Assembly (NCBI GenBank): GCA_000237975.1
Contig: CP003179.1
Coordinates: 3,316,270-3,380,269 of the forward strand
Source: Sulfobacillus acidophilus DSM 10332
Lineage (GTDB): Bacteria > Bacillota > Sulfobacillia > Sulfobacillales > Sulfobacillaceae
Length of the DNA: 64,000 nt
Direction: 5' to 3'
In this document: piece after piece, positions 1-64,000 of the stretch
How positions within the stretch are numbered: position 1 is the stretch's first letter
How the letters are laid out: every line of letters starts with the position of its first letter
The notes under the pieces: generated by a model
What the model saw: the letters and a program-made list of their open reading frames with translations, nothing else
Database searches by the model: none
Told to the model about the DNA's origin: nothing
Position numbers and translations under genes: made by a program

Positions 1-64
1 ATCCGTCAGAGAGATTCGCAGATCCCGCAACGGCCGTCCCAACTAATCGATTACCGCCTGCATT

Positions 65-877
65 TTAGAAGGCTCCCGGCTTAAAAGCCCAAATCAAATC
101 AAACACCCGTTCAACCACCGGCGGCGGGGAGACATCTTCCCGCAAACCTCGACTAGCCGGTCCACCGATACTTTGAATGAGGGCCCGCATCGCCTCCGGG
201 CTGTCCAACCGGATCTCGTCGCGGTAAACCGCCGTAGCGCCAATCTGAAATCCCGTCCGTAAAAGCGCATCGTGAATCCGCTTTTGACCGCGTTGGAAAA
301 AGTCGCCCGGGCCGTTTAATTGGCGCATAATCATCCGCACGAAGGGATTTCCGTCGGCACTCACCGCATAGGCAAAGGTGCCGCCGGGTTTCAGGGCGCG
401 AAAGATCTGGTGCAACAACGGGTCGATGTCTTCCACCAGGTGCAACACCAATAAGGCGGTAACCCCGTCCAACATGGCCGTTGGCCACGGCAGGCGCAAA
501 ACGTCCCGTTCTATGTACCAGGCGGCAAACGAAGGATCCTGACGTTCCCACGCGTGCTGGATCATCCGCCGCGCCTGATCTACGCCGAACACCCATAGGG
601 GTTCCTGAGCGGTCTCCCGTATGGCTTCAACCATCGCGCCCGTTCCGGTTCCCACATCCACCCAAATTTGTCCGCCCCGGAGCGTCAATCCTTGGGCCAG
701 CGCTTTCCCGACGGCGCGATTACGCTCTTCCATCATGGCATGATATCCTTGCACACGCTCCCCGAAGCCTAGCGGATCCTTTCCGGGTTCCAGCAGCACA
801 TAGGTACAATCTTCCAGGCATTCGAGCCGTGCCGACGAATCCAGCGGGTAGACTTCCGGGGCCCGAATCACCTCCAC
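65..877 (-). CDS. SAM-dependent methyltransferase, class I (main part of a frameshifted gene)
   Basis: The 270-residue product has a class I Rossmann methyltransferase fold. A glycine-rich motif I (VDVGTGTGAM) binds S-adenosylmethionine, followed by an acidic strand end (FGVD), and LKPGGTFAYAV matches the post-motif strand of UbiE/small-molecule methyltransferases. The substrate cannot be read from sequence. The apparent GTG start at 877 has no properly spaced ribosome binding site. The natural start is probably an ATG at 1034 in another frame, preceded by GAGGAGGG, and the two frames meet in a run of six G at 872-877. Removing one G would give one 322-residue protein with an extra N-terminal beta-rich segment. 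The methyltransferase assignment is secure; the product length is uncertain. Confidence 0.8.
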   Translation of the reverse strand: MEVIRAPEVYPLDSSARLECLEDCTYVLLEPGKDPLGFGERVQGYHAMMEERNRAVGKALAQGLTLRGGQIWVDVGTGTGAMVEAIRETAQEPLWVFGVDQARRMIQHAWERQDPSFAAWYIERDVLRLPWPTAMLDGVTALLVLHLVEDIDPLLHQIFRALKPGGTFAYAVSADGNPFVRMIMRQLNGPGDFFQRGQKRIHDALLRTGFQIGATAVYRDEIRLDSPEAMRALIQSIGGPASRGLREDVSPPPVVERVFDLIWAFKPGAF

Positions 878-1034
878 CCCCCTGGGCCCGGGGATCCATC
901 CGATGCGCCCGGCCCTCGGTAAGCCAAAGCCAAAGCGGCGACGTCGCCGGGATGTCGAGGGTTGACCCCTTCGCCACCCGGCCGGTTTTAACGACCGTCG
1001 TCCCCGCCAGCCGTTCCAACGATAGGGGCTTCAT
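878..1034 (-). pseudogene. Out-of-frame 5' end of the methyltransferase gene
   Basis: An ATG at 1032-1034 follows a strong GAGGAGGG ribosome binding site at 7-8 bases. It opens a frame beginning MKPLSLERLAG, with a hydrophobic beta-type stretch (PLWLWLTEG). This frame runs without a stop into the G6 tract at 872-877. There the sense of the protein continues in the next frame with VEVIRAPEVYPL. The composite resembles a small cupin-like or cyclic-nucleotide-binding-like barrel in front of the methyltransferase domain, but that fold is inferred. It overlaps the end of the ispH remnant by 47 bases. Confidence 0.55.
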
Positions 1035-1500
1035 GATCTGGTCCCTCCTCTTCGGTTGCTTGTGCCCATTGCGTGAGCCGTTGAATGACGCCACGAGTTA
1101 ATCGGCTCGGCGTTGATGAGCCCGCCGTGATCGCAATCCGGCGAAATCGGCTCCAGTCGTACTGCGTCAAGTCATGGGCGGAGTCCACGCGAAATGCCGG
1201 GATACCGCCTTGGCGCGACGCGACCTCCACAAGCTTTTTGGTATTATTGCTGCGCTCGTCGCCGACAACGACCACTGCGTCGACCCGGCGACTGACGTCA
1301 TATACTGCACGCTGCCGTAACTGGGTAGCCGGGCAAATTTCGTTAAACACGATAACCGACGAATACCGGGCACGAATGGCATCAACCACATCTTGGGTAT
1401 CCCATTGACTCAGAGTCGTTTGGGTCACCCACTATCGGTGTTTACGCTTACGAAGGCCAATGTGCGCGCAATCCGGCGGGGGCAACGAGCGTCCGTCTTC
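988..1500 (-). pseudogene. ispH: IspH (LytB) remnant, C-terminal half only
   Basis: About 146 residues match the C-terminal half of 4-hydroxy-3-methylbut-2-enyl diphosphate reductase, the last enzyme of the MEP isoprenoid pathway. Visible marks are the TQTTLS active-site segment, the third iron-sulfur ligand in EICPATQLRQ, the VVVGDERSNNTKKL strand and the AGSSTPS segment. The N-terminal half, with the first two cluster cysteines, is missing. Just upstream, another frame carries TLAFV, which normally directly precedes TQTTLS, so a short out-of-frame insertion or rearrangement lies at about 1428-1455. The adjacent upstream gene stops at 1603, leaving no room for the missing 150 residues. It cannot encode an active enzyme. 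Confidence 0.8.
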
Positions 1501-1602
1501 CCGACTCCAAGTGCCAAGGGCCAATCGGGGAACCATAGATCGTGCCAAAACGCACCTTCAGCACAATTAGGTTCCCGCGCCACCAACGACACAGGCCGCC
1601 GT

Positions 1603-1911
1603 TTACACAAATCCAAAATAGCGTTTGGCATCGTCCAACATCATCGACGGATCCCAGGGCGGCGACCAGACCACATTGACGTTCGCCTCTTTGACACCGT
1701 CCAGAGCCATCAGCCGCTCGTAAGTGCCCTCTTTAATGTAGTTTGTCGCGGGACACCCCGGTGTCGTCATGGTCATCACCAAATCGATGACCCCGTCGTC
1801 CTTGATGTCAATACCGTAGATCAGTCCCAAATCGACGATATTGTACCCCAATTCGGGATCAATCACGTCTTTAAGCGCTTCGCGGATCACATCTTCTGTC
1901 AGCTGGCTCAT
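1603..1911 (-). CDS. SufT/PaaD-like DUF59 (MIP18) iron-sulfur assembly protein
   Basis: The 102-residue protein is a single MIP18/DUF59 domain. It has the family DPELGYNIVDLGLIY segment and the TTPGCPATNYI loop with the conserved cysteine. Stand-alone family members (SufT, PaaD-like) help mature iron-sulfur proteins. The start ATG overlaps the stop of the upstream membrane-protein gene (ATGA, 1908-1911), so the two are translationally coupled. That suggests a role in loading metal cofactors into products of this respiratory cluster; this last point is inference. Confidence 0.85.
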   Translation of the reverse strand: MSQLTEDVIREALKDVIDPELGYNIVDLGLIYGIDIKDDGVIDLVMTMTTPGCPATNYIKEGTYERLMALDGVKEANVNVVWSPPWDPSMMLDDAKRYFGFV

Positions 1912-3257
1912 CTTTTTGAACCTCCCCCATTCTTAACCGCCGGGACGGCCGGCGAACCCTCGGCCATGCCCAAATCCGGTTCCTGACCGTGCCGAACGTG
2001 CCATAAAGCCCGTGCAATATCTAATGTGGCAAGCAAGGTCCCCAGCATGCCGACTTGAAAGAGCCATTCGCGTCTTAGCGCCAAGCCGACCGCCGCGACC
2101 ACCACCGCCACAAAGTAAACGACGTAAGCCGGCTCATCCCGCGATTCCCGGACTAAATCCTGCACCCGGGGGGTTCGTTGCCGCCCCATTTTCTTGCCGT
2201 ACCGCTCGATCCACGTGAGAAACGGCAAAATTTTATATAACTGGGTCAGCCCCAGCCCCCCGAGCCACCCGTAGAGCCATAACAAGACCATCGCGGCGGC
2301 CCATTGGTGCCATTGGTGCAAGATGCCCACGATAGCGGTCAGAATCAGGGCGATCCCCAACGTGGCCAATGCCCACCGGGCGTTTCGCGCGTTCAATTCC
2401 ATTTGTCGGCGCTTGCGGTCACGGTACAGCCGGACCATATCCACCAAAAACATCGCCAATCCAAGCCATCCGAGCGTCCAACCGAGCTGATTAAGCCAGG
2501 ACCAGGGACCCCATTGCGCAATCCAGGCCAGAAGCACGCCGAATCCTGTGAGCCCTAAGACCGCCCAGCCCCAAAATCCTCGATGTTCCGGCGCCAGGGT
2601 GAACATCGCCAAGAGTTTGTAAGACACTCCCAACGCCGTCAGCGTAAGCCAACCCACAATGCCGCCGATCACATGCGCGACCAACCCTTGACCGAAAACC
2701 GCCGGTCCCACCACCGGCCCTAACGCGCCGGGACTTTGGAAACCGATGGCGAACGTGAGGCCGAGCGATACGGTCAACAAGAGGAAAAAAAGCCCGCCGG
2801 CAATGAGCCATTCGTGAAAGGCCCAAGGCCAGGCCCGTCCCAACGTCATGCCCAAATTAACCAGGGCCAGGATTACCCCCAGCACAATCAAGGTGCCGCC
2901 GGTCGGCAAGGTCCACATTGTACCGAAGAGCACGCCGCTTGGAAGGGACAAAAATCCGACCAGCAAGAAGGCAAGCCCTCCCAAAATCAAGGCCAATGTC
3001 CATCCGGTCAGCGCTTGGCTTGCCAACTCCTGAGTGGTTAGCACCGGCACGAATTGTTGTAAGGCCCCTAACATGAGGATTGTCATCCACCCGATCGTCG
3101 TCAGGTGAACGGCCACCAGCACCCAACCGGTCGCCAGGCCGGCCAAGGGATCGGAAATGCCCGTCACCCATAACAACTCCGCCAGCACCAACGATCCCAA
3201 GGCGGCAATAAAATAAGGTACGCTCCAACGGGAGACTTTCACGCCGTACAATGCCAT
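1908..3257 (-). CDS. Polytopic membrane protein, heme-copper oxidase subunit I/NnrS-like (copy 1)
   Basis: The protein has about 450 residues and roughly 11-12 hydrophobic segments, with little soluble sequence. Three helices carry histidines in the pattern expected of heme-ligating helices of CcoN/NorB/NnrS-type proteins: VHLTTIGWMTILMLGALQQ, AHVIGGIVGWLTLTALGVSY and LWLYGWLGGLGLTQLYK following HQWHQW. It is a paralogue of the gene at 4179-5450, with the same order of motifs. The start is GTG 3258-3260 or the adjacent ATG at 3255; AAGAAGG lies just upstream. A CRP/FNR-type palindrome and a CATACT -10 box precede it. Heme or copper binding is not proven by the sequence; an NO- or oxygen-related role is inferred from neighbours. 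Confidence 0.65.
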   Translation of the reverse strand: MALYGVKVSRWSVPYFIAALGSLVLAELLWVTGISDPLAGLATGWVLVAVHLTTIGWMTILMLGALQQFVPVLTTQELASQALTGWTLALILGGLAFLLVGFLSLPSGVLFGTMWTLPTGGTLIVLGVILALVNLGMTLGRAWPWAFHEWLIAGGLFFLLLTVSLGLTFAIGFQSPGALGPVVGPAVFGQGLVAHVIGGIVGWLTLTALGVSYKLLAMFTLAPEHRGFWGWAVLGLTGFGVLLAWIAQWGPWSWLNQLGWTLGWLGLAMFLVDMVRLYRDRKRRQMELNARNARWALATLGIALILTAIVGILHQWHQWAAAMVLLWLYGWLGGLGLTQLYKILPFLTWIERYGKKMGRQRTPRVQDLVRESRDEPAYVVYFVAVVVAAVGLALRREWLFQVGMLGTLLATLDIARALWHVRHGQEPDLGMAEGSPAVPAVKNGGGSKR

Positions 3258-3278
3258 CACCTTCTTTAACGTGACTTG

Positions 3279-3320
3279 AGTATGGCGCTTTCAGGGCGAA
3301 AACATCGTGATCCAGATCAC
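3279..3320 (-). promoter_or_regulatory. CRP/FNR-type operator with class II-spaced -10 box
   Basis: GTGATCCAGATCAC at 3307-3320 is a perfect palindrome of the CRP/FNR superfamily type (GTGAT-N4-ATCAC). On the minus strand a CATACT hexamer lies at 3284-3279. This places the palindrome centre about 41 bases upstream of the predicted transcription start, the classic class II activator position. It precedes the membrane-protein/SufT pair. Confidence 0.6.
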
Positions 3321-3530
3321 GGCCGGCGAAATTCCGTGGGGGTCAAGGTGCCCGTCCCTCGCAAAAAGAGCGGAACAAAAGATTTTAATGCCTAAACGTC
3401 CAAGTTCTCGCCGCCTGGTCGCGACATTCCTCCTCTAGGCGGTCCCATCGGTGAGGCATGCTAACCAAACGCGTGCAAGGTACCCTTAGGGCATCCTGCA
3501 CGCGACCGAACGGCGTTTCCGTATCTGAAG

Positions 3531-3812
3531 TTAGGCGCGATATTGGTTCCGGGCGCGATATTGCATGGGGGCTCGCCGCGGATAGGCCACGGGTACACTC
3601 CAAATATGCACGAGACGCGTAAACGGCGAAACGGCAAAGAGCAAAAACGCCAATTCAATGTGAATCTGGAACAACAGCGGTACATGCGCCATCAATGCCA
3701 CTCGGGGGTGAAGCGTCAAGAGACCACGCACCCAAGGTCCGACGGTATGGCGATATCCGTACGGCCCATAATCATTGTCGTGAATACCGATGGCCGCATC
3801 TTCCGGACTCAT
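3531..3812 (-). pseudogene. narI: narI remnant (nitrate reductase gamma subunit, C-terminal part)
   Basis: The 93-residue frame matches the last third of NarI, the heme b membrane subunit of respiratory nitrate reductase. Visible marks are YGYRHTVGPWVRGLLTLHP, VPLLFQIHIELAF and PFTRLVHIWSVPVAY, the last containing a heme-ligand histidine region. An in-frame stop lies directly before the ATG at 3812, and the first helices are absent. No narG, narH or narJ is visible nearby. The C-terminus contains a short direct duplication (CAATATCGCGCC twice, 15 bases apart). It is best read as the decayed tail of a former nar operon. Confidence 0.75.
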
Positions 3813-3949
3813 CCACCCTCAGGAGATAACCATAATCAGCCAATTTATAAGAGGGGGACACGGAGAGCCGGAAAGAACGGCCCCTTGGAGCGAGGTAAAG
3901 CCTCTTCCTCTGTTGCCGATTGCCGGCCCAGATATGCCCCCTACTGTAG

Positions 3950-4138
3950 GCGGTTAAGCATCAAACTATTTTGGCGGTTTTTGACGCGTTACCGTCCGGT
4001 CATTCGGCCCTTCTGATCAATGACCACGATCCCAAACCTCTTTTATACCAATTAGAGGCCGAGCAGCCCGGCGTATTTTCGGTCGAATATCAAGAACGTG
4101 GGCCGGAACGATTTGCCATTTTGCTCACGCGGAATTAG
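3950..4138 (+). pseudogene. DUF2249 domain protein, probably frameshifted at its 5' end
   Basis: A 62-codon open stretch encodes most of a DUF2249 domain: HQTILAVFDALP, then INDHDPKPLLYQLEAE and FSVEYQERGPERFAILL. These small proteins are often found beside denitrification, hemerythrin and heme-copper-oxidase-like genes. The frame opens after a TAG at 3947-3949 and has no ATG with a ribosome binding site. The preceding segment of the family (DMPPTV) is readable in the next frame immediately upstream, so one indel near 3945-3955 probably broke the gene. A TTG at 3971 is the only alternative start. Confidence 0.55.
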
Positions 4139-4157
4139 AATCGAGCTTCCCCTCTTG

Positions 4158-4176
4158 GCGCCTTCGGGCGCTTTTT
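4158..4176 (+). terminator. Rho-independent terminator with UUCG loop
   Basis: GCGCC-TTCG-GGCGC followed by TTTTT, 20 bases after the DUF2249 stop. It reads correctly on the plus strand and indicates that this short gene was a separate rightward transcription unit. Confidence 0.7.
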
Positions 4177-4178
4177 GC

Positions 4179-5450
4179 TTATCCGGATGTCGATAAAGGA
4201 CGCGGCTTTAGCTTACGCACAAGGGCCACCAAAATAGCGACCGTCAGGATGATCACGCCGAGTCCCAAGACGGCTACGCCTGTCCGGGCGACGTCAACGG
4301 CAGAAATCGTCCACCCGACGACCCACAAAGTGACCCCGGGAATGGTCGACGCGGCCACGACAAATGACCAGCGAGGCGGAAAAATGTCGGTCAGGCGTGG
4401 CATCTTGCCTTGCCCATGGACGTGGGAATAGCGATGAAGCCACAACAAAAAGGCGATGATTTTCTGCACGAAACCTAAAAAAGAGAGACCGACCCACCCC
4501 ACGACATAGGCGACCAATATCGCACGCCACCACTGAACCACGTTTAGCCACGTCATGAGGCCTCCGATCCAGGCAAAACCGGCAAAAAGCCCACCGACTG
4601 CCGGTAACCATAAGGCCGGTTCATGGCGAAAAAGACGGTTAGCCCGGACCAGTCCCAAGATATCCCAGGCCCAAGTTCCCCAAGCCCCCATTGCCAATAG
4701 CCAGGCGCCGATAAAGCCTGCCCGCCACCCCATAAAGCCGCTGACGATGCCGGTGATCACGGCACTTTGTTGTAAACCATACGTCCATTGCCACCACTGC
4801 GGTTGTTTGCGCGACGGCAAAAACATCAGCCATAAGCGATAGCTCACACCCATCAACAAAAATCCCAGCCAGCCGCCGAGTCCCACGCTAAAGTGCACCC
4901 AAAGCGGTTTAAGAGGCGTCACGGGAAGGCCAAGATATCCCCACGCAAGCCAGCTACCCATGCATGCCGTCAAAACCAAATAGGCGACCGCCGTCGCGAT
5001 AAACAGAAGCGGTATGGTCCAGATCTTTTGTCTCACCAGACGGCTTGCGATAAGAACGGCAAAGCCTAAGATCGACAATAAAAGCAAACTTCCCCCGGCG
5101 GCAAGCCAGAGCGGCCGAGCACGCACCAATCCCCCAATAAACCCGGCTAATCCGGCAAGATACCCTATCCCCTGGGGCCATATCCACCGGGGCGATATCG
5201 GCGGCTGATTCGTCAGCACCGGCGTCAATTGATATAAGGCGCCCATCATGACCAAGGTTAAAAAGCCCAAGGTGAACCCGTGTACCAATGCGACGACGGG
5301 CCAGGACGAAGGGGGAAGCTCGACTATCGTCGAGCCCGACGTGAACACCACGGCGAGCCCTATTGCCAGCAGGCCAAGGCCGGTGAGAAAAAACACAACG
5401 GGAACGACCAATCGGGCGGTCCGGTCGGTATGGATCTGTCCTACCCGCAT
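4179..5450 (-). CDS. Polytopic membrane protein, heme-copper oxidase subunit I/NnrS-like (copy 2)
   Basis: The protein has about 423 residues and is hydrophobic throughout, with about 11-12 transmembrane segments. It shares an ordered set of motifs with the protein at 1908-3257: a His helix (VHGFTLGFLTLVMMGALYQL), a second His helix (VHFSVGLGGWLGFLLMGVSY) and a late helix ending FVQKIIAFLLWLHRY. ATG 5450 is preferred over ATG 5471 because GGGAGG lies 8 bases upstream of it. The gene begins just downstream of the broken cupin gene and was probably co-transcribed with it. The function is not known; a terminal-oxidase-like or NO-related membrane protein is a reasonable inference. Confidence 0.6.
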   Translation of the reverse strand: MRVGQIHTDRTARLVVPVVFFLTGLGLLAIGLAVVFTSGSTIVELPPSSWPVVALVHGFTLGFLTLVMMGALYQLTPVLTNQPPISPRWIWPQGIGYLAGLAGFIGGLVRARPLWLAAGGSLLLLSILGFAVLIASRLVRQKIWTIPLLFIATAVAYLVLTACMGSWLAWGYLGLPVTPLKPLWVHFSVGLGGWLGFLLMGVSYRLWLMFLPSRKQPQWWQWTYGLQQSAVITGIVSGFMGWRAGFIGAWLLAMGAWGTWAWDILGLVRANRLFRHEPALWLPAVGGLFAGFAWIGGLMTWLNVVQWWRAILVAYVVGWVGLSFLGFVQKIIAFLLWLHRYSHVHGQGKMPRLTDIFPPRWSFVVAASTIPGVTLWVVGWTISAVDVARTGVAVLGLGVIILTVAILVALVRKLKPRPLSTSG

Positions 5451-5477
5451 AGGCTGGCCTCCCTCTTCCATAAGGGT

Positions 5478-5788
5478 CTACAGATCTTTTAACGCCCCCA
5501 CCAACGCTAACGCCAGCGCGGACGCGGCCAACCGATGGCGGCTCTGGCGGGGAAAAATGCGATAATCGCCGGGTCCTAACCGGACGATTGCGCCCTCCAC
5601 TTCGGTTTCGATCTGCCTTCTACGACCCATATCCACTCGGTCCGATCGGGATGGGTATGTGCGGGAAAAGATGCGCCGGCCTCAAACTTCATCAGCTTAA
5701 CCGCCCCTCCCGATCGCTCGACGAGAATCTTTTGCGATGTCCCAAATTTGCCTGGCTCAAACGGTCCCCATCGGTCGTCTGTCGCCAT
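5478..5788 (-). pseudogene. Cupin-domain protein, frameshifted
   Basis: The first frame gives a cupin start: MATDDRWGPF, then FEAGASFPAHTHPDRTEWI with the metal-binding HTH pattern, and VVEGR. It then runs into a stop. One frame away the same domain continues as IETEVEGAIVRLGPGDYRIFPRQ followed by a Leu/Ala-rich tail, ending at TAG 5478-5480. The break is near 5615-5635. GGAGGGGG lies just before ATG 5788. If repaired it would be a roughly 100-residue ChrR/anti-sigma-type single-domain cupin. It lies between CRP/FNR-type sites and the membrane-protein gene. Confidence 0.7.
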
Positions 5789-5849
5789 ATTCATCCCCCT
5801 CCGAATCTTATCTCTATCCCCAACCGTAGGGAACCGCCCCGTCCCGTAC

Positions 5850-5865
5850 TGTGATCCTCATCACA
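5850..5865. promoter_or_regulatory. CRP/FNR-type palindrome in divergent promoter region (site 1)
   Basis: TGTGATCCTCATCACA matches TGTGA-N6-TCACA exactly. It lies about 62 bases upstream of the leftward cupin start and 126 bases upstream of the rightward Rieske start. A TACGGT hexamer sits at the class II distance on the minus strand but is a poor -10 box. Confidence 0.55.
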
Positions 5866-5909
5866 CTAAAGGGCCCGCCCGTTTTACTCCCCTTGGCATC
5901 CCGAAAATG

Positions 5910-5951
5910 GTGACCGGGATCACGATAGGGGCCCGGCTCGAGCGAGATACT
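5910..5951 (+). promoter_or_regulatory. CRP/FNR-type palindrome with class II-spaced -10 box (site 2)
   Basis: GTGACCGGGATCAC at 5910-5923 is a near-perfect GTGAT-N4-ATCAC palindrome. GATACT at 5946-5951 stands at exactly the same distance from the palindrome centre (29.5 bases) as CATACT does at the 3307-3320 site. It drives the Rieske/hemerythrin/NuoF genes. Confidence 0.55.
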
Positions 5952-5990
5952 TATTCTACGATGACGGCATTTTTGGTAAGGAGGTCCTTT

Positions 5991-6329
5991 ATGACAACAT
6001 CCGCTCCCTGGATTCGGGCCTGCCGGGTGGACGATATTGACCCGGCCATCCCCTACTTTGTCGAAATCAATAACCAGCCCCTGGCCTTATACCGAGTGGG
6101 AGACGATGTCTTCGCCACCGACGACACCTGTTCTCACCAGGAGGCGTCGTTATCCGAGGGCAGCTACGCCGGATATATCGTCACGTGTCCGCGACATGGC
6201 GGCCAGTTTGACATCCGCACCGGTCAGGCGGTCAAAATGCCGGCCGTGAGTCCGATTACGGTGTTCCCGGTTAAAGTCGTCGATGGCGATGTCTACGTCG
6301 CCGTCGATAAATCGGGGCCTCTAGACTAA
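5991..6329 (+). CDS. Rieske-type [2Fe-2S] ferredoxin
   Basis: The 112-residue protein is a single Rieske domain of the NirD/BphF type. It carries the two ligand boxes CSHQEASL (C-x-H) and CPRHGGQF (C-x2-H). There is no membrane anchor or signal peptide, so it acts as a cytoplasmic electron carrier. ATG 5991 is chosen because AAGGAGG lies at 5979-5985; a longer upstream frame has no such signal. It leads a rightward set with the hemerythrin and NuoF genes, which could pass electrons from NADH to an unknown acceptor. Confidence 0.9.
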   Translation: MTTSAPWIRACRVDDIDPAIPYFVEINNQPLALYRVGDDVFATDDTCSHQEASLSEGSYAGYIVTCPRHGGQFDIRTGQAVKMPAVSPITVFPVKVVDGDVYVAVDKSGPLD

Positions 6330-6431
6330 GTAGCCCCCCGACACCACACGGACATCGGAAAGTGAACATCAAAGCAAGGCCATAGACACCGATATTGCCA
6401 ACACCAGTTTACGAAAATGGAGGGGAGATTG

Positions 6432-6899
6432 ATGGACCTCATTGCTCGCTTGACCGAAGAACATCAGGACTACGTCATAAAGCTTTCGACCTTGGCCGAA
6501 ACCATTGAGGGGATCCGGATTAATGGTCGCGGCGATTATTTCATCGAGACTCTAGATGGATTGTTGGTGCCTTTAACCAGCCAGTTAGACGACCATGCCC
6601 GTCGGGAAGAGGATTTTCTTTTTCCCCGCATCTTAGAGAGGGCCCCTGACAGTCCCATACCGGTCATGTTAGAGGACCATGAGGCCATTCGCGAAGCGAG
6701 TCAAGGGTTCGCCAGGGGGTATCTCTTGTGGCGGGACGGCGATGACGACGCCTTTAACCGGTGGGTGACATTTGCCGAAACCCTAAGGGGCACTTTTTCG
6801 GCGCACATGCAAAAAGAAAATCTGATTTTGTTCCCGCTGGCCCGACGTGTACTGAGTGCCGATGAAATCGCCCGCTTGGTCCCGGACGAGTCGCGGTGA
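6432..6899 (+). CDS. Hemerythrin/HHE cation-binding domain protein
   Basis: The roughly 155-residue helical protein has spaced metal-ligand histidines and carboxylates. These are EEHQDY near the start, DDHARREEDFLFPRI in the middle, MLEDHEAIR, and AHMQKENLILFPL near the end. Such proteins bind a di-iron centre and sense, store or detoxify O2 or NO, or help repair iron-sulfur clusters (as RIC/YtfE-like proteins do). ATG 6432 is preferred over ATG 6417 because GGAGGGG lies directly before it. The stop overlaps the GTG start of nuoF (GTGA). Confidence 0.88.
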   Translation: MDLIARLTEEHQDYVIKLSTLAETIEGIRINGRGDYFIETLDGLLVPLTSQLDDHARREEDFLFPRILERAPDSPIPVMLEDHEAIREASQGFARGYLLWRDGDDDAFNRWVTFAETLRGTFSAHMQKENLILFPLARRVLSADEIARLVPDESR

Positions 6900-8143
6900 G
6901 TACTATGCATATTCTCTTGCGCCATCGGGACATTCCCGACCTCTATCGTCTCCCCGTTTACCAAGCCCACCGGGGATACGAAGGCTTACGCCAAGCACAC
7001 CAGATGGCTCCGGCCACCGTCCGCGATGTGGTGACCCGCTCAGGTCTTCGCGGTCGCGGCGGAGCGGGATTCCCTACCGGTCGTAAATGGAGCTTTCTGG
7101 ATTACCAGGCCCCGGTGCGCTATTTCGTGGTGAATATCGACGAGGCCGAACCCGGAACATTTAAAGATCGGGAATTAGCGGAGCATAATCCGCACCAAAT
7201 CATCGAAGGCGCCTTGATTGGCGCGTATGCCATAGAAGCGCCGGCGGCTTTCATTTTTGTGCGCGGCGAACTCCTGACGGCCTATGAAGTCTTGGTCCGT
7301 GCCCGTGACGAGGCCCGGTCCGCCGGCCTCATCGGCCCCTCTACGGCCGAAGTGTACATTTATCGAAGCGCCGGCGCCTACATCTGTGGCGAAGAGACGG
7401 CCCTTTTGGAATCGCTCGAAGGCAAACGCGGCCATCCCCGCATTAAGCCGCCGTTTCCGGCTCAATCCGGGCTTTATAACCAGCCCACGGTGGTAAACAA
7501 TGCCGAAACCGTCGCCAACTTGCCGCCCATTCTATCCAATGGGGCCGACTGGTACCGTCAATGGGGGACGGAAGCATCTCCCGGGATCAAAATCTTTTCC
7601 TTGAGTGGGCGGGTCATGCGACCGGGTAATTACGAGCTGCCGCTTTCCACTCCCTTACGGACCTTAATTGAAGACTACGGAGGAGGAGTTGGCCCAGGAC
7701 GTCATGTCAAGGCGGTCATTCCCGGCGGAAGCTCGGTTCCGTTACTGCCGGCCGAGCAACTGGATGTTTTACTGGACTACGAATCGTTACAAGAAGCCGG
7801 TTCGATGCTGGGATCAGGCGGTGTCGTCGTGCTCGATGATCAGGTCTGTATCGTGCGCGCCGCCGCACGCCTGATGAAATTTTACCGCACCGAATCATGC
7901 GGCAAATGCACCCCGTGTCGCGAAGGCACCTATTGGATGGCGGATATTCTCGATCGCATCGAACGAGGTGAAGGAACCTCTCGCGATTTCGACCTGTTGC
8001 CCGACATTGCCGACAATGTCGGCGGAAAGTGCCTGTGTCCATTGGGCGATGCGTCGCTACCGTTCATGCTCAGTGCCATGAGACATTTCCGAGAGGAATT
8101 CGTCGCTCACATTGACCGCCATCGTTGTCCCCTGGCCGGCTAA
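6896..8143 (+). CDS. nuoF: NuoF-like NADH-binding flavoprotein (complex I 51-kDa subunit homologue)
   Basis: The 415-residue protein has the NADH/FMN-binding GRGGAGFPTGRKW segment near residue 55, the GAYICGEETAL segment, and a C-terminal [4Fe-4S] site (ESCGKCTPCREGTYWM plus the later CLCPLGD cysteine). In complex I this subunit oxidises NADH and passes electrons to iron-sulfur centres. No nuoE, nuoG or other complex I genes are near. It may serve as a stand-alone NADH dehydrogenase feeding the Rieske protein; this is inference from the operon. The GTG start overlaps the hemerythrin stop by four bases. Confidence 0.9.
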   Translation: MSTMHILLRHRDIPDLYRLPVYQAHRGYEGLRQAHQMAPATVRDVVTRSGLRGRGGAGFPTGRKWSFLDYQAPVRYFVVNIDEAEPGTFKDRELAEHNPHQIIEGALIGAYAIEAPAAFIFVRGELLTAYEVLVRARDEARSAGLIGPSTAEVYIYRSAGAYICGEETALLESLEGKRGHPRIKPPFPAQSGLYNQPTVVNNAETVANLPPILSNGADWYRQWGTEASPGIKIFSLSGRVMRPGNYELPLSTPLRTLIEDYGGGVGPGRHVKAVIPGGSSVPLLPAEQLDVLLDYESLQEAGSMLGSGGVVVLDDQVCIVRAAARLMKFYRTESCGKCTPCREGTYWMADILDRIERGEGTSRDFDLLPDIADNVGGKCLCPLGDASLPFMLSAMRHFREEFVAHIDRHRCPLAG

Positions 8144-8163
8144 AAATCTAGGCCTTCTCCCGA

Positions 8164-9654
8164 TTACCCGTCTTGACCCGGTGTCCACCACTGCCACCAG
8201 ACGGAGCGCCGAGATTTTTGAGACTTCACCTGATAAAGGGCGATGTCGGCATGGCGTAGAAGACCGTCCGGATCACCGGCATCGTCGGGGTACCGTGTCA
8301 ACCCGATGCTGAGCCCCATTTGGCGGACGCTTCCGTCGGGAAATTTTACCGCCTCAAAGGCTTTTTGTATCGCGGCCCACCGCGTGTCGACGGCGGACTC
8401 GTCACCGGCATCGGTGACCACGACGACAAATTCATCGCCCCCTAACCGGGCCGCCAAATTATCCGGTCCGACCGCTTGGCGCAGGCGATCGGCCACCTGT
8501 CGCAGCAACTGGTCTCCTGCCTCATGGCCCCAGGTGTCATTCACGTGTTTAAAATCGTCCAAGTCCAAAACGCCGACCACCACCCGGCTCGCTTTCGCGT
8601 CCGCTTCACGAAGGGCTTGGTCCAGATATTCGGCTAATCCCAGTCGATTAGCCAATCCGGTCAACGGGTCATGCCGCGCTAGAAAAAATTGCCGTTGATG
8701 TTCTTCGTTTAAGCGAGCTTTCAGATCCTGCTCGTCCAATCCTAACCCGATCAGACGGGCAATCTGCGCCACTAAATTCAACACCTGATGATCAAAAATG
8801 TCGGGCGTGGTACTGACAACCGCCAATGTCGCCCATTGTTGGCGATTGCGGAGAATAGGCACCGCCGCTCCCGCAGCCCAGGCTTTTTTCTTGAGGAAAT
8901 CCTCCCAGGGAGCCATTTCCGGCGCATGCCGATGATCATTATGAAAGTGAATGCGTCCGGTTCGCCAGGCTTGGACTACCAAGGGGCCGGGATTTTGATC
9001 CAACGACAAGCGAAATTGCTTAAGTTCTTGGGACCCGGGTCCGGCCGCCGCCAACACCCGAAAGATCCCGGCCGGGTCCGGCCGACCAATCCACGCCACC
9101 TGGAAAATCCCGCTATGCGCCAATTGCCGACAGACACGAGTCAATAACTGCCGCTCGTTCGACGCCCGAATCAAGACATTGCTCGTCGCGGCCAACGCCC
9201 GGTATAACCCTTGGGTCCGAGTCAAGCGTGCGACCGTCACCGCCAGTTCACTTTGGGCCTGACTTAGGCTGTCCGTCAGGTGAATCCGGTCCAACACGCG
9301 CCCTAAGTCCTCGGCGATGACCCGAAGGAGGCTCACTTGCTCCGCCGTAAAGGGATTCGACTCGCGATGATAAAGCCAGAAGTAGGCATCCAGCCGATTG
9401 CGATGCCAAATCGGCAAAGCCGCTGCCGAGCGCACGGAATGCCCGGGGAAACAATCCTCGAGCGGCTGAAACCGGGAGTCAGCCATCCATTCGGGAAAAA
9501 GCCGAAGGGTCTGGTCAGAATCCGGGAGCGGCGGGGTCTTTTGCCAAAGACAAGGCCCGGCACTCCGCTCCCCTGCCTCCGCCAAGCACGTCCATCCACC
9601 GGTCGGTTCCAGGCGGCCAATCCAGGCATAGTGCATCCCGAGCGTATCGACCAC
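8164..9654 (-). CDS. GAF-GGDEF diguanylate cyclase
   Basis: The 496-residue protein ends in a GGDEF domain (residues about 330-490). It has HDPLTGLANR at the domain start and an intact RLGGDEF active loop, so it should make cyclic di-GMP from two GTP. The N-terminal 320 residues look like two GAF-type sensor domains (GMHYAWIGRLEP; SGIFQVAWIGRPD) with a helical linker. No EAL domain or transmembrane helix is seen. The start is uncertain: the GTG at 9654 has no ribosome binding site, and the frame stays open upstream past an AGGGGAGGG at about 9722. It follows the sugar transferase gene with the same orientation and may control the same surface glycan. Confidence 0.85.
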   Translation of the reverse strand: MVDTLGMHYAWIGRLEPTGGWTCLAEAGERSAGPCLWQKTPPLPDSDQTLRLFPEWMADSRFQPLEDCFPGHSVRSAAALPIWHRNRLDAYFWLYHRESNPFTAEQVSLLRVIAEDLGRVLDRIHLTDSLSQAQSELAVTVARLTRTQGLYRALAATSNVLIRASNERQLLTRVCRQLAHSGIFQVAWIGRPDPAGIFRVLAAAGPGSQELKQFRLSLDQNPGPLVVQAWRTGRIHFHNDHRHAPEMAPWEDFLKKKAWAAGAAVPILRNRQQWATLAVVSTTPDIFDHQVLNLVAQIARLIGLGLDEQDLKARLNEEHQRQFFLARHDPLTGLANRLGLAEYLDQALREADAKASRVVVGVLDLDDFKHVNDTWGHEAGDQLLRQVADRLRQAVGPDNLAARLGGDEFVVVVTDAGDESAVDTRWAAIQKAFEAVKFPDGSVRQMGLSIGLTRYPDDAGDPDGLLRHADIALYQVKSQKSRRSVWWQWWTPGQDG

Positions 9655-9727
9655 CCGTTGACAGGCTTTGGCGTAAAGTGCTTCTCGCGTTGTGACCGCC
9701 GCCTCCGCCAGCGCCGTTCCCTCCCCT

Positions 9728-10336
9728 CTAATAGGCTCCCTGGCGTTTAAATACCGCCCGTACCGTTAGCCATAAAATCTTCAAGTCGAGTCCCAATGAC
9801 CATTCCTGACAATACTGCAAATCGTAGCGTAAGGATTCCTGAGTCGTCAGATCACCGCGCCCCATCACCTGGGCCAATCCGGTCAAGCCCGGAAGGCATC
9901 GATGGCGACGATGGGCTTCGGGGGGGTAGAGTAACACGATTTCCGGGATTTCCGGCCGCGGCCCGACTAAAGACATCTCTCCCTTTAATACATTGACTAA
10001 TTGGGGCAACTCATCCAGTGACGTATTGCGCAAAAACCGACCAAACGGTGTAATCCGGGCGTCGTGATCATCTTGAAACCGATAATGTTCCAGGGCCTCG
10101 GTGGTTTGGGGAGCCACCCACAACTTTTCCGCCCCCTCGACCATGGTGCGGAATTTATAGAGCACAAACGGGCGACCATAGCGACCAATCCGAGTCTGGC
10201 GAAAGATCACCGACCCGGGCGATTCCCGACGGATGCGCCAACTAATCCACCCCATAAGCGGTAACGTCACCACAAACAACACCAGGGCCACCACCATGTC
10301 GAAAGCCCGTTTGACCAGGAAATCCGGTTTGTCCAC
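9728..10336 (-). CDS. Initiating sugar-1-phosphate transferase (PglC/WcaJ-type)
   Basis: The 202-residue protein has an N-terminal KRAFD motif and a single re-entrant or transmembrane segment. It continues with IFRQTRIGRYGRPF, YKFRTM, SLDELPQLVNVLKGEMSLVGPRP and a C-terminal LTGLAQV block. It belongs to the minimal monotopic phosphoglycosyl transferases, which move a sugar phosphate from a UDP-sugar to undecaprenyl phosphate. The short length fits PglC (diNAcBac-type) rather than the five-helix WbaP form. The GTG start overlaps the upstream aminotransferase stop by one base. It is the only transferase of the operon in this window. Confidence 0.9.
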   Translation of the reverse strand: MDKPDFLVKRAFDMVVALVLFVVTLPLMGWISWRIRRESPGSVIFRQTRIGRYGRPFVLYKFRTMVEGAEKLWVAPQTTEALEHYRFQDDHDARITPFGRFLRNTSLDELPQLVNVLKGEMSLVGPRPEIPEIVLLYPPEAHRRHRCLPGLTGLAQVMGRGDLTTQESLRYDLQYCQEWSLGLDLKILWLTVRAVFKRQGAY

Positions 10337-11493
10337 TATCTCACCCGACGCGCCAAGACCCGTTGAACCGCCTCAATCACATCATTGACATCGTCATCGG
10401 TCATCGACGGATAGAGAGGTAAAGAGATTTCGGCCGCAAAGAATCGATCGGCTTCGGGATAATCGCCGACTTTCCATCCAAACCGTCGTTGATAATAGGT
10501 GTGATGGTGCACCGGAATAAAGTGCACGGAGGTGCCGATGTTTTCTTGCCGTAAGTCTTCAATTACGGTCGCCCGGTCACAGGTTAATTCATTTAATTGC
10601 AGCCGCAAAGGATAAAGATGCCATGCATGCCCGTAATCGGGCCGTTCCACCGGTAACACCACCGGTAACCCGGCGAATGCCGTTTGATAACGTTCGGCAA
10701 TTTGGGCCCGGCGGGCCTGCATTGCGGGCAATTTCTTCAATTGCACCAGCCCCAGCGCCGCTTGGAGGTCCGTCATATTGTATTTGTAGCCTAAAACTCC
10801 CACATCATAGCCCCAATGCCCTTGTTGGGTGTATCGATTCCAAGCGTTTTTGGACATCCCGTGTAACGCCAATACGCGAATATGCTCGGCCAGGGAGGCG
10901 TCGGGCACCGCTAGCGCCCCGCCTTCCCCCGTCGCTAAATTTTTGGTCGCATAAAAAGAAAACGCCGTCAAGTTCCCCCACTGGCCAACCAACCGTCCGT
11001 GGACCGTGCTCGCGAGTCCGTGAGCCGCGTCCTCAATCACGGTTAATCCGAACCGATCCCGGATCTGATTAATCGCGGGCATATTCACGGCATGCCCGCC
11101 ATAATGCACCGGCAACACCGCCCGAGTCCGGGACGTCATCGCCCGTGACACCAACTCCGGATTCAGATTACCGGTATCCGGTTCTATATCAACCAGTACC
11201 GGCCGTGCCCCGGCGTATAAAATCGCATTGACCGACGCCACAAACGTATAAGGCGTCGTAATCACGTCATCGCCGGGGCCGATGCCCGCCGCCACCAACG
11301 CTAAATGAAGGGCCGCGGTGCAAGACGAAACGGCCACCACTGCAGGTACCCCCAAATACGCCTGCAACGCCGCCTCGAATTCTTCCGTCACGTGACCCCG
11401 CGTAATCCAGCGGGATCGAATGACGTCTAACACGGCTTCCATTTCTTCGGTGCCGATATCGGGTAAGTTATACGGTAAAAAGGTCTCACGCAT
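10336..11493 (-). CDS. DegT/DnrJ/EryC1 sugar aminotransferase, PglE/ArnB-like
   Basis: The 385-residue PLP enzyme has the catalytic lysine in FSFYATKNLATGEGGAL, IEDAAHGL for the PLP-binding aspartate, and a PYTFVASVNAI segment. The GEGG after the lysine motif is typical of enzymes aminating a 4-keto-6-deoxy sugar (PglE, ArnB). With the PglF-like dehydratase upstream it would make a UDP-4-amino-4,6-dideoxy-GlcNAc-type sugar; the pairing is inferred. It overlaps the 2-epimerase gene by 8 bases. Confidence 0.88.
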   Translation of the reverse strand: MRETFLPYNLPDIGTEEMEAVLDVIRSRWITRGHVTEEFEAALQAYLGVPAVVAVSSCTAALHLALVAAGIGPGDDVITTPYTFVASVNAILYAGARPVLVDIEPDTGNLNPELVSRAMTSRTRAVLPVHYGGHAVNMPAINQIRDRFGLTVIEDAAHGLASTVHGRLVGQWGNLTAFSFYATKNLATGEGGALAVPDASLAEHIRVLALHGMSKNAWNRYTQQGHWGYDVGVLGYKYNMTDLQAALGLVQLKKLPAMQARRAQIAERYQTAFAGLPVVLPVERPDYGHAWHLYPLRLQLNELTCDRATVIEDLRQENIGTSVHFIPVHHHTYYQRRFGWKVGDYPEADRFFAAEISLPLYPSMTDDDVNDVIEAVQRVLARRVR

Positions 11494-12550
11494 GGCGATG
11501 CCCCCACTCAGTAATCAGATCGGCCACAATCAGGCCGACCGGGTCTTCCGGTCCCGGATCGCCCGTACCGGCTTTGGCTAACCGTGCCGTAATCGCCGAT
11601 CTTAAGCGATCCGGATCGGTCCCGACGAGCACGGTTTGACCGGTCTCCACCAATTCCACCCACTCGGTTTCCTCCCGCAGCACATACCCGGGCACGCCCA
11701 AATAAGCGGCCTCCCGCTGAAGTCCGCCGGAATCGGTTAACACCGCCTGAGCTTCGGCCACTAGACTAATCATCTCACGATAACCGAGGGGCGGCACCAC
11801 TCGAATGGGAGGAACCAGCAACCGGTCTAGCCCAAAAGCCAAAAGCCGTTGCTCCGTGCGGGGATGCAAGGGCCAAATCACCGGGTGATCAAGTGACGCC
11901 AACCCGCGCAAGAGATTCGCCAGACGCTCCCGATTATCCGTGTTCTCCTTGCGATGAATCGTCGCCACATAATAGCCTTGGGGACGAAGCGACCACCGTT
12001 GTAATACGTCATGCGATATCGGCATCTGCCGAAGCGCCACTGCCATCACATCACCGGTCAACAGGACCCCGGTTTGAATGCCCTCCCGGGCGAGATTGCT
12101 TACCGCTTGTGGGGTAGGACAATAGAGCCGGGTCGCCATGTGATCGGTGAGAACCCGATTGGTTTCTTCCGGCATGGCCCGGTTATAGCTCCTAAGCCCG
12201 GCTTCGACATGAGCCACCGGAATGTCCATCGTGGCCGCCGCCAAGGCGCCCGCCAAGGTCGAATTGGTATCGCCGTAGACCAGCACACCGTCGGGCTTTT
12301 CCCGGGCCAAAACCCCGCTCAGACCGGTCAGCATCCGACCAATCTGTTCAGGCGGAGAGCCGGGACCGACCCCCAATTCATAGTCCGGGCGCGGTAAGTT
12401 CAATTCCGCAAAGAACTGCCCCGATAACAGTTGATCGTAATGTTGACCCGTATGCACCAAAATCTCCTCGGCCTCTTGTCGGAGAATCGGTGAGACGGCC
12501 CACGCTTTGATAAACTGTGGCCGAGCCCCCACTACGGTCACAATTTTCAC
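11486..12550 (-). CDS. UDP-N-acetylglucosamine 2-epimerase family (WecB/WbpI-like)
   Basis: The 354-residue protein starts with the family signature KIVTVVGARPQFIKA. It contains HTGQHYD, VYGDTNSTLAGA, HVEAGLRS and the C-terminal LTDSGGLQREAAYLG block, all standard for non-hydrolysing UDP-sugar 2-epimerases. Neighbouring WbpB-, WbpE- and WbpD-like genes suggest that its substrate is UDP-GlcNAc3NAcA (WbpI role) rather than plain UDP-GlcNAc; sequence alone does not settle this. The start overlaps the upstream aminotransferase by four bases. Confidence 0.92.
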   Translation of the reverse strand: MKIVTVVGARPQFIKAWAVSPILRQEAEEILVHTGQHYDQLLSGQFFAELNLPRPDYELGVGPGSPPEQIGRMLTGLSGVLAREKPDGVLVYGDTNSTLAGALAAATMDIPVAHVEAGLRSYNRAMPEETNRVLTDHMATRLYCPTPQAVSNLAREGIQTGVLLTGDVMAVALRQMPISHDVLQRWSLRPQGYYVATIHRKENTDNRERLANLLRGLASLDHPVIWPLHPRTEQRLLAFGLDRLLVPPIRVVPPLGYREMISLVAEAQAVLTDSGGLQREAAYLGVPGYVLREETEWVELVETGQTVLVGTDPDRLRSAITARLAKAGTGDPGPEDPVGLIVADLITEWGHRHA

Positions 12551-13659
12551 CGCGTTCCTCCATGTCCATAAAACCGTGCGATAGTTTCCACCACCTGGTC
12601 AACCTCATCCTCCGTTAATTCGGGAAACATGGGGAGTGACAAAACGGTTCGACTGGCTTCTTCCGCATGAGGAAATTGGCCTTTACGATACCCCAAATCC
12701 TGGAGGATCGGCTGCAAATGGAGCGGCACGGGATAATAGACGGTCGAACCAATCCCCTGATCTTTCAGATACGCCTGCAGCGCATCACGCCGGTCGGCAC
12801 GGATGGTATATTGATGAAACACGTGCTCCGCTTCGGACGGAATGGTCGGGGGCACCACTTCACTGACCCCCAAATCCTTTAAATACGCCGTATAGCGGGC
12901 GGCCAGGGCTTGACGGCGTGCCGTCCACTCAGGCCAGTGCGTAAATTTCACCGATAAGACGGCCGCTTGGAGAGTGTCTAAACGGGAATTAATACCTAAC
13001 GCTTCATGGTGATATTTTTGGCGAGACCCGTGTACCCGGAGCATCCGGACCTTGTCGGCCAACCCCGGGGTCTTCGTGGTCACCATCCCGGCATCCCCCC
13101 AAGCCCCAAGATTTTTGGTCGGAAAAAAGCTGAATCCGGCCATATCCCCCACGGCCCCCGCCCATTGTCCATGAAATCGGGCTCCGATGGCTTGGGCCGC
13201 ATCTTCGATCACGGGTCCGCGAAACCGTACCCGTAACGTGTCCACATCCGCCATCAGCCCAAAAAGATGGACCGGCAGCATCGCCCGTGTCCGGGGGGAA
13301 ACATGGGCCGATGCTTCAACCGGATCCATATTAAACGTATCCAGTTGGATGTCAGTAAAGACCGGGTGAGCGCCTGTCCTCAGAACACTTCCGGCCGTGG
13401 CAAAAAATGTAAAAGGGGTCGTGATAACCTCATCCCCCGGTCCGATGTCCAAGGCACGCAGCGCCAAATAAAGCGCGTCCGAACCGTTGGCCACGCCGAT
13501 GGCGTGGACGCCGAACGCTTCCCCAAAGGTTTGTTCAAACCGGGTGACCGCCGGTCCCAAAATAAACTGGCCCGATAAGGCCACCTCGGCAATCGCCGCC
13601 TGTAATTCCGACTCGAGTTGGCGGGTTTGCCGGGATAAATCAAATGCCGGGATCCGCAT
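12547..13659 (-). CDS. DegT/DnrJ/EryC1 sugar aminotransferase, WbpE/WlbC-like
   Basis: The 370-residue PLP enzyme has the catalytic lysine in FSFFPTKNLGAWGDAGM, which is the WbpE/FdtB-type form, together with IEDAAQAIGA and FTFFATAGSV. WbpE aminates the 3-keto group of UDP-GlcNAcA made by WbpB. ATG 13659 is chosen over an upstream ATG at 13695 because the protein family starts at RIPAFDL and an AAGGAGA lies just before. Its start overlaps the acetyltransferase stop (TAATG). It is a paralogue of the aminotransferase at 10336-11493, so the operon keeps two distinct specificities. Confidence 0.88.
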   Translation of the reverse strand: MRIPAFDLSRQTRQLESELQAAIAEVALSGQFILGPAVTRFEQTFGEAFGVHAIGVANGSDALYLALRALDIGPGDEVITTPFTFFATAGSVLRTGAHPVFTDIQLDTFNMDPVEASAHVSPRTRAMLPVHLFGLMADVDTLRVRFRGPVIEDAAQAIGARFHGQWAGAVGDMAGFSFFPTKNLGAWGDAGMVTTKTPGLADKVRMLRVHGSRQKYHHEALGINSRLDTLQAAVLSVKFTHWPEWTARRQALAARYTAYLKDLGVSEVVPPTIPSEAEHVFHQYTIRADRRDALQAYLKDQGIGSTVYYPVPLHLQPILQDLGYRKGQFPHAEEASRTVLSLPMFPELTEDEVDQVVETIARFYGHGGTR

Positions 13660-14381
13660 TATAAATCGTCTCCTTTTTCCGGCGCAAACAGCCATTGTTC
13701 GGCTGGCGTATGGCGCACCACCCGGGCCGGCACGCCCATAACGACACGGTAGGGCGGTACGTCTCGGGTCACCACCGCCCCGGCCGCCACCAACGCTTCT
13801 TGCCCAATCTCGACACCGGGCAGTAAGACCGCGCCCCCGCCCACCCGGGCCGCCCGTCGGATCCGCGGTCCGCGGATCGCCTGATGGCGCGCCTCGGTTC
13901 GCGCGATATAGGGATCATTGGTTGTCGTCACCATCGGGGCCAAAAACACATGATCCTCGACCTCACTTTTGGCCGTGAGATAGACCCCGGTTTGTAATTT
14001 CGTAAAGTCCCCGACACGCGTGTCATTTTCTATCGTCGCGAGATGGCCGACCAGGACGCGTTGACCCAATTCACAGCGTTCGCGAATTTGCGCACTGTCC
14101 GCAATGTAACATTCCGGACCGATGACGCTCCCTCGATACAAAATGGCATGCGCTCCAATGACGGTGCCTTGCCCGATCACCAAAGGCCCCAATTCCGTCG
14201 TCTTTAATGTGCTGGTACGAGCGGCCTGCGGCATTTTGCCGAGAATGGTGCCGTCACCGACGATCACGCCGTCCTCAATCACCACTCCCGCATGGACCAC
14301 CACGTAGTGACCTAATGTGACATCTTCACCAATAGTCGCGCCCGGATCGATGACGCAACCGATGCCTTGTTTAAACGCCAT
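13659..14381 (-). CDS. Left-handed beta-helix N-acetyltransferase, WbpD/WlbB-like
   Basis: The 240-residue protein is built from hexapeptide repeats (IDPGATIGEDVTLG, VIEDGVIVGDGTILG, GVEIGQEALVAAGAVV) typical of trimeric acyl-CoA-dependent acetyltransferases. GVPARVV near the C-terminus is the usual family end motif. Located between the WbpB-like oxidoreductase and the WbpE-like aminotransferase, it most likely acetylates the 3-amino group of UDP-GlcNAc3NA. The N-terminal IDPGA start makes it shorter than GlmU-type proteins. Confidence 0.88.
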   Translation of the reverse strand: MAFKQGIGCVIDPGATIGEDVTLGHYVVVHAGVVIEDGVIVGDGTILGKMPQAARTSTLKTTELGPLVIGQGTVIGAHAILYRGSVIGPECYIADSAQIRERCELGQRVLVGHLATIENDTRVGDFTKLQTGVYLTAKSEVEDHVFLAPMVTTTNDPYIARTEARHQAIRGPRIRRAARVGGGAVLLPGVEIGQEALVAAGAVVTRDVPPYRVVMGVPARVVRHTPAEQWLFAPEKGDDL

Positions 14382-15408
14382 TCGCCGCCTGTCCCTCCTC
14401 CAATGATACCGGCCGATGGTTCATGGCCGATTGAATTAACGCCTCGATCACCCGAATCACCGGAATCGCACTGGCTCCCGTCAATTGGGACGGCAACCCC
14501 TCCACAATCGCATTGACGAAATCGCTTAAGGCTTCCAGATGGCTTTGCCAGCCGGGTCGCGCAGGCCGTTCGGCCAGCGTCTGACGTGTAAGCGCCTCGT
14601 CGTCGCCCGGTACGCGCCAAAACTCGAGTTGTTGGGGGGTCGGACCAATGGCGAGGGCCCCGGTTTCGCCGACCACCACCACGCGCTCTTCCAAATTGGT
14701 TTCCGCCACCGACGTGGTCGCATTGACCGTCAATAAAGCGCCTGAGCGTGTTCGCATCACGCCGGCCACCGTATCTTCCGCCTCAATTTTATGAGTCAGG
14801 GTCGCGGCATAGGCAAACACCTCGACGACGGGGTCGACAAACTGCAGCAACACGTCTAAGGCATGAATCGCCTGGTTAAATAACACGCCCCCGTCCATCG
14901 CCCGCGTCCCTCGCCAAGGGGCTTGATCGTAGTAGGCTTGGGGCCGTGCCCAACGGACCGATACGCCCCCCTCGAGAATACGGCCCAGCCTCCCGTCTTT
15001 ATAGGCGTGAATGGCGTGCGACACCGCCGGCAACAGGCGGTTAAATTGCGTGACCGTCAGGACCCGACCTTTTTGCCGCGCCAATTCCACCATCGCCGTC
15101 GCGTCTTGACCGGTTAGTGCCAGCGGTTTTTCCACCATTACATGCAATCCACGCCGTAACGCCATTTCGGTGAGAGCCCGGTGGGTCCCCGACGGCGTCG
15201 CAATGATTACCGCGTCAATCGGTTCCAGCGCTAATAGGCTTTCCAGGGACGGATAACTGCGCGCATCGAAAGGGACCGCGGCCGCTCGCGCCCGCTCGAT
15301 GTCCACATCGACGGTTGCCACCAACTCGGCGATATTGCTATGGACCAACGCCTGCAAATGTTTCTGCCCAATCTTGCCGCAGCCCACCAATGCCAATTTC
15401 GGACGCAT
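14371..15408 (-). CDS. Gfo/Idh/MocA oxidoreductase, WbpB/WlbA-like
   Basis: The 345-residue protein has an N-terminal NAD-binding fold (LALVGCGKIGQKHLQAL) and the MVEKPLALTGQDA motif with its catalytic lysine. A C-terminal substrate domain includes GVLFNQAIHALDVLL, with the conserved His-Asp pair. WbpB oxidises C3 of UDP-GlcNAcA. The gene lies between the UDP-sugar dehydrogenase and the acetyltransferase in the order expected for the WbpA-B-E-D-I route. Confidence 0.9.
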   Translation of the reverse strand: MRPKLALVGCGKIGQKHLQALVHSNIAELVATVDVDIERARAAAVPFDARSYPSLESLLALEPIDAVIIATPSGTHRALTEMALRRGLHVMVEKPLALTGQDATAMVELARQKGRVLTVTQFNRLLPAVSHAIHAYKDGRLGRILEGGVSVRWARPQAYYDQAPWRGTRAMDGGVLFNQAIHALDVLLQFVDPVVEVFAYAATLTHKIEAEDTVAGVMRTRSGALLTVNATTSVAETNLEERVVVVGETGALAIGPTPQQLEFWRVPGDDEALTRQTLAERPARPGWQSHLEALSDFVNAIVEGLPSQLTGASAIPVIRVIEALIQSAMNHRPVSLEEGQAANGV

Positions 15409-15428
15409 GCCACTCGCTCCTTCAAGCC

Positions 15429-16769
15429 TTATAACAGGACGATTTTTTCCCGTCCCGTCCGCACCTGACGCGTCGCATTACGGGTATCCACAACCAATGC
15501 GGATTTATCCACAATATGTTGATAATCGAAAATACGATGCCCGGTTGTAATAACGACCGCATCCGCCGCCTCTAAGCGGCTGTCCGTGAGTTCCACCGAC
15601 CGAATTTCCCGTGCAAAAAACGCGTGCGGTTTGACGACCGGAATATACGGATCATGATAAGACACGTCGGCCCCTTGCCCTTGCAGTAACTCGTAGACTT
15701 TAAGCGCCGGGGACTCCCGTTCGTCGTCAATGTCTTCTTTGTAAGCGATGCCCAACAATAAAACGCGACTGCCTTTTAGCGGTTTACCGCGCTCGTTCAA
15801 AGCCCGGGCCACTTTATCGACCACAAAATAGGGCATGCGCAGGTTAATTTCTCCCGCCAATTCGATAAAACGGGTCGAAAAATCATATTCTCGCGCTTTC
15901 CACGCCAAATAGAAGGGATCGAGCGGGATACAGTGGCCCCCCACCCCCGGACCGGGCCGGAAAATTTGAATGCCAAACGGTTTGGTGGCCGCCGCATCCA
16001 ACACCTCCCAGACATTCAGGCCCATCCGATCGCACAACAACGCCAACTCATTGACTAAAGCGATGTTGACCGCGCGATAGGTGTTTTCAAAGACTTTCGA
16101 GAGCTCGGCCACTTTCGGCGAACTGACCGGCACAACGGTCGCAATCGATTCGCGATAAAAGGCCGTCGCCACGGCTTGGCAACGTTCGGTAACGCCTCCG
16201 ACCAGTTTGGGGGTATTTTGGGTCTGGTAATCTTCGCGGCCGGGATCGACCCGTTCAGGAGAAAAGGCTAAGAAAAACTCCCGGCCAATGGCCAGACCAC
16301 TGGTCTCCAAAATCGGTTGCAACACCTCTTCGGTAGTACCGGGGTAGGTCGTGCTTTCTAACACCACCAATTGACCCGGACGCATAATCTGTCGCACCCG
16401 GTTCGCCACTTGCAGAATATAGGACAGATCCGGCTCCTTATTGACGGTCAGTGGCGTCGGCACACAAATAATGATAACGTCGGCTGCCGTCAGTTGCCGG
16501 TAGTCTCCCGTTGCCCGGATCTTGTCCTCTTTGACGAGTTGACGTAAAACGTCGTCATCGACATCGGGTATATAATTTTCTCCCCGGTTAATCCGATCGA
16601 CTTTGACCGGATTATCGTCCAACCCGATAACCGAAAAACCGGCCTCGGCATGGGCGACGGCCAACGGCAAGCCCACGTAACCCAACCCCACGATGCCCAC
16701 CTGGGCGTCATGAGTTTGAATCCGTTCCATCAATTGCCGGAAATATTTTAGATCAGGATCGGATGGCAC
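15429..16769 (-). CDS. UDP-N-acetylglucosamine 6-dehydrogenase (WbpA-like)
   Basis: The 446-residue nucleotide-sugar dehydrogenase has VGIVGLGYVGLPLAV at the start (NAD binding) and CVPTPLTVNKEPDLSY. The catalytic cysteine is in PGPGVGGHCIPLDPFY, and a C-terminal UDP-binding domain includes LLGIAYKEDIDDERESP. This set is typical of UDP-GlcNAc or UDP-ManNAc dehydrogenases, which give the uronic acid. GTG 16769 is preferred over an upstream GTG at 16799 because GGAGGAGGG is correctly spaced before it. It overlaps the PglF-like gene by 17 bases. Confidence 0.9.
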   Translation of the reverse strand: MPSDPDLKYFRQLMERIQTHDAQVGIVGLGYVGLPLAVAHAEAGFSVIGLDDNPVKVDRINRGENYIPDVDDDVLRQLVKEDKIRATGDYRQLTAADVIIICVPTPLTVNKEPDLSYILQVANRVRQIMRPGQLVVLESTTYPGTTEEVLQPILETSGLAIGREFFLAFSPERVDPGREDYQTQNTPKLVGGVTERCQAVATAFYRESIATVVPVSSPKVAELSKVFENTYRAVNIALVNELALLCDRMGLNVWEVLDAAATKPFGIQIFRPGPGVGGHCIPLDPFYLAWKAREYDFSTRFIELAGEINLRMPYFVVDKVARALNERGKPLKGSRVLLLGIAYKEDIDDERESPALKVYELLQGQGADVSYHDPYIPVVKPHAFFAREIRSVELTDSRLEAADAVVITTGHRIFDYQHIVDKSALVVDTRNATRQVRTGREKIVLL

Positions 16770-18642
16770 GGGTGGTTCCCTCCTCCGCTGTAATGACACG
16801 CGATTTCAGGGCCGGTTGATACTCCGGCACAATCGCTTGAATGAGCGCCATCAATTCCGGCCGTGAGACGTCAGCTGCCCGTCGAATCAAGGTTTCAATC
16901 TTGCCCAACATATCCGACGCGTTGACGGGGGGCTCGTTATGAACAAAAATGCGTTCATGACGGGTGGTCCGGGTCTCGTCTTCCGCGGTGAGCAATTCTT
17001 CATAAAGCTTTTCGCCGGGTCGAATGCCGGTAAAAACAATGTCGATATCGACCCCCGGCCGAAGCCCGGAGAGGCGAATCAAGTTGGTGGCCAAGTCTAA
17101 GATGCGAATCGGTTCCCCCATATCCAACACATAAATCTCCCCGCTACTGCCCATGGCCCCGGCCTGAATCACCAACTGACACGCCTCGGAAACCGTCATA
17201 AAATATCGCACCATGTCCGGATGGGTCACCGTCACCGGCCCGCCCTGAGCAATCTGCTGTTGAAAAATGGGAATCACGCTGCCGCGCGACCCCAGTACGT
17301 TGCCAAATCGCACGGTCACGAAACGAGTCGAAGAACGGCTGGCATAAACCCGCACCAAAAGTTCGCCGATGCGTTTGGTCGCTCCGTAGACGCTCGTCGG
17401 GTTGACGGCCTTGTCGGTCGAGATAAAGACAAAAGTTTCGACCCCTTGTCGATGGCTCATGTCGGCCAATTGCCATAAAGCGGCCACATTATTGTCAATC
17501 GCTTCGTCGGGTTGTTGTTCCATTAACGGAACATGCTTATGGGCCGCCGCATGAAAAATGACTTGGGGGCGGTAGGCTCCGAAAATACGCTCTAATCGAC
17601 CGCGATCCCGTAGATCCGCCACAATCGGCACCACCGGCACATCCGGAAACCGGAGTCGCATATCCCGATCGATTTCAAAAATCGACGTTTCGTCCAACCC
17701 CAACAACACCAGTTGCCGGGGTGCAAAAGGCGCAACTTGCCGTGCCAATTCGGATCCGATGGTACCGCCGGCGCCGGTGACCATCACCACGCGGCCGGTA
17801 ATATAGCCGGCGATTTCCCCCAAATCGATGACCGCCGGTTCCCGCTGTAACAAATCCTCAATCTGCACGTCACGGATTTGTCGAACCGACACTTGGCCCC
17901 CAATCATTTGATTAATCGCCGGTAAAATCCGTACTTTGATCCCCAAATCGCGACATTCTTCCACCAATGGGCGAATCACGCGACCGGAAGCCGACGGCAT
18001 CGCCAATAATACTTGGTCAATTTGGTGATCGCGGACAATCGTCCGAATATCGTGCGTGGTACCCAAGACTTTGAGGGGACCAATCTGAAAACCGACTTTC
18101 TGCATATCGTCGTCCAAGAATCCCACCGCGAGCCCGACCTCGGGATGCCGCAAAAGCTCTTCGGCGACTAATTGGCCGGCCTTTCCGGCTCCCACGATGA
18201 GTACTCTCTCGCGTGCTCGCGACCGGGGGGACCAACTGATGTCGTAAAACGATCGGAGCAAAAACCGCCACCCGCCCAACAACGCCACCGCAAACAACGC
18301 ATAGAGCAAATAAACGGCCCGTGAGTAATGGGCGGTGCGGGAAATAAAGAGCGCCAGTCCTAACATGACGCTGCTACCGAACAACGACAAAATCAGCACT
18401 TGGGCGTCGCGCCAGCTGGCATAACGCCAAAGCCGGTGGTAAATCCGCGTAACCCACAGCAACAAAACGGTGGCCACGGTAAAATAGGGTGCGACGCGCA
18501 AATACGGATCCAAATAGAAAACCGGTATGCGGGGAGTATCAAATCGAAGATATAATGCCAAATATACGGCAACATTGACCAAAACGGCATCCGCCATCAT
18601 GGCCACCCATATTTTCATATAATAGATTAATTTTTGAGCCAC
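16753..18642 (-). CDS. Membrane UDP-sugar 4,6-dehydratase, PglF/WbpM/CapD-like
   Basis: The 629-residue protein has four N-terminal transmembrane helices and a first Rossmann-like region (ERVLIVGAGKAGQLVAEELL). A C-terminal short-chain dehydrogenase domain follows, with MVTGAGGTIGSELARQ, STDKAVNPTSVYGATKR and GEIYVLDMGEPIRI. Long FlaA1-like proteins of this form dehydrate UDP-GlcNAc to the 4-keto-6-deoxy sugar. The catalytic triad position carries Tyr (VYGATKR) where WbpM/PglF proteins usually have Met. The GTG start at 18642 follows GGGGGGA; the upstream ATG at 18696 has no such signal. It is the first gene of the leftward sugar operon. Confidence 0.88.
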   Translation of the reverse strand: MAQKLIYYMKIWVAMMADAVLVNVAVYLALYLRFDTPRIPVFYLDPYLRVAPYFTVATVLLLWVTRIYHRLWRYASWRDAQVLILSLFGSSVMLGLALFISRTAHYSRAVYLLYALFAVALLGGWRFLLRSFYDISWSPRSRARERVLIVGAGKAGQLVAEELLRHPEVGLAVGFLDDDMQKVGFQIGPLKVLGTTHDIRTIVRDHQIDQVLLAMPSASGRVIRPLVEECRDLGIKVRILPAINQMIGGQVSVRQIRDVQIEDLLQREPAVIDLGEIAGYITGRVVMVTGAGGTIGSELARQVAPFAPRQLVLLGLDETSIFEIDRDMRLRFPDVPVVPIVADLRDRGRLERIFGAYRPQVIFHAAAHKHVPLMEQQPDEAIDNNVAALWQLADMSHRQGVETFVFISTDKAVNPTSVYGATKRIGELLVRVYASRSSTRFVTVRFGNVLGSRGSVIPIFQQQIAQGGPVTVTHPDMVRYFMTVSEACQLVIQAGAMGSSGEIYVLDMGEPIRILDLATNLIRLSGLRPGVDIDIVFTGIRPGEKLYEELLTAEDETRTTRHERIFVHNEPPVNASDMLGKIETLIRRAADVSRPELMALIQAIVPEYQPALKSRVITAEEGTTRAIRS

Positions 18643-18843
18643 AATTCCCCCCCTTTCGGTCCTGGCGCCACGATTATACCATGGAAACAAGAACAACCTA
18701 CGGAATTTGGCCGGTGGACATTCTTTCCCCTTTGTCTAAACGTTGGCATCCCGGAGAAAGTTATTCACGGCGCAAACATTGCCAAACCCAGGTCAAACAC
18801 ATAGTCTAAAGAATGGAATCGGGACACTCAGGGGGATTAAGGC

Positions 18844-19095
18844 GTGACCATACGAGTCGAGTCGTCTCCAAATACCGAGTGGGTATCCATAACGGTGCAA
18901 GATCGTAACCGGGAGCCCGCGACCGTTGCCTTTAATCGCGCGGCTTTAGAAGCCGTTGTAGCGGAAGACCCACGCCCTCCCGAGCTGTTGCTCGACTTAT
19001 TAGCCCGTCGGGCCATCAAACGTATGCCTGTGCCCAATGGCGGCGACATACGGCTCATCACCCATTATAATCTCAGTTTGGTTTGGCCCGAGTAA
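18844..19095 (+). CDS. Small hypothetical protein, 83 residues
   Basis: I do not recognise this protein. It is soluble and mildly charged, with a central helix-like stretch (AALEAVVAEDPRPPELLLDLLARR) and no cysteines or signal peptide. It starts at a GTG with GGGGGATTAAG before it. It is the only rightward gene between the sugar operon and ftsH and ends at the hairpin shared with ftsH. Codon use resembles its neighbours, so it is probably expressed. Confidence 0.55.
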   Translation: MTIRVESSPNTEWVSITVQDRNREPATVAFNRAALEAVVAEDPRPPELLLDLLARRAIKRMPVPNGGDIRLITHYNLSLVWPE

Positions 19096-19129
19096 AAAGC
19101 ACGGCCCTCGTCATATGTCCGAGGGCCGT
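19094..19129 (-). terminator. Terminator between the small rightward gene and ftsH
   Basis: A perfect 10-base stem ACGGCCCTCG/CGAGGGCCGT (19101-19110 and 19120-19129) has a nine-base loop. Read on the minus strand it is followed by GCTTTTT, so it ends ftsH transcription; it may also act on the plus strand. Confidence 0.85.
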
Positions 19130-19134
19130 CGGGT

Positions 19135-20931
19135 TTAGGCGCCAAAGACGATTTGTCGTAGCTCGTCGGACTCTAGCGTCTCTTTTTCCAATAAGGCCAA
19201 CGCCAGTCGGTTCAACGTCTGGCGATGCTGCATCAACAATGACTTGGCGCGCTCGTATTGTTCCACGATGACATGACGAATCGCTTGGTCGATCTTGGCC
19301 GCCACCTCATCGCTATAATCTTGCTGGCGCATTAAATCGCGACCCAAAAACACTTCTTGGCGGCGGCCATACGTAATGGGCCCCAACTCGTCCGACATGC
19401 CGTATTCCATAATCATTTGCCGAACCATCCGCGTCGATTTCTCTAAATCGTCGCTGGCCCCGGTGGAAATTTCGCCAAATACGATTTGCTCCGCCGCACG
19501 CCCTCCAAGCGACATGGCCACTTTATCCAAAAATTGCTCCCGGGTTATCCTGTAGCGATCCTCGTCAGGGACCGGCAAGGTATATCCCATGGCCATTCCC
19601 CGGGGAATAATGGTCACCTTGTGAATCGGATCGCCGTGCGGCACCAACATTCCCACCAAGGTATGGCCGGATTCGTGAAACGCCACCACGCGTTTTTCGA
19701 AATTGCTGAGTACCCGGGTTTTCTTTTGCGGCCCCGCCATGACCCGTTCCGTCGCCTCGATAAAATTGGCCATGGTAATCCGTTTTTGGCGTTCCCGGGC
19801 CGCTAACAAGGCCGCTTCATTGGCTAAATTAGCCAGGTCGGCGCCGGTAAAACCCGGGGTGCGTTTGGCGATGACCGCCAAGTCGACGTCAGACGCAAGC
19901 GGCTTATTCCGCGTGTGCACTTTCAAGATCTCGATCCGTCCGGCCAAGTCCGGGGCATGCACCACAATTTGCCGGTCGAAGCGCCCCGGCCGTAATAGAG
20001 CCGGATCCAACACGTCAGGGCGGTTGGTGGCCGCCATCAAAATGATGCCTTCGTTGACCCCGAACCCATCCATCTCCACCAACAATTGGTTAAGGGTTTG
20101 CTCCCGTTCGTCGTTGCCGCCGCCATAGCCGGCTCCGCGCATCCGGCCCACGGCGTCCAGTTCGTCGATAAAAACAATACAGGGGGCGTTCTTTTTGGCC
20201 TGGTCAAACAAATCCCGCACCCGTGAGGCGCCGACCCCGACAAACATTTCCACAAAACCCGACCCGCTTTCGGAAAAGAAGGGGACGCCGGCCTCACCGG
20301 CGACGGCACGGGCTAAAAGTGTTTTCCCGGTTCCGGGCGGGCCGTATAACAACACCCCTTTGGGAATACGGGCTCCCATTTCCAGATAGCGCTTCGGATT
20401 TTTAAGAAAGTCCACGACTTCTTCCAGTTCTTGTTTCTCTTCGTCCAATCCGGCTACGTCCGCAAACGTGACCCGTTGCTGGGATTCGTTAATTAACCGG
20501 GCCTGGGACCGCCCAAAAGACATCATCCGGTTGCCGCCCTGACCTTGCCGGACCAAAAAAAACACGAGCCCGACAACCACAATCAGCGGCAAGACATCCC
20601 CCAAAACGGTCATCCAGATCCCCGTACCGGGGGGCTTGGTAATCGTGACGACCGCCCCATGATCGTTTAAATCGTTACTCAGCTCATTCGTATAGCCGGT
20701 AGGATATACGGTGAGATAATGCTTACCGCTGCGATCCGTCCACAACACGGTGTGCGTCGCCGGCTCCACTGTCGCCTGCGTCACCTGATTGGTCAGGGTG
20801 TCGGAAATCAGCGTGCTATACGGCGTTTGACTGGTTTGTTGTGTCGGGGCATTGAAAAATTCCATTAACAGGGAAACAATCAATACCACAAATACGATAG
20901 TCAAAAGCCCTCGTAGCCACCGATTCTGCAT
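19135..20931 (-). CDS. ftsH: ATP-dependent zinc metalloprotease FtsH
   Basis: The 598-residue membrane AAA+ protease has two N-terminal transmembrane segments flanking an extracellular region. The Walker A motif is [19 protein letters not shown], followed by the Walker B/DELDAVGR region. The second region of homology includes [20 protein letters not shown], and the zinc site is HESGH. It degrades misassembled membrane proteins and regulatory substrates. ATG 20931 (MQNRW) is chosen because AAAGAAAGGA lies before it and the hydrophobic helix follows at once; a longer frame to 21021 adds a non-family extension. The length is normal for Firmicute FtsH. Confidence 0.97.
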
Positions 20932-21175
20932 TACGACCGTCCTTTCTTTACATTCCGCCGTAGACCTGATTGAGAAACGGCATGGCCCCCGCCCACGGGC
21001 CCCACGCCATTGAATTTTCAAACCAGGATGGCTCTGGCTCGGTTACCGCCTTGTCGTAGTAACATCCTAACATAATTCCGTAAAATCACCAGCGTTCCAA
21101 TGATTTTGGCCGGTCCCCGATTAAAATGGGCAAATCCCGTCCACACTAAACACGACAGAAAGGAACGGACGCCCT

Positions 21176-21652
21176 ATGTCCCTCGAGTGGTATGGATTGA
21201 CTTTATTCGGCATGGAACTGGCGCTAATGATTCATCATTTGCCGCACGAATTCGTCGGCATCGGCTATTCGTGGCCGCGCCTATGGCTTATCGGCGGCCT
21301 GATGGGGATGATGCTGATAGGCTTTTGGGTCTTGAAATCCGTCTCGTTGACGACTCAACGCCTTTGGGTTCTGGGATTTGGCGGGCTGGCCAGCGTATTT
21401 TTATGGATGTCGGTTAGGCACCCGTATTCTTTAGGCTTTCATTGGGGGTCGGCCGGCATAGCCTTAACCGGTACCGCCGTCGGCTTTCATTGGATGCGCT
21501 GGCCGGATCGCCTGGATCACGCCTCGGCTCTCATTCTTCTAGGGGCGGGAGCCATTCTGGCGGCTTTCGCCGCCCATCGTATGACCGGTCTCTTGGCGGC
21601 CACAACCGTCTTGACCGCCCTCATCTGGCTTGCCAAATCCGCCTCCCGTTAA
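21176..21652 (+). CDS. Small integral membrane protein, unknown
   Basis: The 158-residue protein has about five hydrophobic segments and conserved-looking histidines near the first helix (MIHHLPHEF) and in the middle (GFHWGSAG, GFHWMRW). I do not recognise a family. GAAAGGA lies upstream of the ATG. It is divergent from ftsH and converges on the lytic transglycosylase gene, overlapping its end by four bases. Confidence 0.6.
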   Translation: MSLEWYGLTLFGMELALMIHHLPHEFVGIGYSWPRLWLIGGLMGMMLIGFWVLKSVSLTTQRLWVLGFGGLASVFLWMSVRHPYSLGFHWGSAGIALTGTAVGFHWMRWPDRLDHASALILLGAGAILAAFAAHRMTGLLAATTVLTALIWLAKSASR

Positions 21653-23040
21653 CCTCCCGCTGTAAGCCAGCCGGAATAGAGATTATAGAGAGACATGACA
21701 TCCGGCACGTAATTTTGGGTTTGGGCGGGCAAATACGGCTCGATGGCACCAAAGCTATTGCCATAATGGGTCGTCAGGTATTGCACCGCACCCGGTCCCG
21801 CGTTATATGCCGCCAAGGCGAGCTCCATGTTTCCGCTAAATTCATTTAAAAGTTGGCTTAAATACCACGTGCCCATCTCCACATTAGTTGTCGGCTGTTC
21901 CAATTCCTGATCAATTTGGCTGGTCGGCAACTTCAACTGGCTTGCGATATAAACCGCAGTCTGGGGCATGATTTGCATTAGCCCAATTGCTCCGGCTCCA
22001 CTTTGAGCGTTGGCGTTGCCGCCGGATTCCTGGGTAATCACGGCAATAATGAGGGCCGGGGAAATCCCGTAGGTATTGGCGACCGGCGTCACCAGCGGTA
22101 ACATGGCTTGGAACAGTTGCTGACGGTTTAGATAACCCCCATTATACTGCCCTAACAGGGATTGGATTTGAGTCACAATGTAGGTGATTTGTGATTGCAA
22201 CGATGCCATACCCTGAGCCAATTGGTCTCGTTGCTGCTGCAACTGATTCATCAACACTTGCCGCTGAGCCAAATTAGAAGATACGTTTTGGGCTTGCTGC
22301 TCGGCCAGCGATTCTAAACTTAACGCGTGCAGTTTTTCTCGGTTCAAAAGGCTTTCTTCCGCCTGCAACAACGCCTGATGTTGGACGATAGAATTTTTGG
22401 CTTGACCGAGAAAAGCCGTTTCTCGGGCTAAATTGGCTTGTTCCAAGGCCTGTGCCGCCTCTTCGGCTTTAATCAGTTGGACTTGATGGGCAGCCGACGC
22501 GGCAATCTGACCCAAGAGTTCCATCCGGCTGATAAAGTCGGCAAAACTCCGGGCCCCCAAAACCACATCCAGGTAGCCCACCGACCCCCGCTCTTCGATG
22601 AGTTGCAGCTGACCCGACAACAAGTGGACGTGCTGAACCAGGCTTTGACGGGTTTCGGCCAACAACACCGTGGTTTTTTGATAATCGGCTTGGGTGGCGG
22701 CCAATTCGGTCTCGGTTTGGGTCAATTGGTTTTGGGTGGACGCCAATAACTGCTGGGTGGTTTGGATATTTTGATTGGCCGTTTGAATTTGTTGCTGTGT
22801 CGCGCCGATCTGCGCTTGGGCCGACGCCAGACTTTGATTCAAAGCATTGATTTCGGCCGTGGTTTGGTTGATGGACGCCTGTGTTTGATTGTACGCCGCC
22901 TGTTCTTCCGCCAACTGTTGTTGGGCCTGCAGTTCTTCTTGCTGAAGCTGCTGCAAGGTCGCCGCATAGGCCAGTCCGATAGGCGTGGCCAATCCCAGAG
23001 CCGCTGCGGCCAAAAGCGCCATCGCGGTTTTTCGCCTCAC
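21649..23040 (-). CDS. Secreted lytic transglycosylase with N-terminal coiled coil
   Basis: The 463-residue protein has a Sec signal peptide (MRRKTAMALLAAAALGLATP, cleavage after AYA). A glutamine-rich coiled coil of about 250 residues, like PcsB/CwlO regulatory domains, is followed by a C-terminal SLT domain. The SLT domain has the catalytic glutamate in ITQESGGNANAQSGAGAIGLMQ and the AYNAGPGAV motif. It should cleave peptidoglycan glycan strands outside the membrane. The coiled coil suggests control by an FtsEX-like partner, which is not in this window. The start is GTG 23040 behind GGAGAGG. Confidence 0.9.
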   Translation of the reverse strand: MRRKTAMALLAAAALGLATPIGLAYAATLQQLQQEELQAQQQLAEEQAAYNQTQASINQTTAEINALNQSLASAQAQIGATQQQIQTANQNIQTTQQLLASTQNQLTQTETELAATQADYQKTTVLLAETRQSLVQHVHLLSGQLQLIEERGSVGYLDVVLGARSFADFISRMELLGQIAASAAHQVQLIKAEEAAQALEQANLARETAFLGQAKNSIVQHQALLQAEESLLNREKLHALSLESLAEQQAQNVSSNLAQRQVLMNQLQQQRDQLAQGMASLQSQITYIVTQIQSLLGQYNGGYLNRQQLFQAMLPLVTPVANTYGISPALIIAVITQESGGNANAQSGAGAIGLMQIMPQTAVYIASQLKLPTSQIDQELEQPTTNVEMGTWYLSQLLNEFSGNMELALAAYNAGPGAVQYLTTHYGNSFGAIEPYLPAQTQNYVPDVMSLYNLYSGWLTAGG

Positions 23041-23240
23041 ACCATCCTCTCCTTTTCTCCCATCGCCTCAAATCGTCAACCCGGAATACACGTGGTACCT
23101 TAATACGACACCGTTAGCCGGAAATCCTTTTTCACCAAGCCGGAGAAAATACTGGCAACGCGTATGGCCGGAAGGAAAAGGCCCCCCTCACCGCGAATCA
23201 TTTGTCCATCAAAACTGAGTAGCCAGATCGGAGGGACAAC

Positions 23241-25193
23241 ATGGAGAATTCAGATGTTTTGGCGATGGTGCGGGAAAGCCGGAAGATTCCGCCGCCGCGG
23301 AACGCATCTTCGTATATGCCGCTCAAAACCCCGGCCGATTACGAGCGCGCATACCAGGAAGCCCTGGCCAATCCCGAGCAATATTGGGCGTCCGTGGCGC
23401 AGGAATTGACGTGGATGGTGCCTTGGAAAGAGACGCGGGTCGGCGAATTACCGGATTTTTCGTGGTTTGTCGGCGGATATAGCAACGTCAGCGTCAACTG
23501 CATTGACCGACATCTGGCCGACAAAGCCGACCAGGTGGCCCTTATCGGCGTGTATGAAGACGGGCGGGACCGACGTTGGACCTATCGCGAACTCTATGAA
23601 GCCACCGCCCGCTTTGCCCGTGCCTTGAAAGATTTAGGCATTCAAGAAGGTGATGTGGTCGCCATCTTCCTGCCGAATTTGCTGGAGACATTTGCGGCCG
23701 TTCACGCCTGTTATCGCATCGGAGCCATCTATAACATCATTTTTTCCGGTTTTTCCCCGCAAGCCTTGCATGATCGACTCGCCGACACCGGCGCGAAAGT
23801 GGTGATTACCGCCGATCAAGCCGTAAGACGCGGAAAAATCATCCCGTTAAAGTCCACCTTGGATTCGGTTCTCTCCCGGGTACCGAGTGTCGAACATGTC
23901 ATTGTGGTCCGCCGAACCGGCGCCGACGTCCCCATGACGCCGGGCCGTGATATTTATTGGGATACGCTGATGGACCGCACGGCGGGACTTTTGGATCCGG
24001 TCCCGTTGGAGGCCAACGCCCCGGGATTCATTATTTATACGTCCGGCACCACTTCCAAGCCCAAAGGGCTCGTCCATGCCGGAATGGGCTTTTTGGTCGG
24101 AAGTTACCACAACGTGCGTTATGCACTGGATCTGGGCCCGAATGATGTCTATTGGTGTACCGCCGATGTCGGTTGGTTAACCTTCCCGATTTTCGAGTTA
24201 GTGGGCGGTTTGGCTCACGGAGCCACTTATGTGGTATACGAAGGTGCCCTGGACTTTCCGTCCATCGAGCGGTTCTACGATATTATTGACCGCTATCGGG
24301 TGAACAAAGTGTTTACCGCTCCTACCGCGCTCCGCATGTTGGCGCGCCACGGCTTGGAGCCGGCCCAAAAACACGATTTGGCGCATTGGGAGCTGGTGTC
24401 GCTGGTGGGAGAGCCACTAGATGCCAGCACCTGGTATTGGGTGAGCGAGCAACTGGGTCAAGGCCACCTTGAAATCAATAATACCTACGGCCAAAGCGAA
24501 ACCGGCAGTGCCTGGACCTCGTCGATCGTCGGGGTCACCCCGGCTAAGCCGGGATCTTGTGGATTGCCCTTGCCCGGTCACCGATTTGACGTTGTCGATG
24601 AAGACGGAGGCTCCGTCCCCGTCGGCACCGTCGGTCACTTGGTATTGACCGCGTCGTTCCCGACGTTGGCCCGGACCATATGGCGCGATCCCGAACGGTA
24701 TCGCCGGGAATACTTCCGCCTATCGGGACGATATGCCACCCATGACGCGGCGCTCGTGGATCAAGACGGACATGTCTGGGTATTAGGCCGTATCGATGAT
24801 GTCATTAATGTGGCGGCGCACCGGTTGTCGACCATGGAAATGGAGAGCGCCGCCCTGTCGGTGCCCGAAGTGGCCGAAGCGGCCGTAATCGGCGTACCGG
24901 ACGCAATCAAGGGCCAAGTGCCGGTCGCGATTGTCACGGTACGGCAAGGGGTTACGGATGTGAGCGCGATCCCCGCACGGGTCTCGGAAGCCATTGAAAA
25001 GGAGATTGGCGCTATCGCCCGTCCCCGCGACGTGCTGGTGGTCGACGCGATGCCGAAAACCCGCAGTGGAAAAATTGTTCGGCGCTTGCTTAAAGAAATT
25101 CTCGTATCCGGCGAAATTCGAGGAGACGTCAGCGGGGTCGAAGACGCCGACCATATTCCCCGACTTATTGAGCAACTGTCCCAACAAGAATAG
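23241..25193 (+). CDS. Acetyl/propionyl-CoA synthetase family AMP-forming ligase
   Basis: The 650-residue adenylate-forming enzyme has the P-loop-like IIYTSGTTSKPKG, the A5 motif NNTYGQSETGS, and the C-terminal A10 lysine in KTRSGKIVRRLLKE, which is the usual acetylation site. Length and N-terminal layout fit acetyl-/propionyl-CoA synthetases rather than long-chain ligases; the A5 motif differs from the WWQTETG of classical Acs, so the acid is uncertain. ATG 23241 follows CGGAGGGACAAC. It is a monocistronic unit ending in a strong terminator. Confidence 0.88.
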   Translation: MENSDVLAMVRESRKIPPPRNASSYMPLKTPADYERAYQEALANPEQYWASVAQELTWMVPWKETRVGELPDFSWFVGGYSNVSVNCIDRHLADKADQVALIGVYEDGRDRRWTYRELYEATARFARALKDLGIQEGDVVAIFLPNLLETFAAVHACYRIGAIYNIIFSGFSPQALHDRLADTGAKVVITADQAVRRGKIIPLKSTLDSVLSRVPSVEHVIVVRRTGADVPMTPGRDIYWDTLMDRTAGLLDPVPLEANAPGFIIYTSGTTSKPKGLVHAGMGFLVGSYHNVRYALDLGPNDVYWCTADVGWLTFPIFELVGGLAHGATYVVYEGALDFPSIERFYDIIDRYRVNKVFTAPTALRMLARHGLEPAQKHDLAHWELVSLVGEPLDASTWYWVSEQLGQGHLEINNTYGQSETGSAWTSSIVGVTPAKPGSCGLPLPGHRFDVVDEDGGSVPVGTVGHLVLTASFPTLARTIWRDPERYRREYFRLSGRYATHDAALVDQDGHVWVLGRIDDVINVAAHRLSTMEMESAALSVPEVAEAAVIGVPDAIKGQVPVAIVTVRQGVTDVSAIPARVSEAIEKEIGAIARPRDVLVVDAMPKTRSGKIVRRLLKEILVSGEIRGDVSGVEDADHIPRLIEQLSQQE

Positions 25194-25203
25194 CGGTCTG
25201 AAG

Positions 25204-25233
25204 CCCGCCGGCGGATCCGACCGGCGGGTTTTT
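25204..25233 (+). terminator. Rho-independent terminator after the acyl-CoA synthetase
   Basis: Perfect stem CCCGCCGG/CCGGCGGG with a nine-base loop, followed by TTTTT, 11 bases after the stop. Confidence 0.9.
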
Positions 25234-25318
25234 CCGCGGCGGACAGACATGAAAAGCCCCGTCCCTCCGTAAGTTCAGGTAGCACACTCGTGCAGATCCC
25301 CCAACGGAGGTGATTGAC

Positions 25319-25804
25319 ATGCCCATCACGGAACCCCTGAAGCGCGCCATCATCGCGGGTATTTTGGGAACCCTGCTCTTTTCATTTGTTATGGAGATCA
25401 TCGTTTGGCTTCACGGGCCGCGGTTTGATGTCCCGTTATGGGACGGCGGATTTGTTACCCTCAATCCCCAAGTGGCCGTCTTGATCGGTTATGTGTTGGA
25501 ATTCGCCATTGGCGTCGGTCTGGCATATCTTTATTTACGCACCTTGGCCTCACGCCAGCCGCGCGAGACTTTGACGCGCGGAGCCTTGTTCGGATTTGCC
25601 CTTTGGCTGTTTTTAATGGTGATCGGGATGCCGCTCTTTACCTGGTTAAGTCCGGTGGTCCAAAACGGCATGACGCTGGCGCCGGGATTTTTTCTCTGGC
25701 ATTACGGTCTTATGGGATCCATCACCTGGTTATTGGCTCTGGAAGCCTTTGGTACCGGCGTCAGCTATGTGACGGAGCAGGCCAATTGGCGTGTGGGACG
25801 ATAA
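25319..25804 (+). CDS. Small membrane protein with four hydrophobic segments, unknown
   Basis: The 161-residue protein has a short basic N-terminus and four transmembrane segments, with histidine/tryptophan-rich turns (VWLHGPRFDVPLWDGG; LWHYGLMG). It resembles uncharacterised DUF6789-type membrane proteins, but this is only an impression. ATG 25319 follows GGAGGTGA at the right distance; the GTG at 25310 lies inside that site. Its 3' end overlaps the convergent kinase gene by 44 bases. Confidence 0.6.
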   Translation: MPITEPLKRAIIAGILGTLLFSFVMEIIVWLHGPRFDVPLWDGGFVTLNPQVAVLIGYVLEFAIGVGLAYLYLRTLASRQPRETLTRGALFGFALWLFLMVIGMPLFTWLSPVVQNGMTLAPGFFLWHYGLMGSITWLLALEAFGTGVSYVTEQANWRVGR

Positions 25805-26672
25805 CCCCACCCGTCGAAAAATACCCGGAAGCGGTGACAAACCGGTAGACGGGCCCTTCATCCAGCGCGCGGAGTTTCGACTCTGCGCGTTTTAACGCGA
25901 TGGACTCGGCAGCCTCGGAGAACAAAAAGCCCCGCACGGTTCCGGTGTGCGCGATGATGGGGGTCCAACCTTCGTCGGCGGCGATTCCGAGAACCCGTTT
26001 TAATATCCGGTCGTCGGGACGACGTTCCGCCTCAACCTCCGCCGAAATGCGGCTCGCTTCCCCGATCTCCCGCCAGTCGCGTTGACGAAGACCTTGCCGT
26101 GCCCGACCGAGGGCTTTGGCCAGCCGCTCTTGGTGGTCCGGATGATAGGGCTTACGCCGTAAATGCTGCTCTTCCGTATTCACCCGCCCGTGCCCGATGA
26201 TCCCAATCACCAGTGCTTTCGGAACAGGCCCCAGCTTTTCGAGCAATTGTCCCGTAATGGGATTGATCGCCACGACTCCGGGATACATGATGCCGTCGGT
26301 CGGCTCAATCGAAGCAGCCAAACGGGCCGCCAGGAGAGGGGTCAGCGGTCGATGATAGGCATGGGCCACAGCCCGTAACGCCGCCACAATATCCGCGGAG
26401 CTCGAGGCCATACCCTTACCCACCGGCAATAACGAATAAATGACCAAGACGCCGCCGGTTGGAAGCCCCCAATGGCGCAGCAAAGCTTCTGCCGCCATTT
26501 TGGCCTTTTTGCGATGGGCGGGGATAACGGTGACCTCATCGCCATCGGACGCCTGGTACACCGCTCGTGTGCCCCAGCGAATAGGCCAGGTAATTAAGAA
26601 AGGGCGCCCTTCCAACTCCCCTTGCACCAATTCTCCAAACGTCCCGGATGCATACCCCCATGCTGTATTCAC
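25761..26672 (-). CDS. GHMP kinase, PduX-like (L-threonine kinase type)
   Basis: The 303-residue protein has the three GHMP motifs: an N-terminal GTFGELVQGEL, the ATP-binding PVGKGMASSSADI loop, and a C-terminal glycine-rich IAHTGTVRGFLF region. EPTDGIMYPG matches the PduX subgroup, which phosphorylates L-threonine for the aminopropanol arm of cobalamin. No cobalamin genes lie nearby, so the substrate is unproven. The GTG start lies behind CAGGGGG. It is three bases downstream of a lipoprotein gene and convergent with a membrane protein gene. Confidence 0.78.
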   Translation of the reverse strand: MNTAWGYASGTFGELVQGELEGRPFLITWPIRWGTRAVYQASDGDEVTVIPAHRKKAKMAAEALLRHWGLPTGGVLVIYSLLPVGKGMASSSADIVAALRAVAHAYHRPLTPLLAARLAASIEPTDGIMYPGVVAINPITGQLLEKLGPVPKALVIGIIGHGRVNTEEQHLRRKPYHPDHQERLAKALGRARQGLRQRDWREIGEASRISAEVEAERRPDDRILKRVLGIAADEGWTPIIAHTGTVRGFLFSEAAESIALKRAESKLRALDEGPVYRFVTASGYFSTGGVIVPHANWPAPSHS

Positions 26673-26675
26673 GGA

Positions 26676-27764
26676 TTATCCCCCTGTAATGCTGGGACTG
26701 GCCGTCACGCTGTTCGCCCAGGCGGTTAGGAGATTCTCCACCACGTTTTGCGGTCCTTCGACGACCACCAACGTATGCCCCAGGGTCAACGCCGCCAGAT
26801 TGACACCTTCCGGCAAGACCCCCGTCATGACCGTTAAGGCCCCGACATTCTCCGTAATCACCGGCACCCCGGGCGGCGGGGTAAAACCGGTGCGGCGGGA
26901 CTCCGTAATCACCACCGGCGTTCCGTTGGGAGTCATATACGTCAGCACTAGCGTCTCGGGTGACGTGTTGGCATCCGTTTGAATCGCATTGAGCGCCAAC
27001 GGCATGCCGGCCGGGGGTAATACCAGGGGGAAATTTACCGCGTCACGCAGCATGACGGGGCCCGGCGGCGGTAAATAGCCGTCAACCGCACCACTCGGCA
27101 TAACCATCGGGGTCACTCCGGTCGGCGGGGTAAACCCGCCGATGCCGCCGGAGGCATTCACTTCGACGTGCGACGGAATCAACGTCAAGCTGTTGCCGGA
27201 CCAGGACGACTCCCACCGCATCGGCGTATTGGTCTCCAAATTAAACCACACTTCTGTGCGGGCCTGAATATTCGGGGCAATCGGCGTATTTAAGGTTAAC
27301 ACCGCCACCTTGGGTTTTACCGTCACGCCTACGGCCCGACTGGATGCCAACATCTGCGGAAAATCCCCGGCCGCCAACTGAAACCATCGCCACGGCATGG
27401 GACTGGCCGGTTCGATGGCATAATGGGAGCTTCCCGGCTGATATAAGACCGTATTCAACCCGTTATCCACGACTTCGTAGGGTGCCCCGGTAACCGGCGT
27501 CACCTGCATGGAAAACAAAGGAGGATTGACCTGATCCGTCAGACTTGCGGAATAGGCCTGCCGCATCCCGTTTTCCGTCAGCGATAAGGTGACGTGCTCG
27601 CTCACCACATGCCAATTCCGTACCCGCGCCAAAATCTCCGCCTGCACTTGACCGGCCGTCATGCCATGGGAAATCGGCTCCGGCCCCCTAGGGCCGCCGC
27701 ACCCCGCCAAGATCCCGGCCCCGACGCCGATCACCAACCACTGTCCCACCGCTTTTCGTCTCAT
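26676..27764 (-). CDS. Lipoprotein with LolA/RseB-like domain
   Basis: The 362-residue protein has a lipoprotein signal: a basic start, a hydrophobic stretch and the lipobox LAGC, giving an acylated Cys near residue 22. The mature part is rich in beta strands and proline (TPPTGVTPM, LPPPGPVML). Its first half resembles LolA/RseB-fold outer-envelope proteins such as the Bacillus sporulation or sigma-regulator lipoproteins. A specific role cannot be assigned. It is transcribed leftward, directly before the PduX-like kinase. Confidence 0.65.
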   Translation of the reverse strand: MRRKAVGQWLVIGVGAGILAGCGGPRGPEPISHGMTAGQVQAEILARVRNWHVVSEHVTLSLTENGMRQAYSASLTDQVNPPLFSMQVTPVTGAPYEVVDNGLNTVLYQPGSSHYAIEPASPMPWRWFQLAAGDFPQMLASSRAVGVTVKPKVAVLTLNTPIAPNIQARTEVWFNLETNTPMRWESSWSGNSLTLIPSHVEVNASGGIGGFTPPTGVTPMVMPSGAVDGYLPPPGPVMLRDAVNFPLVLPPAGMPLALNAIQTDANTSPETLVLTYMTPNGTPVVITESRRTGFTPPPGVPVITENVGALTVMTGVLPEGVNLAALTLGHTLVVVEGPQNVVENLLTAWANSVTASPSITGG

Positions 27765-27849
27765 ATGCTTATCCTAGCCCCGCCGACGCAGCCAAGCAAG
27801 ATCGGCTCGCTCAACCGGTCACTATTCCGCATATGCAACACAATTGCAC

Positions 27850-27880
27850 TTGCATTCAAACGTGCTTTTCACGGTATAAT
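27850..27880 (+). promoter_or_regulatory. Promoter of the Fur-family gene
   Basis: A perfect TATAAT stands at 27875-27880, with TTGCAT at 27850 as the nearest -35-like hexamer (spacing 19). Upstream TGCAA/TTGCA repeats could hold an operator, which is speculative. Confidence 0.5.
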
Positions 27881-27918
27881 AGAGCATGCGTTAGGTTACC
27901 TGGACGGGAGGGGTCTAC

Positions 27919-28368
27919 ATGAACCAGAAATCCCTGGTGCCGGAATTTACCCGGTTTTTGCAAGAACATAATATGCGGGTCACCCCCAACCGGCTGACGG
28001 TGTTTCGGGAGCTTGAAAACGCGCCCGGGCCGATGACGGTACCCGAGTTGGCCAGCCGCGTCGCCGAGCAAGGCCTGAATGTGGCGACCATCTATCGCAT
28101 CATCGAAACCCTCATGTCCCTAAATGTTGTGCACCCGGTATTAATCGACCATCAAAGCGTCGGGTATGAGCTGATTGAACCGTTTCGCCAACATCATGAT
28201 CATTTGGTGTGTCGTAACTGCGGCAAAATCGTGGCCATTTTTGATGAGCGCCTCGAATCGGTGCTAAAAACCATTAGTGATGACCAATCATTTGCCATTG
28301 ATTTTCATCAACTCGAGGTTCACGGAATTTGTCCCGACTGCCGGTCAAAGACGCCCAACTCGCCGTAA
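27919..28368 (+). CDS. Fur-family metal-responsive repressor
   Basis: The 149-residue protein has the Fur-family winged helix (RVTPNRLTVFRELE; DNA-recognition part NVATIYRIIETL). The regulatory domain has a histidine-rich metal site (FRQHHDHLVCRNCG) and a C-terminal CPDC pair, giving two CxxC structural zinc sites. It could be Fur, Zur or PerR; the residues seen do not decide. It has its own promoter and sits beside no obvious metal transporter. Confidence 0.92.
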   Translation: MNQKSLVPEFTRFLQEHNMRVTPNRLTVFRELENAPGPMTVPELASRVAEQGLNVATIYRIIETLMSLNVVHPVLIDHQSVGYELIEPFRQHHDHLVCRNCGKIVAIFDERLESVLKTISDDQSFAIDFHQLEVHGICPDCRSKTPNSP

Positions 28369-28593
28369 CCGGCGTAGCGGTATGCGTCGAGAAAAGTCGA
28401 TGCGAGTCGAGTGCGTTGTCGAAGTTTAGGAACCCGTCCGTTCTTGAGGGCGAGCACGGCATGATGGGCCGGTTTTCGTCGTTATGGCCGACCGAATGGA
28501 TTTTCCCTTTCAGTCGTGGGTAAAATACGTCATAATGATAGGAAACTACCGTAAAGAAAAACATTAAAGACGTGTGTGATAAGGTGGGAGAAC

Positions 28594-29109
28594 GTGGATT
28601 GTCGGAATGAACGCGTGGCGATTTTTGTCGACGGCGCAAATATGTTTTATGCCCAACGAGTCCTCGGTTGGCATCTCGACTTTGCCCGAGTCATCGAGTA
28701 TTTTACCCGGGGCCGCGAGCTATATAACGCGTTTTACTATACCGGGGTGCAGGTCCCGCCGGATACCAGCCAACGGGATTTTCTTACGGCCTTGCGACAT
28801 TTGGGATTTACCATTCGGGAAAAATCCATTAAAGAGACGTTGGATCAAAGCTCCAACGCCGTGATTCGGCGGGCAAACCTGGACATCGAAATTGTCGTGG
28901 ATATGTTCAACACGGTTACCCGCTATGACATCGCCATCTTAATGAGTGGGGACGGCGACTTTGAGCGGGCGGTCGAACTGATTCGGTCGAAAGGAAAAGA
29001 AATTGTCGGGGTTGGCACACGCGGCATGATTTCTTCCGAACTGGAAAATGCGTGTGACCGGTATATCAAACTCGAAGACATCCGGTCCGAGGTAGAGAAA
29101 ATCCGGTAA
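28594..29109 (+). CDS. NYN-domain (LabA/DUF88) nuclease-like protein
   Basis: The 171-residue protein is a single PIN-like NYN domain. It has VAIFVDGANMFY at the start with the first acidic metal ligand, LDIEIVVDM in the middle, and ILMSGDGDFERAVELI with the later aspartates. Such proteins are predicted metal-dependent RNases. GTG 28594 is chosen because GGTGGGAG lies before it; GTG 28576 is less well placed. Confidence 0.85.
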   Translation: MDCRNERVAIFVDGANMFYAQRVLGWHLDFARVIEYFTRGRELYNAFYYTGVQVPPDTSQRDFLTALRHLGFTIREKSIKETLDQSSNAVIRRANLDIEIVVDMFNTVTRYDIAILMSGDGDFERAVELIRSKGKEIVGVGTRGMISSELENACDRYIKLEDIRSEVEKIR

Positions 29110-29148
29110 TTGTCGACGAAGGCCGCTCCCTCTACGCGGGTGTGACGG

Positions 29149-29177
29149 TTGGCTCATTCATCCCGGCTTCGTATAAT
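29149..29177 (+). promoter_or_regulatory. Sigma-A-type promoter of the transglutaminase-like gene
   Basis: TTGGCT, 17 bases, TATAAT. Transcription would begin near 29184. This rules out the GTG at 29142 as translation start and puts the start at the ACG at 29217 behind GAGGAGG. Confidence 0.7.
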
Positions 29178-29216
29178 ACTTACGACTTCAAAGAACGGGA
29201 TGAGGAGGAATTCGCC

Positions 29217-30371
29217 ACGAAGCGGCCTGGCCTGGCGTTCGCAATTGCGCTCTTAAGCATTTGGCTGGCACTCGGAATCAATATGCCCGCGTTTGCGCAG
29301 ACCACCGGGAACTTGACCGATCCCTATGCCATTACGTCGCTCCCGGCCTATTACGGGTTTACCAAGACCGTAACCATCACCAACCAAGGGCAGGCCCCCG
29401 CATTAAACGTGGTTTCGCACATCGTGTTGTTGCCGCCGGCTACGCCGTATGCCCATGTCACCTTGACCGGGTATTCGACCATGCCCGACAGCACGTTTCG
29501 TGATCAGTACGGCAACCTCATCGGCGTCTATCAATGGCCCGACATTTTGCCGGGGCATTCGGTGACTCTCACCTTTACCTATCAGGATACCTCGGAAAAC
29601 ATCGCTTATCGGTTGCCGTCGGAATATCCTCCGTATAATCAGGCGTCGGCCATCTACCGGGAATACACCAATCCTCGTCTGGAAGCTCAAGCGGTCAATA
29701 CGGACGCTCCTGCCATTCGAGCCCTGGTCAATCAGCTCACCCACGGCCTAACCAATCCCTATCAGCGGGCTCAGATCTTATTTAATTGGGTGGCCCAAAA
29801 CATTCAATACAATTATTCCCTGAAAGCGTCCGGATCCGCTTTAGCCACCCTCAAGAGCCGTTTGGGAATTTGTAGCGATATCGCCGACCTCTATGTGTCC
29901 ATGCTCCGCACCGACGGCATCCCGGCCCGCTTTGTGGGCGGTTATGTCACGAATAACGGCGATGGCCAAGGCGGCTTTCACCAATGGACAGAATTTTATT
30001 TGCCGCGCGTCGGGTGGGTCGTCGCCGATCCCACTTGGGGACGCTTCGGCTATTTTGCCGCCCTACAGGATGATTGGCATATTCCTTTATACGACGGCAT
30101 TCGATCCGACATCTCGGTTCACTGGCAATATGCAAAATCCGGCACGACTCGACCCTATTTGACCATCGGCTACCACTACCATTTTTCGACAGAACAAAGT
30201 CCGCCGGTGACCAAAAGCCTGGCCCTCCCGGTGTCGGGCAGCTTTCCCACCGTCTCTCTCCATCATACGCGACTGGGGTTCTGGGCCATGCTGCGGATAG
30301 ACGCCCGGCGCTGGGTGGCCGCTTTGGACAGCTATTGGATCCGGCTCAAATTAGCGATTGAAAATCTCTAG
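29217..30371 (+). CDS. Secreted transglutaminase-like protein with apparent ACG start
   Basis: The roughly 384-residue protein begins with a clear signal peptide: TKRPG, a hydrophobic core, and cleavage after AFA. It contains a transglutaminase-like core with the catalytic Cys in LKSRLGICSDIADLYVSMLR, His in GGFHQWTEFYLP and Asp in WVVADPTWG. Extracellular proteins of this type act as cysteine proteases or cross-linkers. A GAGGAGG ribosome binding site is followed 8 bases later by ACG AAG CGG, exactly where ATG is expected, and no ATG, GTG or TTG fits. The upstream GTG at 29142 lies before the likely transcription start. A point change or an error at 29218 would explain this. Confidence 0.8.
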   Translation, partial: TKRPGLAFAIALLSIWLALGINMPAFAQTTGNLTDPYAITSLPAYYGFTKTVTITNQGQAPALNVVSHIVLLPPATPYAHVTLTGYSTMPDSTFRDQYGNLIGVYQWPDILPGHSVTLTFTYQDTSENIAYRLPSEYPPYNQASAIYREYTNPRLEAQAVNTDAPAIRALVNQLTHGLTNPYQRAQILFNWVAQNIQYNYSLKASGSALATLKSRLGICSDIADLYVSMLRTDGIPARFVGGYVTNNGDGQGGFHQWTEFYLPRVGWVVADPTWGRFGYFAALQDDWHIPLYDGIRSDISVHWQYAKSGTTRPYLTIGYHYHFSTEQSPPVTKSLALPVSGSFPTVSLHHTRLGFWAMLRIDARRWVAALDSYWIRLKLAIENL

Positions 30372-30457
30372 TCCCCCTGGAGTCCCGACTTTTTTTCCCG
30401 GTGAAGTATTGCCGCCCTCCCGATGTTCCATCCTAGAGAGGGGAGGTGGCTGAGACC

Positions 30458-30709
30458 ATGATCGAATTTAAGCCGGACGGAGCCTCTTGGGAAGACGTGT
30501 GGCATTATGCCGCCGAAGCTTTTCGTGAAGGCCAAGCCGCCCATCTCGACGATACGCTGGTTGATTTAGGTAACCGCTATCTCGAGGCGGATTCGGCAAT
30601 GCCCGAAACGCGATGGTTGGCCGAGTTTTGGCAACACGCCAACCGCGATCAACGCCGCCGACTCGCCCACTTGTTTATGCGCGCAGTGGGCCATGAAGAG
30701 TTTTTATAA
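30458..30709 (+). CDS. Small hypothetical protein, 83 residues
   Basis: The soluble, acidic, helical protein has aromatic clusters (WEDVWHYAAEAF; WLAEFWQHANRDQRRRLAHLF). I do not recognise a family. GGGGAGG lies 12 bases before ATG 30458; a GTG at 30446 is too close to that site. It is followed by a perfect 9-base inverted repeat. Confidence 0.55.
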   Translation: MIEFKPDGASWEDVWHYAAEAFREGQAAHLDDTLVDLGNRYLEADSAMPETRWLAEFWQHANRDQRRRLAHLFMRAVGHEEFL

Positions 30710-30716
30710 CCCCCAA

Positions 30717-30744
30717 GGCGGGCTATCTTAACCGGTAGCCCGCC
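30717..30744. terminator. Inverted repeat after the 83-residue gene
   Basis: Perfect nine-base arms GGCGGGCTA/TAGCCCGCC with a ten-base loop. There is no T tract, so it may slow or protect transcript ends rather than terminate strongly. Confidence 0.45.
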
Positions 30745-30776
30745 CTGGAGCAACGGATGCGCAGGAGGTGAGCGTG

Positions 30777-31103
30777 GTGTCCCGAACTTGGGGTTGGTTT
30801 CATGATCCAAAAGCGATGCTGGCGTTACTGAAACATCAGGCTCGGCAACCCGCTATCGATATCTCCTTGATTATGGCCGATCCCAAACATCCCGAGCAGA
30901 TATTGGTGTTGGGCCCGTTGTCGGACGAGATGGCCTGTTACCCATTTTTAGATGTGACACACCATTTTCGTCGTTTAGGCGTGAAACGATCATTAGCCGA
31001 GCACTATATCCGCGTGATTCAAGCGGGTGGCATTGTCGTGGCGGTTGACCGCCCAGCCTACTCCGGAACGCTAAGCCCCACGTGGCAGCCGGCCACTCCA
31101 TAA
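30777..31103 (+). CDS. Small hypothetical protein, 108 residues
   Basis: The soluble protein has a core (RSLAEHYIRVIQAGGIVVAVD) that faintly recalls the alternating helix/strand pattern of general-stress 17M-type domains. No family is assigned. AGGAGGTGAGC precedes the GTG starts at 30774 and 30777. It ends at a strong terminator. Confidence 0.55.
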   Translation: MSRTWGWFHDPKAMLALLKHQARQPAIDISLIMADPKHPEQILVLGPLSDEMACYPFLDVTHHFRRLGVKRSLAEHYIRVIQAGGIVVAVDRPAYSGTLSPTWQPATP

Positions 31104-31110
31104 AAAATCG

Positions 31111-31137
31111 GCTCCAGCCAAATGCTGGAGCTTTTTT
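31111..31137 (+). terminator. Rho-independent terminator
   Basis: Perfect stem GCTCCAGC/GCTGGAGC with loop CAAAT and TTTTTT. It closes the 30.4-31.1 kb rightward unit. Confidence 0.9.
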
Positions 31138-31150
31138 ACACGGGGTTCGT

Positions 31151-32407
31151 TTAGGACCGATACCGCAGAAAGAGCCAGCCCCGTCGTATTTGTCGAACCA
31201 TCAACACCATGAGCGCCCCGCCCGCTAAACTGACGAGCGAAAGACCCACCACCAATAGGCTTAAGTGCAACCCGTCGATAATCATGCCGCGCGGCGCTCC
31301 CGCCACGAGAAAATCACGACTGGAAAATGCTGGCAGTGTCAGGTTGCCCAAGGTCTTTTCCACCGGCCGAAAGAACACCACGGTGAGAATGCCGGCATAA
31401 ATCGCGTGGAGCGTTCGGGCGACAAAGTACGGTTTCATCGATATATCCGTGTCGGCTAAAACCGATGCCACCTGGCCGTGAACCGAAAGGCCGGACCACG
31501 CGATAATCGCCGAAACAATCACCAATTGCTGGAGCAGAGGAGCTGCCGCCTTAGCCGCCGCCGCCGAACCCAAATCAATTTCGAACAGCCCTTGAATGGT
31601 CGCGTTGACCAGAGTTGGCGAGAACCCTAGCACATGTAAAAGAGCGCCAAACGGGACTTCCAAAATCACCATGAGCCCGGTGGCCGATAGGACCTTAATC
31701 AATACGGCAAACAATACCATGAAACTCATTATCACGAAGAGGGTGGCAACCGAATCCCCAATCGCTTGATTCAACACTTTCCCCAACGATCGCCCGTCGT
31801 CCAAACGCCCCCGCACCATGGCATCCATCGCCCGTTGATGAATATTGCGGATCACCAAGCCGCTCTTCGGCTCGGAAGAGACCTCTTGACGTTTGTAAAA
31901 ACGAAACGTGAGTCCGACCAAGACCACCGAGGCATAATGGGCCAAAGCCAATACGGCTCCAAGCGCCGGTTGACCGAACATCCCCACCGCCACGGCCCCA
32001 AAAATAAATAACGGATCGGCCGAATTCGAAAAGGCCAACAGTCGTTCGCCTTCGGTTTTGGTACATAGGCCCTGCTTGCGAAATTTCGCGGTTAACACGG
32101 CATCCATGGGATACCCGGCGGCCAGTCCCATCGAAAATACGAACGAACCGACTCCCGGTACATTAAACACCGGACGCATCAAAGGTTCAAAATAGACGCC
32201 CAGATAGTGCACCATGCCGGTCGCCAAGAGCACGTCAGAAATGATAAAAAACGGTAACAACGATGGAAACACCACGTCGAAAAACAGCTTGAGGGCCCCC
32301 ACCGTTGCATGGTATCCCTGCTCGGAAAACACGATGAGCAGAATGGTTAACAGCAGCATAGTAAAACCGGTGACGGCAATTGTGACACGATTGGGTTCCT
32401 GTTCCAT
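31151..32407 (-). CDS. ylbJ: YlbJ-like sporulation integral membrane protein
   Basis: The 418-residue protein has about ten hydrophobic segments and a nucleoside-recognition (Gate) domain layout: VFPSLLPFFIISDVLL, GLAAGYPMDAVLTAKF, LLAFSNSADPLFIFGAVAVGMFG. This matches YlbJ, a sigma-E-dependent membrane protein needed for spore cortex formation in Bacillus. It supports a spore-forming Firmicute as host. It converges on the 108-residue gene across a terminator. Confidence 0.85.
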   Translation of the reverse strand: MEQEPNRVTIAVTGFTMLLLTILLIVFSEQGYHATVGALKLFFDVVFPSLLPFFIISDVLLATGMVHYLGVYFEPLMRPVFNVPGVGSFVFSMGLAAGYPMDAVLTAKFRKQGLCTKTEGERLLAFSNSADPLFIFGAVAVGMFGQPALGAVLALAHYASVVLVGLTFRFYKRQEVSSEPKSGLVIRNIHQRAMDAMVRGRLDDGRSLGKVLNQAIGDSVATLFVIMSFMVLFAVLIKVLSATGLMVILEVPFGALLHVLGFSPTLVNATIQGLFEIDLGSAAAAKAAAPLLQQLVIVSAIIAWSGLSVHGQVASVLADTDISMKPYFVARTLHAIYAGILTVVFFRPVEKTLGNLTLPAFSSRDFLVAGAPRGMIIDGLHLSLLVVGLSLVSLAGGALMVLMVRQIRRGWLFLRYRS

Positions 32408-32648
32408 TCGCGGGCCACCTCGGAATTGGACTTCCCTAGATGCTATGTCCCGCCGAAGCCAGGTATGCCCTACGCCATGACGCCGCCGATTACACTCATG
32501 AGAGGGGCCCGAAGGCCTCGTGAAAGATGGGGATACCTCAAAAGATGGGCACGATAACCCTTTCGAAAAGGGTCCGGTATTAGAGACCGTATCCCTCCGG
32601 TTTTTGAGACAGCCCCCTGATTCGGTCCGGCCCGATCCCGTAACGCGC

Positions 32649-33170
32649 CTAGTCTTGGTCGCCCGGGGACACCCCGAGGGAAGGGGGCGGACACGCCACC
32701 ACGACCGTAAACGGGGTGTCGGTACATCCGACGCAGGTTAATTCGCCGGATATATGCACGATAAAGGTTTGCACCCCGGTGACGGGATCAAATCCTCCGT
32801 CACGGGCTACGCATGTCAATTGTGCCGCGCAATCCAGCGGCCGGGTGAAATTGGCGTAGGGCGGTAATATGCGCTTGACAAAAAAGATCAAATCCGTACA
32901 GGATCCCCGGCCGTGAAACGTAAATGTTCCGACCGTCCCGATAAAGGTAAAATCAATGCGAAAGGCCACGGTCACTCCGACCGTTTGGCCGGTCATCGGT
33001 TTAAACGCAACCGATTCCACCGCACATCCCTGGACTGTCACGTCAGATACGATGAGACCGTCCGTCTTCAGGCGACAAACGCCGCCCTGAAGGGAAACGG
33101 CTTCCTTGTAGTCTTCCGCCGGATGCGCACAAATGGCGATGCACCCCGGAGGAGTAGGACCAAGCGGCAT
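32649..33170 (-). CDS. Cys-rich hypothetical protein (paralogue A)
   Basis: The 173-residue protein has about eleven cysteines, no signal peptide and a beta-strand-rich pattern (VSDVTVQGCAVESVAF; QTFIVHISGELTCVGC). It aligns along its length with the protein at 33226-33711: the VTGCAIASV-like and FIVxVxGxxxCxxC segments recur in the same order. I do not recognise the family. The Cys content and sporulation context suggest a spore-surface protein, which is a guess. AAGGGGGT lies before the ATG. Confidence 0.6.
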   Translation of the reverse strand: MPLGPTPPGCIAICAHPAEDYKEAVSLQGGVCRLKTDGLIVSDVTVQGCAVESVAFKPMTGQTVGVTVAFRIDFTFIGTVGTFTFHGRGSCTDLIFFVKRILPPYANFTRPLDCAAQLTCVARDGGFDPVTGVQTFIVHISGELTCVGCTDTPFTVVVACPPPSLGVSPGDQD

Positions 33171-33225
33171 TACGATACCCCCTTATTCCCGTTCGTCCGG
33201 CAATCGAGGCACAACCCCCGATAAA

Positions 33226-33711
33226 TTAGGACTCGGACGACACCGGGCACAATTTCACGTTGACCACGGCGCTTTCACAGGCGGGACACGAGACGGTTCC
33301 GGTGACCGTGACAATAAACTCCTCGGCACCAATTTGCGGATCGAATCCGGCATATACCGCTTGGCATTCTAGTTCCGGTGTGCACGGCTGATCAAAAAAG
33401 GTCAGCGGCGGTAGGAGGTTTAGAAGAAATTCGATGGTCGTACCGCATTCGGCATGTTGGGTTACCGCATTGCCATCCGGTTGGATGGCGTTAAAGTTAA
33501 ATTCCACGACGGCTTCCACCGTGACCAATATCGTGTCGTCGGATACCCGAAACGTCCTGACCGACGCAATGGCACATCCGGTGACGACCACATCATGGAT
33601 GGGAATGTCCGACACGGGATAGTCGCAGACGCCGTCGGCATCGATTAGGGCCGTAATGACCGTCGAAATGGCCGTACATAGCTCTTGACACGTCTCCTCG
33701 CCTGTTGACAT
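33226..33711 (-). CDS. Cys-rich hypothetical protein (paralogue B)
   Basis: The 161-residue protein has about ten cysteines and a beta-rich body (HDVVVTGCAIASVRTF; FIVTVTGTVSCPACES). It is the upstream partner of paralogue A, 55 bases away on the same strand, so the two probably form an operon after a tandem duplication. It has no signal peptide. GGAGGGATCCC precedes the ATG. Confidence 0.6.
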   Translation of the reverse strand: MSTGEETCQELCTAISTVITALIDADGVCDYPVSDIPIHDVVVTGCAIASVRTFRVSDDTILVTVEAVVEFNFNAIQPDGNAVTQHAECGTTIEFLLNLLPPLTFFDQPCTPELECQAVYAGFDPQIGAEEFIVTVTGTVSCPACESAVVNVKLCPVSSES

Positions 33712-34097
33712 GGGATCCCTCCTTGATCTTCCGAATCATCCGAAAGGGGTGACATGAACCCCTCTAGTCGGGGGGTGCCGAACGAAAGCCGATCCAGGCG
33801 CCTGACGCTTTTTCCCGACGGGGTTTACATTATCTTATGGGAATGCCCAAAATGTGACACCGTCACGAAGATTCTTGAGGTAATGAGTCTAACGAAGAGA
33901 ACTTCTGAAAGGCGAATCCTGACGGAGACATTATCGCACGCTCCCGTCCTACTCGGGCGATGGCGATACGGGTCGTGTTTGAGGTACATCCGGGGTGACC
34001 ATATTCTGTGCCGCCCACAATGATCACGTTCCGTTCGCCCATGGGGTTCGCAAAAGAGAAACCGACACCATGACAATTCGTGATTCGCCGGTAAGAG
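33712..34097. other. Gene-free stretch, 386 bases
   Basis: No supported gene is seen. A rightward 89-codon frame at 33754-34023 contains ECPKCDTVTKI but has no ribosome binding site and no family resemblance. The promoter of the leftward Cys-rich pair should lie near 33720-33780. Confidence 0.4.
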
Positions 34098-34459
34098 CTA
34101 CTCCCGTTCGTCCTCTTGCTCGACGGACTGAATCGCCAGGAGTTGCCGCTCAAGATGCGGCACATCGCGGGTAACATGGAGCCAGACTCTTCCTATATCG
34201 ACATCGGCTTATAGCCATGGATTAAGACATTTCGTAAATCCTTGAGACCCCGCCAGTCGATACCGGCATGCCGCATCCGAAAGGCTTCCGATAGACGGCT
34301 CGCGGCTTCTCCGAGAATTTCTAACTGCCGGATAACCGCATCCTGTTTTTCATCATCAGCCGCAAAGGCTTCCCGCGATATGCCGTTCAGCCGTCACATA
34401 ATTTTTTGGGCGGCGCGCAACATATCAGCGATATAGAGTTCATCACGATGGCGCGACAT
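34098..34459 (-). pseudogene. hepT: HepT-like (HEPN/DUF86) toxin, inactivated
   Basis: The frame starts MSRHRDELYIADML and hits a TGA at 34394-34396. It then continues as EAFAADDEKQDAVIRQLEILGEAASRLS and DLRNVLIHGY, which holds the HEPN R-x4-H-x-Y RNase motif. A second break follows: the C-terminus continues one frame over as VDIGRVWLHVTRDVPHLE to a TAG at 34098. Two independent lesions (stop and frameshift) make a functional toxin unlikely. The start overlaps the mntA stop by 17 bases, the normal MntA-HepT arrangement. Confidence 0.8.
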
Positions 34460-34766
34460 AAATCACCCGCTCCTCCGCCATCACCTCATCACGAATCAAG
34501 GGATGAAGCCGCTCCGGATCCACCAAATCCACCGGGTGGTGCCAGAGGTCTTCCAGCGCCTGCTTTAGATGGATCCAGTCCAGCAAGGTATGGACGGGAG
34601 AATCCGGCGCTAACGTGCTTAACACGTCAATGTCACTGTCCTCCGTGAAATCGTCGCGCAGGATTGACCCAAACAAGGCTAACCGCGCCACCCCGTACTG
34701 CCGGCAGATCGTCGCAACCTGAGCCATATGCAGCGATAAGGACATTTCCCGCTGCGCCCCATCCAT
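34443..34766 (-). CDS. mntA: MntA-like minimal nucleotidyltransferase antitoxin
   Basis: The 107-residue protein is a minimal nucleotidyltransferase: LALFGSILRDDFTEDSDIDVL carries the GS-x-D-x-D metal/nucleotide motif. In MntA-HepT pairs this protein inactivates the HepT RNase by adding AMP to its tyrosine. The reading frame is intact while its partner is broken. GAGGAGGGCGAG precedes the start. Confidence 0.85.
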   Translation of the reverse strand: MDGAQREMSLSLHMAQVATICRQYGVARLALFGSILRDDFTEDSDIDVLSTLAPDSPVHTLLDWIHLKQALEDLWHHPVDLVDPERLHPLIRDEVMAEERVIYVAPS

Positions 34767-35088
34767 TCAACTCGCCCTCCTCGATTCGCATAACACGGAT
34801 CCGTCGCCGTTGGCCTCATCATATACCCTGACGCGAGCGGGACGATGGAAAGCAATAGGGTCCCCCCTGGTTACTCCCTTAAAAGAGGTTTTTCGTACAA
34901 TGTGCGAGACCCACCGCGCCGGTCGCGATGGCGGTCTCCACCAAGACCAAGACATGGTGCACGTCGGTCGCCGCCGGAGCATCGACGCATGGTGGCCAAT
35001 CATAAGCCCGCCACCCGTTGTGGTCAGTCCCGGCGTGCTTGACCTTATCGGGCTGTTTTATATGGCGAACTGGTGCCCCATGTGCACC
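34767..35088. other. Gene-free stretch, 322 bases
   Basis: No supported gene is seen. Open frames on both strands lack ribosome binding sites and family resemblance. The promoter of the mntA-hepT pair probably lies at its left edge. Confidence 0.4.
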
Positions 35089-35123
35089 AAAAAGCCACCG
35101 GCCCGATTTTGAGGTCGGTGGCT
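35089..35123 (-). terminator. Terminator of the MFS transporter gene
   Basis: On the minus strand AGCCACCG pairs with CGGTGGCT across a 15-base loop and is followed by TTTTT. It lies 24 bases after the MFS stop. Confidence 0.75.
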
Positions 35124-35146
35124 CGTTTGGATACCGTTCCTACCCG

Positions 35147-36574
35147 TTACACGTGGCTAAACGACATCCCGTCGACTGCATCGGTCTGAGCGTTCTCTAA
35201 TAGATGTTCCCCGGACGCCTCTCGTAAAGTTTTTCCTTTCGGCTCAGGTAACACCAACGTCGTCAATATAAATCCCAGTAGCGATATCCCCGCCAGGATT
35301 CCCATCGTTCCGCTCAGCTTCAAGTCTTTTAATAACAAGGGAAAGAGAAATGTGGCGATAGCGGCGCCGAATTTTCCGGCTGAAGCCGATATTCCAAATC
35401 CCCAGCCGCGGACGGTCACCGGAAAGACCTCCGAGGGAAAGACAAACGTGGTGCTATTCGGGCCAAATTCAATGAAGAAATAGCTGATGGCGTAGATGAT
35501 CAAGAATTCCGCGACATGCGAACTGATGCCGGGAGCCAACCATAATGTCGCGTAAGCCAACGCCATAACTAAAAAGCCCATTCCTTGAATGAACTTTCTT
35601 CCGATACGGTCTACCGTAAACGCTGATACCCAATAACCCGGGACCGCAGCGACCAGAAAGATTAATGCCGATGTCAAGGTGTCGCCAATGAGCGTGCCAT
35701 GCGGTTGCAACGCCTTCATCACTAAACTGGAGGAAACGCTGTTGCCGTAAAAGGCCATGTCGAGAAACATCCAAGAAAAAGCGGTGCCAAATAACGTTAG
35801 CAAAAACCGACGGTTGGTAAATAACACGGTCCACGACTTGGGCAACTCGTTTACGGTTCCTTGAACGTCCACCGTCTGATGCGTGAGTTGTTGAACGATT
35901 TCCGCCGATTCTTTGACATCTCCTTTGACGCCCAACGCATAGTGCGGAGTTTCGGCAATTCGACGCCGCAATAAGATGACGGCAGCCGCAGGAATCGCCC
36001 CAAGTCCCAACATCACTCGCCATACGACATCCGTCGCCATGCCACTGCTAAGCAATAGTGCGGCCACGGCCGGCCCCACCAACAGACCGAACCCTTGCAT
36101 GGCAAAGACCGCGTTCACCAAAAATCCCCGCCGTTTGCGGTTGGAGTATTCACTCATGATGACACCACTCATCGGATAGTCGCCACCGACACCCAATCCG
36201 ACAATAAAGCGAAATACCACCAACATTAGGAAGTTGGAGGAAAAAGCCGATAACAACGCGCCAGCGGTCAATAAGATCGCTTCGATTCCATAAACTGCCT
36301 TACGCCCTACCCGATCCATAAGACGTCCGAAAATCAACGCACCCAAAACCGCCGAAAATAGGGCGGTGCTATTTAAAATCATCAAGTCCAAGGTCGTCAA
36401 ATGCCATAGCGGTTTTAGAAGCGTTGTCACAACCCCAATAATGAATAAGTCATAGGCGTCGGTAAAGAAGCCCATTCCGGCCGTTAACCATGTCCGGAAA
36501 TGAAAACTCTGGAGTCCTGCCTCTTCTAACGGTTTCAATACCTGATCCCGTATAGAGCCGGAGCTTTTGTTCAT
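35147..36574 (-). CDS. MFS transporter, phosphate:H+ symporter (PHS)-like
   Basis: The 475-residue protein has 12 predicted transmembrane helices. GMGFFTDAYDLFIIG in helix 1 is characteristic of the PHS/sugar-porter branch (Pho84-like). GRLMDRVGRKAVYG is the helix 2-3 MFS motif, and GLGVGGDYPMSGVIMSEY matches the PHS signature region. Phosphate is the likeliest substrate; other organic anions are possible. GAGGAGGAAAAA precedes the ATG and a terminator follows, so it is monocistronic. Confidence 0.82.
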   Translation of the reverse strand: MNKSSGSIRDQVLKPLEEAGLQSFHFRTWLTAGMGFFTDAYDLFIIGVVTTLLKPLWHLTTLDLMILNSTALFSAVLGALIFGRLMDRVGRKAVYGIEAILLTAGALLSAFSSNFLMLVVFRFIVGLGVGGDYPMSGVIMSEYSNRKRRGFLVNAVFAMQGFGLLVGPAVAALLLSSGMATDVVWRVMLGLGAIPAAAVILLRRRIAETPHYALGVKGDVKESAEIVQQLTHQTVDVQGTVNELPKSWTVLFTNRRFLLTLFGTAFSWMFLDMAFYGNSVSSSLVMKALQPHGTLIGDTLTSALIFLVAAVPGYWVSAFTVDRIGRKFIQGMGFLVMALAYATLWLAPGISSHVAEFLIIYAISYFFIEFGPNSTTFVFPSEVFPVTVRGWGFGISASAGKFGAAIATFLFPLLLKDLKLSGTMGILAGISLLGFILTTLVLPEPKGKTLREASGEHLLENAQTDAVDGMSFSHV

Positions 36575-37035
36575 TTTTTCCTCCTCGTTTAAAAAGAATT
36601 ACACTTGCCATACGGTCTCTAGGCTTCATATCGCCAGAAATCGACCATCCGCATCTGATAGTTCGGGATTCGTTGACGGGGTTTATGTTGACCCGGCCTA
36701 TGTGCCGATGTCGCATCCCCATCGGTTCTTGACATCGAGCCGCGAGACGTAAATTCATCCACCATCTCAAACCGAGGTTTCGTCCTCATCATCCCATGGT
36801 TGAGTTAACGTGCGATAACGTCGTGGTAAAGATTTGATTAAGATTCCGTTATTCCGGGGCCGAATGGCCTTTTTTTCCTGATCTAACGGCCCATGAGCTT
36901 CAGCCGATAGTACCTGGCAAATACGACATTTGCCCAATCAACGAAAACCCTTTCGACCGTATTGGCCTTCGAACCGACGATTCATAATGACACTGTCTTA
37001 TTGACCATCTATTTCACGTTAAGGAGGTTCCGAAC
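36575..37035. other. Intergenic region between divergent MFS and tat operon genes
   Basis: No gene is seen in 461 bases. The right end should hold the tat-reductase operon promoter: TTGGCC at 36962 with TAATGA 17 bases downstream is a weak candidate. A four-base GGCC/GGCC hairpin followed by seven T lies at 36858-36876 but has no gene to terminate. Confidence 0.4.
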
Positions 37036-37269
37036 ATGTGGGACGACCTTTTATCTCCCACTCATCTGATTGTCTTGTTGATTTTGGCTCTCTTAATATT
37101 CGGGCCAAAACGGCTCCCTGAACTGGGATCTTCTTTAGGCAAGACAATTCGGGATTTTAAACAAGCATTAACCGTCGGATCCGCCTCCACCTCCTCCACG
37201 CCGTTACCCACGAAAGAGACGGACACCCCGGCCGAGTCCCATACCCTCACGGATTCCCATGTGTCGTAA
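37036..37269 (+). CDS. tatA: Twin-arginine translocase subunit TatA
   Basis: The 77-residue protein has one N-terminal transmembrane helix (LIVLLILALLIFGPKRLPEL) with the FGP-K-LPELG hinge, an amphipathic helix (SLGKTIRDFKQAL) and a Ser/Thr/Pro-rich tail. It forms the transport pore of the Tat system. AAGGAGGTTCCGAAC precedes the ATG. It is the first gene of an operon whose products include a Tat substrate and which ends with tatC. Confidence 0.95.
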   Translation: MWDDLLSPTHLIVLLILALLIFGPKRLPELGSSLGKTIRDFKQALTVGSASTSSTPLPTKETDTPAESHTLTDSHVS

Positions 37270-37285
37270 AGGAGCGTGACCGACT

Positions 37286-38275
37286 GTGGCCGAAAAACCT
37301 CCAGAACCCGAAACGGAAGTCAGTCGCAAGGATGCGGTACTGAAAGGGTTGGCGGTCGGGGCCAGCCTCCTTGCCCCGTTTTTTGTACTCCCGCCACGGA
37401 AAGCCAAAGCCGCTTCCGTCGATCAAAGCTTGACCGAACCCCACCTTGATCCGGATAAAAACATGAGTTGGGAAGGATGGGACAATCCTCGACTCAACGT
37501 GTCCGACGGATGGGAAAACTGGAACACCGTGCTCAATCCGGATAATCTCCCCATCTATCATGATCGATTTGACCGGATTGACCAAGCTCACCCTAAACAT
37601 CATTGGGTGATGGTTATCGATTTACGCAAATGCGTCGGATGTCAATCCTGCGTTGTGGCGTGTAAGTCAGAAAATAATGTCCCTCTAGGCGTCTATCGTA
37701 CATGGGTCGACGTGTATCAGGTCGGAGAAACCGTGCCCGACCCGAATGGAGATATCGTCGTGGACGGCCAACGATACCGTCAGGATGTTCGCGTCATGAA
37801 CGTCCCCAAGTTGTGCAACCATTGCGATAATCCGCCCTGTGTGGAAGTATGTCCGGTCAAAGCCACCTACAAGCGGGAGGACGGCATCGTGTTGGTGGAT
37901 CCGACTCTCTGTATCGGGTGTGGCACTTGTGTCAACGCCTGTCCGTACGATGCCCGATATTTGAATCCCGTGTCTCACACGGCCGATAAATGTACGTTTT
38001 GTGTCGAACGGGTCGACCAAGGTCTCTTACCGGCTTGTGTCACCACCTGCGTAGGACGAGCCCGAATTTTTGGTGACGCCAACGACCCCAATAGTGAAGT
38101 CTCGCAATTGCTGGCGCAATATCCGCACGTTGTTCGACACCCTGATTTCGGTACCGATCCGCAAGTCTTTTACATCGGCATGAGCGGAGATATTTCGACG
38201 ATTGACGATCCCGAAATTCAGCACATGGTGTTCACGTATACGGCCAATGCCGATAGTAACCTACCGGTACGCTAA
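37286..38275 (+). CDS. Four-cluster ferredoxin-like subunit of a molybdoenzyme (TtrB/PsrB/SreB-type)
   Basis: The 329-residue electron-transfer subunit has four Cys groups: CVGCQSCVVACK, CNHCDNPPCVEVCP, CIGCGTCVNACP, and CTFC with a later CVTTC. It should carry [4Fe-4S] clusters between catalytic and membrane subunits. The N-terminus (SRKDAVLKG before a hydrophobic stretch ending KAKA) looks like a Tat signal with Arg-Lys instead of Arg-Arg. GTG 37286 follows AAGGAGCG. The gene order FeS-NrfD-catalytic fits tetrathionate or sulfur/polysulfide reductases. Confidence 0.9.
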   Translation: MAEKPPEPETEVSRKDAVLKGLAVGASLLAPFFVLPPRKAKAASVDQSLTEPHLDPDKNMSWEGWDNPRLNVSDGWENWNTVLNPDNLPIYHDRFDRIDQAHPKHHWVMVIDLRKCVGCQSCVVACKSENNVPLGVYRTWVDVYQVGETVPDPNGDIVVDGQRYRQDVRVMNVPKLCNHCDNPPCVEVCPVKATYKREDGIVLVDPTLCIGCGTCVNACPYDARYLNPVSHTADKCTFCVERVDQGLLPACVTTCVGRARIFGDANDPNSEVSQLLAQYPHVVRHPDFGTDPQVFYIGMSGDISTIDDPEIQHMVFTYTANADSNLPVR

Positions 38276-38290
38276 AAGGAGGTTTGCCCG

Positions 38291-39508
38291 ATGCCGCTGG
38301 ATACTGGCCAATTACTCGGCCTAGAACATGTTTATTGGGGTATTTTAATCGTCGTCTACCCCTATCTCTCGGGCCTAGTCGCGGGCTCCTTTATTGTCGG
38401 ATCGCTTTCCAAAGTGTTCGGGGCCAAACAATTTGAGCCTATGGCCAAATTGGCCGCGGTCGTCACGTTGGCCTTTCTACTGATTGCCGCGTTAGCTCCG
38501 TTGGCGGACGCCCGTCAACCCCACCGGTTTTTAGAGCTCTATTTCCGACCGCACGTCCCCTATGCCCCGATGGGACTTTTTACTCTGATTTGGACCACGT
38601 ACGTTTTGTTAGCTTTGGCCGAAACCTATTTCATCTTCCGGGAAGACAACGTTTTTCTCGCGCAAAACGCAGGCGGATGGCGCCAACGTTGGCATCGGTT
38701 TTTGACTTTAGGGTATCATGACGTCTCCGAGACCGCGCTAAAGCGCGACCACCAGATTCTGGTGGTTTTGGCGGCGTTCGGAATTTTCCTGGCTTTTGCC
38801 TTCCATGGCTATATCGGATTTATTTTCGGCGCCCTAAAAGCCCGTCACTTATGGAGCAACCCCTTAATGATGCCCATGTTCATCGTGTCGGCGATTGTCT
38901 CGGGTATTGCATTGATGATCTTGGCCTACGTGGTAATCGTCGGGGGATTGATTTCCCGTGATGAAGTCGATCCCAAACTTATCGCGGGCCTGATGGGCCT
39001 TTTGATGTGGGTTATCTTTGTCGATTTATTCTTAGATATTGTCGATTTACTGAATTCCGGCGTTTCCGCTTATACTAGCGGTCCTGTTTATGACGGGTTT
39101 CATAGTATTTTTATGGGCGGTCCGCTCACCTTTATGTACTGGGGCCTCCAATTAGGATTTCTGTTCGTGGCCCTCGTTCTGACCTTCATTCCTCGGGTAC
39201 GCCGTTCACGTTGGTGGGCCAGTATCACGAGCCTATTCGTTCTGATTAGTGTATATGCCATGCGCTATAACACCGTTATCGGTGGGCAATTGCAACCCAA
39301 AGCATCGCAGGGATTGGTGCTTTACACCCCCCCGTGGCTGGGTCGCGACAGCATCCAAACCGTTATCGGCATTTTTGCCATTGCTCTTCTCCTCATTACC
39401 CTACAACTGTTGTTATTGCCTTGGGACCATCGCTGGGCAGAACATTGGGCACATGCCAGTCATAAAACCCGGGGCACGGAACACATCAGCCCACAACTCT
39501 CCAAATAG
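38291..39508 (+). CDS. NrfD/PsrC-like quinol-interacting membrane subunit
   Basis: The 405-residue protein has about 9-10 transmembrane helices and a start typical of NrfD/PsrC/TtrC anchors (GLEHVYWGILIVVYPYLSGLVAGSFIVG). It anchors the reductase and exchanges electrons with the quinone pool. AAGGAGG precedes the ATG, and spacing to both neighbours is 12-15 bases. Confidence 0.88.
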   Translation: MPLDTGQLLGLEHVYWGILIVVYPYLSGLVAGSFIVGSLSKVFGAKQFEPMAKLAAVVTLAFLLIAALAPLADARQPHRFLELYFRPHVPYAPMGLFTLIWTTYVLLALAETYFIFREDNVFLAQNAGGWRQRWHRFLTLGYHDVSETALKRDHQILVVLAAFGIFLAFAFHGYIGFIFGALKARHLWSNPLMMPMFIVSAIVSGIALMILAYVVIVGGLISRDEVDPKLIAGLMGLLMWVIFVDLFLDIVDLLNSGVSAYTSGPVYDGFHSIFMGGPLTFMYWGLQLGFLFVALVLTFIPRVRRSRWWASITSLFVLISVYAMRYNTVIGGQLQPKASQGLVLYTPPWLGRDSIQTVIGIFAIALLLITLQLLLLPWDHRWAEHWAHASHKTRGTEHISPQLSK

Positions 39509-39520
39509 GGGGAAACCATC

Positions 39521-42500
39521 ATGGGACTTGGTGATAAAGAGATTTCCCGTCGTATGTTTGTCGTCGGATCGGTGGGAGCGGCCAGCGCGCTGACGGCCGC
39601 GTGGGGCGTGTCCCCTTGGCTCCCGGCCATGTTTCACCGTCGAGGGACCTATACTTTTCCGATGCGGACCGAATTATGGAAAGGTGTTGACGTGCGCTAC
39701 AGCGTTTGCCGCCAATGCCGCAGTGACTGTGGTATCGAAGCGCGCGTCTTTAATGGCGTTCTCATCAAGCTGGACGGTAATCCTTACCATCCCAACACCA
39801 CCGAACCTCACTTGAACTATGCCACCTCGGTCGAGGAATCGTTGCATGCCACCGTCCCGCACTCTTTGTGTGCCCGAGGACAAGCCGGCCGACAAACCGT
39901 ATATGACCGGTATCGGGTCTTTTTCCCGCTCAAACGCAAAGGCCCGCGGGGTTCTGGTCAATGGCAGACGATTAGCTGGGACCAACTGATTCGAGAGGTG
40001 ACCGAAGGCGGCTATTTGTTCCGCCATGTTCCGGGTGAAGAACACCGGTATGTCGAAGGGTTTAAAGATTTGTGGAAAGACGGCCAGGGCCCGAACACGC
40101 CGGTCGATCCTCGCCATCCCGATTTAGGTCCGATTACCAATCAATTTGTCTTGTTTTGGGGCCGTTCGGAGCCCGGTCAGAACAATTTCCTCACCCGGTT
40201 TGCCACGGCGTTCGGCTCCGTCAATGCGTTGCCGCATGTGGGCATTTGCGAACTCAATCACCACGTGGCCACCATGCAGTCGCTTGACGGGAAAATCGCG
40301 ATGTTAAAGCCGGACATCGAAAACAGCGAATATATTATTTTCTTCGGTGTCAACGTTTATAACGCCAACTTTCCGATGCAGACCTTATCTCGTAAAGTCG
40401 CCGATGCATCGGCGACGGGCCGGATGCAGTTTGTCCTGGTTGATCCCAATACCCCAAACTCCGGCGGCCGCGCCGCGCGTCATGTGAAAATCAAGCCGGG
40501 CGGTGACGGAGCCCTGGTAATGGGGATGATTCGTTACATCATTGAGCAACACCGGTATAACGCGCCGTTCCTTAGCCATCCCAGTTATCAAACGGCACAG
40601 AACGCCGGCGAACTCGATTATACGAACGCGACCTGGCTCGTTGTGCAGGATCCGGGTAACCCCGCCCATGGGCAATTCTTGACGGCGGCTCAAGCCGGAT
40701 TGGTCTCTTCCCAGGATCCCAACGCTGACGATCCCGTCGTCATTGACGCCACCAGTGGAACGGCTCGACCCGCTTCCGCATCGGCCACCGCCTCGTTATG
40801 GCCGACGGGCGATTTGTCTGTCCAGCCCATATCCGTCAACGGCATTCCCTGCCGAACCGGATTTCAAATCCTCTATCAGGAGGCGTCGAAACACACGTAC
40901 GCAAAATATGCACAAGAGGCCGGAATAGCTGAGCAGATAATTTACGAACTGGCCACAGAATTTACTAGTCACGGTCGTAAGGCCGCTGCCGATTTTTATC
41001 GCGGACCCGCCATGCACACCAATGGCGTCTACGCCGGCCGAGGCATTATGACCCTCAATTTCTTGATCGGCAATATCGATTGGGCCGGCGGTTATATCAC
41101 CGGCGGCAAAGCGGCTGATCCAATGGGCAGTTACCATGGAGCACCTTATAATTTGGCTAAATGGCCTTCACCAAAGCGAACCGTGCCCGCCGGGGTACCG
41201 ATCTCCCGTGAAAAGAGTTTTTACGAGTCGACCTCGTTGTACCAAGACGCCATCAAGGCCGGTCAAGATCCGTTTCCGACCCCCCGTCCTTGGTATCCGT
41301 TCGGGTTCGGCATTTGGCACGAAATTTTTGCCGGCGCCTGGTATCAATATCCTTATCCCGTAAAAATTCTTCTACAGCATGAGGCGAATCCGGCCTGGTC
41401 CGCCCCTCCCGGCATGAGTGGTGCACCAGACGAGTCGTTACCATGGTTTCGCCTGATCAAAGATACGAACAAAATCCCGTTGTACATCGTGAGCGACATT
41501 CTGATCTCCGAATCGTCTCGGTATGCGGATTACATTGTGCCCGACACCACTTACTTGGAAACATGGGGGATGTTACCCGGGTTTCCCACCGTGCCGACCG
41601 GCGTGTTGGGAGTCCGCCAGCCGGTGATTGACCCGATGACAGCCAAAACCCCTTCCGGGGAACCGATGTCGGTTGAGCAATTTCTAATTGATGTGGCGCT
41701 GGCTCTAGGTCTACCCGGATTCGGGCAGAACGCGTTCTTGGAGGGCGGATCCCTCACTCGGCGGGAAGACTATTATCTTAAGATGGTAGCCAACGTCGCT
41801 TATTATCCGGATTACCATCGGCGCGTCGGTAACCAATTGGTAAAAACCGGGCCGGTACCTGACGCATCCACCCCGCGGGAATGGGCAGCGGCCGAACGTT
41901 GGCAGAAACGTTACGGGTCCGCCTTAACACCCGCCCAATGGCGAAAGGCGGCTTATGTCTTGGCCCGCGGAGGACGATTTGAAGATTATGACGTCGGTTA
42001 TCTGCCGGCCCAAGTCCCGACGCAGATGACTTATCAATACGGGTCCGAAAAATTACCGTTGCAACTCTATAATGCCACCTTCGCCAAAACTCACAACACC
42101 CTGACCGGAGAGACCTTTGTCCCGGTCGCCCATTGGCAACCGGTAACCTTGTTTGATGGTACGCCGCTGGATAAGGTCGACGATCCCAAAAAATATCCGT
42201 TCATTCTTTCCACTTATAAACAGCCCATCCACAGCAAGGCTCGGACCTGGGCAGACAAGTGGTTGGTAGAATTGATGCCGATCGGATATCTGGATATGAA
42301 TCCGTTGGATGCTCAGCGATTAGGCCTTAAAAACGGTGATTGGGTCCGGGTTTGGTCCCCCACTTATCCGAAAGGGATTAAGGCTCCAATACGGATAATG
42401 CCCGGCGTACGGTTAGGCGTTGTCAGTTTCCCCCAACCTTACGGCCATTGGCATTACGATTCCGGGAACTGGACGATAAACGGACGCCAATTTACCGGCG

Positions 42501-42682
42501 ACAGCCATCTCAATACGCCGGTCCGATTAAATCCCTTAATGCGGCGGGATCCCACTTTAACCGATTCGAACGGCTGGGGCACCTGCATGATCGATCCGGT
42601 AGGCGGAGGAGCGGACTACTTTAGTACCCGCGTGGCACTTGAAAAGACCACGCCGGAACCGCTCAACCCCTTGGCGGTATAA
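39521..42682 (+). CDS. Molybdopterin oxidoreductase catalytic subunit, tetrathionate/sulfur reductase-like
   Basis: The 1053-residue protein has a canonical Tat signal (SRRMFVVG plus a hydrophobic stretch). A [4Fe-4S] site of the CxxCxxxC type (CRQCRSDCGIEA) follows, with an FDNGxP-like LDGNPYHP segment. The candidate Mo ligand is Cys in HVGICELNHH, and VDPNTPNSGG matches a cofactor-binding loop. The C-terminal dinucleotide-binding domain includes NPLDAQRLGLKNGDWV. Large size and motif order fit TtrA or archaeal SreA better than DmsA or NarG. The substrate (tetrathionate, polysulfide or sulfur) cannot be fixed from sequence. It acts outside the membrane. Confidence 0.88.
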   Translation: MGLGDKEISRRMFVVGSVGAASALTAAWGVSPWLPAMFHRRGTYTFPMRTELWKGVDVRYSVCRQCRSDCGIEARVFNGVLIKLDGNPYHPNTTEPHLNYATSVEESLHATVPHSLCARGQAGRQTVYDRYRVFFPLKRKGPRGSGQWQTISWDQLIREVTEGGYLFRHVPGEEHRYVEGFKDLWKDGQGPNTPVDPRHPDLGPITNQFVLFWGRSEPGQNNFLTRFATAFGSVNALPHVGICELNHHVATMQSLDGKIAMLKPDIENSEYIIFFGVNVYNANFPMQTLSRKVADASATGRMQFVLVDPNTPNSGGRAARHVKIKPGGDGALVMGMIRYIIEQHRYNAPFLSHPSYQTAQNAGELDYTNATWLVVQDPGNPAHGQFLTAAQAGLVSSQDPNADDPVVIDATSGTARPASASATASLWPTGDLSVQPISVNGIPCRTGFQILYQEASKHTYAKYAQEAGIAEQIIYELATEFTSHGRKAAADFYRGPAMHTNGVYAGRGIMTLNFLIGNIDWAGGYITGGKAADPMGSYHGAPYNLAKWPSPKRTVPAGVPISREKSFYESTSLYQDAIKAGQDPFPTPRPWYPFGFGIWHEIFAGAWYQYPYPVKILLQHEANPAWSAPPGMSGAPDESLPWFRLIKDTNKIPLYIVSDILISESSRYADYIVPDTTYLETWGMLPGFPTVPTGVLGVRQPVIDPMTAKTPSGEPMSVEQFLIDVALALGLPGFGQNAFLEGGSLTRREDYYLKMVANVAYYPDYHRRVGNQLVKTGPVPDASTPREWAAAERWQKRYGSALTPAQWRKAAYVLARGGRFEDYDVGYLPAQVPTQMTYQYGSEKLPLQLYNATFAKTHNTLTGETFVPVAHWQPVTLFDGTPLDKVDDPKKYPFILSTYKQPIHSKARTWADKWLVELMPIGYLDMNPLDAQRLGLKNGDWVRVWSPTYPKGIKAPIRIMPGVRLGVVSFPQPYGHWHYDSGNWTINGRQFTGDSHLNTPVRLNPLMRRDPTLTDSNGWGTCMIDPVGGGADYFSTRVALEKTTPEPLNPLAV

Positions 42683-42706
42683 CGTCACATAGAGGCGGTG
42701 AGATAT

Positions 42707-43324
42707 ATGACGACTCGACTTCAATCGGACAATCAATCCCCATACGAGGCCATTAGCGATATCCTATGGCTGTGGGCGGCTCTCTTTGACGGGCCGCCCC
42801 CCGAGGCCGTGTGGTCCACAATCCGGGAATCGGTTATCCCGGCGATTTATCAATCGTTACAGCAACCGGCGACCTTAGCGGAAGCGTTACAAGTCGCCTC
42901 CGAAACTTTGGCAACAGAATACGAAGACCTTTTCTGCATTCCGGTACCCGGAAGTCCCTTTAGCCTCTATGACGACGAGGACATGGCGGACGAACCGCCC
43001 AGTCTTCGGCATTTGGCAGCTATCCTCGATATCCCCTGGCAAAAAGACGCATTCGTCCCGGGGCGTGCCTATCCGATTAGCCCGGACCACCTATCCGTAT
43101 TATTCGCCTTATGGGCGACTTTGATCGGCCTAGAAAACGTTCCGGAGATTCTGGGAAAATCCCGGGCTGATTGGATGGACGTTCTCGCCGGTAAAATTGA
43201 ACGCATCCTGCGCCGCATAACCCAATCACTTCCCGAGCATTCGGCCTATGGCCAGATAACCCGATTGGCTCTGGATTACGTTAGACAAGCTGACGCGTGG
43301 ATTAAAGAGGCCAACCGGCATTGA
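42707..43324 (+). CDS. TorD/DmsD-family chaperone of the molybdoenzyme
   Basis: The 205-residue all-helical protein has the family segment LATEYEDLFCIPVPG followed by an acidic loop and an SPDHLSVLFAL helix. TorD-like chaperones bind Tat signals and help insert the Mo cofactor before export. ATG 42707 is preferred over GTG 42698 because GAGGCGGTGAG lies before it. Its position right after the catalytic gene points to that enzyme as client. Confidence 0.85.
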   Translation: MTTRLQSDNQSPYEAISDILWLWAALFDGPPPEAVWSTIRESVIPAIYQSLQQPATLAEALQVASETLATEYEDLFCIPVPGSPFSLYDDEDMADEPPSLRHLAAILDIPWQKDAFVPGRAYPISPDHLSVLFALWATLIGLENVPEILGKSRADWMDVLAGKIERILRRITQSLPEHSAYGQITRLALDYVRQADAWIKEANRH

Positions 43325-43345
43325 GGCCGAGAAAGGAGGGCTCCC

Positions 43346-44137
43346 ATGGTGATTCCCCTTAAAGGGCCGAATTCCCGGACCCGAAACGCGACCAATCCCG
43401 ATCGTGTCATGTCCATTACCGCACATCTGGACGAACTGCGGTCCCGGATAATTCGGGCGGGACTCTGGACGATCCTGTTGGCGAGTGGGCTCGCATTTAA
43501 GTGGCGCTTAATGATGCACGAGATCCTATTACCGTGGCAGCTCGCGCGCATTCCCGAGTCAACCGCCGTCGGCCATCTAACGCTTTTAACCTTGTCTCCG
43601 ACCGAACCGTTCTTCACGGTGATTAACGTCATCCTGGCCGTTGCGGTCGTCCTGGCGTCACCGATATGGATTTACGAAGCCTGGCAGTTCTTAGGACCCA
43701 CGGTACCTTTGGCTCATCGGCCGTGGATTTTACGGGCGCTCTTGATCGGTCTGATTCTTTTTTGGACGGGTGTAGCCGTCGCGTTTTTCGGAGTGATTCC
43801 CGCCTCCCTCCGTTTCTTACTTTTATTTGCCCAGGGCGTCTTTAGCGAATCCGTTCGCGCTTCCGCATATCTCGGGTTTGTGACGAGCTTCAGTCTAGCC
43901 ATGGGTGCGGTTTTTACCGTTCCGGTATGGCTGGGAATCGCCGTCAAATTGGGGTGGATCACTCCCGCCAGGCTTCGACGCGGCCGACGGATTGCTTTCT
44001 TCTTGAGTGCCGTATTTGCGGCTGCAGTAGTGCCTTCCCAAGATCCGTTGACTCTGTTGGCGGTCATTTTGCCCGTATACGGGCTCTATGAGGCCACTAT
44101 ACAAATCAGCCGCTGGATCCGCCCCTTAGACTGGTAG
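43346..44137 (+). CDS. tatC: Twin-arginine translocase subunit TatC
   Basis: The 263-residue protein has six transmembrane segments. ITAHLDELRSRIIRAG at the N-terminus is the TatC start motif, followed by LSPTEPFFTVINV and IYEAWQFLGP. It has about 20 residues before the normal TatC start, but AAAGGAGGGCTCCC directly precedes ATG 43346. It recognises Arg-Arg signals, and with tatA at the operon start it gives a complete minimal Tat system. Confidence 0.95.
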   Translation: MVIPLKGPNSRTRNATNPDRVMSITAHLDELRSRIIRAGLWTILLASGLAFKWRLMMHEILLPWQLARIPESTAVGHLTLLTLSPTEPFFTVINVILAVAVVLASPIWIYEAWQFLGPTVPLAHRPWILRALLIGLILFWTGVAVAFFGVIPASLRFLLLFAQGVFSESVRASAYLGFVTSFSLAMGAVFTVPVWLGIAVKLGWITPARLRRGRRIAFFLSAVFAAAVVPSQDPLTLLAVILPVYGLYEATIQISRWIRPLDW

Positions 44138-44163
44138 GAGCTCCGGAGCGAAACCGGAACTCC
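44137..44163 (+). terminator. Hairpin after tatC
   Basis: GGAGCTCCGG and CCGGAACTCC form a ten-base arm pair with one mismatch around a short loop. The following sequence is only modestly T-rich, so termination strength is uncertain. Confidence 0.5.
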
Positions 44164-44196
44164 TCCGTATTTGATTGAAGCAGCAGTCCGGCGCCG

Positions 44197-45407
44197 TTAT
44201 TTAGCCACCTTGTCCAAGTACGCGTTTAATAGCCGCTGGGTCAAATCCGGCGGCATTTTTCCGTGAAACCGGACGGTATATTCATCGAACAAGGTTTTTA
44301 AAGTATGGGATAATCCCCCATAATAGGCGATATCCATGTCTCCGCCATATAAGACGTTGGACCGGATCAACAGGGCTTTGGATCCCATGTTCATAATACA
44401 AAACACTTCCGGATCATACGACGGCACCTCGCCTTGATGCGTGATATCATGACGCAACACGCTCGCCACCCGAGTTGCCTGCAACACGGCCAGATGCCCT
44501 AACTTCGGTACGGCACGCGTCGCAATATCCCCCACCGCAAAAATATTGTCATAATCCAAATGGCGAAAATCGCCGTCCGTCGGAATAAACCCCGCCTCAT
44601 CGGTCAACCCGGCGTCTTTAACCACCGACGGCCCGGAATAGGTGGGGACCATGACGGTCAGTGCCGCCTCGTATTCCGACCCGTCTTCAAAGAAGACCCG
44701 ACCCGATTCGATACGGCGAATCACCTTATTGGTTATCACGTCAATTTGATGTTCCTTCGCGATAGAACCGAACGCCTGGTGCACCTTATCCCCGACGTCG
44801 TCGAAAAACACCGGTCCGGGCGTGTAGCACACGATTTTGGCGTCGTCCCGCTTTCCGTGTTGTCGTAGCCAATGATCCGCCAAAAAGGCCACCTCGCCGA
44901 CCGGCCCCTCACAAGCGGCGTTAATCACGGGGACGTCCGGCAATCGGCTGCCGGTGGGTGTCGGGGCCGACCCCACCATAATGGTTCCGCCGTTGAACGC
45001 GGCTATCCGTTGATATAATCGGGGAGCCAACACCTCGGTACAGACGGAACTGCCGTCTTCAATGAATCCGGGCACCTTGTCCCACTCTTTAGTCGCCCCC
45101 AACGCCACTACCAACACATCGTAAGGAATCTGCGCCCCTTCAACTTCCACAACCCGTTTTTGGGGATCAATCCGGAGCACCCGACTATGGATAAAGTCGG
45201 CCGCACGGTTGACCGTATCGCGGAGCGAGAACGTAATCTGTCCGATCCGTTTGAGCCCAAATGCCACTTCCGGCAGCGACGGCTTAACGAGAAAGGTTTC
45301 CCGCTCATCGATCACTGTCACCTGAACCCGGGCAGAATCCACCCATTGACTGAATGATACACGGTAATCCCACCGAATCCGGAACCAAGAATAACGACCT
45401 TAATCAC
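44197..45407 (-). CDS. sqr: Sulfide:quinone oxidoreductase-like flavoprotein, frameshifted near its N-terminus
   Basis: The continuous frame from 45342 gives 381 residues with SQR hallmarks: SLPEVAFGLK, a Cys in ACEGPVGEVAFLADHWL, a GDIATRAVPKLGHLAVLQA FAD region and a Cys in VFCIMNMGSK. The FAD-binding first strand (KVVILGSGFGGITVYH) is readable in another frame starting at GTG 45407, behind GAGGGGGATTCG. The two frames join near 45350 if one base is restored. As written the protein lacks its FAD nucleotide-binding loop. Intact, it would oxidise sulfide or polysulfide to the quinone pool at the membrane surface. Confidence 0.8.
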
Positions 45408-45588
45408 CCGAATCCCCCTCTACCTGTCCATTATCGTTAATTATTTCCCTCTTCCCGGGGTATCATCCACGGCTCGCCACCTTCGGACGGTATGGTAGGC
45501 ATGTGTTGCCGGTGGCACTACCGCAGCGGTTCCAAAATTTTAAGACGCCCGGGTTGCCGCCGGTCGCCTATCGAATACCATCCGGTAT

Positions 45589-46335
45589 TTAGAGCAAAGG
45601 CAATGCCAACTTTAGTGACACTCCAATTAACAAGAGGCCATACAGCAGCTTGACCCATTCCGGTTTCGCTTTGTTGGCCATAAAGCTCGATCCGAGGAGC
45701 GACGCCGTGATGACCGCCACCACGGTAATCGTTAAAATCGCCGGACTGATGACCATATGTCCGATATGCCCCAAAAACCCGCTAAAACTAGAAAACGTTA
45801 CGATATATGCGGTTGTTGCGGCGGCTTCTTTTGTTCGGTAACCGATCCAAAGAAGTAAAGGGCTAATAAGGAACCCGCCACCGATGCCTAACATCCCGCC
45901 CAAAAACCCCGCGATCGCGGCAATAAAGCTCCCCCATAATATCCGACGAAGGGGCGAAGGAGCCTGCCCGGGTTCAGGACGTTTGGCGACCATCAATGTC
46001 CGAATACCGGCGAAGAGAACCAAGACGGAAAACAAGATTAATAAAAGGTGGCCGGGAATATACGGGGCGACGATGGCTCCTAAAGGGGCTCCAATCAATG
46101 CGCTTAGAGCCATTGGAAAGCCCCCTTTCCAATCCACCAGCCGCTTTCTTCCGTACGGAATTAATGCCAACAAGGTATTTAACCCGTTCAGGAGCAATCC
46201 GAGCGGAATGACCACATCCTTCAAGTTGAATCCCAACCAATGAAAAATGGGCACGTATAACATGCCGCCGCCGAGTCCCAACATGGCAAATATAAACGAT
46301 ACGACGAATATCAATAGGCCCGTCCATAGCAACAT
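45589..46335 (-). CDS. TSUP (TauE/SafE) family anion exporter
   Basis: The 248-residue protein has about eight transmembrane segments arranged as two repeats, each with a glycine-rich motif: FAMLGLGGGMLYVP in the first and GMLGIGGGFLISPLLL in the second. TSUP proteins export sulfite, sulfonates or related sulfur anions. It lies between FmdE-like and SQR-like genes on the same strand, which suggests sulfite or thiosulfate handling; the substrate is inferred. Confidence 0.9.
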   Translation of the reverse strand: MLLWTGLLIFVVSFIFAMLGLGGGMLYVPIFHWLGFNLKDVVIPLGLLLNGLNTLLALIPYGRKRLVDWKGGFPMALSALIGAPLGAIVAPYIPGHLLLILFSVLVLFAGIRTLMVAKRPEPGQAPSPLRRILWGSFIAAIAGFLGGMLGIGGGFLISPLLLWIGYRTKEAAATTAYIVTFSSFSGFLGHIGHMVISPAILTITVVAVITASLLGSSFMANKAKPEWVKLLYGLLLIGVSLKLALPLL

Positions 46336-46359
46336 GGCCTCTTACCCCCGCTTCCTGTT

Positions 46360-46443
46360 TCAAAACTCCGCCCCATCGCGGCGTTCCATTTCACTCTCCG
46401 CGATACCGACGGTCGAATATTCGAAGGAGGCGTCCGTCGCCAT
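46360..46443 (-). CDS. Possible 27-residue peptide between FmdE-like and TSUP genes
   Basis: An ATG at 46443 follows GGAGG with four bases between. It opens a 27-codon frame starting MATDASFEYSTVG and ending DGAEF before a TGA. It is acidic and has no transmembrane segment. It fits neatly between two operon genes (28 bases to FmdE, 24 to TSUP). No family is known to me; conservation would be needed to call it real. Confidence 0.3.
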   Translation of the reverse strand: MATDASFEYSTVGIAESEMERRDGAEF

Positions 46444-46471
46444 GGCGCCTCCATTACGTCCGTTTAACGTT

Positions 46472-47110
46472 TTAACGCGAGCTTGTATGCAACGCCTCAT
46501 CCAAACAAGGGCCGCAATACCATTGATCGTTAAGGCGTACAGCGTAACTGGTCACCACCAGTTCGCCGCAGTGCGCACATTGCACGGCATCGAACACTTC
46601 CGGCACCTTGTCGTAGGGGTAATCGTCAAACGTCTGAACAGAAAAGACCTGATCCCACGGTGTCGTCAATACGTCTTCAATCAGTGGCTCCACCACATTC
46701 GGATCGAGTTCGTAGGGCGGAACTCCTTGAGCCCGGAGTTTGAAGAAATCCATCGTCAAACATTGGCTCATCCGCTCATAGCGCGGCACGACACGCACCG
46801 CCCGACGTGTTTTGGTGTCGATCAAGGTCACGGCGAATTTCCCCAACGGCTTACGAATCAAATTGCCTTTGCCGACGGTGCAACCGGTGGCAAACATCAC
46901 CCCGTCGACAAAACATCCGGAAAAATGGTGCTCACCGGTTTCGACGATAGCGATGAGTTCTCCACCGCCCCGCGCACGCTCCACTCCTAATACATCCATT
47001 GCTAGATGACCCGCCCGAAGTCCCTGCGGCATGGCAGGGCACTTATGCCCATGAAAATATTGAGCCGCCGCCAATTCTTCGGCATCAATCCGGGTTTCTT
47101 GAATAACCAT
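46472..47110 (-). CDS. FmdE-like protein with C-terminal zinc ribbon
   Basis: The 212-residue protein has the FmdE domain signature: QYFHGHKCPAMPQGLRAG, then HHFSGCFVDGVMFATGCTVGKGN. A C-terminal zinc ribbon (CAHCGELV and WYCGPC) follows. FmdE was named from tungsten formylmethanofuran dehydrogenase, but stand-alone bacterial copies have no settled function. No methanofuran genes are present. ATG 47110 is chosen because AAGGAGG lies nine bases upstream. It heads a leftward unit with the small frame, TSUP and perhaps SQR. Confidence 0.88.
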   Translation of the reverse strand: MVIQETRIDAEELAAAQYFHGHKCPAMPQGLRAGHLAMDVLGVERARGGGELIAIVETGEHHFSGCFVDGVMFATGCTVGKGNLIRKPLGKFAVTLIDTKTRRAVRVVPRYERMSQCLTMDFFKLRAQGVPPYELDPNVVEPLIEDVLTTPWDQVFSVQTFDDYPYDKVPEVFDAVQCAHCGELVVTSYAVRLNDQWYCGPCLDEALHTSSR

Positions 47111-47137
47111 AACCTCCAACCTCCTTGATTGATCGTT

Positions 47138-47166
47138 CTATCAAGAGTATGGATCGAGATGATCAA
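47138..47166 (-). promoter_or_regulatory. Candidate promoter of the FmdE-like operon
   Basis: On the minus strand TTGATC (47166-47161), 17 bases, TGATAG (47143-47138). The predicted start near 47131 would leave a short leader carrying AAGGAGG. Confidence 0.45.
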
Positions 47167-47247
47167 ATAATCAAGTGTTTTCTCCACAAGATAGGGTACA
47201 GTAGCCAAAACCACCGCGAGGAGCGCGACGCCGACACCGGACGGTTG

Positions 47248-47394
47248 ATGGGCCGGCTAACCGACCCGAGATCTTCCGCTTCCGGGGCGTTATGGGCCGC
47301 TTTGCTGTGGTTGGCCCTGGCCGGACTCTCGTTCGCCGCAATTCTACGCATCTTATATTATTTGCCGCTACAAGCGGCGGCCTGGCCCAGTTAG
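47248..47394 (+). CDS. Possible small membrane peptide, 48 residues
   Basis: A frame starting MGRLTDPRSSASG continues with one strong transmembrane helix (LWAALLWLALAGLSFAAIL) and a short tail. There is no convincing ribosome binding site. Codon use looks normal. I do not recognise it; it could be chance. Confidence 0.25.
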   Translation: MGRLTDPRSSASGALWAALLWLALAGLSFAAILRILYYLPLQAAAWPS

Positions 47395-47823
47395 CCCCGG
47401 GTGTGCTGGACAGTACGCTCAGGATGGCCGTCGGTACAGTTTTGAGCCGGCTGCTAGATGCATGATTCCGGGTGGGCCGTGGTCACGCTGTTCGTGATAT
47501 TACAGGAATTATCCACCTGGTGTCGCCTGTTCCATGTTGCCCTTGGTTTGCATCCTGGCCGATGCGCGTTCACGATCGTATTCCCGTTTACCGTAATGGG
47601 TCCTCATCGCCTTTTGGCTTGCCACATCCCGGGCCGGCACGCCTATCCGGCCACCAAACAAACTCCGGAACATGCTTTGTTCACGTTAGGACACTGCTGA
47701 CCGGCTCCAGAATTCGATAACGTTCGTCATCCGGCTACCGGTCAGTCGAAACCCTAATGTTTCGCCCGCAAACGCCCCCTAGTAATTATCGTCACGACTT
47801 AAAAGCTGTGGAACACGCCGAAA

Positions 47824-49185
47824 TCATGAGCACTGATCTCCCAAGGATGTGATCCATTGCTGTGCCGCCATTTGCACCGGATCCCAGGGGCTGCTGAGAG
47901 GCGGGGTATAACTCAAGTCCAAATCGTTCAAACCGTCCACCGTCATTTGATGATAAAGCGCCGCCGCCAGGATATCCAAGCGCTTGGCCACCTGCCCCTG
48001 CCAATGGCCGAGAAGTTGACCGCCCAAAAGACGCCCGGTTTCCGCGTCTCCGGTGATGGATACGGTTAACGGGGTCGCACCGGGATAATACACTTTGTGG
48101 TCCCAAGTCGTCAGACGGGTCGTTCGGGGCGAATACCCGGCAGCACGCGCTTCGGATGCCTTCAATCCGGTCCGCCCGATCGCCCAGTCGAACACCTTGA
48201 CCACTTGCGTACCCAACGATCCTTCGTAAACCCGGTTGCCCCCGATCATATTCTCGCCAGCCACCCGACCCTGCTTATGGGCGGTGGTTCCGAGAGGCAA
48301 ATAGGTATTTGTGTCCAATAGGCGGTGATAGGTTTCGACGCAATCGCCGGCGGCCCAAATATCGGGCAGGTTGGTCCGCATCTGCCGGTCTACCCGGATC
48401 GCCCCCCGAATACCGGTGAAAATCCCGGCCCGCGCCGCCAAATCCGTATCCGGGGCGACCCCGACCACGACCAGCACCAAATCGGCGGTGATTTGCCAAT
48501 CGGGTTCGCCGACCACGTGAACTCCTTGAACCGTCCTTTCCAACCCGCGGACCCGGGACCCGGTCATGACCGTCACGCCGTGTGACTGAAGATACTCGTC
48601 CAGTTGGGCTCCGAAATCCGGATCGACGGTCGGCAACACATGATCCGCCTGTTCAATCAACGTCACCCGAATTCCGCGATGGGTCAATGCGTCGGCCATC
48701 TCAAGCCCAATATAGCCGGCCCCGACAATAACGGCCGATTGCGGGGTACTTTTCTCCAAAAAGGCGTGCAAACGGAAACTGTCCTCCATACTGTGCAACA
48801 AAAACACTCGCGGATCGTCAAGACCCGGTAACGACGGGCGCACCGGCACGGCTCCGGTGGCCACCACCAAGCGATCGTAAGCTATCTCCTGATGCCGGCC
48901 GTCCGGAGCGCGGACGGTCATTCGATGCGCCCCCGGATCAATCGACTCGGCCCAGGTGTTTAAAAGCACCCGAATACCATGCGATTCAATCTCCTCGTGG
49001 GTTCGATGGGCCAACGTCCGCCAATCGGAAATCTCGCCACTGAGATAAAAGGGGAGCCCACAGATACTGAAATTCGGGAAAGCGTCGCCCACCACCAGGG
49101 TTATCTCCGCTGTCCGATCCAATTCCCGAGCTCGAAGCGCCGCACTAATCCCGGCGTCGCTACCGCCGATCATAACGAGATGCAT
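47824..49185 (-). CDS. CoA-disulfide/polysulfide reductase-like FAD oxidoreductase
   Basis: The 453-residue protein of the NADH oxidase/CoA-disulfide reductase family has N-terminal FAD binding (HLVMIGGSDAGISAALRA) and the single redox Cys in NFSICGLPFYLSGEI. NAD binding is AVIVGAGYIGLEMADAL and the second FAD motif is DIWAAGDCVETYH. The C-terminal dimerisation domain carries paired tyrosine-region residues. Such enzymes reduce CoA disulfide, persulfides or polysulfide. ATG 49185 follows GAGGAGGAATC; a longer frame to 49248 lacks such support. It lies between the ars operon and the FmdE/TSUP/SQR set on the same strand. Confidence 0.88.
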   Translation of the reverse strand: MHLVMIGGSDAGISAALRARELDRTAEITLVVGDAFPNFSICGLPFYLSGEISDWRTLAHRTHEEIESHGIRVLLNTWAESIDPGAHRMTVRAPDGRHQEIAYDRLVVATGAVPVRPSLPGLDDPRVFLLHSMEDSFRLHAFLEKSTPQSAVIVGAGYIGLEMADALTHRGIRVTLIEQADHVLPTVDPDFGAQLDEYLQSHGVTVMTGSRVRGLERTVQGVHVVGEPDWQITADLVLVVVGVAPDTDLAARAGIFTGIRGAIRVDRQMRTNLPDIWAAGDCVETYHRLLDTNTYLPLGTTAHKQGRVAGENMIGGNRVYEGSLGTQVVKVFDWAIGRTGLKASEARAAGYSPRTTRLTTWDHKVYYPGATPLTVSITGDAETGRLLGGQLLGHWQGQVAKRLDILAAALYHQMTVDGLNDLDLSYTPPLSSPWDPVQMAAQQWITSLGDQCS

Positions 49186-49275
49186 TTTGTCCGATTCCTC
49201 CTCAAAAATGCCGGGTTGTCCCATAACCATAGCAGACGCGTATAACAATTCGGTAAAATTTCGATTAAGGTTCGG

Positions 49276-50574
49276 TTAACCCCCAATCACGGCGCTCCAT
49301 CCCCATAACGCCAACAGAGTCACGAACAGCACCGGCAGGGTGAGGGTAATGCCGACCCGAAAATAATAACCCCAGCTAATCCGGATGTCCCGCCGCTCCA
49401 GCACATTTAACCAGAGCAAGGTAGCCAAGGAACCAATCGGCGTGATTTTCGGTCCGAGATCACAGCCGATGACGTTGGCGTAAGCCATCATTTCCCGGAT
49501 TCCGGCATTTACCGCCGTTTGGTGGATGGCCAACGCATCAATCATCACGGTCGGCATATTGTTCATCACCGACGATAAGCCGGCGGCGATAAATCCGGTA
49601 CCCACCGCCGCCCAGAAGGATCCGTGTACCGCCAGCCCGTCTAACAACCGGCTCAAAAGCCGCGTCAGTCCGGCATTTCGCAGCCCAAAGACGACGACGT
49701 ACATCCCAATCGAAAACACGACAATTTTCCAGGGGGCTTCTCGAATCAATCGGGTAACCGGTATGGCCGGACTCCGATAACTGACCGCCAAAAAGACCAA
49801 CGCGGCGGCACCGGCAAAGACCGAGACCGGCCAATGAAGAATCTGGCTGAGAAAATAGCCGACCAACAACAACCCTAAAATCAACCAGGACACCCGAAAC
49901 ACCCGGGGATCCCGAATCGCCTGCTCCGGCCGTTTTAACGCGGCGGTATCCACCCGATTGGGGAGATCTCGACGATAGAAGAGGTACAGAGCCGTGAGGC
50001 TGGCCGCCAGCGCCACCACGTCAACCGGTAGCATATGGACCATGAACCGAATAAATCCCAGATGGAAGTAATCGGCCGATACGATGTTGACCAGGTTGGA
50101 CACCACCAACGGTAGGGAGGTGGTGTCGGCAATAAATCCGCTCGCCATGACCAGCGCCAATGTCGCCCGCGGGTTAAGTCCCAAAGCCCGGATTTCGGCA
50201 ATCACGATCGGCGTCAGAATCAGCGCCGCCCCGTCGTTGGCAAAAAACATGGCGACCAGCGCCCCCAAAATCCCCAACCATAAAAAAAGGCGAATCCCCC
50301 GGTTGTGCGAGGCGCGCGCCATCCAGAGCGCCGCCCATTCGAAAAAGCCGGCCGCATCCAAAATCAAGGAAATCAAAATGACCGCCACAAATGTCAACGT
50401 GGCGTCCCAGACAATGCCGACCACTTCCCCAACGTTAGCCCAGGACACGATCCCGAGCACCAACGCCAAGACACCGCCGACCGCCGCGGTCCACCCAATC
50501 GACAACCCGCGCGGTTGCCAAATCACCAACGTCAGCACTACGACAAAAAGTCCAATCGCCAAGACCGAATGCAC
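49276..50574 (-). CDS. arsB: Arsenite efflux permease ArsB
   Basis: The 432-residue protein has about 11-12 transmembrane helices and ArsB family segments: LSIGWTAAVGGVLAL at the start, FFANDGAALILTPIVIAE, GFIADTTSLPLVVSNLVNIV and GCDLGPKITPIGSLATLLW. It exports arsenite or antimonite by proton antiport or, with ArsA, ATP. It is the last gene of the ars transcription unit, directly abutting the OsmC-like gene. Confidence 0.95.
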   Translation of the reverse strand: MHSVLAIGLFVVVLTLVIWQPRGLSIGWTAAVGGVLALVLGIVSWANVGEVVGIVWDATLTFVAVILISLILDAAGFFEWAALWMARASHNRGIRLFLWLGILGALVAMFFANDGAALILTPIVIAEIRALGLNPRATLALVMASGFIADTTSLPLVVSNLVNIVSADYFHLGFIRFMVHMLPVDVVALAASLTALYLFYRRDLPNRVDTAALKRPEQAIRDPRVFRVSWLILGLLLVGYFLSQILHWPVSVFAGAAALVFLAVSYRSPAIPVTRLIREAPWKIVVFSIGMYVVVFGLRNAGLTRLLSRLLDGLAVHGSFWAAVGTGFIAAGLSSVMNNMPTVMIDALAIHQTAVNAGIREMMAYANVIGCDLGPKITPIGSLATLLWLNVLERRDIRISWGYYFRVGITLTLPVLFVTLLALWGWSAVIGG

Positions 50575-51009
50575 CTAATCATCACCTGTATGTTCGTCGT
50601 CCCCGGGGTTCCGATGGTCCAGCTCTCCAGAGACGGAAATGGTTTGTGCCAATGTCTGGTATACCGTACTATTTTTTTCCGCCATGTGCCACAGACGCTC
50701 TACCCGTTCGGCCGGTAGCGGCGAGACGACCCGTAAGCGGTACGAAATCGCAACCAACCGCAGCGGCCGATCTTCTCGTATCGCGGTGAGGGTCATGGCC
50801 GTCTCGCCAATCGGCAGACGGGATAATTCCGCCACCATTTGCAAGGACGTCAAAAGACAACTGCCCATAGCCGACAAAAGCGTTTCCACCGGGTTAAACC
50901 CGGCGGTCAAATCACCTCGCCGAGCCCCTAAGGTCAAGGAAAAACTTCGGGTGGTGGCCACCGCATGATTAACATCTTGACGGGAAACCGTCACGCTGTA
51001 TTCCTGCAT
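50575..51009 (-). CDS. OsmC/Ohr-family protein
   Basis: The protein has about 144 residues with the OsmC core: GFNPVETLLSAMGSCLLTSLQMVAEL, containing the peroxidatic-type Cys, and a C-terminal beta region. The second catalytic Cys usual in OsmC (near residue 120) is not obvious, so it may be a sulfur-relay YhfA-like member rather than a peroxidase. It sits one base from arsB inside the ars unit. The start is ATG 51009 or GTG 51021. Confidence 0.82.
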   Translation of the reverse strand: MQEYSVTVSRQDVNHAVATTRSFSLTLGARRGDLTAGFNPVETLLSAMGSCLLTSLQMVAELSRLPIGETAMTLTAIREDRPLRLVAISYRLRVVSPLPAERVERLWHMAEKNSTVYQTLAQTISVSGELDHRNPGDDEHTGDD

Positions 51010-51077
51010 GAAACCCTGCACTCCTCTTCGAAGCCGTCGGCCGGAGGCAGAATGGCCTCCGGCTCCACGACTGACGT

Positions 51078-51758
51078 TTAGGATGGCGGAACCTGCTTAA
51101 ATAATACGTCGGTGCGCACCCCAATCCGGGGGTAGGGCACATCCTCCCATGTCCAATCGGGGAGCGGTTCCACCGCATACATGACCGCCGGATCCCCCGT
51201 CAACAAGACGGTCCGGACCCATTCCCACTGCGCTTCGCGTAACGTATCCACTTGTTCGGGCGTCGCCTGACGCGTCGATACCAAACGCGCTTCCTCTTGG
51301 GCCAAGTCATCCGGGTAGACGCCGGCCCGCTCCATCACTCGGATAGTCGTACCGGAGGAGATGCGCTGAAGGATAAACCAAACCCCCGGAATATCCCGCA
51401 CATCCTGCGTATTAAACCGAATCCGTCCTCCGGTCAAGTAGGCCGCCACATCCCCGAGACAAGGGCTGTTACGTGACAACACCCGCAGGTCGGTGCGATC
51501 AATTACCCCGTCGGGAAACAGTTCCGCCAATCCCCGGGATAACGCCACGGCGCCGCGAAATAAGCCGTCACAGGCGTGGCCGTGAAACTTGACCAAATCT
51601 TTCACGGTAATTGTTTTGACCCCGGCGGCATAACGACCGTGGCTGGATTCGGTGTCTCGCACCTGAAAGGTCGGCAGCCGAGTGGAGTGGGCGGCCCATT
51701 CCGGCCAGTACCAATCTTCCGTCATATCATGGGTGCGACTCGGCCATAACGGTTCCAT
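51078..51758 (-). CDS. FmdE-like protein in the ars operon
   Basis: The 226-residue protein has the FmdE segment KFHGHACDGLFRGAVALSRG, a later SRNSPCLGDVAAYLTGGRI segment and an FILQRISSGTTIRVMERAG stretch. It lacks the C-terminal zinc ribbon of the paralogue at 46472-47110. The start is taken as ATG 51758, which overlaps the upstream DsrE-like gene's stop; ATG 51725 is also possible, and neither has a strong ribosome binding site, as is usual for coupled translation. Its function in arsenic context is unknown. Confidence 0.78.
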   Translation of the reverse strand: MEPLWPSRTHDMTEDWYWPEWAAHSTRLPTFQVRDTESSHGRYAAGVKTITVKDLVKFHGHACDGLFRGAVALSRGLAELFPDGVIDRTDLRVLSRNSPCLGDVAAYLTGGRIRFNTQDVRDIPGVWFILQRISSGTTIRVMERAGVYPDDLAQEEARLVSTRQATPEQVDTLREAQWEWVRTVLLTGDPAVMYAVEPLPDWTWEDVPYPRIGVRTDVLFKQVPPS

Positions 51759-51760
51759 GG

Positions 51761-52111
51761 CTAAAAAGTTAAGACCGTGAAGCCGTCCCGGGCATACCGG
51801 GAAAACGCGTCCCGCGCAAACTCGGCTTGCACTTGAGCTTGTTGAGCGGCGTCCGCCAAGCCCCAATTGTTCAGCTGGTTCGTGCACGCGCCCACCACAA
51901 TTCCGGCGTGAACCAACTCCCGAATCAACCCACCCAATTCGGAGTCCAGGTCGCCCAATAACTTGAGCCCTTGGGTGAATAAAAATACTTCCACCTCATC
52001 AATCCCGTTTTCCTCCCGTGCGTCATAAATCCGCTTCGCCACATGCAGGCCAGCCATCGCCCGCCCGGGATTGTCCTGACCGGACAATACCACAATCGCA
52101 ATCTTCGCCAT
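51761..52111 (-). CDS. DsrE/F-like sulfur-relay family protein
   Basis: The 116-residue alpha/beta protein of DsrE fold starts MAKIAIVVLSGQDNPGRAM. A Cys in VVGACTNQLNNWGL stands where DsrE-like proteins carry a persulfide-accepting Cys. It has no membrane or secretion signal. ATG 52111 follows AAGAGGGTGG. It is located 16 bases after an arsA half and coupled to the FmdE-like gene. Confidence 0.82.
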   Translation of the reverse strand: MAKIAIVVLSGQDNPGRAMAGLHVAKRIYDAREENGIDEVEVFLFTQGLKLLGDLDSELGGLIRELVHAGIVVGACTNQLNNWGLADAAQQAQVQAEFARDAFSRYARDGFTVLTF

Positions 52112-52127
52112 CAAGTCCACCCTCTTA

Positions 52128-53051
52128 TTAAAGATTTTCGGCTACCGCCGAATCCGACATGGAAAACCCCCACAGGGTGTCGAACCCCTCAGAGAATACG
52201 AACTCGTTTAATTCATGTACCGCGGTCAATCCAATTACGTCATGGGCCATCAGTGGCACCGTCACCATCTGTTCGTCGGGAAAATCCTTTCGTAGGCGCT
52301 CGAGATATTGCTGCTGCATGTGATACCGCGCTCCGAACAACGGATCGGCCAACACCTCTTCCGGCAAGACATGATTGACCATGACATGCGTGGCATGAAT
52401 TCCCACGGTATCCAATTCCGCTATCGCCCGACGGGCTTCGAGAATCGGCGTTGCTTCCGGATAGAGGACAAATGCCATTTTGGTCGACGGTCCCCGCAAT
52501 AGGGACAAAGCGTCGGCGATCCGTGCTACCTCACCGGCATCGGTCTCCGTCGGGCCGAGTCCCGCGACTTTCACCGATAACTGCTGCCGATAACTTAACG
52601 GCAATTCCAACAGCCGGAGCGTATGTCCGGTCGGTGCCGTGTCAAACACCACCAAGGGCCACTCGTCGGACAATAACAGATCCAGAAACCGGTGAAACAC
52701 CGCGACTTCTTCCGTGCAGGGACTCGCCAGCTCTTCCTGGAGCCGAAGCAGCGTGTCGGTCGGATAATGGTGAGCGGCCTCCTCCAGAACCTTCCGTTGA
52801 TATTCCGCCGTTTCCCATGCCGGATCGATTCGAGCGACATAAAGCCCTGGGACATCGGCGACCGGCCGGGGAACGGTATCGACGGTCGTTTCCAACACCC
52901 AGCCCGTGTGCGCCGCCGGATCGGTCGTTACCAAAAGGGTACGATACCCGGCCCCGGCTCCAGCGACTGCCGTGGCAGTTGCCAACGTAGTTTTGCCGAC
53001 GCCCCCTTTGCCGGAGAAAAATATGCGCCGCTTGACGTTAGGCGGGAACAT
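52128..53051 (-). CDS. arsA: ArsA-family ATPase, equivalent to the C-terminal (A2) half
   Basis: The 307-residue P-loop ATPase has FSGKGGVGKTTLATATA, the ArsA switch DTAPTGHTLRLLELP, and TTDPAAHTGWVL. SPCTEEVAVFHRFLDLL matches the segment around metalloid-binding Cys422 of the A2 half of E. coli ArsA. It lacks a second Cys at the Cys172-equivalent position. It energises ArsB-mediated arsenite export. The start overlaps the preceding arsA half by 14 bases, keeping the A1-A2 order of the fused enzyme. Confidence 0.88.
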   Translation of the reverse strand: MFPPNVKRRIFFSGKGGVGKTTLATATAVAGAGAGYRTLLVTTDPAAHTGWVLETTVDTVPRPVADVPGLYVARIDPAWETAEYQRKVLEEAAHHYPTDTLLRLQEELASPCTEEVAVFHRFLDLLLSDEWPLVVFDTAPTGHTLRLLELPLSYRQQLSVKVAGLGPTETDAGEVARIADALSLLRGPSTKMAFVLYPEATPILEARRAIAELDTVGIHATHVMVNHVLPEEVLADPLFGARYHMQQQYLERLRKDFPDEQMVTVPLMAHDVIGLTAVHELNEFVFSEGFDTLWGFSMSDSAVAENL

Positions 53052-53907
53052 AATCCGTCACCCACCTCCCTAAACTCCGAAGCCGATCGACCCCGGTGAT
53101 TTCTCCGGGTTGCAACGGAACCTCCGGACCGTACCCAAACACCTGCCGAAGACGCGCAATCGCAAGTTGTTGCTGGTCTCGGCGGGCTTGAAGGAACGGC
53201 ATGTGTGCCGATTCTTCCGGAATGACCCCGTTGATGATCAACCGCAGGTTGGTTAGCCCGATGTCGCGCAATTCGTTTGCAGCCCGTAACGTCTCGTCCA
53301 CGCTGGTGTGTTCCGGCTGGGCAACCAGCATAAACGTGGTCTCTGCCGGATCTTTCAGACGGGCCATGGCCTGTTGATATTGTTCCGCGGATGTCGTGAG
53401 CTGGTCCACCGGGCCCAAACACGTTTGGCCGCTGCCTTGGCTGCTCAGCTCAATGTGGGTCGACCAAGCGGCCGGCAAAGCCAGGAGTCTTAATGTGTGG
53501 CCGGTCGGTGCCGTGTCAAATATCAGCCAATCGAAGGCGGGTTCTAAAAGACTTTGAACGAATTGGTCGAACCCGGCGATATCCACCGTACACGGTCCGC
53601 TCATTTGCTCCGCTAAAGTCTCCAAAACCGTATCCGGAAGCTTCCCTTGGAGCGGAGCCAAAGCCCGCATCCGATAGGCTTCCGCTGCCGCTTCGGCATC
53701 AATTTCCTGGGCGGTGAGTCGCGGGACGGCAACGATCGGTACCGGGACAGGACCAATCGGTTGTTGAAACACGTCCGCCAAATTCGATGCCGGGTCCGTC
53801 GTTACCAAAAGCGTTTGATACCCCCGATCGGCTAAATAAACCGCGGTAGCCGCCGCCAAACTGGTTTTACCGACACCGCCTTTCCCGGAAAAAAACAAAG
53901 TGGGCAT
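53038..53907 (-). CDS. arsA: ArsA-family ATPase, equivalent to the N-terminal (A1) half
   Basis: The 289-residue P-loop ATPase has FSGKGGVGKTSLAAATA, DTAPTGHTLRLLALPA and TTDPASNLADVF. MSGPCTVDIAGFDQF matches the Cys113 region of E. coli ArsA, and GSGQTCLGPVDQL supplies the Cys172 equivalent. It thus carries both metalloid-site cysteines of the A1 half. ATG 53907 is preferred because GAAGGAG stands seven bases before it; an ATG at 53913 is too close. It lies 17 bases after arsD, which delivers arsenite to ArsA. Confidence 0.88.
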   Translation of the reverse strand: MPTLFFSGKGGVGKTSLAAATAVYLADRGYQTLLVTTDPASNLADVFQQPIGPVPVPIVAVPRLTAQEIDAEAAAEAYRMRALAPLQGKLPDTVLETLAEQMSGPCTVDIAGFDQFVQSLLEPAFDWLIFDTAPTGHTLRLLALPAAWSTHIELSSQGSGQTCLGPVDQLTTSAEQYQQAMARLKDPAETTFMLVAQPEHTSVDETLRAANELRDIGLTNLRLIINGVIPEESAHMPFLQARRDQQQLAIARLRQVFGYGPEVPLQPGEITGVDRLRSLGRWVTDYVPA

Positions 53908-53924
53908 CACCATGCTCCTTCGCT

Positions 53925-54230
53925 CTACTTGAGTTCCGCCAACGCCGACATTAATTCTTCATAACCGGGATATCGCCCCGTCCATTTCACCTCGCCGTTA
54001 ACGGCCACCATCGGCAGGGAGCCCACACCCTCGGTTACGAGTGTTCGGTAAACCACCGGATTTTGAAGAAATGCTTGAGGATGACGACTAAGTTGATATC
54101 GCGCCACGGTCACGCCGGCCCGTTGTAAACGATCCGCCACGTCAGCCATCGCGATCAACACCGGATCCGGAGCCGGCCCGCAAACCCCCGACGTGCAACA
54201 AAGTTCGGGATCAAAAATCTCGACGGTCAT
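53925..54230 (-). CDS. arsD: Arsenic metallochaperone ArsD
   Basis: The 101-residue thioredoxin-fold protein starts MTVEIFDPELCCTSGVCGP. The adjacent Cys-Cys and the following Cys correspond to Cys12, Cys13 and Cys18 of ArsD, the arsenite-binding set. It hands As(III) to ArsA. ATG 54230 follows TAGGGGGTG; a longer frame to 54263 overlaps the upstream gene and lacks family similarity. Confidence 0.95.
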   Translation of the reverse strand: MTVEIFDPELCCTSGVCGPAPDPVLIAMADVADRLQRAGVTVARYQLSRHPQAFLQNPVVYRTLVTEGVGSLPMVAVNGEVKWTGRYPGYEELMSALAELK

Positions 54231-54240
54231 TCGACACCCC

Positions 54241-54504
54241 CTAACACTGGCACCCGGGCCCACATCCTGTGGTATTAGGCCCCAGTAACGGAATTTCCAC
54301 CCGCTGCGGCAGCTGCTCGGCCAACGAATCGATGGCCAACAGAGCCGTCACGCGAACCGTCCGCGCAATCTGAATCGCTTCCGCCATATCCACCGCCGAT
54401 ACGCCTATCCGTTCGGCCTCCTGCCAGTGTGACTCCATGCAAGACGGGCAGCCCGCCGCCAAAGCGGCAGCCAGGGCAATCAATTCTCGTGTTCGGTCGT
54501 CCAT
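54241..54504 (-). CDS. AhpD-like/carboxymuconolactone decarboxylase-fold protein with Cys-rich tail
   Basis: The 87-residue all-helical protein has the AhpD-type redox site GCPSCMESHWQEA (CxxC with a following His). The C-terminus is Cys-rich (CGPGCQC), which is not part of the fold and could bind a metalloid. It lies between arsR and arsD with 9-10 base spacing, so it is part of the arsenic response. A reductase or thiol-buffer role is inferred. Confidence 0.82.
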   Translation of the reverse strand: MDDRTRELIALAAALAAGCPSCMESHWQEAERIGVSAVDMAEAIQIARTVRVTALLAIDSLAEQLPQRVEIPLLGPNTTGCGPGCQC

Positions 54505-54513
54505 GACACCCTC

Positions 54514-54885
54514 CTAATCGTTTGCGGCCGGGCCTGTAACGCCGACTGATTCGACCGGTACCAACACTTCACACGAGGTCTCCACCTGGTGGGTGGCCAG
54601 CCATTGTTCGTCGGCTTCGACGTGCGGCAATTGCTCGATCAACGCTGCCAGGGCCGGATCCAAATCCGTCCGCACGGCGTAATACGTCCAGTATTTATGC
54701 CGCCGTTCGTGGATCAATCCGGCTTGACGCAATTTGCGCAAATGTTGAGACACCGCCGGTTGGGTGATTGGCAAAAGCCCTGCCAATTCACAGACACAGG
54801 CTTCGCGTGTTCGCAACAGGGCCAAAATACGAAGGCGCATGGGATCCGCCAACGCCTTAAAGAGATCCGCTTGTTGTTCAAACAT
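54514..54885 (-). CDS. arsR: ArsR-family arsenic-responsive repressor
   Basis: The 123-residue winged-helix protein has FKALADPMRLRILALL, the metalloid-sensing CVCEL motif at the helix before the recognition helix, and TQPAVSQHLRKLRQAGL as the DNA-binding part. A further Cys near the C-terminus may be the third As ligand. It is the first gene of the leftward ars unit and has a palindromic operator right before its start. Confidence 0.95.
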   Translation of the reverse strand: MFEQQADLFKALADPMRLRILALLRTREACVCELAGLLPITQPAVSQHLRKLRQAGLIHERRHKYWTYYAVRTDLDPALAALIEQLPHVEADEQWLATHQVETSCEVLVPVESVGVTGPAAND

Positions 54886-54898
54886 GACATATCACCCA

Positions 54899-54914
54899 AT
54901 AAGAATATACTTAT
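54899..54914. promoter_or_regulatory. ArsR/SmtB-type operator
   Basis: ATAAGAATATACTTAT is an imperfect AT-rich inverted repeat of the ArsR/SmtB class. It lies 14 bases upstream of arsR, in otherwise GC-rich DNA, and overlaps the likely promoter, giving autoregulation. Confidence 0.65.
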
Positions 54915-55084
54915 ATCCTAACGTAAAATCAAGCCCGAAAACCGACGGATTGGGTCGTTACCGTTTCCGGGCTCCACCGCCTCACCCCGACCGGGCATGA
55001 TTTACGGGTTCTCCATTATTATCCGGCATATCTCCGGCGACCCCGGCACATGATTACACCAATCAATTTTAGGAGGTGCCAGAC

Positions 55085-56035
55085 ATGTCCTTAGCCGTCA
55101 TCGATGTCGGATTCGCTCCGTCTTCCCCCTCGACCTGGACATTGCCAAATGATTTCGAACTCCCGCAATCGATCATATTGGAATTTCCCGTGACGCCCAC
55201 GGCGCGTGAGCCGCTCCTGACCGCCATAACCCAAAATCCGGCGACCGATTGCCCTGGTTTAATACGCCTCACGATAAAAGAGCTCACCGGGCTTTCTACC
55301 ATGGTCAAGAATTTACCGGTAGCCTACAAAGGCGTTTTAGGCGCTGCCTATGTAAAAGCTGCGGAAACTCGAACCCAACCGTGGCACTGGGTGTTATTGG
55401 CCCGATTTAAACCGAACGCGGGGAGCCATGCGGGCGACCAATTCCACGAATGGTTTCATACGGTCATCCAACCGATTCTCTCGAAAGGGCACCCGGACGC
55501 TCCGGAAACTTGGATGTACATAGGCCGTTTTGCCACCATTGCCGCCGGAGACCGACAACGCGTCTACACCACCGCCGAGGACTTGGCTCGATTCGTCCAA
55601 GAACCCCCGTTAGACAATCACCAGGTGACGGTGCTTAACCATGTTTTGGTGCGCGAACGGGAGCGTTCCCCATTCAATCATAGCGTCACAAATCTTTTAA
55701 CTACGGCTCAGATCACCTTTCAGCCCACGGACGATCCATCAGGGCTAGGACAACCGGGCGCATCCGACAATACCTATTATCGAAAACCGCTGTCCACCGA
55801 AATTTTAATGGGTTTGGACAGCACCCACCAGCGCATTCCCTATTTGATGCATGGAATTTGGGAGTCTTTATGGGATCACGAAAACTCCCATGTGGATACC
55901 CGCTTTCGGCAAGCGGCGGGCCAATTGGCCCCCTATATTGTCGGAGGCCCCGAAGAACCCTTTTATCGCACCATACTAGAGTGGGCTCCCGGGCATGCTC
56001 CGGCCGTCATTCACGCCGGCACTTCCTCGCATTAA
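55085..56035 (+). CDS. Hypothetical protein, 316 residues
   Basis: I do not recognise this protein. It is soluble with no signal peptide, and rich in His, Trp and Pro (TQPWHWVLLARFKPN; HAGDQFHEWFHTVIQP; LWDHENSHVDTRFRQ). The spaced histidines, with HEWFH and HENSHVD, could form a metal site, but no known motif is complete. ATG 55085 follows TAGGAGGTGCC; the GTG at 55076 lies inside that site. It is divergent from the ars operon and borders the mobile-element remnants, so it may be a recent arrival. Confidence 0.6.
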   Translation: MSLAVIDVGFAPSSPSTWTLPNDFELPQSIILEFPVTPTAREPLLTAITQNPATDCPGLIRLTIKELTGLSTMVKNLPVAYKGVLGAAYVKAAETRTQPWHWVLLARFKPNAGSHAGDQFHEWFHTVIQPILSKGHPDAPETWMYIGRFATIAAGDRQRVYTTAEDLARFVQEPPLDNHQVTVLNHVLVRERERSPFNHSVTNLLTTAQITFQPTDDPSGLGQPGASDNTYYRKPLSTEILMGLDSTHQRIPYLMHGIWESLWDHENSHVDTRFRQAAGQLAPYIVGGPEEPFYRTILEWAPGHAPAVIHAGTSSH

Positions 56036-56075
56036 TTCGCCAAAACGGTCTTTAGCGTGTCGGTGAACGGCAGCA

Positions 56076-56360
56076 TTGCCAAGAAGGTTGTCAACACGCA
56101 GACTTATCCGAGGCTATCTCCAAGCGGAACCCTATGATGTGAACACTCCCCGGGACGGAGGGCACCGCCCAAAGGGGGGCTCCTTAACGCCTTACTCGCC
56201 TACATTCCAATGGATGACCTCGACAAGAAACCCGAGCGCCGGAGATTGGCATTCGTCCGTTATGCGGATCACGCGATGATATTTGTGCTGCCGGAGAACG
56301 GATTTTGGCATCCGGCACCCGATTCTCGGTCGGACACTCATCAGCCTGCAAACCAAAAAA
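56076..56360 (+). mobile_element. Group II intron reverse transcriptase (LtrA-like) remnant
   Basis: Across two frames the sequence reads RRLIRGYLQAE, then PKGGLLNALLAY, MDDLDKKPERR and FVRYADHAMIFV. These match reverse-transcriptase blocks around the QGGPLSPLL and RYADD catalytic motifs. The second catalytic aspartate is His here, and frameshifts interrupt the rest. No intron RNA domains V-VI were recognised. It is inactive. Confidence 0.7.
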
Positions 56361-56419
56361 CACGGTGAACCCGCTAACCCGGCGCCCTATTTACGCGTGA
56401 ACTCTCCCGCCACCTAACT

Positions 56420-56668
56420 CTAACGGGTTGAGGTGGGGGTTCCGCAGCGTTGACAGACAAACACGGCTTGACTCAGACGGTTGTCCGGGGAAGTGAATGT
56501 GCATAGGGTACATTCCTGCGAACTGTGTTGGGGCAGGACCGTAATGACCAATTTATGGTGGCGCACGGCTTTATAGCGGGTGAACGTGATCACCTGGCCC
56601 CAGGCCGAGGCGCGAATGGCCCGGCCGAACCCTTTGTGGGGAGTAGGCATCTGAAGGCGGAAGACCAA
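56420..56668 (-). mobile_element. IS200/IS605-type TnpB (OrfB) C-terminal remnant
   Basis: The 82-codon frame ends with RASAWGQVITFTRYKAVRHH, then a zinc-finger region SQECTLCTF ... NRLSQAVFVCQRCG, the hallmark C-terminus of TnpB-family proteins (CxxC twice). The first two-thirds of the protein is missing, and the frame runs at its 5' end into IS3-type sequence, so one element was cut by another or by deletion. Confidence 0.7.
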
Positions 56669-56960
56669 GCCGTCCGCGAATTGCCGCGACGCATTCGGGA
56701 TCTAGAGGAGAATGCGATTCTAAAAAAGCGATGCGCATCTTCGCCATCGATCGGAAGGAATCTTTCCGTTCATTCATGAACACCGCTTCACCTTCTCGAT
56801 CACGAAGATGTGCCAAGCCCTCGACGTCTCGTGAAGCGGATATGATGCCTGGCGCCATCGTCCGGCGGCGCCGAAAGCAGCCATGGATCTGCTTGTCCGA
56901 ATATGAGCACTCGGCCTTAAGGACTGGCAGGCCGCCCATCGGCATATCACGGTAAAGGCC
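56650..56960 (+). mobile_element. IS3-family transposase remnant (end of orfA, start of orfB)
   Basis: LKAEDQAVRELPRRIRDLEENAILKK matches the leucine-zipper end of IS3 OrfA. In the next frame FPFIHEHRFTFSITKMCQALDVS and SGYDAWRHRPAAPKAA match the OrfB start, interrupted by TGA codons where SRSGYYAW is expected. The DDE catalytic core is absent. It abuts the TnpB remnant on the opposite strand. Confidence 0.7.
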
Positions 56961-56985
56961 CGTGGCGCATCGCCACGGGACCTTT
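56954..56985. repeat. Large inverted repeat at the edge of the IS3 remnant
   Basis: AAAGGCCCGTGGCG and CGCCACGGGACCTTT pair with one bulged base across a 3-base loop. There is no long T tract. It could be a terminator-like hairpin or an element end. Confidence 0.5.
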
Positions 56986-57127
56986 GAACCGCATGCTCAC
57001 GGTGGAGTACCGGGATGCACTAGGTTACAACAACTTCTAAGTCTGTATGAACGGTGCGTGTGCGCCGGCAATGAACCCGGTGGTGTGAAGGCGAATTAAT
57101 CGCCCACCCTAATCGATTGAATTTAGG

Positions 57128-59671
57128 TCAACGGTCGCCTAATTCTTCCGTCAAATGCCCACGGAGACGCTCGGCCAAACGCTGGTTGACTTCCTGAAAT
57201 TCCAGGGTTTGCGCAATGTGCCGGGCGGCTTGCGGCACCGGGTGGGTCTTCAACCACGCCCGCATCTCTTCTGCCAAGTCCCGATCAACGACCAAAGCGA
57301 TTGGCGACAAAATGTGCTCAATCATTTTGGGATATTTCTCTAACAGTTCGTCCCAACGCGCCTCCAAGCTTTGCCAGGTGACCCGCCGGGCATGGCGATT
57401 GGCTAACAGCTGGCCGAGCGCAATCGCCCCGTCTTGCGTGCGCACTTCCGAGGAATGGTAGAGGTCCAGCGTTCGGCGGATCAATTCCGGTTTGGTAAAC
57501 CCAGACAACGCATAGAGATACCGTTTTTCGTCTTGGGGCGTGGTCGCCTCCCGATAGCGGCGGTACATCGCTTCCCAATCCGCCTCATCGCCAAATGACG
57601 CCACCACATGGGCCAGTGGGGTCAATAGCTCAGGTGACACCAAAAAGGTCCCCTCCCAATGAGCCATCAACAGAGCGCGAGCCCGGTCGCGTACCGCCGG
57701 ATCCTCCCCGACCGTCCCCAATAGCCGAATAACCGTTGCCCGGAGTCGGCGCCGCTGCACATCGTCGGATTCCGCCGGATCCCACCCGAGGGCATCCAGG
57801 ACCGGCCGGGCAACCGCACGCACTAAGGCCTGAACCTGGACCCGTTCGTCGGGTAAGACCCATTCATCCAGAAATCCGAGTGGCCTGGAGGCGGTCCCCC
57901 AAACGTCGGGGTCCTCTTCGTCGGGCAATGCCCGCCATAACGGCAGCATATGAGACAATGACACCTCGCCGGCCTGCACCAACGCCCAAGCGTCATCCAC
58001 CAGGCTAAGCCGTTCCAACGCCGTCATCTCGTCCCGATGACGCAAAACGGCCGTCCAAAGTGCCGGATCATAACTAACCCGGTAAAACCCCCACGCGCCT
58101 TGATTGACCAAGACGGCGTCGGTGTCGGGCGGCAACGGTACCGTCAACGACTCGTCCGTCAGGTGGGCCCGAATGGTCTCTTTCGTGCCGTCGACCTGCC
58201 ATACCGTCATGACCACCGGTACCTGCCAATGGCCGTGGCCGCCGCCACGGTACCGAAACGGCCGTTGCGTGAGCCGGATCGCCCCGTCCGCCCACTCGGC
58301 GCGAACCAGGGGATATCCGGCTTGAAACACCCACGTGTCCATTGTTGTTCGAACCGGTTGACCGGACGCCTCGCCCAACGCGTCCCACAAATCTCCGGTT
58401 TCGGTGTTGCCATAACGATGGCGGTTTAAATAGCCGGTGATGCCCTGACGGAACGTTTCCGGCCCGAGGTATTGCTCCAGCATGCGCAAAACCGCGCCAC
58501 CCTTTTGATAGGTGAGAACGTCAAACATTCCCCATGCCTCAATCGGCGGCCCAACCGGATATTCGATCGGCCGCGTCGATTCGAGTCCGTCAACGCTTAA
58601 GGCGTGAGCCCGCCCATGTCCGAACATAGTCCACACGTTCCACTCCGGATGCAGCCGGTCGGTGGCCAATTGTTGCATAAAAGTGGCAAACGCCTCATTC
58701 AACCATATCCCGTTCCACCAACGCATAGTGACCAAATCGCCGAACCACATATGGGCCGTTTCGTGCGCAATGGTACTGACCACTTGCATCTGTTCGGTCG
58801 GTGCCGAGCGTCCGGCGTCGACCAGCAGGGCCTCTTCTCGATAAGTGACGCACCCGAGGTTTTCCATGGCACCGGCGGCAAAATCGGGAATCGCCACATG
58901 ATCCAGCTTATCCGAGGGGTAGGGGATACCGAAATACTGCTCGAAAAACTGCAGCGTGCCCACGGCCGCCGTCTTGGCCACAGCCGTCAAATGCATCAGC
59001 TCGGGGCGCGCCGCAATGCGCACGGGAACCGCACCCACCATCTCCGGCGCAGTCACATCCAATCGTCCAACCACCAGCGCCACCAGATAGGTTGACATGG
59101 GCATGGTTTCGGCAAACCGAACCCGTCGCTTACCGTCGGCCGTAATCTCGCTCTCCACTTCGCGTCCGTTAGAAAGGGCCGTCTGATCCGGGTCAACGAC
59201 CAATGTGATAACGAAACGGGCCTTAAAATCCGGTTCGTCCCATCCGGGAAACACGCGGCGGGCATCCGTCGCTTCACATTGCGTAGCCAAAATCACCTCA
59301 CTGCGGCCGTCCGTCCGGGTTACCGTGGTCCGGTAAAAGCCGCGGAGGTCATTGGCCAAAATTCCGCTGTAAGTGATGGAGACGGTTTTCAACCCCGGGT
59401 CCACGGTCCCCGGCCAGGTCACCACCACCTGTTCGTCTTCCGGGCGGTAGGCGACTTGACCGGTCTGCGTCGTACCCCGGTCCACAAGAGACACCTCGGT
59501 CAAGGTGAGATTCACCGCATTCATCACGAATTCGGTCACCGGCTGCAGGACCTCCACCTCGATTGCAGCCGTACCCTTAAACGTTCCCTGTTCCACATCC
59601 GGAGTAATCTCCAACCGATATAAGCGGGGAACGACCGTCCGGGGTAATCGATATGACGGCTGTTCGGTCAT
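57128..59671 (-). CDS. M1-family zinc aminopeptidase (PepN-like)
   Basis: The 847-residue protein has the substrate-binding GAMENLG motif. The zinc site is HETAHMWFGDLV followed 18 residues later by NEAFATFM (HExxH-x18-E), and a long helical C-terminal domain follows. It removes N-terminal residues from peptides, with no signal sequence, so it is cytoplasmic. ATG 59671 (MTEQPSYRLP) follows GAGGAGGAATAAA; a frame open to 59782 would overlap the preceding phzF. The length is normal for the family. Confidence 0.93.
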   Translation of the reverse strand: MTEQPSYRLPRTVVPRLYRLEITPDVEQGTFKGTAAIEVEVLQPVTEFVMNAVNLTLTEVSLVDRGTTQTGQVAYRPEDEQVVVTWPGTVDPGLKTVSITYSGILANDLRGFYRTTVTRTDGRSEVILATQCEATDARRVFPGWDEPDFKARFVITLVVDPDQTALSNGREVESEITADGKRRVRFAETMPMSTYLVALVVGRLDVTAPEMVGAVPVRIAARPELMHLTAVAKTAAVGTLQFFEQYFGIPYPSDKLDHVAIPDFAAGAMENLGCVTYREEALLVDAGRSAPTEQMQVVSTIAHETAHMWFGDLVTMRWWNGIWLNEAFATFMQQLATDRLHPEWNVWTMFGHGRAHALSVDGLESTRPIEYPVGPPIEAWGMFDVLTYQKGGAVLRMLEQYLGPETFRQGITGYLNRHRYGNTETGDLWDALGEASGQPVRTTMDTWVFQAGYPLVRAEWADGAIRLTQRPFRYRGGGHGHWQVPVVMTVWQVDGTKETIRAHLTDESLTVPLPPDTDAVLVNQGAWGFYRVSYDPALWTAVLRHRDEMTALERLSLVDDAWALVQAGEVSLSHMLPLWRALPDEEDPDVWGTASRPLGFLDEWVLPDERVQVQALVRAVARPVLDALGWDPAESDDVQRRRLRATVIRLLGTVGEDPAVRDRARALLMAHWEGTFLVSPELLTPLAHVVASFGDEADWEAMYRRYREATTPQDEKRYLYALSGFTKPELIRRTLDLYHSSEVRTQDGAIALGQLLANRHARRVTWQSLEARWDELLEKYPKMIEHILSPIALVVDRDLAEEMRAWLKTHPVPQAARHIAQTLEFQEVNQRLAERLRGHLTEELGDR

Positions 59672-59693
59672 TTTATTCCTCCTCGCATTCCTG

Positions 59694-60632
59694 TTATAAC
59701 GACAAGGTCGGGGCTTTTCCGGTTTCGTCGGGATTCGCTTCGTCGGCAACCCACCATCGGCCGTAGGCGACCGGATGGACACGGCCGGCTACGGAAACGG
59801 TAAAATGATCCGGCCCTTCCTCGGCGCTTAAATATAAGATAGACGGTCGGTCGATTTCCATTCCCTGTTCGGACACCACATTCACCGACGCCGTATTAAA
59901 GTAACGGTAATGCGCCAAAAAGGCGGCCAGGCAGCCGTTGGCGCTTCCGGTGGCCGGATCTTCGTCAACCCCATACCCCGGACCGAATACCCGCACATGC
60001 ACATGATGGTCGGGATGCAGGGTTTCCGCCGAAAACACTAATACCGTCCGCGCCTGTAACCGCTCCATCAACGCATCATAACGGGCCCGGTCTAATTGTA
60101 CCCGCTGCACCGCGTCCAACGACGTGAGCGGGACAATCAACGCAGGCAGGCCGGTCGATACTTCCTGGACCGGATAGCGGGCGTCCCAGGCATCCTCCGC
60201 CAATCCGAGCATCGCGGTGACCTCGGCAGCCTCGAGAATCGGTCCAAACGTCGGAGGCTGATGAGGCATCCAAAACAGGCCGGAATCCGCGTCATAAGTG
60301 ATCGGGATGAGACCGGCCTCCAGCCTCAAGGGAATTTCCGCCCGGTCGTCGTTGGTCGCTTTTTGGGAATGAATCACAAACGCGGTGCCGATGGCGGGGT
60401 GTCCGGCAAAAGGGATCTCTTGACGCGGCGTGAAAATGCGGACCGGGTAAGCCGACTCGCCGGGCAATCGGGGCAAAACGAAGGTGGTTTCCGAAAAACG
60501 CAATTCGGCCGCGATTTGCTGCATTTGTAAATCCGTCAGACTCTCGGCCTCCAGCACGACCGCTAACGGGTTTCCGCTATACGGCCCGTCGTCGGTAAAT
60601 ACGTCCACGATATAATACGGGACCTGGGCCAT
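59694..60632 (-). CDS. PhzF-family isomerase/epimerase
   Basis: The 312-residue protein has the two-lobed PhzF fold. Family marks are VDVFTDDGPYSGNPLAVV at the start, the catalytic glutamate in FSETTFVLP, PFAGHPAIGTAFV, and YGVDEDPATGSANGCLAAFL in the second lobe. PhzF enzymes catalyse hydrogen shifts or epimerisation on small acids; no phenazine genes are present, so the substrate is unknown. It is transcribed between the TetR gene and the aminopeptidase. Confidence 0.92.
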   Translation of the reverse strand: MAQVPYYIVDVFTDDGPYSGNPLAVVLEAESLTDLQMQQIAAELRFSETTFVLPRLPGESAYPVRIFTPRQEIPFAGHPAIGTAFVIHSQKATNDDRAEIPLRLEAGLIPITYDADSGLFWMPHQPPTFGPILEAAEVTAMLGLAEDAWDARYPVQEVSTGLPALIVPLTSLDAVQRVQLDRARYDALMERLQARTVLVFSAETLHPDHHVHVRVFGPGYGVDEDPATGSANGCLAAFLAHYRYFNTASVNVVSEQGMEIDRPSILYLSAEEGPDHFTVSVAGRVHPVAYGRWWVADEANPDETGKAPTLSL

Positions 60633-60644
60633 TTCGCACGCTCC

Positions 60645-61226
60645 TTAACGGTCATTTAACAAACGGTTCACATGGCGGATGACGTCCTCTTGATCCCAAG
60701 GCAGATGGCCTTCCACATGCCAGCGCGTGACCAACGCAAAGAGAATCCCGAGGACGGCCTGCGCCAAGAAGTCGGCCGGCACGTCCTGACGAAAGGCTTG
60801 GATCTGCTGGCCGCGACGGACCCAGTCGGCCATCTCCTGCTCCATGACCCGGGTCAACTGGCGGCGTAACACGTCCCTTACGGAGTCTTGGCTACTATGG
60901 GACAACATTTGAAACAAAATGCGACGGTTGTCCGGATCCCCGTATACGTCAAAATAAACCGACACCAAGCGGGACACGAGCGATGCCGGATCCGTTCCTG
61001 GGGGCAACCCGTCAAACACGTGCTGAACTTGTTCCAAAGGTGACGCCTCTTGAATCACTGCCGACCATAACGCCTCTTTATCCGGAAAATACCAAAAGAT
61101 CAGGCTGGTGGTCGAAATGCCGGCGGCTTGAGCAATATCCCGCATGGAGGCGCGAAATCCTTTTTCGGCAAACATCCGCCGTGCGCCTGCCATGATTTGG
61201 TCTCGCGTGGAGGCCTTATCTTCCAT
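60645..61226 (-). CDS. TetR-family transcriptional regulator
   Basis: The 193-residue protein has an N-terminal helix-turn-helix: DQIMAGARRMFAEKGFRASMRDIAQAAG, then STTSLIFWYFPDKEALW, the TetR recognition helix pattern. The C-terminal domain is helical and ligand-specific. ATG 61226 is chosen because GGAGGGAGCG stands before it. It is the first gene of a leftward unit with phzF and the aminopeptidase and probably regulates that unit. Confidence 0.92.
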   Translation of the reverse strand: MEDKASTRDQIMAGARRMFAEKGFRASMRDIAQAAGISTTSLIFWYFPDKEALWSAVIQEASPLEQVQHVFDGLPPGTDPASLVSRLVSVYFDVYGDPDNRRILFQMLSHSSQDSVRDVLRRQLTRVMEQEMADWVRRGQQIQAFRQDVPADFLAQAVLGILFALVTRWHVEGHLPWDQEDVIRHVNRLLNDR

Positions 61227-61284
61227 GACCCACGCTCCCTCCAACCGTTTCCAGCATTCTGGTCCCTATTGTACCATGCCTCGA

Positions 61285-62442
61285 TTAGCGGGTGACCCAG
61301 GTAATGGGTACCCCCCATTCCCGAAACACCGGCGTATGGACAAAGAGATATTCCAATAGCTTTTTGGCCAGCGGCCATTGGCGTCCGAGTTTCACCGTCC
61401 GGTGCCGCTGATCCCAGAGCGAACGCCGGACATAAAGTCCGCGGCCATTGCCCAAATTCAATACGCAACTCATCTCGTGGTGATATTGCCGACGAGCCTC
61501 CGGTCGGCCTACGAGATCCCGGACCAGATTCGCCGCCACCACCTCGGCCTGAAGCATCGCCGTATGCCCTTGCTTAGGCCCTTCAAAAGCGGTCGCATTG
61601 CCGGCGACGTAGACGTCGGGGTCATGAACCGATCGCATATCTTTTCCGGTTTCTATCCATCCTCGAGGATGTCCGTGCGCCAGCCGACTTAATGCCGGAT
61701 CGCCCCGAAAGGGCGGGGTGATAATCGTAAGACGAGACGGCAACTCCCGGCCGTCATCTAAAATGACCCGGTCCGCCTCCACCGCCCGAACGGTAACCGG
61801 TCCCAGCCGGGTGATGCCTTTTTGGTTAAACAGCTGCTCCAAATATCGACTCGCCCGTTCCCCGGCCGGAGCCCAAAACTTCGGTAACGGATCCACAAAC
61901 GTCATCGGGCCCTGAAGCTGTTTGGTCTCCAAATAATGGTGGAGTTCGAGCGCCACTTCGAAAGCCGGTCCCCCCGTCTGGCAGTTTTGCGCCCAACCCA
62001 CCACCGCCGGGCCACCGGTATACTGGCGTAACGCCGTTTGAAGTTTGAGGGTACCCTCGACACTACAAACCGTCAACCCATAGTCCTTCAGTCCGGGAAC
62101 TTCGTCATAAGCAAAGCGTTCTCCTAGCGCCACCACCAGCTTGTCATAGCTGACCGTCCCCGAAGAGGTCTTCACTTGGCGTTGATCGGGATCCACGTCG
62201 GTTACGACCGCCGGCATCCACTCAATGCCTGCCCGCCGATAAATCGGTTCCAAGGCAAAACGAATATCGTCCAACGGCTTATGGCCGAACGCCACGTCGA
62301 CCAACGCCGGACGATAGACAAACTGGGCATCTTTCGCTATGACGACGACCCGGTATCCCGCTTGTCGGCCTAATCCGCGCCGAATCGACAAGGCCGCGGT
62401 TAACCCGGCAAAACCGCTCCCTAGAACCACCACGTCCGGCAT
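61285..62442 (-). CDS. Sulfide:quinone oxidoreductase-like FAD protein (second copy)
   Basis: The 385-residue protein starts with an intact FAD motif (DVVVLGSGFAGLTAAL). It has three cysteines in SQR-like positions: TVCSVEGT, WAQNCQTGGPAFE and HEMSCVLNLGNG. The second FAD region is DVYVAGNATAFEGPKQGHTA. The amphipathic C-terminus (AKKLLEYLFVHTPVF) fits membrane-surface binding. It could oxidise sulfide or act as a type II NADH dehydrogenase; the Cys set favours SQR. Unlike the copy at 44197-45407 its frame is complete. Confidence 0.85.
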   Translation of the reverse strand: MPDVVVLGSGFAGLTAALSIRRGLGRQAGYRVVVIAKDAQFVYRPALVDVAFGHKPLDDIRFALEPIYRRAGIEWMPAVVTDVDPDQRQVKTSSGTVSYDKLVVALGERFAYDEVPGLKDYGLTVCSVEGTLKLQTALRQYTGGPAVVGWAQNCQTGGPAFEVALELHHYLETKQLQGPMTFVDPLPKFWAPAGERASRYLEQLFNQKGITRLGPVTVRAVEADRVILDDGRELPSRLTIITPPFRGDPALSRLAHGHPRGWIETGKDMRSVHDPDVYVAGNATAFEGPKQGHTAMLQAEVVAANLVRDLVGRPEARRQYHHEMSCVLNLGNGRGLYVRRSLWDQRHRTVKLGRQWPLAKKLLEYLFVHTPVFREWGVPITWVTR

Positions 62443-62515
62443 GAAAAAACCCCCTTTAGCGCATCGCTTACGCTTCGGGGGTAGTATGATCCGGCCGACA
62501 TTCCGTTAACCGACG

Positions 62516-63910
62516 CTAGACGCCCACCTCTTCGACCATTTCGGCGGCGACGGGTTCTAAACGCGCCCCATGACTCGGACGGGTCCAAGCCCCAATGTCT
62601 GTCGACTCTTCCCCGTGCATCGCATGATCCCCGACTTCCAACTCCACGTCGGACGCCCGCAAGGGAATAAAGCGGGCCACCAATTTCAATGTCCCGTATG
62701 TCATTCCCCCGCTATACGCCACGACCACAGCTAAGGCGAGCAGTTGCACAAAAAATTGATGAGGATTGCCGTAAAGCCAACCCGTCACCGCCACCCCGGC
62801 CCCATGACCCCGAGCCAGGTATTCCACCATGTGGGGATCCGCCAAAACGCCGGTCAAAAGGCCGCCAACCGCACCGGCAATCGCGTGTGTATGCACCACA
62901 CCCAGACTATCGTCCACTCGGGCAAAGAGTCCCCGGTGGCCCCAGCGGTTCATGGTTAGCCAGGGAATAATTCCGGCCGCCAGACCAATCACGATCGCTC
63001 CCGACCCGTTTACATAGCCGGCAGCCGGCGTAATGGCGACGAGTCCGGCAATCATGCCGTTAATCGCCCCCGTCAGGCTTGCCCGATTGTGCGCGAAGAC
63101 ATCCAAGAACAGCCACGCCAAAAGGGCGACCGCAGCGGCCACGTTCGTGTTGATGACGGCCGCGGCGGCATCCGCGTTGGCAAAATAGGGGTCCCCGCCA
63201 TTAAATCCGTTCCATCCGAGCCACAAAATGCCGGCCCCCAAAAGAGCAAACAATAAGTTGTGCGGTTTATCCTGCCGGTCCCGCGCCAACCGCGGACCAA
63301 TCGTCCAAGCCGCCACAAACCCGGAAACCCCGGCCGCCACATGAATGACATATCCGCCGCTGTAATCGACGGCCCCCAGCTGGGCCAACCAGCCACCGCC
63401 CCACAGCCAAAATGCCTGAATGCTGTATACCAAGGTGGACCACAGGGGAACAAAAATCATCCATGCTTTAAAGTTCATCCGACCCAATACCGCACCCGCG
63501 AGTAATCCGGGGGCAATTGCGGCAAACACGAATTGAAAGTAGATTAATGCGGAAGAGGGCATCCGAAGTCCCGGCATGGCGTTTTGTAGGAGGGGAATCT
63601 GTGCGCGCCCCTGTTCGGTCGCGGCACTTAATGCGGGACCCGGTATCCCCATTAATTGCGACAAAATCCCCGGTCCAAGATGTGCCGGCACCCCAAATCC
63701 CAAACGATATCCATAAAGCACCCAGACGACCAACACCATGGCAAAAGCATAAAGCACCATCAAGGCCGAATTGACGGCAAACTTCCGTCGCACTAATCCC
63801 CCGTATAGTACGGCCAGACCCGGGACCGACATGAGTCCCACCAACGTGGCGGACATCAATTGCCAAGCGGTGTCTCCTGCATTTAAATACGCTGGGTCCG
63901 GAACATACAT
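62516..63910 (-). CDS. amt: Ammonium transporter Amt
   Basis: The 464-residue protein has 11 transmembrane helices and Amt signatures: DTAWQLMSATLVGLMSVPGLAVLYGGLVR in helix 1, DYSGGYVIHVAAGVSG (the Amt signature), and DDSLGVVHTHAIAGAVGGLLTG with the pore histidine. ATG 63910 (MYVPDP) follows GAGGAGGCTCC; the ATG at 63958 does not. No glnK/glnB regulator is seen within the window. The promoter should lie near the window end, where the sequence is AT-rich. Confidence 0.95.
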   Translation of the reverse strand: MYVPDPAYLNAGDTAWQLMSATLVGLMSVPGLAVLYGGLVRRKFAVNSALMVLYAFAMVLVVWVLYGYRLGFGVPAHLGPGILSQLMGIPGPALSAATEQGRAQIPLLQNAMPGLRMPSSALIYFQFVFAAIAPGLLAGAVLGRMNFKAWMIFVPLWSTLVYSIQAFWLWGGGWLAQLGAVDYSGGYVIHVAAGVSGFVAAWTIGPRLARDRQDKPHNLLFALLGAGILWLGWNGFNGGDPYFANADAAAAVINTNVAAAVALLAWLFLDVFAHNRASLTGAINGMIAGLVAITPAAGYVNGSGAIVIGLAAGIIPWLTMNRWGHRGLFARVDDSLGVVHTHAIAGAVGGLLTGVLADPHMVEYLARGHGAGVAVTGWLYGNPHQFFVQLLALAVVVAYSGGMTYGTLKLVARFIPLRASDVELEVGDHAMHGEESTDIGAWTRPSHGARLEPVAAEMVEEVGV

Positions 63911-64000
63911 GTTGGGAGCCTCCTCATAAATGCGGTTCCATGTTAGATTATTGATCATCCATGGCGTAATAACCTAGATGTTTTGTTTATTATATGGCGT

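Follow-up and report, generated by a model that had tools for sequence, protein, structure and literature searches.

DNR of Pseudomonas and NnrR of the alphaproteobacteria are cysteine-less activators of the CRP/FNR type that switch on nir and nor genes in response to nitric oxide (NO). They act at palindromes with an N4 core (TTGATN4ATCAA, or TTGcgN4cgCAA for NnrR; PMC1274295), and their targets include nirK, nor and nnrS-like genes, a hemerythrin gene (dnrN) and COG4309/DUF2249, which sits with norB (PMC1274295). In Thermus thermophilus, DnrT is described with DrpA/DrpB as a CRP-like activator without Fe-S sensor, whose targets are nitrate respiration and DUF2249 genes (PMC6282519). At the class II promoters of Escherichia coli FNR and CRP the operator is centred at -41.5 and the -10 box lies at -12 to -7, the standard class II position (PMC7349173). 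NirK and an NO dioxygenase have been reported for Sulfobacillus acidophilus (PMC4378227), and no description of a Sulfobacillus CRP/FNR or NO regulon was found in the literature searched.

Here we analysed a stretch of 64,000 nucleotides from S. acidophilus DSM 10332 (hereafter the window), located at positions 3,316,270-3,380,269 of the 3.47-Mb contig in a genome of 3.56 Mb and two contigs. One CRP/FNR-type protein very probably switches on the nitrite and nitric-oxide handling genes jointly: with a probability of about 0.8, palindromes in the window are operators of one CRP/FNR activator, encoded at ~815.6 kb, which would serve a dispersed nitrite/NO regulon by class II activation. As with DNR and NnrR, the candidate protein is cysteine-less, the palindrome has an N4 core, activation being predicted here, and the targets are of the same kinds; the gene content, with a nirK-like gene at site 3314787, fits NO-responsive nir/nor activation, a response that is again predicted. 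The box, in contrast, reads GTGATC-NN-GATCAC and is not that of DNR/NnrR, and DNR itself matches the regulator profile only weakly (3dkw, 43.6 bits). With DnrT the predicted activator has in common the CRP-like type without Fe-S sensor, and DUF2249 among its putative targets. E. coli FNR and CRP share the -41.5 centre and the -10 position, and GTGA is the CRP half-site, whereas the cysteines of FNR are absent from the S. acidophilus regulator and both targets and lineage differ from those of FNR/CRP. The relevant part of the window contains the following features.

1603..1911, minus strand: SufT-like Fe-S assembly protein (PF01883, E 1.7e-20)
1908..3260, minus strand: 12-helix membrane protein with heme-copper-oxidase fold, paralogue of 4179-5471; start probably the ATG at 3257
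3279..3284, minus strand: CATACT, -10 box of promoter 1, which begins 29.5 bp away from the midpoint of operator 1; predicted transcription start (TSS) 3272
3307..3320: operator 1, GTGATCCAGATCAC, centre 3313.5, for the minus-strand membrane protein (1908-3260) and SufT-like (1603-1911) genes
4179..5471, minus strand: 12-helix membrane protein with predicted heme-copper-oxidase subunit I / NorB fold (AlphaFold2 model)
5478..5788, minus strand: cupin gene, first in the operator-2 operon, interrupted in this assembly by a frameshift (frames 1 then 0)
5823..5828, minus strand: -10 box TACGGT of promoter 2, 29.5 bp offset from the centre of operator 2; predicted TSS 5816
5850..5865: operator 2, TGTGATCCTCATCACA, centre 5857.5, facing the minus-strand cupin/membrane-protein operon
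5910..5923: operator 3, GTGACCGGGATCAC, centre 5916.5, for the plus-strand Rieske-hemerythrin-NuoF genes
5946..5951, plus strand: GATACT, -10 box of promoter 3, at 29.5 bp from the midpoint of operator 3; predicted TSS 5958
5991..6329, plus strand: Rieske [2Fe-2S] ferredoxin-like protein (PF00355)
6417..6899, plus strand: hemerythrin, RIC/YtfE/DnrN-like, with scores below curated cut-offs
6896..8143, plus strand: NuoF-like NADH:acceptor oxidoreductase (PF01512, PF10589)

The first-pass annotation had located three CRP/FNR-type palindromes at these positions, and on sequence inspection all three are exact. It had also measured 29.5 bp from the palindrome centre to both the CATACT and the GATACT box, correctly, and had credited two of the three palindromes with this shared geometry; the third, whose TACGGT box on the minus strand was overlooked, has the same spacing. 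In the 64-kb window GTGAYN4ATCAC yields five strand-matches, which correspond to three sites, as compared with 0.20 on average, and never more than 2, in 100 dinucleotide shuffles. Since the -10 box lies at -12 to -7, an offset of 29.5 bp places the operators at -41.5, and all three window operators have this class II arrangement relative to transcription starts that are themselves predicted from class II geometry. The predicted starts fall ~15-35 bases ahead of the start codons, with good ribosome-binding sites at two or more of them. As a prediction from sequence, the class II geometry of the window operators is well supported. The name of the cupin gene rests on the earlier annotation and on a similar locus in L023.

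Across the genome GTGAYN4ATCAC occurs at 17 sites, each judged as coding or non-coding, and approximately nine are intragenic and chance-like; four of the 17 lie within 7.4 kb (P 7.5e-5 for random placement). The perfect palindrome GTGATN4ATCAC is found at seven sites, six of which are intergenic, a proportion unlikely by chance (P~1e-5) because ORFs of at least 100 aa leave only ~11% of the window uncovered. Two of these six are promoters of the window, and the other four are as follows.

838407: intergenic, with a DUF488 and a DUF2249 gene on either side
931792: ahead of a third membrane-protein paralogue, at a distance of 60 bp
2589013: flanked by a cupin gene and by an operon for an ABC transporter
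3314787: at a gene resembling copper nitrite reductase, 1.5 kb beyond the window

The genome scan for GTGAY-N4-ATCAC that had been proposed favours the regulon, in that perfect sites gather non-randomly at nitrite/NO and respiratory promoters; the degenerate motif itself is a mixture. The "module" that had been drawn around the window genes was too narrow, as nirK, DUF2249/DUF488 and the third membrane-protein paralogue lie elsewhere. The NirK-like protein scores 173 bits against TIGR02376, under the cut-off of 296, and carries the motifs HSIDLHAA, YHC...LH....GM, FHIIGA and THSF, which we take to be the Cu-ligand pattern. A NAnnnT hexamer stands gene-ward at 29.5 or 28.5 bp from all seven sites considered (the six intergenic perfect ones and 5910); one of them fits at 28.5 bp only, and so does one divergent promoter of another site. 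A relaxed composite scan of the same genome returned 12 matches, mostly without clear sense, which were kept out of the regulon.

In a comparison set of 40 related genomes, and besides S. acidophilus itself, the membrane-protein family is present in 29 genomes and exact GTGATCNNGATCAC sites in 30. Of the 71 exact sites, 27 have a member of this family no farther than 5 kb away, the chance estimate from the sequence fraction being ~0.5, and in genus g7 (G006, G015) regulator, membrane proteins and exact sites are jointly absent. Maps of 40 fetched regions place sites at membrane protein, DUF2249, SufT-like, cupin, hemerythrin, Rieske and regulator genes. SufT-like homologues have composite sites in L114, L116, L117, L118 and L142, the Rieske-NuoF pair is kept in L117 and L120, and sites are adjoined by narHJI in L113 and by narH in L104.

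The spacing was profiled in 45 site-gene pairs from 18 loci of many genera, oriented gene-ward and picked by gene family, not by -10 box. NAnnnT occurs at this offset (29.5 bp; profile position +29) in 31 of the 45 pairs and in ~2 of 45 at other offsets, with a binomial P of 8e-32 that is nominal because the pairs are phylogenetically non-independent. The equal spacing of two window promoters had been held hard to ascribe to chance; by itself it is only suggestive, and it becomes decisive through the remaining sites of the genome together with those of relatives. From operator to -10 box, the predicted spacing is kept to a single base pair across genera, also between different families of this order, while the -35 columns of the aligned promoters contain neither TTGACA nor a recognisable -35 box. 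The composite pattern of operator plus -10 box has 74 matches in 33 genomes versus 2 for a reversed-pattern control; such controls are not composition-fair for palindromes, and weight was therefore put on the offset profile and on a ranking of 1024 half-sites. In this ranking, which involves no choice of target genes, GTGAT comes top with N4 spacing in 364 kb around 30 regulator orthologues (18 vs a mean of 0.5) and GTGAC comes second. As judged from sequence, the sites almost certainly belong to a class II CRP/FNR regulon.

A CRP/FNR gene had been expected outside the window, and the genome indeed has two, of which one is intact. This gene, at ~815.6 kb and downstream of a cytochrome b/bc-type gene cluster, encodes a 216-aa protein of the CRP/FNR superfamily (PF00027, 57.4 bits; PF13545, 66.4 bits; both above cut-off). 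The protein lacks the FNR-type 4Fe-4S cysteine cluster and has no cysteine at all. CRP proper carries a cAMP-binding phosphate cassette with Arg82/Ser83; the corresponding region here, GEIVGIAGLWDGSGYPATARA, appears by eye to be without the R-S pair. The recognition helix R178-E179-x3-R183 is invariant in seven orthologues and matches the operator, its counterparts in CRP being R180/E181/R185, for GTGA. A co-evolution rule (PMC1274295) pairs these helix residues with G3 and A6 in the box, and by this rule R-E-x-x-x-R would read GTGA. Orthologues lie inside the same regulon clusters, near membrane-protein genes, in ~13 relatives (coordinates counted by eye), and a scan with the regulator alignment found them in named records of Sulfobacillus and Bacillota MAGs, mostly at 50-60% identity. 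It is highly likely that the intact 216-aa protein is the regulator of these operators.

What the computation establishes is the operator with its geometry, the way these are kept from genus to genus, and the link in the genome to a regulator that fits; from this we infer binding by this protein and activation rather than repression. A regulator dimer would bind AnC-GTGATC-NN-GATCAC-GnT centred at -41.5 and, by class II activation, would then recruit RNA polymerase where a -10 box is present and a recognisable -35 box is lacking. The predicted targets are NirK, three membrane proteins of heme-copper-oxidase fold, DUF2249/DUF488, the cupin/ABC locus, the SufT-like protein and the Rieske-hemerythrin(RIC-like)-NuoF set. 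The proposal that one activator acts at class II sites, first made from the window, gains support from the perfect sites at promoters, the single intact regulator and the kept spacing, and we consider the single-activator reading well supported, if predictive.

Chance palindromes in a G+C-rich genome, with a coincidental spacing, might be suspected from the degenerate pattern, present 17 times and about half the time within genes. Yet the motif returns at homologous promoters of many genera, its -10 box always sought and found at one offset (nominal P~1e-31), and GTGAT ranks first near the regulator. This leaves the explanation practically no probability, and we regard it as ruled out by the comparative data, namely the offset profile, the composite matches and the half-site rank. 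A protein bound at -41.5 could also be a repressor over the -35 region, as a site overlapping -35 could block polymerase and geometry alone does not tell activation from repression; however, the aligned promoters have no -35 consensus and would hence be weak unaided, and an offset that holds to the base pair from genus to genus is expected of polymerase contact and needless for a steric block. We consider repression improbable. A similarly low probability attaches to the second CRP/FNR protein as the reader of these operators. Its gene adjoins the flavohemoglobin gene hmp, whose product is an NO-inducible flavohemoprotein, and it has the same recognition residues, RETVSR; but in this assembly a frameshift interrupts it, hmp is frameshifted as well and apparently lacks an internal part, and the regulon-cluster orthologues of relatives align to the intact regulator at 46-59% identity. 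No operator site was found in the intergenic region of hmp and this second gene.

For the membrane proteins at 4179-5471 and 1908-3260 no Pfam or NCBIfam match was found, and their assignment is structural. The AlphaFold2 model of 4179-5471 (pLDDT 92.5) resembles CcoN of cbb3 oxidase (Z 35) and NO reductase NorB (Z 33.5), and a profile search of the PDB returned CcoN at E 1e-6. The 12-helix fold is common to NnrS and to the large subunits of heme-copper oxidases and NO reductases. NnrS PF05940 left the window proteins unmatched and reached at best E 0.02 in two homologues; some homologues have weak Pfam COX1 and NnrS matches. Scanning named genomes with the membrane protein, singly or as an alignment, gave nothing usable. 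Only H64 (helix 2) and H193 (helix 6) are invariant among 27 homologues, so that the usual set of heme and CuB ligands is incomplete and the proteins do not qualify as oxidase catalytic subunits. Their genomic company suggests that they may take part in NO handling, like NnrS.

As to the signal, we infer by analogy with DNR/NnrR that an N-oxide (NO or nitrite) rather than oxygen is the main cue, which we think rather probable because of nirK, the nar genes of relatives and the RIC-like hemerythrin, DUF2249 and SufT-like genes. The same activator and operators could instead answer to low oxygen or respiratory-chain redox, in an FNR-like role without Fe-S cluster, with nitrite reductase and hemerythrin as parts of a microoxic respiratory set. 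This cue has to be kept in view because sites flank aa3-type and bd-type oxidases in some relatives (L113, L134); moreover, the regulator gene follows the cytochrome b/bc-type cluster, and NuoF, Rieske and oxidase-fold proteins have a respiratory character. However, the commonest site-bearing members (DUF2249, RIC-like hemerythrin, SufT-like and NirK) are nitrogen-oxide or Fe-S repair genes, and the cysteines of a 4Fe-4S sensor are absent from the regulator; we hold a low-oxygen cue to be possible though rather unlikely.

Taking an N-oxide as the favoured cue, we conclude that in Sulfobacillales the operators serve an FNR/DNR-like class II activon, specific to the lineage, whose tasks are nitrite/NO handling and Fe-S repair and which is predicted to work like the DNR/NnrR or Thermus DnrT types with unusually well-preserved geometry. 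Very tentatively, electrons might pass from NADH through NuoF and Rieske to the di-iron hemerythrin, reducing NO or repairing Fe-S centres, beside oxidase-fold proteins of NO defence without catalytic histidines, all under a cysteine-less CRP/FNR sensor specific to the acidophilic Sulfobacillales. If this is true, the formation of NO from nitrite without enzymes in acid habitats would explain why the regulon is retained in strains that have no nitrate reductase.

The fixed spacing between operator and -10 box provides an unusually clean natural data set on class II activation outside Proteobacteria. Altogether, the proposed regulon would give one physiological task to several functionally uncharacterised proteins, namely DUF2249, DUF488, the oxidase-fold membrane proteins and the Rieske-hemerythrin-NuoF set. 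In bioleaching Sulfobacillus and the order to which it belongs, nitrite and NO handling can thereby be put to the test as one concrete regulon.

The features considered here are the following (L-numbers denote stretches around matches, L117 and L120 being from relatives and the others from this genome).

L117:11785-13653 and L120:3521-5113, Rieske-NuoF gene pair
L020:10758-11801, minus strand, lipoprotein resembling copper nitrite reductase, 1.5 kb beyond the left edge of the window
Window 4179-5471, window 1908-3260 and L022:7857-9137, predicted heme-copper-oxidase-fold membrane proteins of the same family
L025:5550-6853, minus strand, flavohemoglobin gene hmp, frameshifted
L025:6690-7352, plus strand, second CRP/FNR gene, divergent to hmp, frameshifted

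The Rieske-NuoF pair is kept in two relatives at ~70% identity, and in L117 a composite operator (palindrome plus -10 at fixed spacing) lies upstream of it at 11345. The nitrite reductase-like protein displays the ligand pattern, with an NCBIfam score below the cut-off; its called GTG start falls within the operator, which puts the predicted true start further in. The membrane-protein family, common throughout the order and without a Pfam family, has only two invariant histidines.

A frameshift near the middle splits the cupin gene (window 5478-5788, minus strand) over two reading frames (MATDDRW...WVVEGR, then RRQIETEVEG...), so the gene is a pseudogene or the assembly is wrong at this point. 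Separately, an imperfect intergenic site, GTGATGTCCGTCAC (L023:12217-12230; G000:C1:2592216), is separated by 3.2 kb from the perfect palindrome at 2589013, and the minus-strand ORF at window 988-1428 presumably resembles a C-terminal piece of IspH/LytB.

An NO-dioxygenase locus in decay is suggested by the frameshifts in both hmp and the divergent CRP/FNR gene, together with the apparent absence of part of the reductase domain from hmp.
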